Virus record (IMG/VR): IMGVR_UViG_3300035130_000173
Span: 1-46,218 of that record
Origin: a virus
Direction: 5' to 3' (one strand)
Length of the DNA stretch: 46,218 bases
Shown: positions 1 to 46,218 of the stretch, in pieces
Position numbering within the stretch: the first letter of the stretch is position 1
How the letters are laid out: each line of letters begins with the position of its first letter
Notes under the pieces: generated by a model
Databases searched by the model: none
What the model was told of the DNA's origin: nothing
What the model saw: the letters and a program-made list of their open reading frames with translations, nothing else
Made by a program: the position numbers and the translations under genes

Positions 1-137
1 TTATGGTAGGAGAAATAATAAGTGAATATATTTTGACAGATAAGATAAATCCATTAATAATAAATAAATCAGTAGATAGGATTATGGATAATATCAACAG
101 GTGGGAAAAGTCCGATGAAGAAATTTACGATAATGAG
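1..137. repeat. Terminal direct repeat, left copy
   Basis: The first 137 bases match the last 137 (46082-46218) with one difference: position 11 is A here and G in the right copy. Bases 12-137 are identical over 126 bp. The repeat lies inside one open reading frame that continues across the junction, so it is best read as overlap of a circular or circularly permuted genome rather than a biological terminal repeat. The mismatch suggests real population variation. Confidence 0.9.
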
Positions 138-197
138 AATACCGATAAGGACATGGAAGAAGAATTAAGAAATAAATTAAATCCGATGAAGCAATGA
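1..197 (+). CDS. Hypothetical early protein, 3' part (split by the window ends)
   Basis: This frame is the continuation of the gene starting at 46009. The joined product would be about 89 residues: charged, helical-looking, with an acidic tail (DNENTDKDMEEEL). I do not recognise the family. An internal ATG at position 3 is in frame but is not the real start, because the upstream frame is open through the junction. The stop overlaps the ATG of the PD-(D/E)XK gene by 4 bases, so the two are probably translationally coupled. Confidence 0.7.
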   Translation, partial: MVGEIISEYILTDKINPLIINKSVDRIMDNINRWEKSDEEIYDNENTDKDMEEELRNKLNPMKQ

Positions 198-889
198 ATA
201 AAATAAAAACAATAAAAAAAGTAAGAATTGATTTTAATGAGCCGCACATAACCTATAGAAATTCCAAGGAACAGAAAATCGTTGGAGTTACTACTGCCCT
301 GAAAGAACTGGCCATACAAGCACTTGTTGGCTGGGCTTATAAAAAAGGTAAGGAAGGCCAAAATCTTTATGAACAGGGTGAATCTGCTAATGTTGGGACA
401 GTAATTCATGCAAGAATACTCGGTTACTTCTCAGGATATGAAATAGATAAATATAATATAAGCCAGGAAGTATGGGACTGGTCTGAAAATAGCATGAAAT
501 CATTTAAACAACATATTAGGGGTAAAAAAATTGAGGTGATTATAGCAGAAACACCATTAATAAGTGAAAAATATCAATATGGGGGTACACTTGATATATA
601 TGCCTATGTGGACAAAATCCGAGAACTTTGGGATTTTAAGAGTGGTTCGGGGATATATGAAACAAATATTTATCAGTTGGCGGCTCTTAAGAATCTGCTT
701 ATTGAAAATGGCTTTGAACCACCGGAAAGAATTGTTCCGGTAAATATTCCTAAAAGTCCAGACAGTAGTTTTGCATTACAAAATTTAGAAGCTGACGGGA
801 TTGATGATGAATTTCAAATATTTTTAGATAGTGTAGATATTTATTATAGGAAAAGAAAAATTAAAGCTAAGAAGAAAGGAAAGAAATAA
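194..889 (+). CDS. PD-(D/E)XK superfamily nuclease (Cas4/RecB-like)
   Basis: A 231-residue protein with the motif order of PD-(D/E)XK exonucleases: a histidine in VGTVIHARI (H72), an acidic residue near E119, aspartate in GGTLDIYAYV (D134), the catalytic core DFKSG (D147, K149) and a Q-containing helix YQLAALKNL (Q161). Phage members of this superfamily act as DNA exonucleases in recombination or replication. It has a very basic tail (KRKIKAKKKGKK). It overlaps the preceding stop by 4 bases and its stop overlaps the next start, so it sits in a recombination operon with the RDF-like gene. Exact polarity and substrate cannot be told from sequence. Confidence 0.8.
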   Translation: MNKIKTIKKVRIDFNEPHITYRNSKEQKIVGVTTALKELAIQALVGWAYKKGKEGQNLYEQGESANVGTVIHARILGYFSGYEIDKYNISQEVWDWSENSMKSFKQHIRGKKIEVIIAETPLISEKYQYGGTLDIYAYVDKIRELWDFKSGSGIYETNIYQLAALKNLLIENGFEPPERIVPVNIPKSPDSSFALQNLEADGIDDEFQIFLDSVDIYYRKRKIKAKKKGKK

Positions 890-1845
890 TGCCAATAAAA
901 GATTTTCAAGGACGTGGCCGGATTCCACGTTTAGGTAAGATACGGTTAGGGATAAAGAAACAAGGAACAAAATCCGACTATCCGTCAGCAGTAGACTATT
1001 TCGTTTGTCCCATAGAAGTAAGGGCAGTCTATGGGGACAAACCCAAAAAACTGCAAATAGCTTTTCATTCTGACAGTCTTGAAGAAGTCTTTCCACAGTA
1101 TTACAAACGTTACGGCAAGTCTACCGGCCTTGTCTGTAAGGGTGATGGTGAGATTGCTAATTGTATAAATACCGATACGGGAGAGTTTGAAGAAATTGAT
1201 TGTCGGGGCAGGGATTGTGAGTTTTATAAAAAGAACAAGTGCAAGGCAATAGGAAACCTGTACTTTATGATTAGGGGGGTTAAGAGATTTGGAGTATACC
1301 AGCTTGACACATCAAGCTACAACACAATCTTAAACGTAAATGGCGGTATAGAATATGCAAAGAAACTGACAGGCGGCAGACTTGCTACACTTCCATTTAT
1401 CCTTGAAGTAGTACCCCAGGAAGTAAACCCCGAGGGAAAGAAGAAGACTGTCTATGTGCTTCATCTTGAAGCAGACGTAGATAAAATGATGAAAGCTCTG
1501 GAGAATCCAAGTAAAGATATATTAAGTCTTGAAGGACCGTCAATCCCAGAAGGAAAGGACATTGAAGAAGACTTACATGAAAAGGGTTTGGTCAAATCAA
1601 TTAAAGTAACCGTAGATGAACTTAAAGATATGTGGATTAAGGTCGGCAAGCTTGGAAAGACTAAGGAAAAATTTAAAAAGTACTTGATTGAAAAATACAA
1701 AATCAAAGAGTCCTCAAAAGAACTTTCAAGGAAGCAGTTTGATGAAGTTATGGCCGAACTTAAAAAAGAACAGGAAAAAAAAGATAAGGAAGATGAACAA
1801 CTGGAAAAGGACATTGAACAAGCTGAAAAAGAAGGATTATTTTAA
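889..1845 (+). CDS. Recombination-directionality-factor-like / metal-binding phage protein
   Basis: A 318-residue protein opening with MPIKDFQGRGRIPRLGKIRLG, a start typical of phage proteins annotated as recombination directionality factor-like or hydrolase/metal-binding protein. A cysteine cluster (C83, C92, C105, C110, C118) is followed by YQLDTSSYNTILNVNGGIEY, the best conserved stretch of that group. The last 100 residues are highly charged and probably coiled coil. Such proteins usually sit beside PD-(D/E)XK nucleases, as here (ATG overlaps the nuclease stop). A true RDF needs a partner integrase and none is visible, so a general recombination or DNA-binding role is more likely. Confidence 0.6.
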   Translation: MPIKDFQGRGRIPRLGKIRLGIKKQGTKSDYPSAVDYFVCPIEVRAVYGDKPKKLQIAFHSDSLEEVFPQYYKRYGKSTGLVCKGDGEIANCINTDTGEFEEIDCRGRDCEFYKKNKCKAIGNLYFMIRGVKRFGVYQLDTSSYNTILNVNGGIEYAKKLTGGRLATLPFILEVVPQEVNPEGKKKTVYVLHLEADVDKMMKALENPSKDILSLEGPSIPEGKDIEEDLHEKGLVKSIKVTVDELKDMWIKVGKLGKTKEKFKKYLIEKYKIKESSKELSRKQFDEVMAELKKEQEKKDKEDEQLEKDIEQAEKEGLF

Positions 1846-1882
1846 ATATGGGGCAGCACTTAATTGTTTATGAAAGGAGATT

Positions 1883-1951
1883 ATGTCTTTTAAGGGATGG
1901 ATTAAAAGGTTAAATCTAAAATTATTAAATTCTAAGTGTTGCCCTGACTGA
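1883..1951 (+). CDS. Possible 22-residue peptide
   Basis: A short frame with a good ribosome site (AAAGGAGA, 5 bases before the ATG) encodes a basic peptide ending in NSKCCPD. It lies in the 130-base gap after the RDF-like gene. No other evidence supports expression. Confidence 0.3.
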   Translation: MSFKGWIKRLNLKLLNSKCCPD

Positions 1952-1975
1952 AATATTATTTATAAGGAGGATTAA

Positions 1976-2335
1976 ATGAAAAAAGTTATTGAAAGGGGTA
2001 ATTGGGAAATCAAGGGAGGATATTGTAAGCACTGTATTAATTATTTTGGGATAGTTAACTTCGCTTCAATTGATTATTGTCCATACTGTGGCTCAAAGAA
2101 TATTACTGTACCCACATATACAGATAGGAATAAGATACCCACTCTTGACATATCTCTATCCGAAGATTTGATATGTATGATAAAAGAACCAGAAACTCCA
2201 TCCGAAATAGTAGATAAGATAAAAGAGATATACCACAGTAATCGAGAAAGAGATTTAGCAGAAAGTAATCAAGACGAAGAAGAAATGGAAAAACTACTAT
2301 ATAAGCTAAAAGATTTAGCAGAAAAACATGACTAA
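1976..2335 (+). CDS. Zinc-ribbon protein, unknown function
   Basis: A 119-residue protein. The first half contains CKHC (residues 17-20) and CPYC (35-38), spaced as a zinc ribbon; the second half is a charged, probably helical region (EEEMEKLLYKLKDLAEKH). The start has a strong ribosome site (AAGGAGG). It is not assigned to a family. It is one of at least seven small Cys-pair proteins in this genome, several lying in the early arc. Confidence 0.65.
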   Translation: MKKVIERGNWEIKGGYCKHCINYFGIVNFASIDYCPYCGSKNITVPTYTDRNKIPTLDISLSEDLICMIKEPETPSEIVDKIKEIYHSNRERDLAESNQDEEEMEKLLYKLKDLAEKHD

Positions 2336-2383
2336 ACAATTACAACTAAGCATTATAGAACAAAAGGATTGGAGGAAGTTGGT

Positions 2384-2482
2384 ATGACCTACTACAAAAA
2401 AATACAAATAGCATTTTATATAATAATTCTTACAGGTTTAGTATGTGGGATTGCCTGTAGGTTTTGGGGGTGGGGAGCGTGA
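2384..2482 (+). CDS. Small single-pass membrane peptide
   Basis: A 32-residue peptide with one hydrophobic segment (IAFYIIILTGLVCGIAC) and a good ribosome site (GGAGGAAG) before the ATG. Its stop overlaps the GTG of the next gene (GTGA). No function can be assigned. Confidence 0.5.
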   Translation: MTYYKKIQIAFYIIILTGLVCGIACRFWGWGA

Positions 2483-2829
2483 GCACAACTTTTAAATTAA
2501 AAATTACTCCTGGCTATTCTTCTTTAGTAGATGAAGATTGGACAGAATCTTTTGTAGAAAGTCTTATAGAAAAACCCGATTGGGATGCCATAAAAGAAAT
2601 AGCATTAAATCGTCTTTTTTGTCCTGAATATTGTAGATTTTGTAAAACAAAAATTGATGATTTTGCTAATTATATAATCAAGAAAAACGCTTCACGTGGT
2701 GGGAGCGCAAGCGGTGGCAGAGATTGTAGGGAAATAAAAGAAATACTTCAAAAGGCGTACTTGATTTGGATTATAGAGGAAACAGCTAAAAGAAGGATGA
2801 ATATAAATATAAAATTTGAGACTTTTTAA
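2479..2829 (+). CDS. Hypothetical protein with Cys pairs
   Basis: 116 residues from GTG at 2479, chosen because it overlaps the upstream stop and follows GGGGTGGGGAG; an upstream TTG at 2464 is possible. It contains CPEYCRFC, a possible metal site, and an unusual Gly/Ser patch (ASRGGSASGGR) between two helical parts. Family unknown. Confidence 0.55.
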   Translation: MSTTFKLKITPGYSSLVDEDWTESFVESLIEKPDWDAIKEIALNRLFCPEYCRFCKTKIDDFANYIIKKNASRGGSASGGRDCREIKEILQKAYLIWIIEETAKRRMNINIKFETF

Positions 2830-3063
2830 ATGAAAATAATAGCTATTCTTGAAATGAATTATTTAAGAGGTAAGATAATGATTCCAACAGTTTTACCAGA
2901 TTTAAGAATACCATTTTTGGAAGGTAGTAGGATTATGGAATCAGCAGAATCTATGGAAATTCCAGATAAACCATCAATCTCAACACTATTATTCAGATTA
3001 ATAAAAACAGAGCAAATTAATAAAACAGTTTTTGCTTATTATAAATTTGAAAGATTTGATTAA
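2830..3063 (+). CDS. Hypothetical protein
   Basis: A 77-residue frame that starts directly after the preceding stop, with no obvious ribosome site of its own before the first ATG; an internal ATG after AAGAGGTAAGATA may be the real start. Composition is ordinary and no motif is recognised. Confidence 0.4.
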   Translation: MKIIAILEMNYLRGKIMIPTVLPDLRIPFLEGSRIMESAESMEIPDKPSISTLLFRLIKTEQINKTVFAYYKFERFD

Positions 3064-3156
3064 ATGAAAAACCATAAACACATACGCTATATAGCAATAT
3101 CTATAGGATTAATTCTTATAGTGGGGATTATTATAATTAAATGTATAGGAGGGTGA
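3064..3156 (+). CDS. Small single-pass membrane peptide
   Basis: A 30-residue peptide with a basic N-terminus (KNHKHIR) followed by one strongly hydrophobic helix (AISIGLILIVGIIII), ending KCIGG. It abuts the upstream gene and is followed 2 bases later by another membrane peptide. Confidence 0.45.
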   Translation: MKNHKHIRYIAISIGLILIVGIIIIKCIGG

Positions 3157-3158
3157 AG

Positions 3159-3281
3159 ATGATAAATGCTTTATTGATAAGTCTGTTAGTGATTACTTCT
3201 TTGGAATTGGGTGTTGGTGTTATTATGGCTTTTGTTTGGTTGATATTTATAATCATAACATCATTATATTTCATAGATTAA
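3159..3281 (+). CDS. Small two-helix membrane protein
   Basis: A 40-residue protein made almost entirely of hydrophobic residues, enough for one or two membrane helices. The ribosome site is strong (AGGAGGG before ATG). It is the second of two adjacent membrane peptides just upstream of the structured element at 3303-3467. Function unknown. Confidence 0.5.
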   Translation: MINALLISLLVITSLELGVGVIMAFVWLIFIIITSLYFID

Positions 3282-3285
3282 ATTC

Positions 3286-3302
3286 ATTATATTTTAGTTT
3301 TA
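3286..3302 (+). repeat. 17-bp direct repeat, left copy
   Basis: The 17-base sequence starting ATTATATTTTAG recurs exactly at 3468-3484. The two copies flank a compact, base-paired 165-base element, as expected for insertion with a target duplication or excision between short repeats. Confidence 0.7.
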
Positions 3303-3467
3303 AATAGTTTGGGGTGAATCTATGCAGGTTAATAACCAAGATAAGAAGTGCCTGTCAACGCTAAGGATAAGAAGCAGGGTATCGAGAGGTATCAAGGTGT
3401 CTTATTCGCATTTGCAAATGATACGTTGCCCACAGCTTATCACCTGTATAGAGAACCCCACCCAATT
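3303..3467 (+). ncRNA. Structured element, candidate phage ncRNA or mobile RNA element
   Basis: This stretch is richer in GC than its surroundings and folds into one nested structure that I can trace by eye: an outer helix TGGGGT/ACCCCA (3310-3315 with 3455-3460) continued by a 10-bp helix 3319-3328/3443-3452 with one G-U; then GATAAG/CTTATC (3340-3345/3436-3441); CAACG/CGTTG (3356-3360/3424-3428); GATAAGA/TCTTATT (3366-3372/3400-3406); and a hairpin around CATTTGCAAATG (3409-3420). All helices are compatible. A 55-codon frame (3322-3489) overlaps it, but its product looks unlike the neighbours. The strand is inferred from the surrounding genes. I do not recognise the RNA class. Confidence 0.6.
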
Positions 3468-3484
3468 ATTATATTTTAGTTTTA
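3468..3484 (+). repeat. 17-bp direct repeat, right copy
   Basis: Exact copy of 3286-3302, at the right edge of the structured element and just before an unusual run of nine to ten G residues (3489-3497) that also serves as the ribosome-site region of the next gene. Confidence 0.7.
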
Positions 3485-3499
3485 GTTAGGGGGGGGGAG

Positions 3500-3673
3500 A
3501 TGGACTTTATAGGTTATTTAAATCAATTTTTTCAAGAAAATCCCGAACAATTAAACACAACTGAAGAAAAAGCTCTAAGGAAACAGATGGAATTTGAAAA
3601 TGAAATTAGATTAGAGGAATTTGTAAATTCTCCAGTAGAATTACCTAAAAAAATACAGAAAGGAAATAATTGA
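3500..3673 (+). CDS. Small acidic hypothetical protein
   Basis: A 57-residue acidic protein (many Glu, two short helices likely) preceded by a very G-rich ribosome site (GGGGGGGGGAG). Its stop overlaps the TTG start of the 3D-domain gene (TTGA). No family recognised. Confidence 0.55.
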   Translation: MDFIGYLNQFFQENPEQLNTTEEKALRKQMEFENEIRLEEFVNSPVELPKKIQKGNN

Positions 3674-4221
3674 AAAGAAATAAACTTACAATCTTAATCT
3701 TAATAGCAATGATATTTACTCTTATTATTATAATTCTAATAAGGGAAAATCAGTACAATATAAATATGGCCGATTATCTTAGCCGAGAAGTACAGCGGGA
3801 AAATGTCAGGTTAAAACTGCTTAGTGGATTTGTAGATAATTATAATGAACTGCAAGATGAATACTTAGAGCTTAACTTAAAATACGATAAGCTTGCCAAA
3901 GATTTTGGATATTATAATGATAGCTGGGAAGAATTTATCATTACTGGATATTCTGCCAATGACCCACAGCAAGGCACGAACAATATAATAGCCACCACTT
4001 TTAACCTTGACTTAACCAGAGTCCAAAACTTGCCCATAATCGCTACCGACCCTGACGTTATATCGCTTTATTCCATAGTCGAGATTAAAGACCTGGGTGC
4101 TTATATAAGTTTGGACACTGGCGGTTTGATAAGGGGAAACCGTATAGATATTTATTTTGATAGTAAGGATAAGGCATTGGAATTTGGTGTGCAGGAAAGA
4201 GAAGTGAGGATTATTAAATGA
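3670..4221 (+). CDS. Membrane-anchored 3D-domain protein (cell-wall active)
   Basis: 183 residues: an N-terminal membrane helix (residues 5-24), a coiled-coil-like segment (about 34-78), then a 3D domain. The domain shows GYSANDPQQGTNN, an internal region with IATDPDVISLYSIVEI, and the signature SLDTGGLIRGNRIDIYF with the conserved acidic residues. 3D domains occur in Gram-positive resuscitation factors and resemble MltA-type lytic transglycosylases. The topology places the domain outside the membrane. Its position in the early arc, far from the lysis genes, argues against a plain endolysin; a role in local wall remodelling or superinfection is possible. TTG start, overlapping the upstream stop. 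Confidence 0.7.
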   Translation: MKRNKLTILILIAMIFTLIIIILIRENQYNINMADYLSREVQRENVRLKLLSGFVDNYNELQDEYLELNLKYDKLAKDFGYYNDSWEEFIITGYSANDPQQGTNNIIATTFNLDLTRVQNLPIIATDPDVISLYSIVEIKDLGAYISLDTGGLIRGNRIDIYFDSKDKALEFGVQEREVRIIK

Positions 4222-4916
4222 TTAAACCATATTATGAAGAAGAAAATATTACTATTTACAATGGAGATTGTTTGAAAGTGATGAAGGAATTGCCAGATAA
4301 AAGTATTGATTGTGTAATTACTGACCCGCCATATAAAGTAAGTCAAAAATATGGTGGTGGTATAGATGCAGACAATTTAACTGCAGTAAGTAGTGTCTTA
4401 AAAATAATGCCTGAAATTTCAAGAGTATTAAAACCCAATAGGTTTGGGGTAATTTTTTATGATAATAGAATTTTACCATTTTTATTTGAAAGTATTAAGG
4501 GAACAAATTTGATTTATAGAAAACAAATTTTTCTTTACAGAAGATGGGGAAATGCTAACCGTTGGTGTGGTTGGATGCAAACCACTGACCCAGTTTGTAT
4601 ATTTATAAATGGTTATAATAAACCCTTTATGCCCAAGATTAAGGGGCGAGTATTACACGATGTTTTTATTAAAGATAAACCAGAAAAATTTAATGCAGAA
4701 CATTTAGCACAAAAACCCCTTGAAATGATAAAACACATAATAGGTTGGTGTAGTGATGAAAATGAAATAATTTTAGATTGTTATTTGGGTTCAGGCACAA
4801 CCGCAAGAGCCTGTAAAGATTTAGGACGCAAATGTATAGGTATAGAAATAAGTAAAAAATATTGTGATATAGCAATTAGAAGATTGGGACAGGAGGTATT
4901 AAATCTAAATGATTAA
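4218..4916 (+). CDS. DNA methyltransferase, beta-class N6-adenine/N4-cytosine type
   Basis: 232 residues with the catalytic motif DPPYK (motif IV) near the N-terminus, preceded by GDCLKVMKELPDKSIDCVIT, and the AdoMet-binding motif DCYLGSGTTARAC (motif I) near the C-terminus. This motif order is that of beta-class amino-methyltransferases. There is no linked restriction enzyme, so it is probably an orphan enzyme protecting phage DNA from host restriction or marking it. The target sequence cannot be read from the protein. Start overlaps the 3D gene stop (ATGA). Confidence 0.85.
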   Translation: MIKPYYEEENITIYNGDCLKVMKELPDKSIDCVITDPPYKVSQKYGGGIDADNLTAVSSVLKIMPEISRVLKPNRFGVIFYDNRILPFLFESIKGTNLIYRKQIFLYRRWGNANRWCGWMQTTDPVCIFINGYNKPFMPKIKGRVLHDVFIKDKPEKFNAEHLAQKPLEMIKHIIGWCSDENEIILDCYLGSGTTARACKDLGRKCIGIEISKKYCDIAIRRLGQEVLNLND

Positions 4917-5001
4917 ACAACTACTATTCATAATTTTTATTATATTTTTAGCAGTTATAAGTTGGGTGTTGATTACAATTATTAATATGAAAGGAAGATA
5001 A
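4909..5001 (+). CDS. Small single-pass membrane peptide
   Basis: A 30-residue peptide, almost all hydrophobic (LLFIIFIIFLAVISWVLITII) with a basic end (MKGR). It overlaps the methyltransferase stop and is followed by the duplicated cassette. Function unknown. Confidence 0.45.
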   Translation: MIKQLLFIIFIIFLAVISWVLITIINMKGR

Positions 5002-5002
5002 A

Positions 5003-5290
5003 ATGACAAATAAAGAGAAAATGTATCTTATAAGTGAAGAAGATATAAAAAGAATTAAATTTATGTTTAAAACTTATAGAAATGCTTATAATGCCATAGA
5101 TGATTTCCTCAAATCCAAAATTCCAGTAGAGATTATTGCAGACGGTGTTATTGGTGGAATACATTATATTCCACCAAATTCTGTTGAGATTGAATTTAAA
5201 ATTAAACCACCAATAAAAATTACAGTTGGTCAGGTTTTTGAAATAAACAAATCAGGCACTCTCTTTTGGGTGCAGGATAAAGAGGAATGA
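5003..5290 (+). CDS. Cassette gene A, copy 1 (hypothetical)
   Basis: A 95-residue protein whose first 9 residues (MTNKEKMYL) and last 13 (KSGTLFWVQDKEE) are the same as in the gene at 9175-9471, while the middle differs. DNA at both ends is nearly identical too. The preceding AGGAAGATAAA is the ribosome site. No known domain; the conserved ends around a variable core suggest module exchange by recombination at the shared ends. Confidence 0.6.
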   Translation: MTNKEKMYLISEEDIKRIKFMFKTYRNAYNAIDDFLKSKIPVEIIADGVIGGIHYIPPNSVEIEFKIKPPIKITVGQVFEINKSGTLFWVQDKEE

Positions 5291-5511
5291 TGAAAGTAAT
5301 AGATAGAATATTGGTTGATGGAGTAGGGCAGATTTATAGAAGTTATGCTAAAGAAGTACCAGAAGATATTGAAGTAATTAAAAAAAATGGTGAAATGGCC
5401 GAAGTTGACTGGTATAAGCAGGGTAATATGGAATGGAATGGTAAATATGTAATTGAGGTTGAGTATATTGATTTACCAAGCAATTTAAAAACCAAAAAGA
5501 AAGGTAAATAA
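5287..5511 (+). CDS. Cassette gene B, copy 1 (hypothetical)
   Basis: 74 residues, overlapping gene A (ATGA). The C-terminus LKTKKKGK and the DNA around the stop are identical to those of the gene at 9472-9681, but the rest is unrelated in sequence. The body looks like a small beta-rich domain (EVDWYKQGNMEWNGKYVIEVEYIDL). Family unknown. Confidence 0.55.
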   Translation: MMKVIDRILVDGVGQIYRSYAKEVPEDIEVIKKNGEMAEVDWYKQGNMEWNGKYVIEVEYIDLPSNLKTKKKGK

Positions 5512-5663
5512 TGGAGATAAATAATAATAAGGAATCCGAAATGGTAAACCCACACTGGAACAACAAAAACAATTTAGCAAGAATTGGCTATAAAACATTT
5601 AGGGGTTTAGTCGGTATGCTCAAGAGGATAAATGACAGTTGTATCAAAAAGAGATATAAATAA
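5511..5663 (+). CDS. Cassette gene C, copy 1 (hypothetical)
   Basis: A 50-residue basic protein starting MEIN, sharing the TAATG overlap with gene B and the first bases (ATGGAGATAAAT) with its counterpart at 9681; the rest diverges. It ends CIKKRYK. Function unknown. Confidence 0.5.
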   Translation: MEINNNKESEMVNPHWNNKNNLARIGYKTFRGLVGMLKRINDSCIKKRYK

Positions 5664-5870
5664 ATGATTGAAATAATAAGATATTTAAATAGAAATGATT
5701 TTAATAGATATATAAATAAACATGGAGCAGGCATATTCATATATTTTGATAAATTATCTTATTGTTTTAGTGCTCAAAAAACTAAAGAATATAATATTCC
5801 AATAAAAATTATAATCCCAGAAGAAAAAGATTTAGGACAAGAGGTATTGAATTTTACGGAGGTTAAGTGA
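5664..5870 (+). CDS. Hypothetical protein
   Basis: A 68-residue protein starting immediately after the previous stop. No motif recognised; short alternating strands and helices are likely. Its stop overlaps the GTG of the replication gene, so it is in the same operon. Confidence 0.5.
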   Translation: MIEIIRYLNRNDFNRYINKHGAGIFIYFDKLSYCFSAQKTKEYNIPIKIIIPEEKDLGQEVLNFTEVK

Positions 5871-6742
5871 GAAGAAATTGGATTAAATTATATGTAGACC
5901 AGACACTTAGGGGGAGTTGTTTTGATGAGCTTTTACCTGATGAAAGATTTGTCTGGTTCGGGTTTTTACTGTTAGCTGGAGATAATGCCTGTGAGGGAAA
6001 GATATCAATTACTGAAGAAATGGGCTATACAAACAATCAATTATCGGTACTTTTGAAGTGTAAAAAGTCATTAATTGAGCGTTCAATTGGCAAAATGATA
6101 GCCGTAAATAAGATAAAAATAGGCAAAAATAACGTCATAAAAATAGTCAATTGGCAGAAATATCAATCTGAATATCAGCGTCAAAAGCCATATCGTAGTA
6201 ACGAAAAGTTACTAAGCGGAGTTACTACCGAGGGTGACGGTATAGAAAGAGAAGGAGAAAGAGATATAGAAAGAGATATAGATAAAGATAAGAATATTAA
6301 TATATATAAGGAGCTTTTAGATTTTTTTAATAATAAATTTAATTCTAAATACCGTTTAACCGATAAATTAAAATCACATATAAAGCAACGTCTTAAAACA
6401 TACAGTCAAGAAGAAATAAAACAAGCTATATCAATAATGGCAGCAACCCCATTTTACAGGGGAAAGAACGACCGTAACTGGAAAGCCGACCCGCAGTACC
6501 TTTTTAGAAATGATGACAACATAGATAGATTATTAAACAATATAGAAATTAAGAAACGGTTAGTCCAAGCAGATAAAGCCGAAGCTAAATGGAACGAGGT
6601 CAAGGAGAAACCGGAAAAAGAACTAACTCCCCAGCAGAAGAAACAGCAAAGAATAATTTATTTAAAGACAATGATAAATGCAAAATCTAAAAACAGCGAG
6701 CGGTATAGGAAAGAATTAAGAGAATTGGAAAAACAATATTAA
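5867..6742 (+). CDS. Phage replication initiation protein (replisome organizer type)
   Basis: 291 residues in two parts. The N-terminal part (1-110) resembles winged-helix replisome organizers (RRNWIKLYVDQTLRGSCF, FVWFGFLLLAGDNACEGKI, WQKYQSEYQRQKPYR). A low-complexity linker (EREGERDIERDIDKDKN) leads to a C-terminal domain (about 150-225) like the conserved C-terminus of Gram-positive phage replication proteins (TDKLKSHIKQRLK, SIMAATPFYRGKNDRNWK, YLFRNDDNIDRLLNN). Such proteins bind the origin and recruit host helicase. The start is GTG after CGGAGG. An origin may lie within or near this gene, but I could not identify iterons. Confidence 0.75.
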   Translation: MRRNWIKLYVDQTLRGSCFDELLPDERFVWFGFLLLAGDNACEGKISITEEMGYTNNQLSVLLKCKKSLIERSIGKMIAVNKIKIGKNNVIKIVNWQKYQSEYQRQKPYRSNEKLLSGVTTEGDGIEREGERDIERDIDKDKNINIYKELLDFFNNKFNSKYRLTDKLKSHIKQRLKTYSQEEIKQAISIMAATPFYRGKNDRNWKADPQYLFRNDDNIDRLLNNIEIKKRLVQADKAEAKWNEVKEKPEKELTPQQKKQQRIIYLKTMINAKSKNSERYRKELRELEKQY

Positions 6743-6758
6743 CATTTAGGAGGAATAA

Positions 6759-6914
6759 ATGAGGTTAGAGATATTAAATTATGAAGTAGATTTTATGACA
6801 TGGTTTGCATTTGCTATTGGTGATTTTTTAGGAATAGATTTACATACTTATTTTAATTATGAAACACATTTAGAGCTTTGGATTGGCAATAAAATTTATG
6901 AAAAGAGGTGGTAG
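6759..6914 (+). CDS. Small hypothetical protein
   Basis: A 51-residue acidic, aromatic-rich protein with a strong ribosome site (TAGGAGGAATAA). Its last codons overlap the next gene. Family unknown. Confidence 0.5.
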   Translation: MRLEILNYEVDFMTWFAFAIGDFLGIDLHTYFNYETHLELWIGNKIYEKRW

Positions 6915-7159
6915 GGGTGATAACAAAAAATGATATTGAGGAAGCAAAAAGAATAAATGGCTTCATAGTTGAGGATTTTGAAAAAGATATTGAAAAGATT
7001 GCCTTAATGGTTGCGAATTTAATAGATAAGAACTTTGCTCCGAATTTAACTATTAGAGAAATCCACAACGCTATAGAGGATAAAACAACATTTAAAAGAA
7101 AAGGGGATGGAGAATATGAATGGAAATATGCAACTAAATTATTACCTTATGGGTGTTAG
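6908..7159 (+). CDS. Hypothetical protein
   Basis: 83 residues if GTG at 6908 is used; GTG at 6917 (after GAGGTGGTAGGG) is equally plausible. The centre is a helical stretch (EDFEKDIEKIALMVANLID). No domain recognised. Confidence 0.5.
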   Translation: MVGVITKNDIEEAKRINGFIVEDFEKDIEKIALMVANLIDKNFAPNLTIREIHNAIEDKTTFKRKGDGEYEWKYATKLLPYGC

Positions 7160-7167
7160 GAGTACCA

Positions 7168-7653
7168 ATGACAACTAAAAATAATAAGGAGATTGTAATT
7201 GAGGAATTGAAAAAAGAATTACCTCTTTGTGATGAACGCGATAGACATTATCGTGATATACATATTGAATATATCGCTACCAATCTCCTATCAAAACTTA
7301 ATAAGCTGGATAGGGAGAATGTTGAGAAGATAATAGAACAGGAAATGGTTAAACATTATTTTGGTGCTATTTCTTTACCCATAGAAGAATGGATAGAAAT
7401 TACTGATACGCATCCTAAGGATTTAATGTTAAATATAACCAACCAAATCATTTCCCTTATACCAGAAGAAGGAGAAGTGATTACTGAACAAAAAGAATGT
7501 CAAATTGTCTGTCAATTGCATATTGAAACGGAATATCGCAAATATGATTATGAGGTTGAGAACGGAGAAATAATTGATTTTGTAAGTCTTAGTGGCAAAA
7601 AGATAAGAATAATACCTAAAATTAAGTTTAAAGAATTTAAAACAAAAACATAA
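7168..7653 (+). CDS. Hypothetical protein
   Basis: 161 residues from ATG at 7168, chosen because TAGGAG lies 5 bases upstream; an in-frame TTG at 7153 is less likely. The N-terminal half is helical and charged, the C-terminal half looks beta-rich (YDYEVENGEIIDFVSLSGKK). Unknown family. Confidence 0.55.
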   Translation: MTTKNNKEIVIEELKKELPLCDERDRHYRDIHIEYIATNLLSKLNKLDRENVEKIIEQEMVKHYFGAISLPIEEWIEITDTHPKDLMLNITNQIISLIPEEGEVITEQKECQIVCQLHIETEYRKYDYEVENGEIIDFVSLSGKKIRIIPKIKFKEFKTKT

Positions 7654-7671
7654 CGATAAGGGTGATAGGGA

Positions 7672-8148
7672 ATGAATAAATATTTTACAAAAGAGTATAT
7701 CAAAGAATGTGATTGTGGGGAGATACAAAATATTAAAAAGGATTATATAGAACAAGGTAATTGGGTATATTCAGATTTTCATAAGGAAGCAACATTTATA
7801 AAAAAGATTGTAGGGGTTGGTAGTGATAAAAAATGGTACACAGCCAATTATGAATTATATTTTAATGATGAATTAAAATCCAAAATAAATAGAGTTAGAA
7901 GTGAATTAATCTGGCTACCCACGGGAGACCAATTAGAGCAAATTCTATTTGAGCAGGAATTAGAAAGAGAATTGAAAATAACTATAAATATTAGTCAATA
8001 TGTAACAACCATAGATATTGGGGTTTTGCATGTATATGGTACAGAAATTCAAGATACCCAAAGACACCGTGATTCAAAAATGGCAAAGCTTTTAGCATTA
8101 AAATCAATAATAAAGAATGATTTTAAATATGAGCCACCAGATTATTAA
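7672..8148 (+). CDS. Hypothetical protein
   Basis: 158 residues. CDCGEIQNI near the N-terminus carries a Cys pair; the middle has KWYTANYELYFND and IWLPTGDQLEQIL, typical of small conserved phage early proteins of unknown role. Weak ribosome site (GGGTGATAGGG). Confidence 0.55.
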   Translation: MNKYFTKEYIKECDCGEIQNIKKDYIEQGNWVYSDFHKEATFIKKIVGVGSDKKWYTANYELYFNDELKSKINRVRSELIWLPTGDQLEQILFEQELERELKITINISQYVTTIDIGVLHVYGTEIQDTQRHRDSKMAKLLALKSIIKNDFKYEPPDY

Positions 8149-8175
8149 TAAAACTACTAAAGGAGCTAATTAAAA

Positions 8176-8355
8176 ATGGGAAATAAATATGATAAAGCAA
8201 TTGAAGTTTTGAATTGGCGATTATATGCCTTAAAGGAAAAAGTGGCACGAATAGAAAATTACGCACCCGAATATGGACAAGATTTATCTAAAGAAATATT
8301 AGAGATTAAAGAACTAAAATCTGCAATCAAAATACTTGAAAGAGAGGGGAAATGA
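8176..8355 (+). CDS. Small helical protein
   Basis: A 59-residue charged protein that is probably all helical or coiled coil (heptad-like Leu/Ile spacing). AAGGAGC is the ribosome site; the stop overlaps the next ATG (ATGA). Confidence 0.5.
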   Translation: MGNKYDKAIEVLNWRLYALKEKVARIENYAPEYGQDLSKEILEIKELKSAIKILEREGK

Positions 8356-8507
8356 AGACATATAAATTGGCAGAATTAGAAATAAAATACAATGAACTCA
8401 TAGGAGAAATTAAAACAGTCATAAATTTCGATTATGACAGCATGGGAGATTTAAAGTATGATTTAAATATTATTTTAGAGGAATTTGAGGAATCCAATGA
8501 AAAATAA
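8352..8507 (+). CDS. Small acidic protein
   Basis: A 51-residue acidic protein (IILEEFEESNEK at the end). Overlaps both neighbours, consistent with translational coupling. Family unknown. Confidence 0.45.
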   Translation: MKTYKLAELEIKYNELIGEIKTVINFDYDSMGDLKYDLNIILEEFEESNEK

Positions 8508-9003
8508 AAATATTAAAGATAAGGATATTGAGGGGATAAAAGCAAAGCCCTTGAAATGGGTAAAGGTTAAACCACCAGAATGTTTTGAGGATTGGTCACA
8601 TAATGCAAAGATAGAAGTCTTAAAACTTAATAATGAATCCGCTTATTATCAAGTTCATCAAATGCATGGATATGAGATAAGGGCAAGTTTTTGGTGTGGT
8701 AATAAAGGAATGGATATAGGCGATAGCTTTAAAGAATATTCTTCTTTACGGGAGGCAAAAAACGCTTGTCAAAATCATTATGATAGAGTAATTAAAGAAA
8801 ATATAGACAAAGAAATCCTATCCAAGCTAAAAGAAAATGAGATAGTGCTGGCAGAGGGGAGAGTAGAATATAACGAGATAGCCGATAGCCACATAATAGA
8901 TTGTCTTGAAATTCATGCTGATAATAATGTAACTTATAAAAAATTTATGAGGTTGGAAAATCAGAAAATCCGACTAAAAGCAGAGGTGATTGAAGATGAT
9001 TAG
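8497..9003 (+). CDS. Hypothetical protein
   Basis: 168 residues from ATG at 8497 with GAGGAA upstream. It has an alpha/beta look with ASFWCGNKGMDIGDSF and YSSLREAKNACQNHYDRVI, the latter like the helix after a strand in small phage DUFs. No family assigned. Overlaps the upstream and downstream genes by a few bases. Confidence 0.55.
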   Translation: MKNKNIKDKDIEGIKAKPLKWVKVKPPECFEDWSHNAKIEVLKLNNESAYYQVHQMHGYEIRASFWCGNKGMDIGDSFKEYSSLREAKNACQNHYDRVIKENIDKEILSKLKENEIVLAEGRVEYNEIADSHIIDCLEIHADNNVTYKKFMRLENQKIRLKAEVIEDD

Positions 9004-9175
9004 AATTTGGAAATGCCCACGTTGCGGAAAAGAAACATCTGGAAGTTACAGTTATGGTGGTTGTCGCATGGCTATTTGTTGGGATTGTCAAGATGAAGAT
9101 AATAAAGAGCTGGTGAAAAGGGATAATCCCAAATATGAAAAAGAATTAATTGAAAGAATTAGAAAGGAACAATAA
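8996..9175 (+). CDS. Small zinc-finger protein
   Basis: 59 residues from ATG at 8996. CPRC (7-10) and CWDC (about 28-31) make a four-cysteine zinc site with an additional Cys in GGCRM, followed by a charged helix. It overlaps the upstream gene by 8 bases and the stop overlaps the next ATG. Unknown role, likely nucleic-acid or protein binding. Confidence 0.6.
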   Translation: MIRIWKCPRCGKETSGSYSYGGCRMAICWDCQDEDNKELVKRDNPKYEKELIERIRKEQ

Positions 9176-9471
9176 TGACAAATAAAGAGAAAATGTATTT
9201 GGTGAGTGAAGGGGAATTAGAATATCTACTTAATTATATCTCTAATGAGGGTACTCAAAAAATGATTAAATCTCTTATAAAATCCAAAACCCCAGCAAAG
9301 GTTATTGTGAGTGGAAAGGTTGGGTATATAACACTAAAAAGTATTGATAGAACACATTATGAAGTTTTTAATATTGGCGAAGCTTCTTTTAATGGGGTAA
9401 TAAAGGAAATATTAGAAGGATACAAAAACAAATCAGGCACTCTCTTTTGGGTGCAGGATAAGGAGGAATAG
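9175..9471 (+). CDS. Cassette gene A, copy 2 (hypothetical)
   Basis: A 98-residue paralogue of 5003-5290: same start (MTNKEKMYL) and same end (KSGTLFWVQDKEE), different centre (RTHYEVFNIGEASFNGVIKE). The near-identical DNA at both ends suggests recombination exchanging cores between fixed borders. Function unknown. Confidence 0.6.
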   Translation: MTNKEKMYLVSEGELEYLLNYISNEGTQKMIKSLIKSKTPAKVIVSGKVGYITLKSIDRTHYEVFNIGEASFNGVIKEILEGYKNKSGTLFWVQDKEE

Positions 9472-9681
9472 ATGGATAAAAAATTAAAATTTTATGCTAT
9501 TTCTGCACTCGTTGATATTCGCGATTTAATAACAGCTGAATCAGAAGATAAAGCGAAAGAACTATATGAGAAATATTTAATACTAAATAATCATCATGTG
9601 ATGAGTATTTCAGTTTTTGCAGATTATAATAAGGAAATGACAAAGAAATATTGTTTAAAAACCAAAAAGAAAGGTAAATAA
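9472..9681 (+). CDS. Cassette gene B, copy 2 (hypothetical)
   Basis: 69 residues starting right after gene A. The C-terminus LKTKKKGK matches copy 1, and the surrounding DNA (TTAAAAACCAAAAAGAAAGG) is identical. The body (SALVDIRDLITAESEDKAKELYEKY) resembles small alpha/beta phage proteins and does not match copy 1. Confidence 0.55.
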   Translation: MDKKLKFYAISALVDIRDLITAESEDKAKELYEKYLILNNHHVMSISVFADYNKEMTKKYCLKTKKKGK

Positions 9682-9845
9682 TGGAGATAAATTACCCAAT
9701 CCATATTTTGAAAAAAGAATTTGTTAGATTGGGACAAGTGTATTCACCCAGAGAATTGGGGAAAAGTTTAAGTTGGATTAAAAAACGTAAAGCCGAAATT
9801 CTAAAAGCCATAAAAGTATTAGAAGAAAATAACAATACCAGATGA
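9681..9845 (+). CDS. Cassette gene C, copy 2 (hypothetical, helical)
   Basis: A 54-residue basic protein starting MEIN like copy 1 and then diverging (LSWIKKRKAEILKAIKVL). It may be a small DNA-binding helix bundle. Overlaps gene B (TAATG) and the HNH gene (ATGA). Confidence 0.5.
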   Translation: MEINYPIHILKKEFVRLGQVYSPRELGKSLSWIKKRKAEILKAIKVLEENNNTR

Positions 9846-10213
9846 AAACAAAGACAAAAAGTAGAAAATATTTAAAAAGAAAAGCAGATCGCCTTTGGTC
9901 TGAAATAATAAAAAGTAAAGGCAGATGTGAGATGTGCGGAAAACCAGCAAATAATCCTCATCATATAGTAGGTCGTAGAAATCATGCTCTCAGGTGGGAT
10001 ATACGCAATGGCTGTCTTTTATGTGCAAATTGTCATACATTCTCAAAATTCAGTGCACACCAAGACCCCATAGGGTTTCTGGAATGGTTTAAAATAGTTA
10101 GAAATGATGATTATGAGTATTTGCTTTCTAAGAGGAATGAAGTCTGGGATAAGGATTATGACAAAGTTATTAAGGATTTGGAGGAGGTGAAGAATGAAAT
10201 TATATCAACTTAG
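9842..10213 (+). CDS. HNH/NinG-like nuclease
   Basis: 123 residues. An HNH-type zinc nuclease core is clear: CEMCG (about 31-35), NPHHIVGRRN (catalytic His pair), and CLLCANCH (about 59-66), in a layout like lambda NinG/Rap recombination endonucleases. Such proteins resolve recombination intermediates. Its place in the early arc, apart from the packaging HNH at 12002, supports a recombination role. It overlaps the next gene by 20 bases. Confidence 0.7.
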   Translation: MKTKTKSRKYLKRKADRLWSEIIKSKGRCEMCGKPANNPHHIVGRRNHALRWDIRNGCLLCANCHTFSKFSAHQDPIGFLEWFKIVRNDDYEYLLSKRNEVWDKDYDKVIKDLEEVKNEIIST

Positions 10214-10412
10214 AGAATTTATAGAAAATGCAGTTATGAGAGATATTGAAGAAAGCGATTTTAGAATTGGTGGAGTAATAAATGATAAAATTGATAAAAG
10301 AATAAGGCCGGTTTTGACAAAAATTCTACAGAGACTTGCTAAATTAGAAAAGTTGGCCAATGCAGATGATTATGAATATAAAAGAGAAACAAAGTTAGTC
10401 AAGAAAAAATGA
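10194..10412 (+). CDS. Small helical protein
   Basis: A 72-residue protein with a strong ribosome site (GGAGGTG) and a helical central segment (PVLTKILQRLAKLEKLA). Basic C-terminus. It ends a long run of overlapping early genes. Unknown. Confidence 0.5.
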   Translation: MKLYQLREFIENAVMRDIEESDFRIGGVINDKIDKRIRPVLTKILQRLAKLEKLANADDYEYKRETKLVKKK

Positions 10413-10441
10413 AAACAAAAAATAACTAAAAACTCACCCTC

Positions 10442-10469
10442 TTGACTCTTTACTCAAATATGCTATATT
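10442..10469 (+). promoter_or_regulatory. Sigma70-type promoter for a leaderless transcript
   Basis: TTGACT (10442-10447), 16-base spacer, and an extended -10 TGC-TATATT (TATATT 10464-10469). The GTG of the next gene begins 7 bases after the -10 box with no ribosome site, so transcription would start at or next to the start codon. Confidence 0.75.
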
Positions 10470-10476
10470 ACACTTA

Positions 10477-10632
10477 GTGGAAACCATAACTGAACAGTTG
10501 CACAAGATTATAGACAAGCTGGAAGATGAAATAAACGAGCATAGGTTTTGTACCCTTATTTTCAAAATAAAAGAAGGGGAATTTGTGAGGTTTGAGAAGG
10601 AATTTTCGGTTAATAGGGATGAGATGAAATGA
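10477..10632 (+). CDS. Small protein from a leaderless promoter
   Basis: A 51-residue protein starting with GTG directly downstream of a good promoter and lacking any upstream Shine-Dalgarno. Sequence features: helix DKLEDEINE, then a small beta hairpin (TLIFKIKEGEFVRFEKEF). Its stop overlaps the YopX gene ATG. Unknown family. Confidence 0.6.
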   Translation: METITEQLHKIIDKLEDEINEHRFCTLIFKIKEGEFVRFEKEFSVNRDEMK

Positions 10633-11114
10633 GAGAAATTAAATTTAGAATGTTTAGTAAAAAATTATCCCATATGTTTTATGACCAAGACAATGAAAAT
10701 GAGTCCTATCTATGGGATATGAAAAATAATGTAACTGGCGGAAAAATAGAAAATGATATTGATAATATCTTCATGCAATATACGGGACTTAAAGATAAAA
10801 ATAATAAAGAGATTTATGAAGGGGATATAGTAAAAAGACAATGTGTTCAATGTTATTTTTTACATATTGTCAAATTTGGCGAGTACCAAAATAGTGCTGA
10901 CTTTGATTCTGTAGATTATCTTTTTGGTGTGGGGTGGTATGTAGAAGAATATGCAAGTTATTTTGATTTTAGGGGTGAATTAGTAATATCAAAACATAAA
11001 AAAATAGAACCCCTTAGCCATCATGGAAGCAATTATAAGTCCCCAAGTCCCACGGGAATAGAAGTCATCGGCAACATCTATGAAAATCCAGAATTATTAA
11101 AAAAAATGAAATAA
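10629..11114 (+). CDS. YopX-family protein, paralogue 1
   Basis: 161 residues with the YopX signature: MREIKFR at the N-terminus, QYTGLKDKNNKEIYEGDIV in the middle and EVIGNIYENPELL at the C-terminus. YopX proteins are common in Gram-positive phages; their function is not established. A diverged paralogue is at 44432-44899. It ends an operon closed by the terminator at 11159. Confidence 0.8.
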   Translation: MREIKFRMFSKKLSHMFYDQDNENESYLWDMKNNVTGGKIENDIDNIFMQYTGLKDKNNKEIYEGDIVKRQCVQCYFLHIVKFGEYQNSADFDSVDYLFGVGWYVEEYASYFDFRGELVISKHKKIEPLSHHGSNYKSPSPTGIEVIGNIYENPELLKKMK

Positions 11115-11158
11115 ACTTAATCTAACAACTTAATATTATCCTTGAATTTGCACAATTA

Positions 11159-11191
11159 GGGATTACGGCTAATAGCTGTAGTCCCTTTTTT
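11159..11191 (+). terminator. Rho-independent terminator
   Basis: An 11-bp stem (GGGATTACGGC 11159-11169 with GCTGTAGTCCC 11175-11185, two G-U pairs), 5-base loop, followed by six T. It closes the operon 10477-11114. Confidence 0.85.
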
Positions 11192-11194
11192 ATT

Positions 11195-11371
11195 ATGGAA
11201 AACAAGTACAAATTAATAAGCTTTTTAGATGATGTAAGCTTAAAGACCTTAAACGAGATAGCAAAAAGGGCAGGGATTAAGTATATCATCAAAAAGAAGA
11301 AACTTAGGACATCAGAGAAGATTAACTATAAGAAGCTTATGGAAACTCCGCCAGGGTTTGGTGATAAATGA
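11195..11371 (+). CDS. Small basic hypothetical protein
   Basis: A 58-residue protein with ATG only 4 bases after the terminator T-run and no ribosome site, so it may depend on read-through or be expressed weakly. LKTLNEIAKRAGIKYIIKKKK could be a small DNA-binding helix pair. Stop overlaps the next ATG (ATGA). Confidence 0.5.
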   Translation: MENKYKLISFLDDVSLKTLNEIAKRAGIKYIIKKKKLRTSEKINYKKLMETPPGFGDK

Positions 11372-11613
11372 GAAAACCCATACCAAAAGCATTAAGACCG
11401 CTTATAAGGGATATGCAGTTTCTAATAGAGCTTGTAGAAGACCCACGGAAAGCAGGTTCTATTGCCCTTATAAAGAAAATAAAAGGTGAAAGCAGAATAC
11501 CGACAAACGAGTATTATGATGATTTACTACATGATATAGAAGATGACATAAAATATACCCACTGGAAGCTAAGGAAAGGATTAGGATTTAAGCTTCCGGA
11601 TGGGTTAAAGTAA
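11368..11613 (+). CDS. Hypothetical protein
   Basis: An 81-residue charged protein (RKPIPKALRPLIRDM; HDIEDDIKYTHWKLRKGLG) with no recognised domain; probably helical. Couples to the upstream gene by overlap. Confidence 0.5.
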   Translation: MRKPIPKALRPLIRDMQFLIELVEDPRKAGSIALIKKIKGESRIPTNEYYDDLLHDIEDDIKYTHWKLRKGLGFKLPDGLK

Positions 11614-11624
11614 GGAGGTGAAAA

Positions 11625-11903
11625 ATGAAGAAGATAAAGAAATTATTTTGGTTATTAAATAGAAAATTATCAGATAAAATATTTAAATTTAAAGTAGAAA
11701 AGATTTATGGATTGGAAAAGAATGGTAGATATATTTTTGTTGTAACCACCAATAGACCCATAAATAATAGAATGTATGAATTTCTTAAGAAAGCTTTTGA
11801 GAGAGAAAATAAGAGGTTATTAAAAAATATGGAGATAATTTCAGAGTTTATAATTTTAGACAATGGGTTGGATATTAAAATTATATCAAATAAAACATCT
11901 TGA
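11625..11903 (+). CDS. Hypothetical protein
   Basis: 92 residues with a good ribosome site (AAGGAGGTG). Basic N-terminus, a strand YIFVVTTNRPINN followed by a helix, resembling small alpha/beta phage proteins. Last gene before the packaging module; its end overlaps the upstream elements of the next promoter. Confidence 0.5.
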   Translation: MKKIKKLFWLLNRKLSDKIFKFKVEKIYGLEKNGRYIFVVTTNRPINNRMYEFLKKAFERENKRLLKNMEIISEFIILDNGLDIKIISNKTS

Positions 11904-11909
11904 CAAAAC

Positions 11910-11938
11910 TTGCAATTTAATAAGAAATGTGCTATTTT
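11910..11938 (+). promoter_or_regulatory. Promoter before the packaging operon
   Basis: TTGCAA (11910-11915), 17-base spacer ending TGTGC, and TATTTT (11933-11938). A second -35-like TTGACA lies one helical turn further upstream (11900-11905). Five bases after the -10 is an ATG opening a 6-codon frame (MIRIVS), and a terminator follows, so this is a leader with possible attenuation of the late genes. Confidence 0.5.
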
Positions 11939-11962
11939 CCAGTATGATTAGAATTGTCAGTT

Positions 11963-11985
11963 GAGTCAGGAATGGCTCTTTTTTT
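11963..11985 (+). terminator. Terminator/attenuator in the late leader
   Basis: A 5-bp stem (GAGTC 11963-11967 with GGCTC 11974-11978), 6-base loop, and seven T (11979-11985). It ends a very short transcript from the promoter at 11910 unless antitermination occurs, and it stands directly before the HNH-terminase operon. Confidence 0.65.
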
Positions 11986-12001
11986 ATGCCCAAATATCTA
12001 A

Positions 12002-12301
12002 ATGCCATACAAAAACCTCAAAAACTGCATGTATCCAGGCTGTAAGAACCTTGTCAGTAGTGGTAGATATTGTCATATCCATAGGGTAAATACACAGAAG
12101 TACAGAAATGATAAGAAATGGAAAGAGCTAAGAGAACAAGTACTGCAAGAAGAACCGATATGCAGGATATGCGGAATTAGACCAAGCACGCAGGTTGACC
12201 ACATTATACCGTTACCAGAAGGAGCTAACGAGAGGTATAACTTGCAGGGACTATGTAAGAAGTGCCATAGTGCAAAGACGCGTAGGGAAGTGTCAAGATG
12301 A
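12002..12301 (+). CDS. HNH endonuclease of the packaging module
   Basis: 99 residues. An N-terminal C-C-C-H zinc knuckle (CMYPGC ... YCHIH) precedes the HNH core CRICGI (46-51 approximately), QVDHIIPL (the catalytic DH), and LCKKCHSAKT. HNH proteins next to TerS are needed for cos cleavage in many HK97-like phages, working with the large terminase. The ATG has no ribosome site; the gene lies 17 bases after a terminator. The stop overlaps the next start. Confidence 0.85.
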   Translation: MPYKNLKNCMYPGCKNLVSSGRYCHIHRVNTQKYRNDKKWKELREQVLQEEPICRICGIRPSTQVDHIIPLPEGANERYNLQGLCKKCHSAKTRREVSR

Positions 12302-12429
12302 ATGATATAAAAGAGAAAATAGAAGAATTAAAGAGACGTATACTATATGGCGAGGTTGCAGATGATGAGGAGAGGCTGTTTATAATTAATGAGATTACTG
12401 ATTTGCAGATGAGATTGTATGAGAATTAG
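12298..12429 (+). CDS. Small helical protein
   Basis: A 43-residue acidic helical protein (NDIKEKIEELKRRILYGEVADDEERLFIINEI), starting with the ATGA overlap of the HNH stop. Similar short helical ORFs are common between HNH and TerS. Function unknown. Confidence 0.5.
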   Translation: MNDIKEKIEELKRRILYGEVADDEERLFIINEITDLQMRLYEN

Positions 12430-12534
12430 GCAAGCAATGGGCAGGGCGGGTCAAATCTCTAAAGACCCCCGTAATTGCAATGCGCGCCAGTATCGCTCTA
12501 TAAATCGCGAAATGAACTAAAATTAACAAATTAA
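12430..12534 (+). other. Probable cos / packaging site region
   Basis: A non-coding 105-base gap between HNH and terS, markedly GC-richer than its flanks (12440-12500). It holds an inverted repeat GGGTC/GACCC (12448-12452, 12464-12468), the palindrome ATTGCAAT (12474-12481) and TGCGCGCC. In cos phages with an adjacent HNH gene the cos site lies exactly here. The assignment is by position and composition; the nick sites cannot be read. Confidence 0.5.
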
Positions 12535-12729
12535 ATGGAAAAAATATCTTTTATCGCGTCATTATCCCCAATACAATCAGCAATTAAGATTTCAGGTGAT
12601 GGTAATGGTGCAAGAGTACAACTTGAAATACCGCAAAGTGAATTAGCATCAATAATCAAACTTCAATTACTTACAAATCAAGCTTTCAGGGTAATAATAG
12701 AGCCAGGAGAGGAAAATGGGTACAGGTAG
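12535..12729 (+). CDS. Small conserved phage protein next to terS
   Basis: 64 residues. ISFIASLSPIQSAIKISGDG followed by VQLEIPQSELASIIKL matches a small protein often found just before terS in Gram-positive phages; function unknown. No ribosome site is visible before the ATG. It overlaps terS by 14 bases. Confidence 0.6.
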   Translation: MEKISFIASLSPIQSAIKISGDGNGARVQLEIPQSELASIIKLQLLTNQAFRVIIEPGEENGYR

Positions 12730-13198
12730 GAAGCCAAAACCCACATATTTAAAAATTTTAGAAGGAAATCCAGGTAAAAGGCCATTAAATGACAATGAAC
12801 CAATACCACCCAAAGAAATGCCCGATTGCCCCAGCTATATAAGGGAAGATCGCATAGCAAGTAAAGAATGGGATAGAATCGTGCCAATATTGTATGATCT
12901 AAACCTACTTACAAGAATCGATAGGTCCATTATCGAACTCTATTGCGTAAATTATGCACTTTTTGTCTGGGCCAATGAAGATATAAAAAAACATGGCCAT
13001 ATAATCAATACCCGCTACGGACAAAAAGCAAATCCAGCAGTTACTATGGCGAGGGAAGCAGCAAAGATAATAAAAGCATGTGCGGTTGAATTTGGCTGTA
13101 CACCGTCTTCCAGAAGCAGGTTAAAAGTGCCTAAGAATAAAGAAGAAGATGACCCGATGGAAGAATTACTCTCATCGGTGGGAAATAACAAAAATTAA
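12716..13198 (+). CDS. terS: Terminase small subunit, P27 family
   Basis: 160 residues starting GTGRKPKPTYLKILEGNPGK, the diagnostic start of P27-type small terminases, followed by DCPSYIREDRIASKEWDRIV and TMAREAAKIIKACAVEFGCT. It binds the packaging site and delivers DNA to TerL. GGAGAGG is the ribosome site. The stop abuts the terL ATG. Confidence 0.9.
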   Translation: MGTGRKPKPTYLKILEGNPGKRPLNDNEPIPPKEMPDCPSYIREDRIASKEWDRIVPILYDLNLLTRIDRSIIELYCVNYALFVWANEDIKKHGHIINTRYGQKANPAVTMAREAAKIIKACAVEFGCTPSSRSRLKVPKNKEEDDPMEELLSSVGNNKN

Positions 13199-14734
13199 AT
13201 GTATGATGCAAAAAGAGCTCAGCACGCTATTAAATTTATACAAAGTCTTAAACACACTAAGGGAAAATGGGCCGGAAAGCCTTTTGTTCTTTTAAAATGG
13301 CAGAGAGTCCTTATAAAAAAGCTGTTCGGGACCATTAATGAAAAAGGAAATCGCATATACAGAAAATGCTATGTAGAGATACCCAAAAAAAATGGTAAAT
13401 CAGAACTTGGGGCTGCTATTGCACTTTATCTGCTTTTTGCCGATAGCGAGATGGGGGCCGAGATATATTCTGCTGCTGCGGATAGAGAACAGGCTTCAAT
13501 TGTCTTTAATATAGCAGCACAGATGGTAAGGATGACTCCCGCACTTCTAAAAAGGTGCAATATCATAGACAGTAGGAAGCGCATAGTGATTTATGCGACT
13601 GGTAGTTTTTATCAAGTCCTTTCAGCAGATGTAAAGACAAAACACGGGTTTAATACTCATGGTATAATATTCGATGAACTACATGCACAGCCAAACCGCG
13701 ATTTATGGGATGTACTGACCGAGGGAGCTGGAGACGCCCGTGAACAGCCGCTTATCTTTGCAATCACTACGGCGGGTTATGACAAGAATTCCATTTGTTA
13801 TGAAGTACGGGATTATGCTTTAAAGGTCTCAAAGCACATTATAAAAGACAGGCACTTTCTTTCCATGATATACAGCCTGGATGAAAAAGCCAACTGGCAG
13901 GATGAAAAAAACTGGAGGAAGGTAAATCCGAGCCTGGACCGGATACTTGATATTGATAGGATTAGGCAGGCTTATAACGAAGCAAAGGAGATGCCCGCCA
14001 AAATCAATCTTTTCAGGAGACTCCGGTTATGTCAGTGGACCAGTCAAGAAACTAAATGGATGCCTATTGAAAAATGGGATGCTTCAAAAGGAGGAATAAA
14101 TCCAGAAGAACTTAAGGGAAAAATTTGTTATGGTGGTCTTGACCTTTCGAGCACGGTGGATATATCTGCTTTTGTTCTTGTATTTCCAATTGAAGGCAAT
14201 TACAAGGTACTGACAAATTTTTTTATTCCTGCTGATAATATCGAGCAGAGAGTAAGGAAAGACAAAGTACCCTATGATTTATGGGTGCAGCAGGGTTATA
14301 TCATAACCACGCCAGGCAATGTAATTGATTATAAATTTATCGAAGACACAATTGACAGGTTGGCCACAGATTACGAGATTGAAGAAATTGCCTATGACCC
14401 CTGGAACGCTACCATGCTCACCCAAAGAATTGCAGAAAAGGGCATGACTATGGTAGAGGTCCGTCAGGGTTTTGCTTCTATGTCAGCACCTACAAAACAA
14501 TTAGAAGCATTAATACTACAGAAGAAAATCCACCACGGGGATAATCCGGTACTCAGGTGGATGTTTGATAATATCATGTTAAGAAATGATGCAAATGAAA
14601 ACATAAAACCGGACAAGGAAAAATCAAAAGAAAAAATAGATGGTATTATAGCCCTTATTCTTGCAGTTTCAAGGGCAATGGTAAATGAAGATAGCCATTC
14701 TGTTTATGAGACAAGGGGAATTATAACTATTTGA
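13199..14734 (+). CDS. terL: Terminase large subunit
   Basis: 511 residues. The ATPase has a Walker A-type loop VEIPKKNGKSELGA (about 59-72) and Walker B IIFDELHAQ (156-164). The C-terminal nuclease has its acidic residues in GGLDLSSTVDISAF (about residue 318) and YDPWNATM. The family is the YmfN/HK97-like terminases used with P27 TerS. It pumps DNA into proheads and cuts concatemers, here probably together with the upstream HNH protein. Length is normal. Confidence 0.95.
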   Translation: MYDAKRAQHAIKFIQSLKHTKGKWAGKPFVLLKWQRVLIKKLFGTINEKGNRIYRKCYVEIPKKNGKSELGAAIALYLLFADSEMGAEIYSAAADREQASIVFNIAAQMVRMTPALLKRCNIIDSRKRIVIYATGSFYQVLSADVKTKHGFNTHGIIFDELHAQPNRDLWDVLTEGAGDAREQPLIFAITTAGYDKNSICYEVRDYALKVSKHIIKDRHFLSMIYSLDEKANWQDEKNWRKVNPSLDRILDIDRIRQAYNEAKEMPAKINLFRRLRLCQWTSQETKWMPIEKWDASKGGINPEELKGKICYGGLDLSSTVDISAFVLVFPIEGNYKVLTNFFIPADNIEQRVRKDKVPYDLWVQQGYIITTPGNVIDYKFIEDTIDRLATDYEIEEIAYDPWNATMLTQRIAEKGMTMVEVRQGFASMSAPTKQLEALILQKKIHHGDNPVLRWMFDNIMLRNDANENIKPDKEKSKEKIDGIIALILAVSRAMVNEDSHSVYETRGIITI

Positions 14735-14901
14735 AAAATAAATTAAAAACATTCAAAAACAATTTAAAGGATAAATTTGGCCTTAGGGATTTTATAATAC
14801 TTTTAGGTATGGGAGTACTATTTTATGGTATATGGCTTATTTATCCACCAGCGGCCTATATTGCTTCTGGTATTGGTTTTATCTACTTAGGAGTTAGATA
14901 A
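14731..14901 (+). CDS. Small two-helix membrane protein before the portal
   Basis: 56 residues from TTG overlapping the terL stop (TTGA); its stop overlaps the portal ATG (TAATG). A basic N-terminus precedes two hydrophobic helices (FIILLGMGVLFYGIWLIY and AAYIASGIGFIYLGV). Small membrane proteins between terminase and portal are seen in related phages; role unknown. Confidence 0.6.
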   Translation: MKNKLKTFKNNLKDKFGLRDFIILLGMGVLFYGIWLIYPPAAYIASGIGFIYLGVR

Positions 14902-16892
14902 TGGGAATTTTTACCAAGCTCTTTGAAAAACGCAGTTTTGACAACCAGCAGTGGATAAAAGACTGGTTAAGAGGTGCTGATTACGGCAACGAGACTTTTT
15001 CAGGTATAAATATAACGGAGAATAAAGCACTTAAATATTCTGCCATACTGGCCGCCTCAAGAATACTTTCCGAGGGTATTGCTGGAGTACCGTTATTTTT
15101 ATATAAGTATGTCGGGGAAGGTAAGGAAAAAGCACTAAAACATTCCCTTTATTCAATTCTTCATATGCGGCCCAATAGCGAGATGACCTCTTTTACTTTC
15201 CGCGAGCTCATGATGTTGCATTTAATATTCTGGGGTAATTTCTATGCGGAGATAAAGCGCAACAAGGGAATGGATATAACTTCACTCTGGCCGTTACTCC
15301 CCTGGAAGATGGAAGTAAAAAGGGAAAATGGAAATCTTATATATAAGTATAAACTTCCTGATAGTAAAGATAAGATAATACCGAAGAAAAATCTATTACA
15401 TATTGCAGGTATCTCTTTTGACGGGCTGGTCGGGAAATCCCTTATAAGTCTTGCAAGGGAAGCCATTGGTCTCGGTATGGGACTTGAGGAATTCGGCGCG
15501 AGGTTTTTTGGCAGTGGTGCTCAATTTGGCGGTTTTATAGAACATCCAAAGACTTTGGGGTCAAAAGCACATGAAAACCTGAGGGCATCCCTTAAGGAAA
15601 AATATACAGGTATATCTAATGCACATAAAATAATGATTCTGGAAGAGGGGATGAAATACAGCAAAAATATGATTCCCCTAAATGATGCACAGTTCCTTGA
15701 TAGCAGGAAATTTCAAATACTTGAAATTGCAAGGATATTTAATATATCCCCACATCTACTCAGGGATTTAGATAGAGCCACATTCAATAATATTGAAGAA
15801 ATGGGCATAGAGCATGTTATATACACGCTCCGCCCCTGGTGTGTGCGCATAGAACAATCCGAGACAATTCAACTGCTTGACCCGGCCGATATAAACCAGT
15901 ATTTTATAGAGCATGAATTAAAAGGCCTGCTTCGTGGAGATATAAAGACAAGGTATGAAGCGTATAACACAGCAAGGAACGGCGGCTGGATGAACGGAGA
16001 TGAAATAAGGGCGTTGGAAAATATGAATCCGATGCCCGATGACTTAGGCAAAAAATACTGGACACCGCTAAACATGATGGAATCGGGTTCATCCATGATA
16101 CCGCCACAGACACCGCCACCGCAAAACCAGGTCAGCAAAAGCAAAGTGGAACTGAGAGCCAGGAGAAGCGCGACACTTAAATCAAGGATAGCAAATAATT
16201 ACCGCGGTCTTTTTGAAGAGACCGCTTCAAGGATAATAAAACTTGAAAAAACAGGTATACTAAAAGCAGCTAAATCCATATTTAAAAAAAGGAACATAGA
16301 CATATTAAACTTTACCGAATTTCTGGAAGAGTTCTATGAAAAGAAATACGGAGAAATAAATAAACGCTCGAGGCCAGTAATAGATACTTATGGCAAGGTT
16401 ATATTCGGTGCGGCACTTGAAGAAATAGGAGCTGAGCTTGATAAGGCCAAGCTTGAAAAGTTTATGGAGGAATATACCGAAGCTTTTAATAAAAGATATA
16501 TAGCCACATCAAAGAGCAGACTGAATAAGACAGTTGCAGACGCTGCCGAAAGAGAGCTTGATTTATACAACGAAGTAGAAAATAAATTTAAGGAATGGGA
16601 ACAGACAAGACCACAGACAGTTTCTTTGAAAGAGACTGTTAAAATAGCTGGGGCAGTATCGCTTTTCACTTACGGTCTCGGCGGGGTACAGAGACTTATA
16701 TGGATAAATATGGGTTCTAAGAGCTGTCCGTTCTGCGAGGAGCTTGACGGCAAGGTCGTAGGGATAGACCAGCCGTTTAAGAACAAGACCGACCTTATGG
16801 AAGCAGAGGGCAGAGACCCTCTTACTTTCCCGAGTAATATTTCACATCCGCCGCTTCACGGTGGTTGTGTATGTATGATTAGTGCCGGATAA
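14901..16892 (+). CDS. Portal protein fused to a MuF-like head morphogenesis domain
   Basis: 663 residues, well above the usual 380-450 of HK97-type portals. Residues 1-400 are portal (ALKYSAILAASRILSEGIAG, LHMRPNSEMTSFTFRELMM, FGSGAQFGGFIEHP, RIFNISPHLLRDLDRATFNN). After a Pro/Gln-rich hinge (PPQTPPPQNQ) comes a helical region and a MuF/SPP1 gp7-like end with CPFCEELDGKVVG and HPPLHGGCVCM, the usual Cys/His motif of that family. The portal is the dodecameric DNA gate; MuF-like proteins sit at it. I see no frameshift or stop between the parts, so the fusion is genuine. Confidence 0.9.
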   Translation: MGIFTKLFEKRSFDNQQWIKDWLRGADYGNETFSGINITENKALKYSAILAASRILSEGIAGVPLFLYKYVGEGKEKALKHSLYSILHMRPNSEMTSFTFRELMMLHLIFWGNFYAEIKRNKGMDITSLWPLLPWKMEVKRENGNLIYKYKLPDSKDKIIPKKNLLHIAGISFDGLVGKSLISLAREAIGLGMGLEEFGARFFGSGAQFGGFIEHPKTLGSKAHENLRASLKEKYTGISNAHKIMILEEGMKYSKNMIPLNDAQFLDSRKFQILEIARIFNISPHLLRDLDRATFNNIEEMGIEHVIYTLRPWCVRIEQSETIQLLDPADINQYFIEHELKGLLRGDIKTRYEAYNTARNGGWMNGDEIRALENMNPMPDDLGKKYWTPLNMMESGSSMIPPQTPPPQNQVSKSKVELRARRSATLKSRIANNYRGLFEETASRIIKLEKTGILKAAKSIFKKRNIDILNFTEFLEEFYEKKYGEINKRSRPVIDTYGKVIFGAALEEIGAELDKAKLEKFMEEYTEAFNKRYIATSKSRLNKTVADAAERELDLYNEVENKFKEWEQTRPQTVSLKETVKIAGAVSLFTYGLGGVQRLIWINMGSKSCPFCEELDGKVVGIDQPFKNKTDLMEAEGRDPLTFPSNISHPPLHGGCVCMISAG

Positions 16893-16904
16893 GTTTTAAT
16901 TATA

Positions 16905-16931
16905 AGACCTCTTTTTAGGGGTCTATTTTTA
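16905..16931 (+). terminator. Terminator between portal and protease
   Basis: A 7-bp stem (AGACCTC 16905-16911 with GGGGTCT 16918-16924), 6-base loop and a T-rich tail ATTTTTATT. It may partly uncouple head genes from packaging genes. Confidence 0.75.
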
Positions 16932-16943
16932 TTGGAGTTACAA

Positions 16944-17747
16944 ATGCCAATACCAAAACCAAAAGATACGGAGACAAAGGATGAGTTTTTAAAAAGGTGT
17001 ATGGGGGATTCACTTATGAACGATGAATATCCCGACAATGACCAGCGTTATGCTATTTGTAATTCTCTTTGGAAAAATAAAGATACAAAAGAGGTAAAAA
17101 TGGAAAAAACAAAAAAATCATATTTTGAATCCCGTTCATATCCTTTTGAAGTAAGGATGGTGGAAGAAGAAAACGAAGTACCCAAGATTGTCGGCTATGC
17201 TGCTGTGTTCAACCAGCTTTCTGATGACCTGGGTGGATTTAGGGAAAAAATCAAAAGAGGCTTTTTTAGCGATGTATTAGATGATGATGTGAGAGCCCTA
17301 TTTAACCATGATGAGAACATGGTACTCGGCAGGACAAAAAACGGAACACTTATTTTAGAAGAAGATAAAAAGGGTCTGAAAATTGAGATAACCCCACCCG
17401 AGACAAGCTATGCAAAAGATTTAATGAACTTGATTAAACGTGGCGATATAAACCAGATGAGTTTTCAATGGATTACCGAAAAAGACCAGTGGGATTCAGA
17501 AGATAAAAATAATGTCGTAAGGACTTTGGTAAAGGCGAAAGAATTATGGGATGTTTCACCTGTTACATTTCCAGCTTATCCGCAGACTATTGCGGGTATG
17601 CGCAAAACGACACCACCGAAACAGGTATATGAAAATCATCTCGAGGAGCTCCAGGAGGATAACTCAGATGAACAAAGACGCAGAAAAGAGCAGGAGCATA
17701 TTTCTGTACTAAGGAGAAAGTTATTGTTAAAAGAAAAGGAGAAATAA
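16944..17747 (+). CDS. Prohead maturation protease, HK97 type
   Basis: 267 residues from ATG at 16944 (GGAG 6 bases upstream); an in-frame TTG at 16932 lies within the terminator region and is rejected. An N-terminal module (DEFLKRCMGDSLMNDEY ... RYAICNSLW) seen in some phage head proteins precedes the protease domain. Catalytic residues are His122 in ALFNHD and Ser173 in QMSFQW. It cleaves the capsid delta domain during maturation. It ends in a charged coil and lies just before the capsid gene. Confidence 0.9.
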   Translation: MPIPKPKDTETKDEFLKRCMGDSLMNDEYPDNDQRYAICNSLWKNKDTKEVKMEKTKKSYFESRSYPFEVRMVEEENEVPKIVGYAAVFNQLSDDLGGFREKIKRGFFSDVLDDDVRALFNHDENMVLGRTKNGTLILEEDKKGLKIEITPPETSYAKDLMNLIKRGDINQMSFQWITEKDQWDSEDKNNVVRTLVKAKELWDVSPVTFPAYPQTIAGMRKTTPPKQVYENHLEELQEDNSDEQRRRKEQEHISVLRRKLLLKEKEK

Positions 17748-17750
17748 AAC

Positions 17751-19049
17751 ATGGACAAGTTGGAAAAACTTAACAAACAGAAGGCCGATATAGTAAAAGA
17801 AGCAAGGACTCTTCTCGATAAAGCTGAAGAAGAAGAAAGGGATTTAAATGAAGATGAGCAGTCTAAATATGATGAGCTTATGAAAGAAATAGATTCCAAG
17901 ACAAAAGCTATTGAAAGGGAAGAAAACCAGATAAAACTTGACAGCCAGATAAATGAACCCGCAGATGAGCCTCCGATAAAGAATACTCCCCAAGAGCCAG
18001 AAGAAAAAAGATTTAAATCCTTGAGTGAGTTTTTGGGTGCTGTAATTATGGCAGATGCTCCAGCAGACATAAGAAAAGTTGATCCGCGACTTGCAGAAAT
18101 AAGAGCAGCTTCTGGGATGGGAGAATCCGTACCGGCTGATGGTGGGTATCTAGTTCAGACTGATTTTGCATCAGAGATATTGCAAAATGCATATCAAACT
18201 GGATTACTTGCCTCTAAAGTAACCAGATTTCCTATAGGTGCAAATTCGAATGGAATTAAAATCAATGCAGTAGATGAATCTTCTAGAGCAACTGGATCAA
18301 GATATGGTGGAATCCAGATTTATCCAGTATCTGAAGCTGATACCGTAACTGCTAAAAAACCAAAATTTAAACAGTTGGAATTGGAACTCAGTAAAATAAT
18401 GGGTCTCTGTTATTTAACTGATGAACTGGTAGCTGATACAACTGCATTAGAAGCTTTTGTAAATAAAGCATTTGCAGAAGAATTTGGTTTTATGATTGAC
18501 TATTACATCATGAGTGGTAGTGGGGTTGGACAACCCCTGGGAATTATGAATTCCAATTGTTTGATATCCGTAACAAGGAGTGGGGCAAATACCATAGCAT
18601 TTTCTGATATAACTGGGATGCTTATGAGATTTCCTGCTTCTTCTAGGGGAAAAGCAGTATGGTTGATAAATCAAGTTGCAGAAGAATACCTATGGAATAT
18701 GACTGTTTCAGATGCTGGTTATATACCTGCATATATGCCTCCAGGAGGTATATCTGGTAGTCAATATTCAACCATAATGGGCAGACCTGTATTAATTATA
18801 GAGCAGACTTCAGATGATGTAGGTACTACTGGAGATATTATGTTAGCAGACCTTAGTCAATATGTAATGATAGATAAAGGTGCTATGCAGCAGGCTTCTT
18901 CAATGCACGTTAGATTTAATTATGATGAGCAGGTATTAAGGTTTACTTACAGAGTAGATGGGATGCCCTGGTGGAATTCTACACTTACTACCTTTGGTGG
19001 TAATAATACAGTAAGTCCATTTGTAGTGTTATCAACAAATAACGGTTAG
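17751..19049 (+). CDS. Major capsid protein, HK97 fold
   Basis: 432 residues. The first 100 or so form a charged coiled coil (delta/scaffold domain). The mature part begins near EIRAASGMGESVPADGGYLV, typical of HK97 capsid proteins, with QTDFASEILQNAYQTG, a GGIQIYPV E-loop-type region and VNKAFAEEFGFMIDYYIMSG. The capsid codon use and GC are like the neighbours. Self-assembles with protease and portal. Confidence 0.95.
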   Translation: MDKLEKLNKQKADIVKEARTLLDKAEEEERDLNEDEQSKYDELMKEIDSKTKAIEREENQIKLDSQINEPADEPPIKNTPQEPEEKRFKSLSEFLGAVIMADAPADIRKVDPRLAEIRAASGMGESVPADGGYLVQTDFASEILQNAYQTGLLASKVTRFPIGANSNGIKINAVDESSRATGSRYGGIQIYPVSEADTVTAKKPKFKQLELELSKIMGLCYLTDELVADTTALEAFVNKAFAEEFGFMIDYYIMSGSGVGQPLGIMNSNCLISVTRSGANTIAFSDITGMLMRFPASSRGKAVWLINQVAEEYLWNMTVSDAGYIPAYMPPGGISGSQYSTIMGRPVLIIEQTSDDVGTTGDIMLADLSQYVMIDKGAMQQASSMHVRFNYDEQVLRFTYRVDGMPWWNSTLTTFGGNNTVSPFVVLSTNNG

Positions 19050-19082
19050 TTAATTGTTAAATTTTAATTATAGGAGAGAAAA

Positions 19083-19541
19083 ATGATTAATGTAGATAAA
19101 GTAAAAGTTGTGGAGGCTTTAGAGCCAGCAACGGATGCAGGTGGACTAACTGGTAAATATATCAGTCTAAAGAATATAGTTAAAGTCCACATAATAGCCC
19201 AAATTACACAAGGGGCATCCAATACTGTTGCACTTACTATTGAACAAGCGACAGCAGTTGCAGGAACTGGGCATACTGCCATAACCAATGTTGTAAATAT
19301 CTGGTCAAATCTTGATACTGCCACAAGTGATACTCTTGTGTCAAGGACAGCAGCAGTCAGTTATACGACTGATGCAGGAACAACGAATAAGGTCGTAGTA
19401 TTTGAATTCACACCCGATATTCTTGATGACGGTTATGATTGTATAGCTTTGCATGCAGGTTCTTCAAGCGGTTCTAATATTGTTTCTGCTGTTTATGTTC
19501 TTGAACTGAGATATAGCGGTGCAGATGTTGATGCAGATTAG
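19083..19541 (+). CDS. Probable head decoration or head-associated protein
   Basis: 152 residues, beta-rich with many Thr/Ala/Val, no signal peptide, no repeats. It sits immediately after the capsid gene with a GGAGAG ribosome site, the usual position for decoration or head-tail joining proteins. KISLKNIVKVHIIAQITQG-like strands and VFEFTPDILDDGYDCIALH suggest a compact beta fold. Function is inferred from position. Confidence 0.55.
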   Translation: MINVDKVKVVEALEPATDAGGLTGKYISLKNIVKVHIIAQITQGASNTVALTIEQATAVAGTGHTAITNVVNIWSNLDTATSDTLVSRTAAVSYTTDAGTTNKVVVFEFTPDILDDGYDCIALHAGSSSGSNIVSAVYVLELRYSGADVDAD

Positions 19542-19556
19542 TCAAAGTTTAGGTAA

Positions 19557-19582
19557 AAAGCGCCTGGGCAACTGGGCGCTTT
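19557..19582 (+). terminator. Strong hairpin after the head protein gene
   Basis: A perfect 8-bp stem AAAGCGCC/GGCGCTTT (19557-19564, 19575-19582) with a 10-base loop. The T-run is only TTT, so it may be a weak terminator or an mRNA-stabilising hairpin that separates expression of the Ser-rich gene. Confidence 0.55.
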
Positions 19583-19601
19583 GCCATGAAAGGATTGTAA
19601 T

Positions 19602-20762
19602 ATGAAAACACCTATAGATTTTACGCTATCAGGCATTACCTTGACATCGGCTAATTATACTTTGACGACTTATGAGGCAGAGACATATAGATATTTGGAA
19701 GTGACTTCCGGAAGTGGTACTTATGCGATTGTTGCACCGAATGTTAAAGATATGAATTTTGTGGTGATAAATAAAGACTGGATAAATAATGCAACTATAA
19801 AAGTATCTGGCATGAATGGGTACGCAGTCACTAAGGATACTTCTATGAGGGTAAGATGTAATGGTACTGATTATGAGGCTTACAATGTGATGATTCCCGT
19901 TATAGCTTCTTATAGTCCATCAGCAAGTCCGAGCTCATCACTTAGTCCTTCATCTTCGGTAAGTCCGAGTTCATCATTGTCACCATCAAGTTCGGAATCC
20001 GCTTCAGAAAGTGCATCACTCTCAGCCAGCTCGAGTGCATCGGCTTCGGCTTCACCATCGGCTTCGGCTTCACCATCAAGTAGTGTATCTTCAAGCTTAA
20101 GTCCGTCAGCATCACTCAGCCCGAGCGCATCACTCTCACCGAGCTCATCAGAAAGTCCGAGCTTAAGTCCGAGCGCATCACTGTCGCCAAGTGCTTCACT
20201 TTCACCGTCAAGCTCAGAGTCTCCATCACTTAGCCCTTCTGCATCACTCTCACCGAGTTCATCAGAAAGTCCGAGTGCATCAGCAAGTCTGAGTCCGAGT
20301 GCATCATTGTCGCCGTCAGCTTCGATTAGCCCGAGTGCATCTATATCGCCGAGTTCTTCAGAAAGTCCAAGCTTGAGCCCAAGTGCATCATTGTCGCCTT
20401 CCAGTTCAGAGAGTCCGTCGCTGTCACCGAGTTCATCAGAGAGTCCTTCACTTTCACCTTCAAGCTCTGAGAGCCCGTCGGGGAGCGCATCACTTTCACC
20501 GAGTGCTTCACTTTCACCTTCAAGTTCTGAGAGTGCAAGCTTGTCTCCATCCAGCAGTGAATCGGCTTCAGCTTCGCCTTCCAGTTCGGAATCTGCTTCA
20601 TTGTCACCCAGTGCAAGCTTAAGCCCGTCAGCGTCATACTCGCCTTCCAGTTCGGCATCTGCTTCACTTAGCCCGAGTGCGAGTCTGTCACCTTCGGCCA
20701 GCTTGAGCCCGTCTGCATCGCTTAGTCCAAGTTCAAGTGTAAGCCCAAGTCCAAGCGAGTGA
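19602..20762 (+). CDS. Virion protein with long Ser-X mucin-like tail (head fibre candidate)
   Basis: 386 residues. Residues 1-102 form a small beta domain (YRYLEVTSGSGTYAIVAPNV, MNFVVINKDWINNATIKVSG), a fold often used to attach to heads or tails. Residues 103-385 are a strict alternation of Ser with Pro, Ala, Leu, Glu, Ser, Ile or Val. The protein ends within the repeat. Its position between the capsid/decoration gene and the connector genes suggests a head fibre or decoration protein. Ser/Pro-rich, unstructured tracts of this kind are typical O-glycan carriers; the glycosyltransferases at 28.2-34.3 kb are candidate modifiers. Confidence 0.7.
   Translation: MKTPIDFTLSGITLTSANYTLTTYEAETYRYLEVTSGSGTYAIVAPNVKDMNFVVINKDWINNATIKVSGMNGYAVTKDTSMRVRCNGTDYEAYNVMIPVIASYSPSASPSSSLSPSSSVSPSSSLSPSSSESASESASLSASSSASASASPSASASPSSSVSSSLSPSASLSPSASLSPSSSESPSLSPSASLSPSASLSPSSSESPSLSPSASLSPSSSESPSASASLSPSASLSPSASISPSASISPSSSESPSLSPSASLSPSSSESPSLSPSSSESPSLSPSSSESPSGSASLSPSASLSPSSSESASLSPSSSESASASPSSSESASLSPSASLSPSASYSPSSSASASLSPSASLSPSASLSPSASLSPSSSVSPSPSE
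19908..20759 (+). repeat. Ser-X dipeptide repeat tract 1 (about 141 units)
   Basis: At the protein level every second residue is Ser over about 283 residues. At the DNA level the period is 6 bases and the copies are degenerate: TCA, TCG, TCT, TCC, AGT and AGC codons are mixed. Longer modules such as [15 protein letters not shown] recur. Confidence 0.9.
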
Positions 20763-20768
20763 TATTAA

Positions 20769-20915
20769 ATGCGTAAAATAACTGAAAAAGCAATACGAAA
20801 AGATGCAGAAAAAGAGATGTTTGAACTTAAAGATAAAAAGCCAGCTTTGCCAGTGATGGTGAGGCTGGCTGACTTTATAAGGAGAAAATTATGCCAGTCG
20901 CAGACACGACAATAG
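20769..20915 (+). CDS. Small basic hypothetical protein
   Basis: A 48-residue basic protein (RKITEKAIRKDAEKEMFELKDKK) that overlaps the start of the connector gene by 25 bases. A hairpin AGCCAGC/GCTGGCT lies inside it. Expression is uncertain because the ribosome site is weak. Confidence 0.4.
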   Translation: MRKITEKAIRKDAEKEMFELKDKKPALPVMVRLADFIRRKLCQSQTRQ

Positions 20916-21460
20916 TCACATTAGACGAGATGAGGTCGTTTTTAAATATCCCAGCTGCCCAGACGGGAAAAGATGACCTGCTAATAGGACTTCTGGATGC
21001 CTACAACGGCAAAATGGAAAATTATTTAGGTGTCACGATGATTAGTTCCACTTATTCTGAGATATATGACGGTAATGGTAAAGATTATATGTTCTTAAAG
21101 CACTACCCGATAAATTCAGTTACCTCCCTTTCCATAGATGATGAGGAAGTAGATTCTGATGATTTCTATGTCTATGGAGAAGAAGGATATATAAAACTTG
21201 ATAGTGATACTTTTACCACTACCGATTATCAGAATGTTGATATTGTCTATGTTGCAGGCTGGGGAGCGGCAAAAGCTAATGTTCCTAATGTGCTGAAAAA
21301 CGCATTAAAGACTTGGGTCATGAGAGTATTTAAAGCCGAAGTGATTGATTTTTCGACCAGATTTGATGAGTCCAGTCTGGCAAATATAAAAAGCCAAATG
21401 ATGCCTTGGGATATAAAGCAGGATTTAGATGATTACAGGTGCAGACATTGGGGTAGGTAA
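20891..21460 (+). CDS. Head-tail connector protein (gp6-like)
   Basis: 189 residues. VTLDEMRSFLNIPAAQTGKDDLLIGLL with a following helix, then YPINSVTSLSIDDEEVDSDDFYV and VDIVYVAGWG, matches HK97 gp6-like connectors that form a ring below the portal. AAGGAGA ribosome site. The stop overlaps the next ATG (TAATG). Confidence 0.85.
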   Translation: MPVADTTIVTLDEMRSFLNIPAAQTGKDDLLIGLLDAYNGKMENYLGVTMISSTYSEIYDGNGKDYMFLKHYPINSVTSLSIDDEEVDSDDFYVYGEEGYIKLDSDTFTTTDYQNVDIVYVAGWGAAKANVPNVLKNALKTWVMRVFKAEVIDFSTRFDESSLANIKSQMMPWDIKQDLDDYRCRHWGR

Positions 21461-21888
21461 TGCAATTAGGTATAAAAATTGAAGTGCCTCAAAAACTTAA
21501 AAGATTTATTTCAAGCCCAAATAAATATGTCACTGATGTAATGACCTCTGCTGATAATCAAGCCTTGGGACTCCTTAAAAGAGAAATATCTGCAGCAGCT
21601 CCAAAGAAAAGTGGCGCTCTTTCACGCTCAATAAAAGTCAGTCTGGCAAATAGAAAAATATATTCAATTCTAAATTATGCAAGAGCTATTGAGCTTGGTC
21701 ATTATGCAGAGCCAGCCCGTACCCCGAAAAGAATGTTTCTTAAATTCAGCGAGGCCGGCAAGGAAGTATTTATGAGATTTACCAGAAGTAAAAAACAGCC
21801 TTATTTCTTTAAGACATTGGAACAAAAAAGAAGAGATATAATTAAAATTTATCAAAAAGCATTTAGAAAATTATTGGAGAGTCTATGA
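21460..21888 (+). CDS. HK97 gp10-like head-tail joining protein
   Basis: 142 residues. AAAPKKSGALSRSIKV followed by YARAIELGHYAEPARTPKRM is the signature of the HK97-gp10/tail-component family. It acts in head-tail joining or tail completion. It overlaps both neighbours by 1-4 bases. Confidence 0.85.
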   Translation: MQLGIKIEVPQKLKRFISSPNKYVTDVMTSADNQALGLLKREISAAAPKKSGALSRSIKVSLANRKIYSILNYARAIELGHYAEPARTPKRMFLKFSEAGKEVFMRFTRSKKQPYFFKTLEQKRRDIIKIYQKAFRKLLESL

Positions 21889-22295
21889 GTAGCGTATCGG
21901 ATATAAAAGACCAGTTAGCCTCAATACTCGGTGAAGTAGATGGAATAAATAGGGCACTTGACTATATGCCGAGATTTTTTGATACAAACAATATGATAGG
22001 CATATTTTACGATGGTGCTACTTTTGAGCCTGCTGAACTGAGTTCACATTGGGCTCATTACAAATTTACAATAACTGCTTTTATTTATATGTTTGATGAG
22101 ACTTCAATACAGCAGACCCAGGAGACATTGGGGGAAGACTTACTTTCAGCTTTAAGGGCAAAACCATCTCTTAATCAGACCTGTCTTAAATACTCTATAG
22201 AGGAAATACGAAATGATTATGTCAGGGCTGGCAATGGTAATGTTTATGCGACTATTGAAATAACAATAGTGGCGGATAAGGAGGAGGATGATTGA
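21885..22295 (+). CDS. Tail terminator-like protein
   Basis: 136 residues. The order after gp10 and before the tail tube gene, and the alpha/beta pattern with HYKFTITAFIYMFDETSIQQ and VYATIEITIVA, fit tail terminator (gpU-like) proteins, which cap the tail tube and bind the connector. Identification rests partly on synteny. Confidence 0.7.
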   Translation: MSSVSDIKDQLASILGEVDGINRALDYMPRFFDTNNMIGIFYDGATFEPAELSSHWAHYKFTITAFIYMFDETSIQQTQETLGEDLLSALRAKPSLNQTCLKYSIEEIRNDYVRAGNGNVYATIEITIVADKEEDD

Positions 22296-22477
22296 TGAAA
22301 ATCATAAGATATATAGGAGATGTTGAGATATATATTCCTGATTTTAAAAGGATAATCAATAAAGGCGACCTTGTACCTGAAATGTCCGAAAAGGAAGCGC
22401 ACGCAAGGAAAGACTTTATTGTGGAAAGAATAAAATTAAAAAATAAAAGGAGAAAAACGAAAAGGAGAAGGAAATGA
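22295..22477 (+). CDS. Small protein with basic tail in the tail module
   Basis: 60 residues from ATG at 22295 (TTG at 22292 also possible), after GGAGGAGG. It has a short beta-like N-terminus (IIRYIGDVEIYIPDFKRIINKG) and a very basic C-terminus (KLKNKRRKTKRRRK). Small proteins of this sort with FxGxxxxxxKG cores occur between tail terminator and tube genes. Unknown role. Confidence 0.55.
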   Translation: MKIIRYIGDVEIYIPDFKRIINKGDLVPEMSEKEAHARKDFIVERIKLKNKRRKTKRRRK

Positions 22478-23580
22478 CAGGATATAGGAGTTCAAAAGGT
22501 TATGTCGGGTTTGCTTCACAAATAGATCAGACAACCGATACTGCTCCTGTTACTTTTGTCAGGCTTGCTTCTGAAGAATCACTTGAACAGGTACAGGATG
22601 TGATGGAAAACAGGACTCTCAATGCGGATAGGGAACTTGACGAGATACTTAAAGTCACCCACAGACCCGGAGGTTCTTTTCAGACTTATGCAAGACCTGG
22701 TAATGGTGGCGAGATTCTCGCCTATACTTTAGGCGCGGATGCAGTCACCGAAGGTGCAGGTGCAGTATATACACATACGATAACAAGAGCTGATACGATA
22801 CCTTGGCTTACAATAGAGCGTAAACTTGACAATGTTGAGAGGTTTATAGGTTGTAAGATAAATCAGTTAGTTATAACTGGTAATACCGCACAGCCGATAC
22901 TTCTGGACGTTAATTTTATGGCCTGTGATGCCGAAATACAATCTTCATCTACCACCGCTTCTTATGAGACAGATGAGCCGTTTATGTTCCACGATGGCAC
23001 TTATACTCTTGACAGCGGAACTATCACTACCATATCTAACTTTGTTATTACCATAAATAATAATCTGGAAGCAATACAGACCACGACATATAAGCCAAAT
23101 ACATTACTGGAAGGTCCATTTGATGTTGATGTCACAATGAGACTTAAATTTACTGAAAATGATTCGCTTTACGGTAAGATACTTTTTGGTGATTCAACTG
23201 CACTTACAGACGCACTCGCAACGGGAGATTTTACTGTTGATTGCAGTTATGGGAGCGGTTCTTCTGCAAGGGAATTTAAGATTGCAATACCCGAACTTAC
23301 ATACCTGAGTTGTGCAAAGCATCTTGACCCAGTTACAAAAGCTGTATATCTTGATGTTCACAGTAAAGCTACAAAGAGTACATCAGAGATAGTCACAGGT
23401 ACAATCAAGAATGACCAATCAGTTGACTGGGTAAGCCCATCGGCAAGTGTATCACCAAGTGCAAGCGCATCACCATCTTCAAGCGAAAGTTCTTCGCCTT
23501 CAGCATCAAGCTCGCCGAGTTCCAGCACTTCACCTTCAAGCAGTGCTTCACCGAGTCCATCATCCAGTCCAAGCGCATAA
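22474..23580 (+). CDS. Major tail tube protein with C-terminal Ser-X extension
   Basis: 368 residues. Residues 1-320 look like a siphophage tail tube protein (FASQIDQTTDTAPVTFVRL, RPGGSFQTYARPGNGGEILAY, TIERKLDNVERFIGCKINQL, TYLSCAKHLDPVTKAVYLD). Residues 321-368 are a Ser-X tract ([19 protein letters not shown] onward). Many tube proteins carry a C-terminal Ig-like domain exposed on the tail surface; here the same place is taken by a Ser-rich tract. Because the tube is a multi-ring polymer, this would display the tract many times along the tail. Confidence 0.85.
   Translation: MTGYRSSKGYVGFASQIDQTTDTAPVTFVRLASEESLEQVQDVMENRTLNADRELDEILKVTHRPGGSFQTYARPGNGGEILAYTLGADAVTEGAGAVYTHTITRADTIPWLTIERKLDNVERFIGCKINQLVITGNTAQPILLDVNFMACDAEIQSSSTTASYETDEPFMFHDGTYTLDSGTITTISNFVITINNNLEAIQTTTYKPNTLLEGPFDVDVTMRLKFTENDSLYGKILFGDSTALTDALATGDFTVDCSYGSGSSAREFKIAIPELTYLSCAKHLDPVTKAVYLDVHSKATKSTSEIVTGTIKNDQSVDWVSPSASVSPSASASPSSSESSSPSASSSPSSSTSPSSSASPSPSSSPSA
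23434..23577 (+). repeat. Ser-X dipeptide repeat tract 2 (24 units)
   Basis: 48 residues at the C-terminus of the tail tube protein, with Ser at every second position and Pro, Ala, Val, Ser, Glu or Thr between. This is the shortest of the four tracts and lies in the protein expected to be most abundant. Confidence 0.9.
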
Positions 23581-23589
23581 GGTTACAAT

Positions 23590-23949
23590 ATGGATAAAAA
23601 AATAGATTTAACTGGTTTTATCAATGAAGAAATAGAACTTGTAATAGATGATATGGTCTTCAATATACTTACTGACCCCGATGTTGAAAGCTGGGTATTT
23701 TTGATGAATCTTCTATCAGGGAAATTCAAACCAGAAGAATACATAGAAGCCCAGAGAAAATTGGTCATATCACTCATAGTAAATAATAACAAAAATGTAG
23801 ACATAACTAAACTAAAGAAGAAGCTTGGCTCAACCGCACTGGAACAGTTCATAACGCAGTATACAAATATACTTGTAGAAAAAGGTGTATTAAAAAAAGT
23901 TCTACCTCCCAAAAGGGAGGCAAAGAAGAAGAAAAACCATTTAAAATAA
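23590..23949 (+). CDS. Tail assembly chaperone, short form (gpG-like)
   Basis: 119 residues. Helical, acidic N-terminal part (LTGFINEEIELVIDDMVFNIL) and a lysine-rich end (KREAKKKKNHLK). Position between tail tube and tape measure defines it as gpG-like. It contains a slippery heptamer and hairpin near its end that lead to the longer gpGT form. Confidence 0.85.
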   Translation: MDKKIDLTGFINEEIELVIDDMVFNILTDPDVESWVFLMNLLSGKFKPEEYIEAQRKLVISLIVNNNKNVDITKLKKKLGSTALEQFITQYTNILVEKGVLKKVLPPKREAKKKKNHLK

Positions 23950-24179
23950 TAGATTTATTTGCTCAATTTCTAAAGTTTTTCGGCAAAGAATATGAAGAAA
24001 TCAAACATATCCCCATAAGTAGATTATGGGGATATTTTGATTATATGAAACATTATTTTGAATCTCAAGAAGAGCTTATGGATGAGCAGAAAAGAAAATT
24101 CAAAAAAGTCCAGGATGCTGACTGGGGAGATGAAGTAAAAGAATTAAAAAGGAAATTAAATGGCAGAAGAAAAAATTAG
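23590..24179 (+). CDS. Tail assembly chaperone, -1 frameshift product (gpGT-like)
   Basis: A -1 shift on A-AAA-AAA (23892-23898) joins the first 103 residues to 93 codons of the -1 frame, which stays open to TAG at 24177-24179 and encodes IIDLFAQFLKFFGKEYEEI ... WGYFDYMKHYF, a typical helical T domain. The product would be about 196 residues. The long form binds the tape measure in lambda-like phages. The tape-measure ATG (24160) lies inside the T extension, as is common. Confidence 0.85.
23892..23920 (+). promoter_or_regulatory. Programmed -1 ribosomal frameshift site
   Basis: The heptamer A-AAA-AAA is in the correct phase with respect to the gpG frame. After a 6-base spacer comes a perfect 6-bp hairpin CCTCCC-AAAA-GGGAGG (23905-23920). 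The right half, GGGAGG, could also act as an internal Shine-Dalgarno. Confidence 0.9.
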
Positions 24180-26445
24180 AATTGTAATAACTGGAGATAG
24201 CAGTAGTGTCAAAAAAGCTTTTGGGGAAGTAGACAAATCTGTAAAGACTACTGAAGATAAATTCAGGCGTGCTGCACAAACTATGACCTCGCTTGGCACT
24301 AAACTATCCATAGCTGTCACAGCCCCGCTTGTCCTTATAGGTAAAAAATCACTTGATATGGCAATGGATGTTGTTGAAAGTGAAAACTTATTTGAAGTAT
24401 CGCTTGGTAAGATGGCAGATGCTGCGCGTGATTGGAGTAGGGCATTTTCCGAAAGCGTAGGATTAAACGAGTATGAAGTAAGAAAACAGGTAGGTACTTT
24501 TGATGTAATGCTTAAATCAATGGGATTGACCGAGGAAGCTGCATACGATATGTCAAAGAGCATGACAGAGCTTGCATACGATATGGCTTCATTTTATAAC
24601 CTCAGGCCAGAAGAAGCATTTGATAAATTAAAGTCAGGCATAGTGGGTATGCCGAGACCTTTGCAGGATTTAGGTATTGTAGTAAATGAGACAGCGGTTC
24701 AGATGTATGCTTTAAAACAGGGGATTATAGAAGAAGGCGAGGTAATGACCGAATCCCAGAAGATAATGGCTCGTTATGGTGCTATTATGGAACGTACTTC
24801 TGATGCACAAGGGGATATGGCAAGGACTTTGGAAAGCCCTGCAAACCAGATGCGTATATTTAAGGAACAGGTAAATCTTGCAATGATAGAACTTGGTAAG
24901 AGTCTGATACCCGTTATGCAAAAATTTATAGATATGGTCAAGCCCTGGGTTGAGAAGTTTAAAGATTTAAATGATGAACAAAAAAAGTGGATAACAATTT
25001 TGGGTCTTATTGCTGCTGGTATAGGCCCAGCATTATTACTCATTGGTTCAATGACAAAAGCTGTGCTTACTTTGAGAACGGCTTTTGCATCTCTAAGTAC
25101 TACTGCTAAAGGTGCTATTGGTACTGGTGGTTGGATTGCTGCTACTATAGTTGCCTCATATTTATTGAATAAATATTTCATAGGTTTAACTGATACTTTA
25201 AGAGAAACAAATACATGGTGGTCAAGATTATCAAAGACAGCTATAGAAAATACCTTTATTATAGCCGGTGCTAAAAGTAGATTTGATGAACTTAAAATAG
25301 CAATAAGAGCTAAAAATGAATTATCTAAAGAGGAAATTGCCACAATAAGAGACCAATCAAGATATTATGATGAGTTTATCACAAATCTTGAAAAAGCCCT
25401 TGGTGTTATAGGTAAAAGAGGATTAGATAATACTATGATAGGAGCTACAATAGCATTATCTAATACTATGGAAGATTATGCAGATATGACTACTGAAGCC
25501 AAGATTGCAACCGTAGATAATGAAAGTGCTATTAAGTCTTTAATGGAACAATATGGACTTACAAGAGAGGAAGCTGAAAAATATGCGGAAGCACAGGGAT
25601 TATTAAAAGAGGAAATAGAAGAAACTACCGAAGCAGTTGATGACCTTAGAAGTGCTTTCAATGATTTAATGGATACTTTATTTGATGCTATCGATGCTAC
25701 AAATAATTTACAGGAATCAGAGATTGGATTAAGAGAGGCAAAAGAAGAAGTAAATAAATTATTGAAAGAAGGCAAAGAAGGTACTGATGAATATATAAAA
25801 TCCGAAAATGAACTTGACGATGCCTATAAAGATACACTGGAAGATTTGTATCAGGTCTATACTTCACTTCTTACCACAAATGAAGAAAAAGAAAACGCTA
25901 AAAAAAGAGCAATGGAACTTGCAGAAGAATATGTTAATCTGGGTAGAATAGGAGCTGACCAATTTGCCCAGCTTGCGATGAAATTTGGTTTTTCTGCAGA
26001 TGAAATAATGGACAAAGCCAGAGTCATGGGTATTAAACTTGATGATGCTTTTAGGGCAAGAACTATTACAGCAAGATTGGAAGCTCCAGGGTTAAGCGCA
26101 AAAGTAAGTAGTATAATAAGTCAGTTAGATAGAATACCGAGAAGCATTACTACAGGATGGAGTACTGGTACAAGTTTAGAACAGTCAGGCGGTCTCATGA
26201 AAGCAAATACATTTTCATCCGACCTAAACATTCCCCTTTACAAAGGTGAAGCAGTACTGCCAGCTGGTTTAGTAAGGGCAATAAAAGAAGGTAGGGGCAG
26301 TTTTGCAGGAGTCGAAGGAAAGGGCGGTACAGGAATTATAAATAATTTTAATATATCGGAACTTATAGTAAGAGAAGAAGCTGACCTAAAAAGGATCGCA
26401 GACCAGCTTTATGACATGCAACAAGTAAGAGGCAGGTTAACATGA
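24160..26445 (+). CDS. Tape measure protein
   Basis: 761 residues, long and mostly helical, with the conserved TMP region SVKTTEDKFRRAAQTMTSLG, GTFDVMLKSMGLTEEAAYDM, SKSMTELAYDMASFYNLRPE and GMPRPLQDLGIVV. Hydrophobic segments near residues 283-300 and 320-340 could enter the host membrane. Coiled-coil-rich middle and a C-terminal region with GGLMKANTFSSDLNIPLYKGEAVLPAG. Length suggests a tail of roughly 110 nm by the usual 1.5 A per residue. AAGGAAA ribosome site. Confidence 0.95.
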   Translation: MAEEKIRIVITGDSSSVKKAFGEVDKSVKTTEDKFRRAAQTMTSLGTKLSIAVTAPLVLIGKKSLDMAMDVVESENLFEVSLGKMADAARDWSRAFSESVGLNEYEVRKQVGTFDVMLKSMGLTEEAAYDMSKSMTELAYDMASFYNLRPEEAFDKLKSGIVGMPRPLQDLGIVVNETAVQMYALKQGIIEEGEVMTESQKIMARYGAIMERTSDAQGDMARTLESPANQMRIFKEQVNLAMIELGKSLIPVMQKFIDMVKPWVEKFKDLNDEQKKWITILGLIAAGIGPALLLIGSMTKAVLTLRTAFASLSTTAKGAIGTGGWIAATIVASYLLNKYFIGLTDTLRETNTWWSRLSKTAIENTFIIAGAKSRFDELKIAIRAKNELSKEEIATIRDQSRYYDEFITNLEKALGVIGKRGLDNTMIGATIALSNTMEDYADMTTEAKIATVDNESAIKSLMEQYGLTREEAEKYAEAQGLLKEEIEETTEAVDDLRSAFNDLMDTLFDAIDATNNLQESEIGLREAKEEVNKLLKEGKEGTDEYIKSENELDDAYKDTLEDLYQVYTSLLTTNEEKENAKKRAMELAEEYVNLGRIGADQFAQLAMKFGFSADEIMDKARVMGIKLDDAFRARTITARLEAPGLSAKVSSIISQLDRIPRSITTGWSTGTSLEQSGGLMKANTFSSDLNIPLYKGEAVLPAGLVRAIKEGRGSFAGVEGKGGTGIINNFNISELIVREEADLKRIADQLYDMQQVRGRLT

Positions 26446-27227
26446 GTTTAGATTTTAGTCTTAATGGTACAGATGCATCCGATAAGGGATTTACCACCCA
26501 TAATGTTTATAAGGATATACTTGACCAGCAGAGACGGTATAGTTTAGACCCGCCCGACAGGGATGGCGAGATTGAAGTAGGTAAAAAATTTCCGCCACGC
26601 ATTATAAAAGTTGAAGGCAGGCTCGTAGGTACAAGCTATTCAAATCTTGTTACCTCAATAATACCTGCATTTTCTTCTTATCTTTATAATGACAATGATG
26701 TCCAGCTAATATTTTCCGATGAGACTGATAGATATTTTAATGCACAGGTAAATAAAGTAACGATAAGGGGATATTATTCTGCCTGGAGACTGCTTGACAT
26801 TGAATTTATATGTAATGACCCATTTGCTTATGATACTACCGCAGATACCGATACACAATCAAGCATCACCGTAGATGACACTACTTACAATGTCACAAAC
26901 AGCGGTCATTATTACACTTATCCAGTTATTACAATAACTTTTAATCAAGCACAGACCCATATTTACATTCAAAATAATACTGTTTCGGGTAACAGGTTCG
27001 ATATAACTAAGAATTTCAATATTGCAGATGAACTGGAAGTTGACTGTAAGAATATGACAATAAAGTTAAATGGCTCTCATTCCCCATCAGGTTTTGGTGA
27101 TGGCGGTGATGAGGATGCTGAGATGATTGTATTTGCTACTGGAGTCAATGAGATACAGGTAGGTACAGATGATGCTTCAATAGATGTGGATATAGAAATG
27201 ATATGGAGAAAGGTTTATTTATCTTAA
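26442..27227 (+). CDS. Distal tail protein (Dit)
   Basis: 261 residues. The N-terminal half (DRDGEIEVGKKFPPRIIKVEG, SIIPAFSSYLYNDNDVQL, YYSAWRLLDIEFICNDPFAY) matches siphophage Dit proteins; the C-terminal half is a galectin-like beta domain. Dit forms the hub ring at the tail tip and carries receptor-binding proteins. ATG overlaps the tape-measure stop (ATGA). Confidence 0.85.
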   Translation: MSLDFSLNGTDASDKGFTTHNVYKDILDQQRRYSLDPPDRDGEIEVGKKFPPRIIKVEGRLVGTSYSNLVTSIIPAFSSYLYNDNDVQLIFSDETDRYFNAQVNKVTIRGYYSAWRLLDIEFICNDPFAYDTTADTDTQSSITVDDTTYNVTNSGHYYTYPVITITFNQAQTHIYIQNNTVSGNRFDITKNFNIADELEVDCKNMTIKLNGSHSPSGFGDGGDEDAEMIVFATGVNEIQVGTDDASIDVDIEMIWRKVYLS

Positions 27228-28196
27228 ATGGTACAGATTATAGATAGTTATAGCGAAAGTAATATGGATTATGCAGGTTCTAAATTTGAACTTGAATCTG
27301 AAGCTTTGGGTCAATCTTTTACCGGTGATGGTAGCGTATTACATAGTACTGTTTTTTATTTAAAAAAGGTCGGTTCTCCTACTGGAAATATACACGCATA
27401 TATTTATGCACATTCAGGTACTTATGGTACATCATCTTTACCGATTGGTTCTGCTCTTGCAACTTCTGATGCTGTTGATGTAACGACAATAGATACAGAT
27501 TATGAACTTGTAGAATTTACATTTAGCGGTGCAGATAAAATCACTTTGGAAAATGAGACTTATTATGTTTTAGTCATTGAGGGAGTAGGGACAGATGTAG
27601 ATAATTGCATCTTTTATACAATGGATACTTCTTCACCGACCCATGATGGCAATTTTTGTTCCTATGTGGGTGGTTTAGAATGGACTGCATTTTCTGCTAA
27701 TGATTTAATATTTTATGTTTATGGAGATGAATCTTCACCCTCTCCATCCGAGAGTCCTTCTCTATCGCCTTCAGCATCATTGTCTCCTTCTGCTTCCGAA
27801 AGTGCGAGTGAGTCTCCAAGCTTATCACCTTCAGCCAGTTTATCGCCATCAGCATCACCTTCTTCTTCTGAGAGCCCTTCACTTTCTCCATCTGCAAGTT
27901 TGTCGCCGTCAAGTTCAGAATCACCAAGTCTTAGCCCTTCAGCATCTCTGTCACCCTCAAGCTCGGAATCACCATCTATAAGCCCTTCAGCATCAGAATC
28001 AGCATCTTTATCGCCATCAGCCAGTTTAAGTCCTTCTGCTTCCGAAAGTGCGAGTGAGTCTCCAAGCTTATCACCTTCAGCCAGTTTATCGCCATCTTCA
28101 TCAGAATCAGCTTCGGCAAGCCCTTCCCCATCTGCTTCACCTTCTCCAGCATGGCATCAAAGACCGCCAATAGTAATCATAAGGGGAAAGGCATGA
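27228..28196 (+). CDS. Tail tip/fibre protein with beta domain and Ser-X tract
   Basis: 322 residues. Residues 1-168 are a jelly-roll-like domain (ALGQSFTGDGSVLHSTVFYL, GSPTGNIHAYIYAHSGTYG, ITLENETYYVLVIEG), of a type common in phage tail and secreted proteins and probably carbohydrate-binding. Residues 170-307 are Ser-X repeats, followed by a short end WHQRPPIVIIRGKA. It starts immediately after Dit and its stop overlaps the first glycosyltransferase (ATGA). Position and content fit a receptor-binding or side-fibre protein carrying an O-glycan-type stalk. Confidence 0.7.
   Translation: MVQIIDSYSESNMDYAGSKFELESEALGQSFTGDGSVLHSTVFYLKKVGSPTGNIHAYIYAHSGTYGTSSLPIGSALATSDAVDVTTIDTDYELVEFTFSGADKITLENETYYVLVIEGVGTDVDNCIFYTMDTSSPTHDGNFCSYVGGLEWTAFSANDLIFYVYGDESSPSPSESPSLSPSASLSPSASESASESPSLSPSASLSPSASPSSSESPSLSPSASLSPSSSESPSLSPSASLSPSSSESPSISPSASESASLSPSASLSPSASESASESPSLSPSASLSPSSSESASASPSPSASPSPAWHQRPPIVIIRGKA
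27735..28148 (+). repeat. Ser-X dipeptide repeat tract 3 (about 69 units)
   Basis: Strict Ser-X alternation over about 138 residues of the tail protein. A module encoding [20 protein letters not shown] is present twice with nearly the same DNA (around 27790-27850 and 28033-28090), showing recent duplication inside the tract. Confidence 0.9.
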
Positions 28197-29110
28197 TAAG
28201 TATAGCAATACCAAGCCGAAATGAGATATTTCTAAAAAAGACTGTCGAAGATATACTTGAAAAATCAATCGGGGATATTGAAGTATATCCTATTTTGGAC
28301 GGATACGATATTCCAAAAGATGAAGTAGTGGAAGATGATAGAGTCAAATATATAAGATTACCTAAAAACTACCATACGCAGAAAAGACAGGCAATAAACC
28401 TTGTAGCGTCAGTATGTAATGGTGATTATATAATGAGCTTGGATGCACACTGTATGCTTGACTATGGATGGGACGAGATAATTGTAAAGGATTTAGAAGA
28501 AGACTGGATTGCAATACCCAGACGCAATAGGCTTGACGCGGAGAATTGGTGCATACAAAAACAATGCGATGACCGACCGCCGATTGATTATGAATATCTT
28601 ATGTGGCCTGTAAAGTTTAAGCCAATGGGATTTCATGGTTTTAAGTGGGATGATAGGACACTTGAAAGAGAGGATATAAAAATAGATGACACGATAACCT
28701 GTCAGGCTTCAATGTGGGTAATGCATAAAAGCTGGTATAAAAAGAATGAATTTATGCAGATAAAAGGATTTACTGGATGGGGTATGGAAGCTGAAGAACT
28801 TTGTTTTAAAACATGGATGCGCGGTGGCAGGGTGATAACGAATAAGAATACCCGGTATGCACATCTGCACAAAGGCAGAGAATACGGCAGGATGTATTTT
28901 CTCCCCAAAAAGGATACAAGGAAGTGTAATGCCTATGCTTTTGATTATTTTGTAAATAACAGGGATAAAAAAAGGATACATGATTTTAGCTGGCTCATTG
29001 AAAAGTTTATGCCAATGCCTAACTGGCCTGAAGATTGGGAAAATCAGTTATACAGCAAAAAAGTACAGGATATAATAAAACAACAGCTTATAGATTATCC
29101 AATTGAATAA
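28193..29110 (+). CDS. Glycosyltransferase, GT-A fold, resembling polypeptide GalNAc-transferases
   Basis: 305 residues from ATG at 28193 (overlapping the upstream stop, GGGGA before it). ISIAIPSRNEIFLKKTVEDI is a GT2/GT27-type nucleotide-binding start. MSLDAHCMLDYGW carries the metal-binding Asp-X-His and matches the Asp-Ala-His-Cys motif of GT27 enzymes; GFTGWGMEAEELCFKTW followed by MRGG and RYAHLH resembles the GT27 Gly-Trp-Gly-x-Glu ... Trp-x-x-Gly-Gly ... His region. No lectin domain is present. GT27 enzymes start mucin-type O-glycans on Ser/Thr. The neighbouring Ser-X protein is the obvious candidate acceptor. Function is inferred from motifs and context. Confidence 0.75.
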   Translation: MISIAIPSRNEIFLKKTVEDILEKSIGDIEVYPILDGYDIPKDEVVEDDRVKYIRLPKNYHTQKRQAINLVASVCNGDYIMSLDAHCMLDYGWDEIIVKDLEEDWIAIPRRNRLDAENWCIQKQCDDRPPIDYEYLMWPVKFKPMGFHGFKWDDRTLEREDIKIDDTITCQASMWVMHKSWYKKNEFMQIKGFTGWGMEAEELCFKTWMRGGRVITNKNTRYAHLHKGREYGRMYFLPKKDTRKCNAYAFDYFVNNRDKKRIHDFSWLIEKFMPMPNWPEDWENQLYSKKVQDIIKQQLIDYPIE

Positions 29111-29726
29111 GACTTTAGAATATATAATAAAAAAATATAAGATAGATTTAAATAAGAGGTCTCCGTTTAATATAGACTGCGGCAGATGGGAAAAGCTCCC
29201 TAAACTTTTTAAGGAACTTAAATTTAAGGTCGGTGCAGAAATAGGAGTCCTTAAGGGTCAGTATTCGGAATTACTATGCAAGACTATACCGGGACTTAAG
29301 ATGTACTGCATAGACAAATGGAAGAAATACCCTACTTATAGGGATTTCAGAAGCCAGGATACACTTGACGAATACGAGCGGGTAGCAAGAAAAGTACTGG
29401 CAAGATATGACTGTATAATAATGAAAGCATGGAGCATGGATGCGGTCAAGGTCATTGATGACAGCAGTCTTGATTTTGTCTGGATTGATGCAAACCATGA
29501 ATTTCAGCAGGTTACAAACGATATAGCGGAATGGTCAAAAAAAGTAAGACCTGGCGGTATAGTTGCAGGACATGATTTTTTTAGGAGTGCTAATAGTAAG
29601 CTATATGTTCAGGTAAAAGACGTTGTGCAGGGCTGGACATACGCTTATGGTATTCATCCCTGGTTTGTATTAAAGGATGAACGTACAGTGTCAAGGGGAA
29701 TAAGCTGGATGTGGGTAAAAGAATGA
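29103..29726 (+). CDS. Class I SAM-dependent methyltransferase
   Basis: 207 residues. Motif I is VGAEIGVLKGQYSELL; the acidic strand pair CIDKW and VWIDANHEFQQV follows, then VRPGGIVAGHDF, as in Methyltransf_24-type enzymes, many of which act on sugars or small molecules. TTG start overlapping the glycosyltransferase stop. In this block it probably methylates a glycan rather than DNA, but that is inference. Confidence 0.75.
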   Translation: MNKTLEYIIKKYKIDLNKRSPFNIDCGRWEKLPKLFKELKFKVGAEIGVLKGQYSELLCKTIPGLKMYCIDKWKKYPTYRDFRSQDTLDEYERVARKVLARYDCIIMKAWSMDAVKVIDDSSLDFVWIDANHEFQQVTNDIAEWSKKVRPGGIVAGHDFFRSANSKLYVQVKDVVQGWTYAYGIHPWFVLKDERTVSRGISWMWVKE

Positions 29727-30685
29727 AAGTACACCAGAACATTGAAATAGATGGTATGGATATAGGGGATAGGAAAGACCGCAGGTATTCAAAGTTCTGC
29801 AATGAGGGTAAGTGGGACAATTTCATAAAACCACTTATACCTAAATGTGTATCTGAACAGATATTTATTGAGTTTGGCTGTAATGCAGGACTGTATTTAA
29901 GACTTGCAAAAGAAAAAGGATACAAGCGTGTCATAGGAATTGATAAAAGCAGGAACGCGGCAAGCATAGCGGAAATTTACAGGGATGAAAACGAGCAGGA
30001 TTATGAAGTAATAAACGAGCAATTAGGCGAGCATTTTGATTTTGATAAGCTTCCAGTAGCTGACTTGATTTTGATGGCAAACTTTCATTATCACCTGACC
30101 GCACAGGATTTTATTTCAATAATGGACGCCATACAATATAAGACTTGCTACTGTCTTGTAGTCTCAGCAAAGGTAAGAAAACAGATTCACTGGAAAGCAA
30201 AGACAAGTTTAAATGACTTAAAATATTATTTTAGGAACTGGCAGCCGGTAAATGAAGTTTACTATGTATCACCGGAGAAAGACCCGCACCCCAGGGAAAT
30301 GTGGAGCATACTGTTTAAATCCGGTCTGGAAAGAAAGCCCATTAAAGATTTATGGAATCCTAAAAATAAGGACAAGTACAATAGAATACCTCAATCATCA
30401 ACTGCTGAACTTTTCAGGAAAGTACTGGAATCAGACAATGTAGATACAAGGGATAATACTTATTATAAAAAAGTCCTAAGGGCAAGAGCAGAGGACGGCT
30501 GGTCAAGAGGCAGGATTGACAGGTTCGTAAGGGATAAGATTGAACTTATGTATGATGTCAAAAAGAACGGGTTTAAAAAGCCAGTGCTGATAAGACTTGA
30601 TAATAGAATTATAGAAGGCAATCATAGATTAGTTATGGCCAGGGAATTAGGATATAAAAGCATAATAACAAGGACGGTCTATTGA
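29723..30685 (+). CDS. Methyltransferase fused to a ParB-like domain
   Basis: 320 residues from ATG at 29723 (ATGA overlap). The N-terminal 150 residues have a SAM-binding motif IFIEFGCNAGLYLRLA, acidic VIGIDKS and LILMANFHYH. The C-terminal 60 residues (PVLIRLDNRIIEGNHRLVMA then RELGYKSIITR) are a ParB/sulfiredoxin-type nuclease-like domain with the G-x-H-R motif, an NTP-binding fold. Fusions like this occur in phage and glycan clusters. Substrate is unknown; co-location with GTs suggests modification of a surface sugar. Confidence 0.65.
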   Translation: MKVHQNIEIDGMDIGDRKDRRYSKFCNEGKWDNFIKPLIPKCVSEQIFIEFGCNAGLYLRLAKEKGYKRVIGIDKSRNAASIAEIYRDENEQDYEVINEQLGEHFDFDKLPVADLILMANFHYHLTAQDFISIMDAIQYKTCYCLVVSAKVRKQIHWKAKTSLNDLKYYFRNWQPVNEVYYVSPEKDPHPREMWSILFKSGLERKPIKDLWNPKNKDKYNRIPQSSTAELFRKVLESDNVDTRDNTYYKKVLRARAEDGWSRGRIDRFVRDKIELMYDVKKNGFKKPVLIRLDNRIIEGNHRLVMARELGYKSIITRTVY

Positions 30686-31329
30686 TAACGATACTATATT
30701 TTACTGGCAATTATGAAGACGAGTATTTCGCCAGGATAATAAGGCAGAACATACTCAGGTTAAAAAGGGATTTGCCGATAGTATCAGTATCACAGAAACC
30801 GCTTGACTTTGGAAAAAATATTTGTGTCGGTGTCCATGACCCATGTTATTTGAATGTAGACAGGCAAGTACAGATAGGGCTTGAAGCTATTAAAACAGAA
30901 TATATTCTTACCGCAAATGATGACTTTTTGTATCCGCCCGAGTATTTCTCATTTAAACCCAGGAAATCGGGGAAGTGTTATAGATACGATAATGTATGGG
31001 TACATTATAGAGGAAAGCCATTTTACTTTAAGGGTTATTCCGATGGCGCACAGCTTATTGACAGAGAATTGTGGCTTGACAATAAAAACAAAATACTTAG
31101 GGGTCGCAAGGTGTGGTCTGAAATAGATGAGGTTCTGCCTAAAGATTTACATATTAGATACCATATAAAAACCGATAAGAAATATACCTGGCATGGCAGG
31201 CCAGCAATAGATTTTAAGACTGGACACAGTATAAATCCTATGACAGAAATAATAAAGGATGTTAAATCTAATTACCTGCCTTACTGGGGAAGTACGGAGG
31301 ATCTAGAAAAAGAGATGTTTAGATGTTGA
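30682..31329 (+). CDS. Small GT-like protein, paralogue 1
   Basis: 215 residues. The pattern ITILYFTGNYEDEYFARII, VSVSQKPLDFGKNICVG, YILTANDDFLYPPEYFSF (acidic cluster like a GT-A DxD site) and GYSDGAQLIDRELW recurs in the next gene and, more distantly, in the C-terminal part of 32740-34344. No family name is certain, but a nucleotide-sugar transferase fold is likely. TTG start overlapping the upstream stop. Confidence 0.6.
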   Translation: MITILYFTGNYEDEYFARIIRQNILRLKRDLPIVSVSQKPLDFGKNICVGVHDPCYLNVDRQVQIGLEAIKTEYILTANDDFLYPPEYFSFKPRKSGKCYRYDNVWVHYRGKPFYFKGYSDGAQLIDRELWLDNKNKILRGRKVWSEIDEVLPKDLHIRYHIKTDKKYTWHGRPAIDFKTGHSINPMTEIIKDVKSNYLPYWGSTEDLEKEMFRC

Positions 31330-31994
31330 GCGTAGCCGTTCTTTACTATACTGCAAACAGGGAAGATGAATACTTTGAAAATAAGGTAAAACAGAATATA
31401 TTAAAAAATAAGGGAAGCCTGCCGCTGGTATCAGTATCGCAAAAGCCCATAGACTTCGGTAGGAATATATGTGTAGGTATGCATGATAACTGCTATCTTA
31501 ATGAATTTCGGCAAATACAGATAGGCCTTCGTGAAATAGATACAGATTATATATTGACTGCTGAATCTGATTTTCTATATCCACCGGATTATTTTAGTTT
31601 TAGGCCAACCACTTCTGGTAAATGTTATAGGTACTGGCCAGTGTGGATTTGCTACTATAAAAATAAAAAAGACAAGACACCCAAATATCATTTTAAGGGT
31701 TATTCCAACGGTGCTCAGATGATAGACAGAAAACTATGGTTAAGAGAATTAGATAGATTTTTTAAGGACCATAAGATTTGGGCAAGCAGTGATGATGAAC
31801 TTGAAATACCTGCAAGTTTAACGATAAAGACTGACCCTGATTTTGTATGGAGTTCAGATATTCCAGCAGTAAGTTTTAAAACGGGATATGGAGTAAATCC
31901 TGCAACCGAGGTAAGTAAAAAATTAATTCCAAGATGGAGACTGCAACACTGGGGACTGGCAAAAGATTTAAGAAAGGAAATGTTTGGTGGCTAA
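31323..31994 (+). CDS. Small GT-like protein, paralogue 2
   Basis: 223 residues, clearly homologous to the preceding gene (VSVSQKPIDFGRNICVG, YILTAESDFLYPPDYFSF, GYSNGAQMIDRKLW, SFKTGYGVNPATEV). Two adjacent paralogues probably add different sugars or act on different acceptors. ATG overlaps the upstream stop region. Confidence 0.6.
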   Translation: MLSVAVLYYTANREDEYFENKVKQNILKNKGSLPLVSVSQKPIDFGRNICVGMHDNCYLNEFRQIQIGLREIDTDYILTAESDFLYPPDYFSFRPTTSGKCYRYWPVWICYYKNKKDKTPKYHFKGYSNGAQMIDRKLWLRELDRFFKDHKIWASSDDELEIPASLTIKTDPDFVWSSDIPAVSFKTGYGVNPATEVSKKLIPRWRLQHWGLAKDLRKEMFGG

Positions 31995-32493
31995 AAAGAA
32001 TAAAAAACCGATGCATGTGATGATGACCCACCTGCTTTTGATTGCAAGGATATTTGATAAAAGCAGCGGGCCGATACTTGAAATGGGAACAGGTTATTTT
32101 TCTACATTATTTTTTGATTGGCTGTGCTGTACGTTCGACAGGAAGGTAATCTCTTATGATAACAATAAAAGATGGGGACAAAGAGCGTTAAGGTACAAAT
32201 CAGATTATCACGAAGTCCATATTGTAAATGACTGGGATAAGGCCGACATTGATAATACACACTGGGGTCTTGTCTTTATAGACCATGCGCCGCAAAGAAG
32301 AAGACATATAGATGTAATAAGATTAAAGGATAAAGCAGATTATATTATAATGCATGACACCGAGCCAGAAGCAGATAAATGGTACAGATACAGCAGGGTA
32401 TGGAAATACTTCAAGTATAGGTATGACTACGATAAGACTAAACCCTGGACAAGCGTAGTAAGTAATTTTAAAGATTTAAAAGATATTAGATAA
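31987..32493 (+). CDS. SAM-binding-fold protein, probable methyltransferase
   Basis: 168 residues from GTG at 31987 (AAGGA upstream; TTG at 31984 is possible). PILEMGTGYFSTLFF is a motif I-like loop, VISYDNN an acidic strand, and LVFIDHAPQRRR a motif IV-like strand. It is the third methyltransferase-fold gene in the block. It converges with the minus-strand gene by an 8-base overlap. Confidence 0.6.
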   Translation: MAKKNKKPMHVMMTHLLLIARIFDKSSGPILEMGTGYFSTLFFDWLCCTFDRKVISYDNNKRWGQRALRYKSDYHEVHIVNDWDKADIDNTHWGLVFIDHAPQRRRHIDVIRLKDKADYIIMHDTEPEADKWYRYSRVWKYFKYRYDYDKTKPWTSVVSNFKDLKDIR

Positions 32494-32710
32494 CGACCCA
32501 GTCAGTACCGAGCATGTCGCCATCATTGACTTTCCAGACATACAGTTTTCCATCTGGTTTATGAATCATGAGCCATTGACCATTTAGAAAACCATAATAA
32601 TTATTATTTTTCCATTCAAGTTTTGTGACTTTTTTACCGTTTATTACCTGTCGCATAGCTTCTGGAAAGTCCATTTTCTTTGTAGATAATATATCCGTTA
32701 TATTGTTCAT
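32486..32710 (-). CDS. DUF2829/Tad2-like protein (candidate anti-Thoeris)
   Basis: 74 residues from ATG at 32710 on the minus strand. MDFPEAMRQVINGKKVTKLEW followed by NNNYYGFLNGQWLMI and DGDMLGTDWVVI is the DUF2829 pattern (F-x-E-A-x-x-x-x-x-G-K-x-V ... W ... D-M-L-x-x-D-W). Some DUF2829 proteins are Tad2, which sponges Thoeris signalling nucleotides. It is the only clear gene on this strand and behaves like a moron inserted in the glycosylation block, with its own promoter and no ribosome site. An in-frame TTG at 32734 is unlikely because it lies within the promoter. Confidence 0.75.
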   Translation of the reverse strand: MNNITDILSTKKMDFPEAMRQVINGKKVTKLEWKNNNYYGFLNGQWLMIHKPDGKLYVWKVNDGDMLGTDWVVI

Positions 32711-32717
32711 ATTAATA

Positions 32718-32746
32718 ATATTATATTTTTTCAAATTTTATGTCAA
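32718..32746 (-). promoter_or_regulatory. Minus-strand promoter for the DUF2829 gene (leaderless)
   Basis: Reading the minus strand: TTGACA (complement of 32741-32746), 17-base spacer, TAATAT (complement of 32718-32723), then 7 bases to the ATG at 32710. An overlapping TATAAT with 15-base spacing is also present. The -35 box overlaps the beginning of the divergent GT gene. Confidence 0.75.
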
Positions 32747-34344
32747 CTTATGATTTAAGTATAATAATTCCAGCCCGCAATGAGATGTTCTTAGGGCTCA
32801 CGGTTGAAAACCTGCTCAAAAACATTAGAGGGAATACTGAGATAATAGTGATACTGGATGGATACGATACTAAAATCCCTGAAATCCCCAAAGCTCCTAA
32901 TATTACTTTAATTGGACATACGACGTCGGTTGGCCAGAGAGCTACCTGTAATGAAGCAGCGAGATTATCACAGGCAAAATATCTTATGAAAGTAGATGCT
33001 CATTGCAGTTTTGATGAGGGTATAGATGTAAAGATGATAAAGGAAATGCACGATGACTGGACCATGATACCCATAATGTATAATCTGCATGCTTTTGACT
33101 GGGTATGTCAAAAATGTGGACACCGTCTATATCAGGGCCCCACTCCCCCCAAGTGTGAAAAATGTGGCGGTGAAATGAAACGTGAAATATTGTGGAAGGA
33201 AAAAAGGAATCCTGAATCTACTGCATACAGATTTGACAATACCCTGCATTTCCAATACTGGGGGGCTTATAAAAAGAGAGCCGAATATAAAAAACAGCTA
33301 AAAGAGACAGGCGTAACTGAGACTATGTCCATACAGGGCAGTTGTTTTATGTGTACCCGAGACAAATGGTTTGAGCTTGATATATGTGATGAAAAGCATG
33401 GAAGCTGGGGACAGCAAGGGACGGAAGTATCGTGTAAAACATGGCTGTCGGGCGGCAAAGTAAAAGTAAATCATAAGACCTGGTATGCTCACATGTTCAG
33501 GACTCAGGGTGGGGATTTTGGTTTTCCCTATCCTAATCCTGGGATAATGAGCGCACGCAGATATTCAAGAGACCTATTTATAAACGGTAAATGGGATAAG
33601 GCTAAATATCCCCTGTCATGGCTTATTGACAGATTCAAGCCAGTTCCTGATTGGGATGTGACAAAAGGAATAGTCTATTACACAGACAATGAGCTTGACG
33701 AAGGCATAATGAAGATGTGCCAGAAACAGTTAAAGGAAAGTGTAAACGGTTCAAAAATAATATGTGTTTCATTAAAAAAGACACCGTTTGGAGACCATAT
33801 AATAATGAATCTTGAGCGTGGATATTTGACTATGTTTAAGCAGATACTAAAAGGTTTAAAGACACTTGATACGGATATAGTTTTTTTATGTGAGCATGAT
33901 GTACTGTACCATAAGAGCCATTTTGATTTTGTACCGCCTAAAAAAGATACATTCTATTATAACGAAAATGTATGGTTTCTCAGGTGGAGTGACGGTCATG
34001 CTCTGCATTATGACGCAAAACAATTATCTGGTTTATGTGCTTACAGGGATATTTTAATAAAACACTTTGAGGAAAGAGTGGCACTTGTAGAAAAAGAGGG
34101 ATTTTCAAGAAGGATGGGATTTGAACCTATGACGCATGGAAGAATCAAATGGCAAAATATGTATAAGTGCGAAGGCTTTAAATCTGAATTTCCAAATATT
34201 GATATAAAGCATGGTGGTAATTTGATAAGGGCAAGATGGAAAAAAAAAGAATTTAGAAATCAGAAATTTACTAAAGGTTGGACGGAATCTGATGTCATAC
34301 CCGGCTGGGGAAAAGCAAAGGAATTAATAAGAGGTAATATATAA
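32740..34344 (+). CDS. Two-domain glycosyltransferase with zinc-ribbon insert
   Basis: 534 residues. Residues 1-310 are a GT27-like GT-A domain: [33 protein letters not shown] (metal site), and [18 protein letters not shown] followed by YAHMF. A four-cysteine zinc ribbon (CQKCGH ... CEKCGG, about 126-147) is inserted. [13 protein letters not shown] matches the first GT gene, so the two are paralogues. Residues 340-534 contain [20 protein letters not shown] and are distantly like the two small GT-like genes. It lacks a ribosome site. Most likely it initiates or extends glycans on the Ser-X tracts. Confidence 0.7.
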
Positions 34345-34345
34345 T

Positions 34346-37300
34346 ATGGCTGGAACTATAGGATATGGCGATATAGACCAAGCTTCATCTGGAACTGGTT
34401 ATACCCGTCTGGAAATATATACAGGTACGGGAGCGACCGTTGCTGGATTATTCCATAATGCAAATATCAGGACAGTCACTGACGGTACAGTAAAAATAAA
34501 AGTTTTCCGCGATGATGGTACTAATTATAATTTTATAGGTGAAGCAGAGGTTGAGGTTTCTGCTGGTCTTAATAGTAATATTGATATTTCTGGAGATAAT
34601 ATACAGGTACAGTCGGGTGATTATGTTGCTTATTACAGTGCTGATACAGGAATAAGGGCAGGCAGTAGTTCTGTTGGTGGTTCTTCAGTGATGAAGAGCG
34701 GTGATATAACTTCTAATAGCCTTAAATCTTCCTGGTCTACTTATGACCGCCATATAGCAGTATGGGGAGATATAGAAGAATCAAGTGAAAGTGCTTCGGA
34801 ATCTCCATCACTCAGCCCTTCCTCATCCGAAAGTGCCAGTCTATCACCATCCAGCTCAGAATCAGCATCATTATCACCCTCAGCCAGTGTTAGTCCATCA
34901 GCATCACCTTCTTCATCCGAGAGCCCTTCATTGTCGCCATCAGCAAGTCTGTCACCGAGTGCCAGTGAGTCAGCATCCATATCTCCTTCTTCATCAGAAA
35001 GCGCCAGCCTGTCACCCAGCTCATCAGAAAGTGCATCTATATCTCCATCCTCTTCGGAGTCAGCTTCACTTTCGCCATCAAGTTCAGAAAGTCCGTCTCT
35101 ATCTCCATCAAGTTCAGAGAGTCCATCTCTATCTCCGTCAAGTTCGGAGAGCGCAAGTATTAGTCCTTCTTCATCAGAAAGCGCCAGTGCATCACCTTCC
35201 GCATCACTTTCACCTTCGGCTTCAATCTCGCCATCTGCCAGTCTGTCTCCAAGTGCAAGTAAATCTCCATCAATAAGTGCGTCACCTTCTGCATCTTTGT
35301 CACCATCGGCATCCGAGAGTGCAAGTCTGTCGCCATCAGCCAGTTTAAGTCCGTCATCTTCTGCGAGCGCCAGCTTATCACCTTCAGTAAGTTTGTCACC
35401 AAGTGCTTCCGAAAGTGCAAGTCTGTCACCTTCATCTTCAATATCGCCGTCGTCATCCGAGAGCGCAAGTGCATCGCCATCATCTTCAGTTAGTGCATCA
35501 TTAAGCCCTTCGGCATCTTTAAGCCCATCAGCATCTTTGAGTCCCTCTGCATCTCTGTCGCCTTCAAGCTCGGAATCACCATCTGAGACTCCCTCGGCTT
35601 CACTTAGCCCATCAGCATCGCTTTCACCAAGCTCATCTGAAAGTCCGAGTTATTCGCCCTCAGCCTCACTTTCACCTTCAGCATCAATTAGCCCCTCGGC
35701 ATCTCTTTCTCCCTCAGCATCTGAGAGTGCAAGCGAATCTCCAAGTTTGAGTCCTTCTGCAAGTGCGAGCCCTTCCTCTTCGGAATCAGCTTCAATTTCG
35801 CCTTCAGCCTCACTCAGTCCATCGGCCAGTACATCACCATCGGCATTTCCAGAAATAATAGATATAACAAAAGCAATAAAATTAACAACTACAAAAGAAG
35901 TCAATGGACCGTGGACTGCAAAATTGCAAATACCCTCAAATGATTATATCGAACCTGAAGGCTATGTTGAATTAGAAGGTGAAAATTATCTTGTAAAAAG
36001 GCTTAAAAAAATAAAGCTCAAAGGTAGGACTTATTTTGATATAGAATTAGACCATCTGATGACTGAGCTAAATGACTACACGGTAGAAGCATTTGAATAT
36101 AATAGTGTATCGGCTGAGACTGCCCTTACAAACTTACTTGCAGATACTACCTGGAGCGTGGGAGATGTTGATAATCTTGGAACCGAGAATATGGACAGTG
36201 ATAGAAGAATAACGGTACTGCGTGGTATAACTCTACTACTTGAGACATTCGGCGGGGAAGTATATTTCAATCAGGACAGGACAGTAGATATTAAATCTAC
36301 TATTGGAGATGATACTAAGAAAGTACAAATAAGATATGATAAGAATAGTGATTATATTGAAAAAGAAGAAGACCAATCAAAAATTGTTACCCGTCTTTAT
36401 CCCTATGGCAATGACAACATAACTATAAATACTCAAATAATGGAAGAGTGTGATGTGCTTGCAGATTGGACTACATCAGATGAGACCAATCTTGTAAAGA
36501 GTGCTGACACGGTTGATAGAAAGCATGGCCAGGCTTCACTTAAACTGATCGCTGCTGCCACCGATAGTCTAAATGATACCCTCACAAGGGATTTAGGGGC
36601 TGGCAGCGAGCTTGATTTGACTGACCATACAAAATTAAAATATTGGATAAAATCATCCCGTACTGGTACAAACCTAAAGTTTGGAATGGGCGAGAGTGCC
36701 TGGGATGATAATACTTATAATGTGACGATTGATACTGCTAACGAATGGCAGGAGGAAGAATGGGATATATCGGGAATTGCAAATGCAAATAAAAACGCAA
36801 TACGTTATATCGGTCTAAAGATAGCAAATGCAGATGCTTTAAATACAATAAGGTTTGATTATATTAGGGCATTTGACGGTGAAATATATTTAGAGAGTGC
36901 CAATATTGATGATTATAAAAATCCAAAAGAAGTGGCACTCTTTACTACTTTTGATGATGTCGATGAGCTTAAAGCATACGCACAGGAATACCTTGACCAG
37001 TACGACAGTCCGATAGAGCGTTATTTAGTAAATATGGCAGACCTATCGAAAGCGATGAAAGATACATGGTCAGATGATTCAATTGCTTTAGGTGATACTG
37101 TGAGAGTCTATGATTCCGATTTAGGACTTAATGTAGATTGCAGGGTAAAAAAGATAACCAAAGACTTACTGAACCATACATTGATGAGTATTGAACTTAC
37201 GAATAGCCTGGAAAATATATCAAAGAAATTAGTAGATGATTATAGAAGACTGTCAAGTGCGATGCCTTATGATAATGATAAGACTGCTATAAATGCAGGG

Positions 37301-38110
37301 GCAGTAAAGTTCGGATACTTACAGGCGTCGGTTATTCGTGCTAATTCTATTTATGCAGAACATTATGCACAGCTAAGAAATGTACTTCCCTATAACTTTG
37401 ATGATAGTTTAGACAGTTCTTATCCTTTAGAGTGTGAGTTTTATATGCCTCCCAATGTAGATGAGATTAAAAGTGCCTGGGTTCATATAGTTGGCAGGAA
37501 TTTTAGGGCTTATTCTAAAGGTGCGGCAAGTGGAGGAGGACAGACTTCAAGTAGTGGTGGAGGCCAGACTACAAGCTCGGGTTCTTCTCATAGTCATACT
37601 GTTACTGGACAAACAGCAAGTTCTGGAGGAAATCATAGACATTATGTGGGTACATTTTCTACAGGAGTCGGCACGAATAGTCATTATCATTCAATATTAA
37701 ATGGTGTAACCGATGTTCAGGCTTACAGTGATCATACTCATAGTGTTGGAGAACATTATACAGGATATTCAGATAATCATATACATTCAGTAACGGGTAC
37801 AACATCAAGTTCGGAAAGTTCACATACACATACTGTCAGCAATCATACCCATACTGTATCAAATCACACACATTCATTGACCTTCGGTATTTATGAAAGT
37901 ACAGACCCTACTGGAGTAAATATTTATGTAGACAATGGTTCAGGATATGGAAGTTCTCTTATAAGCGATGATACACCTGTTTCAATAGATTATAATATAG
38001 TGGGTGAACTTTCAACTACTGCTGGTTGGAAAAAATTAAAGATAACTTCGAGTAGATTGGGTAGAGTAGTTGTGGCGATAATTCTTGATTTAACAATTTC
38101 AAGTATTTAA
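34346..38110 (+). CDS. Tail tip protein: beta domain, Ser-X tract, Tal-like hub, CBM-like domain, HxH needle
   Basis: 1254 residues, five parts. 1-145: jelly-roll-like beta domain. 147-500: Ser-X tract. About 503-690 and 860-960: prophage tail hub/endopeptidase-like (Tal) domain ([57 protein letters not shown]). About 695-850: inserted carbohydrate-binding-like domain ([39 protein letters not shown]). About 1075-1185: Gly/Ser/Thr-rich region with eight His-X-His motifs, as in metal-knitted fibre needles such as T4 gp37. Tal proteins usually begin with the hub; here two domains precede it. It would form the central tail tip and contact the host. Confidence 0.8.
34784..35845 (+). repeat. Ser-X dipeptide repeat tract 4 (about 177 units)
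   Basis: The longest tract: 354 residues with Ser (rarely Thr) at every second position, inside the tail-tip protein rather than at its end. Interposed residues are mostly Pro, Ala, Leu, Glu, Ser, Ile. Both Ser codon families are freely mixed. Confidence 0.9.
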
Positions 38111-38118
38111 TTTAACAC

Positions 38119-38145
38119 TTGACATATATACAGATATGCTATACA
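38119..38145 (+). promoter_or_regulatory. Promoter for the lysis-region genes (leaderless type)
   Basis: TTGACA (38119-38124), 15-base spacer ending TATGC, TATACA (38140-38145). The ATG of the next small gene is 8 bases downstream, without a ribosome site. The box ATGCTATA is shared with the promoter at 10442. Confidence 0.7.
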
Positions 38146-38153
38146 CTTATGAT

Positions 38154-38288
38154 ATGAAATTATTAAAATTAAAATGTAAAAGATGTGAGCATATCTGGAT
38201 TCCGAGAAAAGAGAAAAAACCTCTTACTTGTCCTAAGTGTAGAAGTCCATACTGGGATAATGAAAGGATTAAAAATGAGAATAAATAA
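38154..38288 (+). CDS. Small zinc-ribbon protein from a leaderless promoter
   Basis: 44 residues: KCKRCEHIWIPR then LTCPKCRSPYWD, a classic two-knuckle zinc ribbon as in small phage regulators. It starts 8 bases after a -10 box. It could be a DNA- or RNA-binding regulator of the lysis operon. Overlaps the next gene by 14 bases. Confidence 0.65.
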   Translation: MKLLKLKCKRCEHIWIPRKEKKPLTCPKCRSPYWDNERIKNENK

Positions 38289-38577
38289 ATCAATAATATT
38301 TATATTAATAATAATTATTATTTTATTTACTATTGTAGGAATTTTATTCAATATTATACATAAGCAGAATATAGAAATAAAAGAATTAAAATCTGATAAT
38401 ATTGAAATAAAAGAAAAATTAGAAAAATTTGAATCAAATATTAATGATATAGATTACAATCTTGATAATTCTAAATTCTCAATATGGAAAGAAATTAGAG
38501 AATTAATATATACAGCAAATTCATTGGGATACGATTTAGATTATTTGATAAAGGAACATATTGAATCGAGAAATTAA
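38275..38577 (+). CDS. Membrane-anchored coiled-coil protein (possible spanin-like)
   Basis: 100 residues from ATG at 38275 with AAAGGA upstream. One N-terminal membrane helix (SIIFILIIIIILFTIVGILF) and a charged coiled coil (IEIKELKSDNIEIKEKLEKF). Just upstream of the holin and endolysin genes. The topology resembles inner-membrane spanins, but Gram-positive phages do not need them, so the role is open. Confidence 0.5.
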   Translation: MRINKSIIFILIIIIILFTIVGILFNIIHKQNIEIKELKSDNIEIKEKLEKFESNINDIDYNLDNSKFSIWKEIRELIYTANSLGYDLDYLIKEHIESRN

Positions 38578-38722
38578 AAAAGATTTTCAAGACATAAAAA
38601 TACAAATCACGGTAAAACCCGACAAGATAGAATGGGAAGCAAATTGTGATAATATTGCATTAGTCTTTTATCTTAATAGAGTTATGCACTTTATAAATCT
38701 TGAAATGGACAAAGTGAAATAA
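38561..38722 (+). CDS. Small hypothetical protein
   Basis: 53 residues from TTG at 38561, with AAGGAA 5 bases upstream. A beta-alpha pattern (IKIQITVKPDKIEWEANCDN, IALVFYLNRVMHFINL). It overlaps the coiled-coil gene by 17 bases and ends before a terminator. Confidence 0.5.
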   Translation: MNREIKKDFQDIKIQITVKPDKIEWEANCDNIALVFYLNRVMHFINLEMDKVK

Positions 38723-38749
38723 GTTAAACAAATAAAACTAAATTATTAT

Positions 38750-38777
38750 AAGCACTTCTTAATTGGAGTGCTTTTTT
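38750..38777 (+). terminator. Rho-independent terminator
   Basis: A perfect 7-bp stem AAGCACT/AGTGCTT (38750-38756, 38767-38773) followed by a T-rich tail. It separates the short regulator operon from the holin/endolysin genes, so those may depend on read-through. Confidence 0.8.
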
Positions 38778-38790
38778 ATTGGGGGGATAT

Positions 38791-39024
38791 ATGGCAAAGA
38801 AACCAGAGATAGAAGAATTTGACAAACTTAGCATTACGGATTTAATGCATAAGCCATCCAAGGAACTCATAGTAGCAATATTTGTCAAAAATAAAGAACA
38901 GAATAATAAACTTAAAAGCCACGAAGATAAACTCCGCTGGCATGACAAAATCCTTTTGGGGATATTTTCCGTAATAGGTCTGGGTATTATATCTGCAATA
39001 ATAATGGGAGTTATAAATTTATGA
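38791..39024 (+). CDS. XhlA-like holin/membrane lysis protein
   Basis: 77 residues from ATG at 38791 after GGGGGG. A charged N-terminal region with a short coiled coil (NKEQNNKLKSHEDKLRWHDK) and one C-terminal membrane helix (ILLGIFSVIGLGIISAIIMG) match XhlA-like haemolysin/holin proteins. It overlaps the endolysin start by 4 bases. Confidence 0.65.
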   Translation: MAKKPEIEEFDKLSITDLMHKPSKELIVAIFVKNKEQNNKLKSHEDKLRWHDKILLGIFSVIGLGIISAIIMGVINL

Positions 39025-40136
39025 GTATCCGTATAGGTTCAAGTTGCGCCCTGAGCCCAAGTATGAGTTTGGGTCGGTGCGTTGAAACACGCTGGTTTAT
39101 CGGCTCAACTTCCCGCTGCTGGGACGTAGTGGATAAAGCTATAAAAAACAAACAGTATCTTATATTCAATATCTGTACTAATCGTAATGATAATTCTGGA
39201 CATATCCCTACCGATACTGAATGGAAATTAATGGTGGATAATACTTGTAGGGAACTACTGGCTCGTGGTGGCAACAGGTTAAACAGCAGAATAACCATAA
39301 TCAACGAGCCAATGAAATATATCTCCATTTCAAGATATGCACAGTTAATTAATCTTGCTTATCCGATAGCACACAGGTACGGATTCTTAATGGGCGCAGG
39401 CAACGAACAATACACGATGGCTATGAGCAAAGGCAATATGTATTCATACATTCTGCAAAACTGCCAGTTTGACATACTGGACATACACTTACAGGGTGAT
39501 TGTGAAGAAGATGATAAATGCAGAGATATTGCAAATGTCTTTAAAAGGTGGGCGGACACTTATAACAAGCCGATAGACTGTACGGAATGTTTTTATTCAG
39601 ATATAGCCACTTCTAAGGGTTGGAATATTCTGAAATTTCAAATAGGACATGCAGAACGTATTGGCTGTTCTAATGTATGCAATGTATTTAACAACTTAGA
39701 CAGATCGCAGTTTCCCTGGAATACATCAAGCTGGGATAAACTGTGTTTTAACATAAATGGACATCAAAGAAGCGGGTACTACGGACAGTATTTAGATTTA
39801 GTAAACAGTAAAGCTCCGATACCTAATATAAAAATACCAATAGGGGATGATGATATGAAATTAAAATTACTTAAAGTGGGTTCAAAGGGTAATCAAGTTA
39901 GATGGTTACAGGAAATCCTACAGGAAGAATATGAGTTTGAAAATGAGGGTGGATACGACGGTATATATGGAAGTAAGACGCTTGACCAGGTAAAAGCATA
40001 TCAGACAGCTAATGGTCTTGTACCTGACGGTGTAATAGGTAAACTCACTACATTTGATTTAATTACAAAAGCAGTAAATCATTTTACACCTGATTATTGG
40101 ATGAAAAAATTACAAGTATATATGGCTTATGAATAG
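39021..40136 (+). CDS. Endolysin: glycosidase-like barrel plus peptidoglycan-binding domain
   Basis: 371 residues. Residues 1-270 look like a clan-A TIM-barrel hydrolase: TIINEPMKYISISRYAQL carries the Asn-Glu-Pro acid/base and CTECFYSD the second glutamate. Residues 281-355 are a PG_binding_1 domain (LLKVGSKGNQVRWLQEIL, GGYDGIYGSKTLDQVKAYQ, GLVPDGVIGKLT). The combination fits a wall-degrading endolysin. Bond specificity is not clear. ATG overlaps the holin stop. Confidence 0.75.
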   Translation: MSIRIGSSCALSPSMSLGRCVETRWFIGSTSRCWDVVDKAIKNKQYLIFNICTNRNDNSGHIPTDTEWKLMVDNTCRELLARGGNRLNSRITIINEPMKYISISRYAQLINLAYPIAHRYGFLMGAGNEQYTMAMSKGNMYSYILQNCQFDILDIHLQGDCEEDDKCRDIANVFKRWADTYNKPIDCTECFYSDIATSKGWNILKFQIGHAERIGCSNVCNVFNNLDRSQFPWNTSSWDKLCFNINGHQRSGYYGQYLDLVNSKAPIPNIKIPIGDDDMKLKLLKVGSKGNQVRWLQEILQEEYEFENEGGYDGIYGSKTLDQVKAYQTANGLVPDGVIGKLTTFDLITKAVNHFTPDYWMKKLQVYMAYE

Positions 40137-40146
40137 GGGGTGAAAT

Positions 40147-40644
40147 ATGACAGCCGAAGATTTAGACTATGATGGTTATCAATGCTATAACGATAAGCTA
40201 ACTCGCAATATAGTTTTTGGTGAATCCTGGAGTAGCGTGGTAAAAATGGGTTTAGTCTTTAGGCGTAGTGTGAAACCCACAATAGAATTTATTGCCAATG
40301 TTATTAGAACTGCCAGAGAAACTCAAAAGATAAGAGATAAGCTCAACAGGAGATACAAGGAAAGCCCAGCAATAGGATATAGAAATAAAGCTGGGGAAAT
40401 AATGATTATTATTAATAGCTTCTGGAGAACTGCAATCTATCAGTATTATCTTTATAAAAAAAAATTAAGTACATGTGACGGTTATAAACGTAAATCGCAA
40501 CACCAATTAGGAAAAGCAGTTGACCTAAAAACACCAAGGGGAATGACTCCATACGAGTTTTACTTATTCATTAAAAATGAATGTGATACAAGATTTACAT
40601 GGTTTAAGATTTACTCATGGGGAGTGCATTGTGACTGGAGATAA
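40147..40644 (+). CDS. Peptidase M15-like enzyme (second wall hydrolase)
   Basis: 165 residues. The zinc-peptidase motif HQLGKAVDL (His-x-x-x-x-x-x-Asp) and the C-terminal WGVHCDWR (Val-His-x-Asp-Trp) define the M15 DD-/LD-carboxypeptidase or VanY/VanX-like fold. It probably cuts peptide stems next to the glycan-cleaving endolysin. GGGGGTG ribosome site. Confidence 0.8.
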   Translation: MTAEDLDYDGYQCYNDKLTRNIVFGESWSSVVKMGLVFRRSVKPTIEFIANVIRTARETQKIRDKLNRRYKESPAIGYRNKAGEIMIIINSFWRTAIYQYYLYKKKLSTCDGYKRKSQHQLGKAVDLKTPRGMTPYEFYLFIKNECDTRFTWFKIYSWGVHCDWR

Positions 40645-40791
40645 ATGCTAATAGAACTGACCCAAACTGAAATAGCAAAAATACTTGAATATCTGTTAAA
40701 TCCAGAAGGTCTAAGTAATGGTAAGGTACTTGATTTAATAGAAAAACTGGAGAGAGAACTTGAAAAAGATAATAAAGATAATAATAAATAA
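40645..40791 (+). CDS. Small helical protein
   Basis: A 48-residue acidic helical protein (LTQTEIAKILEYLLNP; LIEKLERELEKDNKDNNK) starting right after the M15 gene. Unknown family. Confidence 0.5.
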   Translation: MLIELTQTEIAKILEYLLNPEGLSNGKVLDLIEKLERELEKDNKDNNK

Positions 40792-40864
40792 GATATTTAA
40801 AAAGCATACTAAAATTTATATAGAGCATATAAGAGATAAGATTATGTCAGAGTTTTATTTTTAA
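40760..40864 (+). CDS. Possible small basic peptide, or first exon of the metallophosphoesterase
   Basis: A 34-codon frame from TTG at 40760, very basic, ending at the TAA at 40862-40864, the first bases of the structured element. An internal ATG at 40844 would give MSEFYF. If the structured element were an intron, this could supply the start codon missing from the downstream metallophosphoesterase. Otherwise it is a minor peptide. Confidence 0.3.
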   Translation: MKKIIKIIINKIFKKHTKIYIEHIRDKIMSEFYF

Positions 40865-41183
40865 CTTGCCCCATATGGTGGGTAAAGTATAAAGACTTCG
40901 GTCTGAAGACTGGATTAGCTATCCTACGCCCACCGTAGCAGTTTAGGTCGTTCTGCTATAACAAAAACTTCCGGAATAATAGGTTGGCGGTGGGGTAGCT
41001 CCTCTTAAATATCCTGTTGGTAATCGTAAGTACCGCAAAAACCGCCAGTAGACTATGAACGGGTTGGCTGGTAATTCGGAGTAACAGCGAATAACGTAAA
41101 AACGGATAGGCGGAATAATCCGATATATTCCCGGTGGGGTTTCTATCCGAACCTAACACAAAACCAGCCATTTATAATTCAAC
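40865..41183 (+). ncRNA. Large structured RNA element, unknown class
   Basis: About 320 bases, GC-richer than the flanks, with many helices visible by eye: GGTGGGT/GCCCACC (40877-40883, 40928-40934) enclosing a UUCG hairpin AGAC/GTCT (40893-40904) and GGAT/ATCC (40912-40924); TAGCAG/CTGCTA (40936-40941, 40953-40958); TGGCGGT/ACCGCCA (40985-40991, 41041-41047) enclosing GGGG/CTCC and GGTA/TACC hairpins; GGCTGG/CCAGCC (41066-41071, 41164-41169) enclosing CGGATAG/CTATCCG (41103-41109, 41143-41149). No plus-strand gene fits here. It ends at the ribosome site of a metallophosphoesterase lacking a normal start codon. Could be a self-splicing intron, a large 5' regulator or a free ncRNA. Confidence 0.65.
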
Positions 41184-41195
41184 AGGGAGGTTCTC

Positions 41196-41951
41196 ATTTT
41201 AGACAAAAATTCTATTGAAACGCACCTTGTAATAAATGATTTACATGCACCTTATTATCATAAAGAAATACTTGATTTAGTATTAAAGTTTGCTAAGGAT
41301 TTAAAACCGGATAAATTAATCAATCTCGGTGACCAAGTAGATTGCCCGTCACTCTCTCAATTTGATACAAGGAAAGATAGGATAACTACCATAGCACAGG
41401 ATTTTAAAGCTGGTTATATAGCAAATGCAAAAGTAGCAGAGGCAGTTAAAAAATCGGACAAGATTTTCCTGTATGGCAATCACGAAGATAGGTTTAACTC
41501 ATACTTGTCGAGACACCATGCGTCAGAAGGTCTTATAGATATGAACGAAAAGATAGGGCTTAAAGACTTTGGATATAAGTCTATCCCTTACGGAAGTGAA
41601 TATGTTTATAATGACTTTCACTATCAGCACGGTACAAAGGTAAGAAAGTTTGCTGGATATACTGCTAAGAATGAATTGTATGAACAATGGGTAAGTGGAA
41701 TAATGGGGCATACCCATAGGGCAGGTTTTTGCTGTGCTTCAAATAAATCAGGCGGGGATTTTGGCTTCTGGGAAAATGGCTGTATGTGTGATTTCCAGTT
41801 AGCTTGGGAGTGGTTTAAGAAACCTTTTCCCAACTGGCAGTATTGTATATCGGTAGTCAAGTTTGTTAAAGATAAATTTAATGTACATCAGATTATAATT
41901 CCACGCAAGCACCCGTTTATTCTTTACGGTAAGCATTATTACACATTGTAA
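41196..41951 (+). CDS. Calcineurin-like metallophosphoesterase, start unresolved
   Basis: The frame is open from 41178. All metal-binding motifs are present: NDLHAP (D-x-H), NLGDQVD (G-D-x-x-D), LYGNHEDR (G-N-H-E), and GIMGHTHRAG (G-H-x-H). The first in-frame ATG is at 41541, well beyond the first three motifs, so a start there is wrong. The best start by ribosome site (AGGGAGG, 5 bases) is ATT at 41196; alternatively the start comes from an upstream exon. Substrate unknown; phage enzymes of this fold act on nucleotides or RNA ends. Confidence 0.75.
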   Translation: MLDKNSIETHLVINDLHAPYYHKEILDLVLKFAKDLKPDKLINLGDQVDCPSLSQFDTRKDRITTIAQDFKAGYIANAKVAEAVKKSDKIFLYGNHEDRFNSYLSRHHASEGLIDMNEKIGLKDFGYKSIPYGSEYVYNDFHYQHGTKVRKFAGYTAKNELYEQWVSGIMGHTHRAGFCCASNKSGGDFGFWENGCMCDFQLAWEWFKKPFPNWQYCISVVKFVKDKFNVHQIIIPRKHPFILYGKHYYTL

Positions 41952-42123
41952 ATATATACTACAATCGTTGTATAAACTGACTACAATTATGTACATTAAT
42001 TTACCATATTCACAATAACCGAACATAACTGTCAAGTAATAACTTACAAAATGTATCATTATTCGTAAGCCATCAACTTACATTTTATGCAAATCATATA
42101 TAAATTTTAAAAGAAAGGAATGA
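41952..42123 (+). other. Intergenic region, possible operator/promoter
   Basis: 172 bases, AT-rich, no gene. It contains the inverted repeat TACAA-TCG-TTGTA (41960-41972 approximately) and two similar segments beginning AACTTACA. ATATATAAAT near 42100 could be a -10. I see no clear -35 or terminator. Confidence 0.3.
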
Positions 42124-42297
42124 ATGGAAAAACAAATTAATACTGAAAAGAATGTAGGAATACCGCCCATGTGCAGAATGACAAATAGTGAAATAAATAA
42201 ACTCATAGAAAATCATGTCTGTCCAGAGTGCGGTTCAAAATTACAAAATGGAGGCAACTGCTATGTGTGTGTCAGTTGCGGGTGGAGTAGATGCTAA
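42124..42297 (+). CDS. Stand-alone zinc ribbon like the C-terminus of B12-dependent ribonucleotide reductase
   Basis: 57 residues. The end HVCPECGSKLQNGGNCYVCV then SCGWSRC has the Cys spacing and Gly/Cys pattern of the C-terminal zinc ribbon in class II ribonucleotide reductases (NrdJ), but no reductase gene is in the window. Also resembles other phage zinc ribbons. Followed by a strong ribosome site for the next gene. Confidence 0.6.
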   Translation: MEKQINTEKNVGIPPMCRMTNSEINKLIENHVCPECGSKLQNGGNCYVCVSCGWSRC

Positions 42298-42308
42298 GGA
42301 GGTGAAAA

Positions 42309-42539
42309 ATGGATAATATAGTATTAGACTTTGCAACAATAGCAATAATTACAATAGCCATAATAAATAGAATAAAGTCAGAGTTACCTGAAATCAAACC
42401 TATATTTTATACCCTTATGTCGGTAGTGGTAGGTGCTGGATTGTATGCAGTCAGTATCTATGCGAGCGATACAGTTATGGGATTTATATTTGCGGGCTTG
42501 ATTGCAAGCGGTATCTATGATGTCTACAAAAAACAATAG
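42309..42539 (+). CDS. Small two-helix membrane protein, holin candidate
   Basis: 76 residues with two or three hydrophobic segments (FATIAIITIAIIN, FYTLMSVVVGAGLYAVSIYA, VMGFIFAGLIASGIY) and a basic end (DVYKKQ). AAGGAGGTG ribosome site. It sits after the lysis genes; class II-type holin topology is plausible and would complement the XhlA-like protein. Confidence 0.65.
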   Translation: MDNIVLDFATIAIITIAIINRIKSELPEIKPIFYTLMSVVVGAGLYAVSIYASDTVMGFIFAGLIASGIYDVYKKQ

Positions 42540-42555
42540 TAATTTTTATTTGATT

Positions 42556-42564
42556 TGATATAAT
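42556..42564 (+). promoter_or_regulatory. Extended -10 promoter of the tRNA-like ncRNA
   Basis: TGA-TATAAT (42556-42564) is an extended -10; no convincing -35 is present. Transcription would start near 42571, at the beginning of the hairpin-rich element. Confidence 0.5.
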
Positions 42565-42565
42565 T

Positions 42566-42740
42566 AAGATGTTACTAGTAATATCTTCATGGGTATTACC
42601 TCTGGGCGTGTCCAAGTTCGGGTAGATATATTGGTGTCAGGTTACCTGATAGCCATTATATTTATCAACAGGAGTGTAATTCTCCTCACGTCCACCACTT
42701 AGGGATAGTATATTAATTTATGCTATCCCTATTTTTTTTT
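42566..42740 (+). ncRNA. Small ncRNA with tRNA-like acceptor/T half and encoded CCA
   Basis: The unit has its own promoter and terminator. After a 9-bp hairpin (42566-42574/42579-42587) comes a tRNA-like part, 42604-42697: acceptor strands GGGCGTG and CACGTCC (42604-42610, 42687-42693; one G-U) followed by discriminator A and CCA (42694-42697); T stem AGGAG/CTCCT with a 7-base loop (42670-42686), joined to the acceptor exactly as in tRNA. The D-like arm (CCAA/TTGG) has a long loop, and the anticodon position is a 9-bp hairpin with a UUA loop (42633-42654). U33, A14 and the T-loop UUC are missing, so it is not a standard tRNA. It may be a decayed or repurposed tRNA. Confidence 0.6.
42701..42740 (+). 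terminator. Strong rho-independent terminator
   Basis: An 8-bp stem AGGGATAG/CTATCCCT (42701-42708, 42723-42730), 14-base loop and nine T (42732-42740). It ends the tRNA-like RNA three bases after its CCA. Confidence 0.9.
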
Positions 42741-42761
42741 GACTTATGGGTAAAATAACAC

Positions 42762-42789
42762 TTGACAAGTTAAAAATAATCTTTATAAT
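42762..42789 (+). promoter_or_regulatory. Consensus promoter for the repressor gene (leaderless)
   Basis: TTGACA (42762-42767), 16 bases, TATAAT (42784-42789): a perfect pair of boxes. The ATG at 42797 is 7 bases after the -10, so the mRNA probably starts at the start codon, as CI mRNA does from lambda PRM. Confidence 0.85.
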
Positions 42790-42796
42790 AAAAACT

Positions 42797-43009
42797 ATGA
42801 ATAATTTAAATGAAATTTTATATCAGAAGCGTATTACTAAATCAGACCTCGCAAGAGCCTTAAACGTAAGTAGACAACGTGTTAATAATTGGACACAAAA
42901 TAAAAACTATCCCCAAAAAAAATATATTAAATTAATATCAAATTTTTTGGGAGTATCAATAGAAAGGCTGTTTTATAATGAAGATAATATTGGTGAAGAA
43001 AGGAGATAA
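42797..43009 (+). CDS. Cro/CI-like helix-turn-helix regulator
   Basis: 70 residues from ATG at 42797; the upstream in-frame ATG (42746) lies before the promoter and is rejected. ITKSDLARALNVSRQRVNNW is a standard XRE helix-turn-helix, followed by LISNFLGVSIERLFY. It probably controls the early operon or its own promoter. With no integrase, it may act as an immunity or timing repressor. Confidence 0.8.
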   Translation: MNNLNEILYQKRITKSDLARALNVSRQRVNNWTQNKNYPQKKYIKLISNFLGVSIERLFYNEDNIGEERR

Positions 43010-43010
43010 A

Positions 43011-43196
43011 ATGAATATTAGTATTACACAAAATGAACTAGATATTTTGTGGCATATTGTACAGGAAGAACAGAATAAAATGATTTCTGCTCCAGAAAAT
43101 AATGATATTGATGAATACGTTGAAGATTTAGAAGCTCTTCTTATTAAGCTTGAAAAGGCTAACCCAGATTTCGAGCATAGTAGATTTAAGCATTGA
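43011..43196 (+). CDS. Small acidic protein
   Basis: 61 residues from ATG at 43011 with AAAGGAGA. Helical (ITQNELDILWHIVQEEQNKM; YVEDLEALLIKLEKA). Next to the repressor; unknown. Confidence 0.55.
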   Translation: MNISITQNELDILWHIVQEEQNKMISAPENNDIDEYVEDLEALLIKLEKANPDFEHSRFKH

Positions 43197-43200
43197 AAAA

Positions 43201-43653
43201 ATGAAAAGAAATAGAATAATATTTTTAATAGTCACAATTATTTTAATTATATTTTTTATCTCAATTCCATCAACATTATTTGCTATGCCAATAGAAATAG
43301 GCAATTATGAATTGAATACTTTAAATATAATTAATGATATTAGGGAAGATCATAATTTAAATAGACTTGAAATAAGTTCAAAGTTGATGAATGTAGCTTA
43401 TGATAGATGTGAGTTTATAATAAAGTATAATTACTTCAATCATTACTATGCAGATGGTTCGAGAGTATGTAGATATGGAGAGATTTTTGGCAGGATGCCA
43501 CCCTCGACAAAACCAAAAATTATTGTTGATAGATGGGTTTCAAGCAGTACTCATTTAGCCGTAATATTAAATCCTGTTTACAAATCCGTAGGTATTAAAA
43601 CTATGTCCTGGGGAAATAAAACCCTAATAGTTGTAATATTTTCTAAATATTAA
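43201..43653 (+). CDS. Secreted or membrane-anchored CAP/SCP-domain protein
   Basis: 150 residues from ATG at 43201. A hydrophobic N-terminal segment (IIFLIVTIILIIFFIS) ends near LFAMP, a signal peptide or anchor. The CAP domain follows: LNIINDIREDHNLNRLEISS, AYDRCEFIIKYNYFNHYYAD, GEIFGRMPPSTKPKIIVDRW and STHLAVILNPVYKSVGI, with conserved His, Glu and His. CAP proteins are secreted and of varied function. In a phage early region it may alter the host surface. Confidence 0.75.
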   Translation: MKRNRIIFLIVTIILIIFFISIPSTLFAMPIEIGNYELNTLNIINDIREDHNLNRLEISSKLMNVAYDRCEFIIKYNYFNHYYADGSRVCRYGEIFGRMPPSTKPKIIVDRWVSSSTHLAVILNPVYKSVGIKTMSWGNKTLIVVIFSKY

Positions 43654-43710
43654 ATAATGATAAGATTAATAAAAAATAGACTTGAACCCATATATTCTCC
43701 TGAGACTACG

Positions 43711-43735
43711 GGGGATAGCAGTAAAAACTATCCCC
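43711..43735 (+). terminator. Hairpin terminator after the CAP gene
   Basis: An 8-bp stem GGGGATAG/CTATCCCC (43711-43718, 43728-43735) with a 9-base loop. The following sequence (TAAAATCAATTTT) is a poor U-tract. The stem resembles that of the terminator at 42701. Confidence 0.6.
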
Positions 43736-43783
43736 TAAAATCAATTTTAAAGTGTATATATACGCTTAAATCAGGAAGAAAGT

Positions 43784-43990
43784 ATGAGAAGTAATAAAGA
43801 ATACTGGCAAGAGACATTAGAGCGTTACAGGATAAGTAAGCAAATTAGAAAAATGAGGAAAAAATTAAGATTAAGGGATTTAGAAAAGCAATTAGGATAT
43901 TCCAGACAATACATAAATAATATACAGGAAATAATTTTAAAACCAAGTAAAGATTTTATAAATAAATTAAATGACCTAATAAATGTTTAA
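43784..43990 (+). CDS. Small helix-turn-helix protein
   Basis: 68 residues. KLRLRDLEKQLGYSRQYINN is a likely XRE-type helix-turn-helix in a very basic protein. It may be the second regulator of the early arc. The next gene overlaps by 8 bases. Confidence 0.6.
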   Translation: MRSNKEYWQETLERYRISKQIRKMRKKLRLRDLEKQLGYSRQYINNIQEIILKPSKDFINKLNDLINV

Positions 43991-44231
43991 CTTAGAAAAC
44001 AATGAACTAATGGAACAATTTAGAGCATTGAGAACTTTAAAGACAATTAATACACCTTTTGTCACTGATGAATTTATGAAGATACACAATTGTCATAACT
44101 GTAAAAATTGGATTGATAATGAATGTTTAATACAGGGTGAAATCAAAAATATAAAATCATGTTATTGCAGCTGGTATAAGGATAAGAATTTAAAGGTAAG
44201 AAAATCAATATATATATCAAGGATAAGATGA
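43983..44231 (+). CDS. Cys-rich small protein
   Basis: 82 residues. CHNCKNWIDNECLIQGEI ... CYCSWY is a metal-binding Cys pattern common in small phage proteins (a short DUF with C-x-x-C-K-x-W). Unknown function. Confidence 0.55.
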   Translation: MFNLENNELMEQFRALRTLKTINTPFVTDEFMKIHNCHNCKNWIDNECLIQGEIKNIKSCYCSWYKDKNLKVRKSIYISRIR

Positions 44232-44232
44232 A

Positions 44233-44424
44233 ATGAGAGAAATAGAAAAGGAATTTTACGAATATTTAATAAGTTATAAGGATGTTACGTTTCAATATGC
44301 CAATGATATTGCGAGACATCTTACGGAAATTGTGGATAAAGCCGATTTGATTTTTGTATGGAAGATTTTAGAACTTCAAAAAGAAAATGATGAACTTAGG
44401 AAGAAATTAGAATTACTAAGATAA
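44233..44424 (+). CDS. Small coiled-coil protein
   Basis: A 63-residue charged helical protein (KILELQKENDELRKKLELL at the end is a leucine-zipper-like coil). Unknown family. Confidence 0.5.
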   Translation: MREIEKEFYEYLISYKDVTFQYANDIARHLTEIVDKADLIFVWKILELQKENDELRKKLELLR

Positions 44425-44431
44425 AAACAAA

Positions 44432-44899
44432 ATGAGAGAGATTAAATTTAGAGCTTGGTATAAAAAAGAAAAGAAGATGTTTAAATTGCATTTTCCCTAT
44501 GGAACAGATGTTACATATGAACAAACATCAAAGAATACAATACTAATGGAATTAAGAAGTAGGGATTTTTTTAAAGATTGTGAAATAATGCAATATACAG
44601 GACTTAAAGACAAAAATGGTAAAGAGATTTATGAGGGAGATATTGTTAAATGTTTAATTATAGCTCATCATATGGGTTGGTATGAAAATTATCCGCGACC
44701 TTATGATTGTTTAGAAATTAAATTAAAAGTTTATGAAGATGGAGAACAATATAATACCAAAAATCACTTTGGTTGGATAGGCGAGGGTTGGGATTATGTT
44801 AATAAAGATTATTGGGATTTTACTCTTATAGATTTAATTAATGAATATAATTGTGAAATCATTGGCAACATCTATGAAAACCCAGATTTACTAAAATGA
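44432..44899 (+). CDS. YopX-family protein, paralogue 2
   Basis: 155 residues with MREIKFRAW, QYTGLKDKNGKEIYEGDIV and EIIGNIYENPDLL. Paralogue of 10629-11114; the variable middle differs strongly. Its stop overlaps the next start. Confidence 0.8.
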   Translation: MREIKFRAWYKKEKKMFKLHFPYGTDVTYEQTSKNTILMELRSRDFFKDCEIMQYTGLKDKNGKEIYEGDIVKCLIIAHHMGWYENYPRPYDCLEIKLKVYEDGEQYNTKNHFGWIGEGWDYVNKDYWDFTLIDLINEYNCEIIGNIYENPDLLK

Positions 44900-45066
44900 A
44901 AACAAAAACATTAAAAATTTGCAATAAATGTTTATGCGCCACCTGTGGTGATAATGATTGTAAAAGTATGCAGTGTTCTATTTGTAATTCAGTTCCGATA
45001 AGGGAATGTAAATATTATAAGAAATGGGATGAGGAAATATGGACAAAGACAAAGAAGAATTATTAG
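44896..45066 (+). CDS. Small Cys-rich protein
   Basis: 56 residues with eight cysteines (CNKCLCATCGDNDCKSMQC SIC ... EC), probably binding two zinc ions. It overlaps the next gene by 28 bases. Unknown role. Confidence 0.55.
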   Translation: MKTKTLKICNKCLCATCGDNDCKSMQCSICNSVPIRECKYYKKWDEEIWTKTKKNY

Positions 45067-45752
45067 TTATTGAACCTATAATTGGATATAGGGAATGGAA
45101 TGTAAGGCTTTATAAAATTAAAGGTAAATGGGAATTTAGATTAATTGGTAATGGGGCTGGCGAAAAAGCCGGCTACTGGAAAAATGGAATTGCCGAAGCC
45201 AAGTGTTTAAAAGAAGCCAAACATAAAGTCCCAGATTTTAATTGTGAATGTGGATTTTATGCTAATAAATATAAAATTGATTTTATTAAGAATTTATTAA
45301 ATATTAATAATAATATAACTCAATTTACTTTTACTTTTAGTAATGGTTTTGCTTCTACTACCGAAGAATCAATACCCCAGGATATCTCCGTATATGGGAT
45401 TGTTGAATTATTGGGAAAGGTCATAGAACATTCTGATGGTTATAGGGCTGAAAAGGTTAAAATTAAAGAGATATTTTTCACCCACAACTGTAGTAAATTA
45501 AAATTTTCATTCAAGGTAAAGAAAGCAAAAAATGAAACCGAACAAAAGAAAGATGATAAGGAGGTTTCAATATATAGATATCCAGTTTATTTAAGTGGTG
45601 GAACATACTCATTCTACGATAACGAAGACAAAGATTATGAAACAATAGTAAAAGAATTTAAAACCGATAAGGTTATAAAATCGCTTAAGGATTATTATAA
45701 AGTACCGATTATTTATTATAAAGATTATTTAGAAAAGGAGCTGTTAAAATGA
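45039..45752 (+). CDS. Hypothetical phage protein
   Basis: 237 residues. The first 80 residues (GYREWNVRLYKI, GYWKNGIAEAKCLKEAKH, CECGFYANKYKID) follow a pattern seen in a phage protein family with a Cys-x-Cys-Gly-x-Tyr-Ala motif whose function is unknown. The rest is alpha/beta with no recognised domain. Confidence 0.55.
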   Translation: MDKDKEELLVIEPIIGYREWNVRLYKIKGKWEFRLIGNGAGEKAGYWKNGIAEAKCLKEAKHKVPDFNCECGFYANKYKIDFIKNLLNINNNITQFTFTFSNGFASTTEESIPQDISVYGIVELLGKVIEHSDGYRAEKVKIKEIFFTHNCSKLKFSFKVKKAKNETEQKKDDKEVSIYRYPVYLSGGTYSFYDNEDKDYETIVKEFKTDKVIKSLKDYYKVPIIYYKDYLEKELLK

Positions 45753-45859
45753 CACAAATAGGTGAACCAAAAAGAATTTTAAGGGTAGAGCCGATTGTCC
45801 AGCCAAAAGAAATACCAGTAAAAGAACCAGAAAAATTACCAGTTAGGATAAATAAATGA
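45749..45859 (+). CDS. Small proline-rich peptide
   Basis: A 36-residue peptide, GEPKRILRVEPIVQPKEIPV then KEPEKLPVRI, rich in Pro/Glu/Lys. Similar short peptides precede recombination genes in other phages. ATGA overlaps on both sides. Confidence 0.5.
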   Translation: MTQIGEPKRILRVEPIVQPKEIPVKEPEKLPVRINK

Positions 45860-46005
45860 ATAGGGAAAACCAAAAAGAAATAGATAAATTCTATGAAGAA
45901 TACGGAAGAAATAAGTGCAAGGAAGTCAATGGTAAATGCTTTAAAGATAAAAAGAAATGTCCATATACCAAAAGTGGAGCGTGTAGAGGTTGGTGCATGG
46001 AGTAG
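45856..46005 (+). CDS. Small Cys-rich protein
   Basis: 49 residues with CKEVNGKCFKDKKKCPYTK and ACRGWCME, a possible metal-binding knot. Overlaps the upstream stop (ATGA). Unknown. Confidence 0.5.
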   Translation: MNRENQKEIDKFYEEYGRNKCKEVNGKCFKDKKKCPYTKSGACRGWCME

Positions 46006-46008
46006 GGG

Positions 46009-46218
46009 ATGATTATGGAAACTTGGCAAAAACAATTAAAGTTAGAAGCTATTAAATCTTATATGCGGGGTGAAGTCGCACTTATGGTAGGGGAAATAAT
46101 AAGTGAATATATTTTGACAGATAAGATAAATCCATTAATAATAAATAAATCAGTAGATAGGATTATGGATAATATCAACAGGTGGGAAAAGTCCGATGAA
46201 GAAATTTACGATAATGAG
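46009..46218 (+). CDS. Hypothetical early protein, 5' part (continues at base 138)
   Basis: 70 codons from ATG at 46009 (GGAG 7 bases upstream; ATG at 46015 is an alternative). The frame is open to the window edge and continues at the start of the window, giving about 89 residues in total. ETWQKQLKLEAIKSYMRGEV is the unique N-terminal part. Family unknown. Confidence 0.7.
   Translation, partial: MIMETWQKQLKLEAIKSYMRGEVALMVGEIISEYILTDKINPLIINKSVDRIMDNINRWEKSDEEIYDNE
46082..46218. repeat. Terminal direct repeat, right copy
   Basis: Copy of 1-137 with one A/G difference at 46092. The difference is synonymous (GGA/GGG, Gly). Confidence 0.9.

Follow-up and report, generated by a model that had tools for sequence, protein, structure and literature searches.

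A conserved phage RNA gene with an architecture like the TLD of tmRNA, a candidate decoy of trans-translation

What is a phage RNA that has the acceptor stem, T arm and CCA end of a tRNA and no anticodon arm? Such an RNA is encoded in a 46,218-nt stretch of phage DNA (IMGVR_UViG_3300035130_000173), which was analysed as a whole and is referred to here as the window. Terminase, portal, capsid and holin genes mark the window as DNA of a tailed phage. Identity of its terminase to those of gut Oscillospirales, Erysipelothrix and streptococcal phages does not exceed ~55%, and the host is therefore probably a Bacillota; a metallophosphoesterase search for a host genome gave no match. A preliminary description of the locus had reported an acceptor helix, a T arm and a CCA end with exact tRNA spacing. 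These elements are present as described, and the bounds of the RNA were corrected to 42604-42697 (94 nt). Its parts are listed below together with their counterparts in two further phage records, L040 and L038 (IMGVR_UViG_3300008517_000033).

42604..42697 (+), tRNA-like RNA, tmRNA-TLD-like in architecture; fold z = -5.0, TLD model 28.4 bits, same-fold homologue at L040:4744-4838
42604..42610 (+), acceptor stem 5' strand GGGCGTG; G3 (42606) opposite U70 (42691); identical in L040, one base deleted in L038
42611..42620 (+), D-loop without a stem, 10 nt, TCCAAGTTCG; 9/10 identical to L040, partial match to tmRNA GG-N-TTCG-AC
42621..42666 (+), long interrupted hairpin in the place of the anticodon arm (H2/P2-like); 10 bp, a mismatch, and a 10-bp apical stem with a triloop
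42667..42669 (+), linker AAC to the T arm, 3 nt; identical in L040, GAC in tmRNA
42670..42686 (+), T arm AGGAG-TGTAATT-CTCCT, 5 bp and 7 nt, with a non-canonical T-loop; 3/5 pairs double-changed relative to L040, pairing kept
42687..42697 (+), acceptor 3' strand CACGTCC (42687-42693) and ACCA (42694-42697; A73 and encoded CCA); identical in L040 and L038

The two acceptor strands (42604-42610/42687-42693, GGGCGTG/CACGTCC) pair at 7/7 positions, and the T arm abuts the acceptor directly. The RNA has an MFE of -35.7 kcal/mol; its z-score of -5.0 for 42604-42697 falls to -5.9 with one base more, and no shuffled sequence was as stable. The anticodon and D regions are non-canonical, as had been noticed earlier, yet the middle is not random and consists of the stemless 10-nt D-loop followed by the 10 bp + 10 bp interrupted hairpin. 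Neither ARAGORN nor Rfam, its tRNA model RF00005 included, made a call on the window RNA, and a cloverleaf with D and anticodon arms is absent by both ARAGORN and the fold. The bare pattern of a 7-bp acceptor, a T arm and CCA within 60-140 nt turned up ~1.25 times per shuffled window on both strands; restricted to a GG start and G3.U70, it turned up ~0.007 times. Geometric tRNA spacing alone is common, and it is a homologue that establishes the RNA as real.

This homologue was found by a search with the HTH gene that follows the RNA. L040 is a different phage, with a metallophosphoesterase and a holin unlike those of the window, and its RNA (L040:4744-4838) occupies the same place between the holin and HTH genes. 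It begins GGGCGTGTCCAGGTTCGGGCAG, ends CACGTCCACCA and folds into the architecture of the window RNA. Acceptor and linker are identical in the two RNAs and the D-loop agrees at nine of ten positions. The T stem differs on both sides in three of its five pairs, all still paired; in the lower 10-bp helix three pairs are double-changed and three single-changed, all to standard pairs, while the apical hairpin has been rewritten. Since the changes are compensatory and the D-loop, linker and acceptor sequences are kept, both the fold and those sequences appear to be under selection. Covariation, which the preliminary description had proposed to look for in the acceptor and T stems, is thus seen in the T stem; the acceptor, being identical, shows no change. 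The syntenic homologue with its compensatory changes in T stem and central helix supports the earlier view that the RNA is a dedicated mimic of tRNA whose acceptor and T stems are genuine, and we conclude that 42604-42697 is a real, conserved RNA gene. A decayed class II tRNA, also proposed earlier, is a poor fit, since the diverged phages share D-loop, linker and acceptor and both copies lack a D stem and an anticodon loop.

A third copy of the RNA was found in L038 by a search with the upstream metallophosphoesterase gene. It has the same 3' half, lacks one base of the acceptor (GGGC-TG) and has lost the predicted fold, and may be decaying. A recombinant origin of its 5' half was considered and rejected in favour of a one-base deletion plus substitutions. 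The window and L040 hold the only two intact copies known. Scanning the viral collection for exact sequences and gapped patterns returned L040 as the sole true homologue, the other matches being chance coding or unrelated DNA, and a BLAST search of phage and plasmid records with the RNA gave no match. Directly upstream of the TLD-like RNA in L038 lies an orphan abiF-like RNA with its own terminator (L038:7744-7780; RF03085, 21.3 bits, E 0.23, below the cut-off); the record contains no Abi_2 toxin gene. This abiF-like RNA might represent an antitoxin mimic that the phage carries to counter AbiF.

The RNA gene adjoins the lysis genes, in the following surroundings.

42309..42539 (+), upstream neighbour, holin-like gene; PHROG 1299 E = 7e-5
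42556..42564 (+), possible extended -10 promoter TGATATAAT (TG-A-TATAAT) without a -35; seen by eye in the sequence, no scored promoter-scan hit
42700..42740 (+), intrinsic terminator, 13-pair stem and T tract; clear in the window, with an equivalent of different sequence in L040
42799..43009 (+), downstream neighbour, small HTH regulator gene; HTH_3 E = 2e-9

The unit had been credited with its own -10 promoter and terminator. The terminator stands and recurs in L040. The promoter is less certain: the extended -10 was recognised by eye, the scanner reported near the RNA a weak 9/12 site at chance level, and L040 has no equivalent upstream of its RNA, so that the RNA may just as well be transcribed by read-through from the holin operon. 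In L040 and L038 the RNA is likewise followed by an HTH gene, whose product is 72% identical. A perfect promoter (TTGACA-16-TATAAT, 12/12; window 42762-42799, ending at 42789) precedes the HTH start by ~10 nt in both the window and L040, and the HTH regulator mRNA is therefore probably leaderless. Among the neighbouring genes examined, no integrase lies beside the RNA, and an SmpB gene was found in none of the three phage records (window, L040, L038). In the window (40840-41190) and in L038 (5685-5980), GC-richer non-coding stretches of ~300 nt with many inverted repeats precede the metallophosphoesterase gene; the two stretches cannot be aligned with each other, have fold z-scores of -0.7 and -2.3, and match nothing in Rfam.

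G3.U70 together with A73 is the signal read by alanyl-tRNA synthetase. Both identity elements are present in the window RNA and in L040. The tRNA-like domain (TLD) of tmRNA, the ribosome-rescue RNA of bacteria, is characterized by a reduced stemless D-loop, a T arm, a long disrupted H2 helix and alanine-only charging (PMC3968760). The TLD of bacterial tmRNA (ssrA; RF00023) shares with the present RNA the 7-bp acceptor with G3.U70, A73 and CCA, the T arm, the short stemless D-loop, H2 and a 3-nt linker ending in AC. The architecture of the present RNA follows this plan, with the 7-bp acceptor, the reduced D-loop, the long disrupted helix and the T arm. The present RNA differs from bacterial tmRNA in having no mRNA-like domain, resume codon or pseudoknots; with 94-95 nt and a terminator directly 3', it has neither a tag reading frame nor the 230-400 nt of a full tmRNA. 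Compared with tRNA-Ala and tRNA in general (RF00005), acceptor identity, T arm and CCA are common to both, and the D stem and anticodon arm are missing in the present RNA.

For a quantitative comparison, 68 true tmRNAs were collected and a covariance model was built from their TLDs; G3.U70 and A73 are present in 68/68 of the tmRNAs checked. The model gave 28.4 bits for the window RNA, 28.1 for L040 and 18.2 for L038, in a range where ordinary tRNAs score 17-33, and in a genome-wide search the window RNA was missed by the first-pass filter. In Rfam, the L040 RNA matched positions 1-374 of tmRNA (RF00023), the mRNA part being deleted, at 23.5 bits and E 3e-6, ranked above tRNA and below the cut-off of 47 bits. 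In a control with RF00023 on five genomes, tRNA-sized matches that are evidently ordinary tRNAs reached 18-34 bits. The L040 hit was accordingly rejected as proof of tmRNA descent, and neither the RF00023 nor the TLD scores prove such descent, because ordinary tRNAs score as well.

The D-loop reads GG.UUCGGG in the present RNA and GGNUUCGAC in tmRNA; the motif GGNTTCGAC is absent, its place being taken by GGTTCGGGC in L040 and L038 and by AGTTCGGGT in the window, and the GAC that invariably follows TTC in tmRNA is missing from the D-loop. Real tmRNAs score 7.3 or more on the D-loop, and the best value here was -2; against shuffles, p was 0.02 in the case of L040 and L038 and 0.18 in that of the window. 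The linker GAC is likewise invariant in tmRNA alignments. The T-loop is UUCGAUU in L040 and L038 (canonical, UUCRAUN) and differs in the window copy, where UGUAAUU lacks U55 and C56, residues normally used for the D/T-loop contact needed for SmpB. When 84,980 genomes were scanned for TLD-only RNAs whose loops follow the canonical tmRNA pattern, five hits emerged, none of them a TLD on inspection. On sequence and predicted fold, the architecture fits a TLD, not a tRNA, and descent from tmRNA is not demonstrated.

A precedent for an isolated TLD is on record. Mycobacterium phage DS6A (tmID 11587) encodes a TLD-only tmRNA (PMC4131195, Table 2), and the passages of PMC4131195 and PMC11915505 that cite Mao et al. 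2009 report that the DS6A RNA or a similar molecule inhibits tmRNA in E. coli; according to the same passage of PMC4131195, a similar molecule, chargeable or not, perhaps titrates SmpB. Compared with DS6A, which was considered by its description only, the present RNA comes from another host group (AT-rich, probably Bacillota phage) and has a long extra hairpin. CDS-less tmRNAs of ~65 bp are also described from Mallomonadaceae plastids (PMC11915505); these are tag-less and tRNA-sized like the present RNA, and unlike it are organellar, shorter and without a link to phages. We also observed a 102-nt tRNA-like RNA in an unrelated GC-rich phage (IMGVR_UViG_3300031820_000022, L062:3241-3342 (-)), with the acceptor GGGCGTG/CACGTCC, G3.U70, A73, a canonical T arm, CCA and a long hairpin without an anticodon loop (RF00005 24.5 bits, below the cut-off; fold z -3.5). 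Separately, Alcaligenes phage QDWS595 and Pseudomonas phage PA_L9 were found to carry unannotated permuted two-piece beta-type tmRNA genes (RF04321, 111 and 116 bits).

What was observed is the gene with its fold and alanine identity elements, and the fact that a second phage has kept it. For its function we tentatively favour, at somewhat below an even chance and by analogy, that the RNA is built like an isolated tmRNA TLD and acts as a trans-translation decoy toward SmpB, AlaRS or EF-Tu. RNase P would cut at 42603/42604 to form the 5' end, removal of the 3' trailer would expose the CCA, and AlaRS could then attach alanine. The RNA would be bound by EF-Tu and by SmpB, a protein that ordinarily takes the position left vacant by the absent anticodon arm. 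The RNA might titrate SmpB (and AlaRS or EF-Tu) or occupy stalled ribosomes while offering no template, and host trans-translation would be lowered, presumably late in infection. The DS6A precedent makes an alanine-chargeable decoy the most economical mechanism. Caution is called for because D/T-loop contact is required for SmpB binding (PMC3968760) and the T-loop of the window copy is altered. Sequestration of EF-Tu, AlaRS or CCA-recognising enzymes, raised in the preliminary description, is possible; a decoy for anticodon nucleases, called attractive there, finds no support, as the RNA lacks the anticodon arm that such enzymes would cut.

A decoy of a different kind appears fairly unlikely. 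The acceptor/T half and CCA could serve as a tRNA-end decoy or substitute that absorbs CCA-cutting Cas12a3 or CCA-modifying toxins, leaving trans-translation untouched. Cas12a3 recognises no more of a tRNA than the acceptor stem, the CCA tail and the T-arm backbone, and minimal substrates of acceptor and CCA are cleaved by it (PMC12851939); the RNA keeps exactly those parts, and the position of the L038 copy beside the orphan abiF-like RNA suggests a counter-defence locus. However, this reading does not account for G3.U70 and the D-loop being so strictly conserved, nor for why the long helix is needed.

It is unlikely that the RNA arose independently from a tRNA, alanine or class II, and converged on the TLD plan; it would then function as a trans-translation decoy or as another tRNA mimic. 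The stretch GGGTAGA/GGGCAGG looks like the D-loop of a tRNA (GG-Y-A-G) and the tmRNA-specific D-loop residues are missing, but no copy has a D stem or an anticodon arm, and the spacing and the AC linker are TLD-like. Lower still we place a functionless relic, either a decaying tRNA or a tmRNA fragment captured at an attachment site. The deleted acceptor base and lost fold of L038 and the aberrant T-loop of the window would suit such a relic, whereas the fold is maintained by compensatory changes over strong divergence, D-loop, terminator and position are conserved, and the genes examined beside the RNA include no integrase. Like the relic, non-ribosomal or regulatory use of alanine is less likely than a decoy: an alanine-accepting RNA for, e.g., Ala-tRNA-dependent lipid or peptidoglycan modification, comparable to cell-wall tRNAs, would account for the AlaRS identity elements and for the altered T-loop (elbow) of the window, which would suit EF-Tu avoidance, but is improbable given that the window proteins scanned with Pfam (part of the ORFs) include no aminoacyl-tRNA-using enzyme.

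In the literature covered, DS6A is the only phage on record with a tag-less TLD-only tmRNA; the family described here is a second, diverged one. RNAs of this kind are already known and scarcely documented, and the function of the present one is what we infer by reasoning. It is conceivable, though we would not count on it, that several phage lineages carry TLD-like decoy RNAs that, during lysis, shut off trans-translation or soak up immunity directed at tRNA ends; the AT-rich family would then be a second, independently evolved branch beside DS6A, and such RNAs would have gone unrecognised because gene finders discard them. The present family supplies a sequence pattern with which more of them can be sought. 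The fixed place by the lysis genes and the retained alanine identity suggest that phages gain from an RNA that acts as a decoy in ribosome rescue or in the recognition of tRNA ends.
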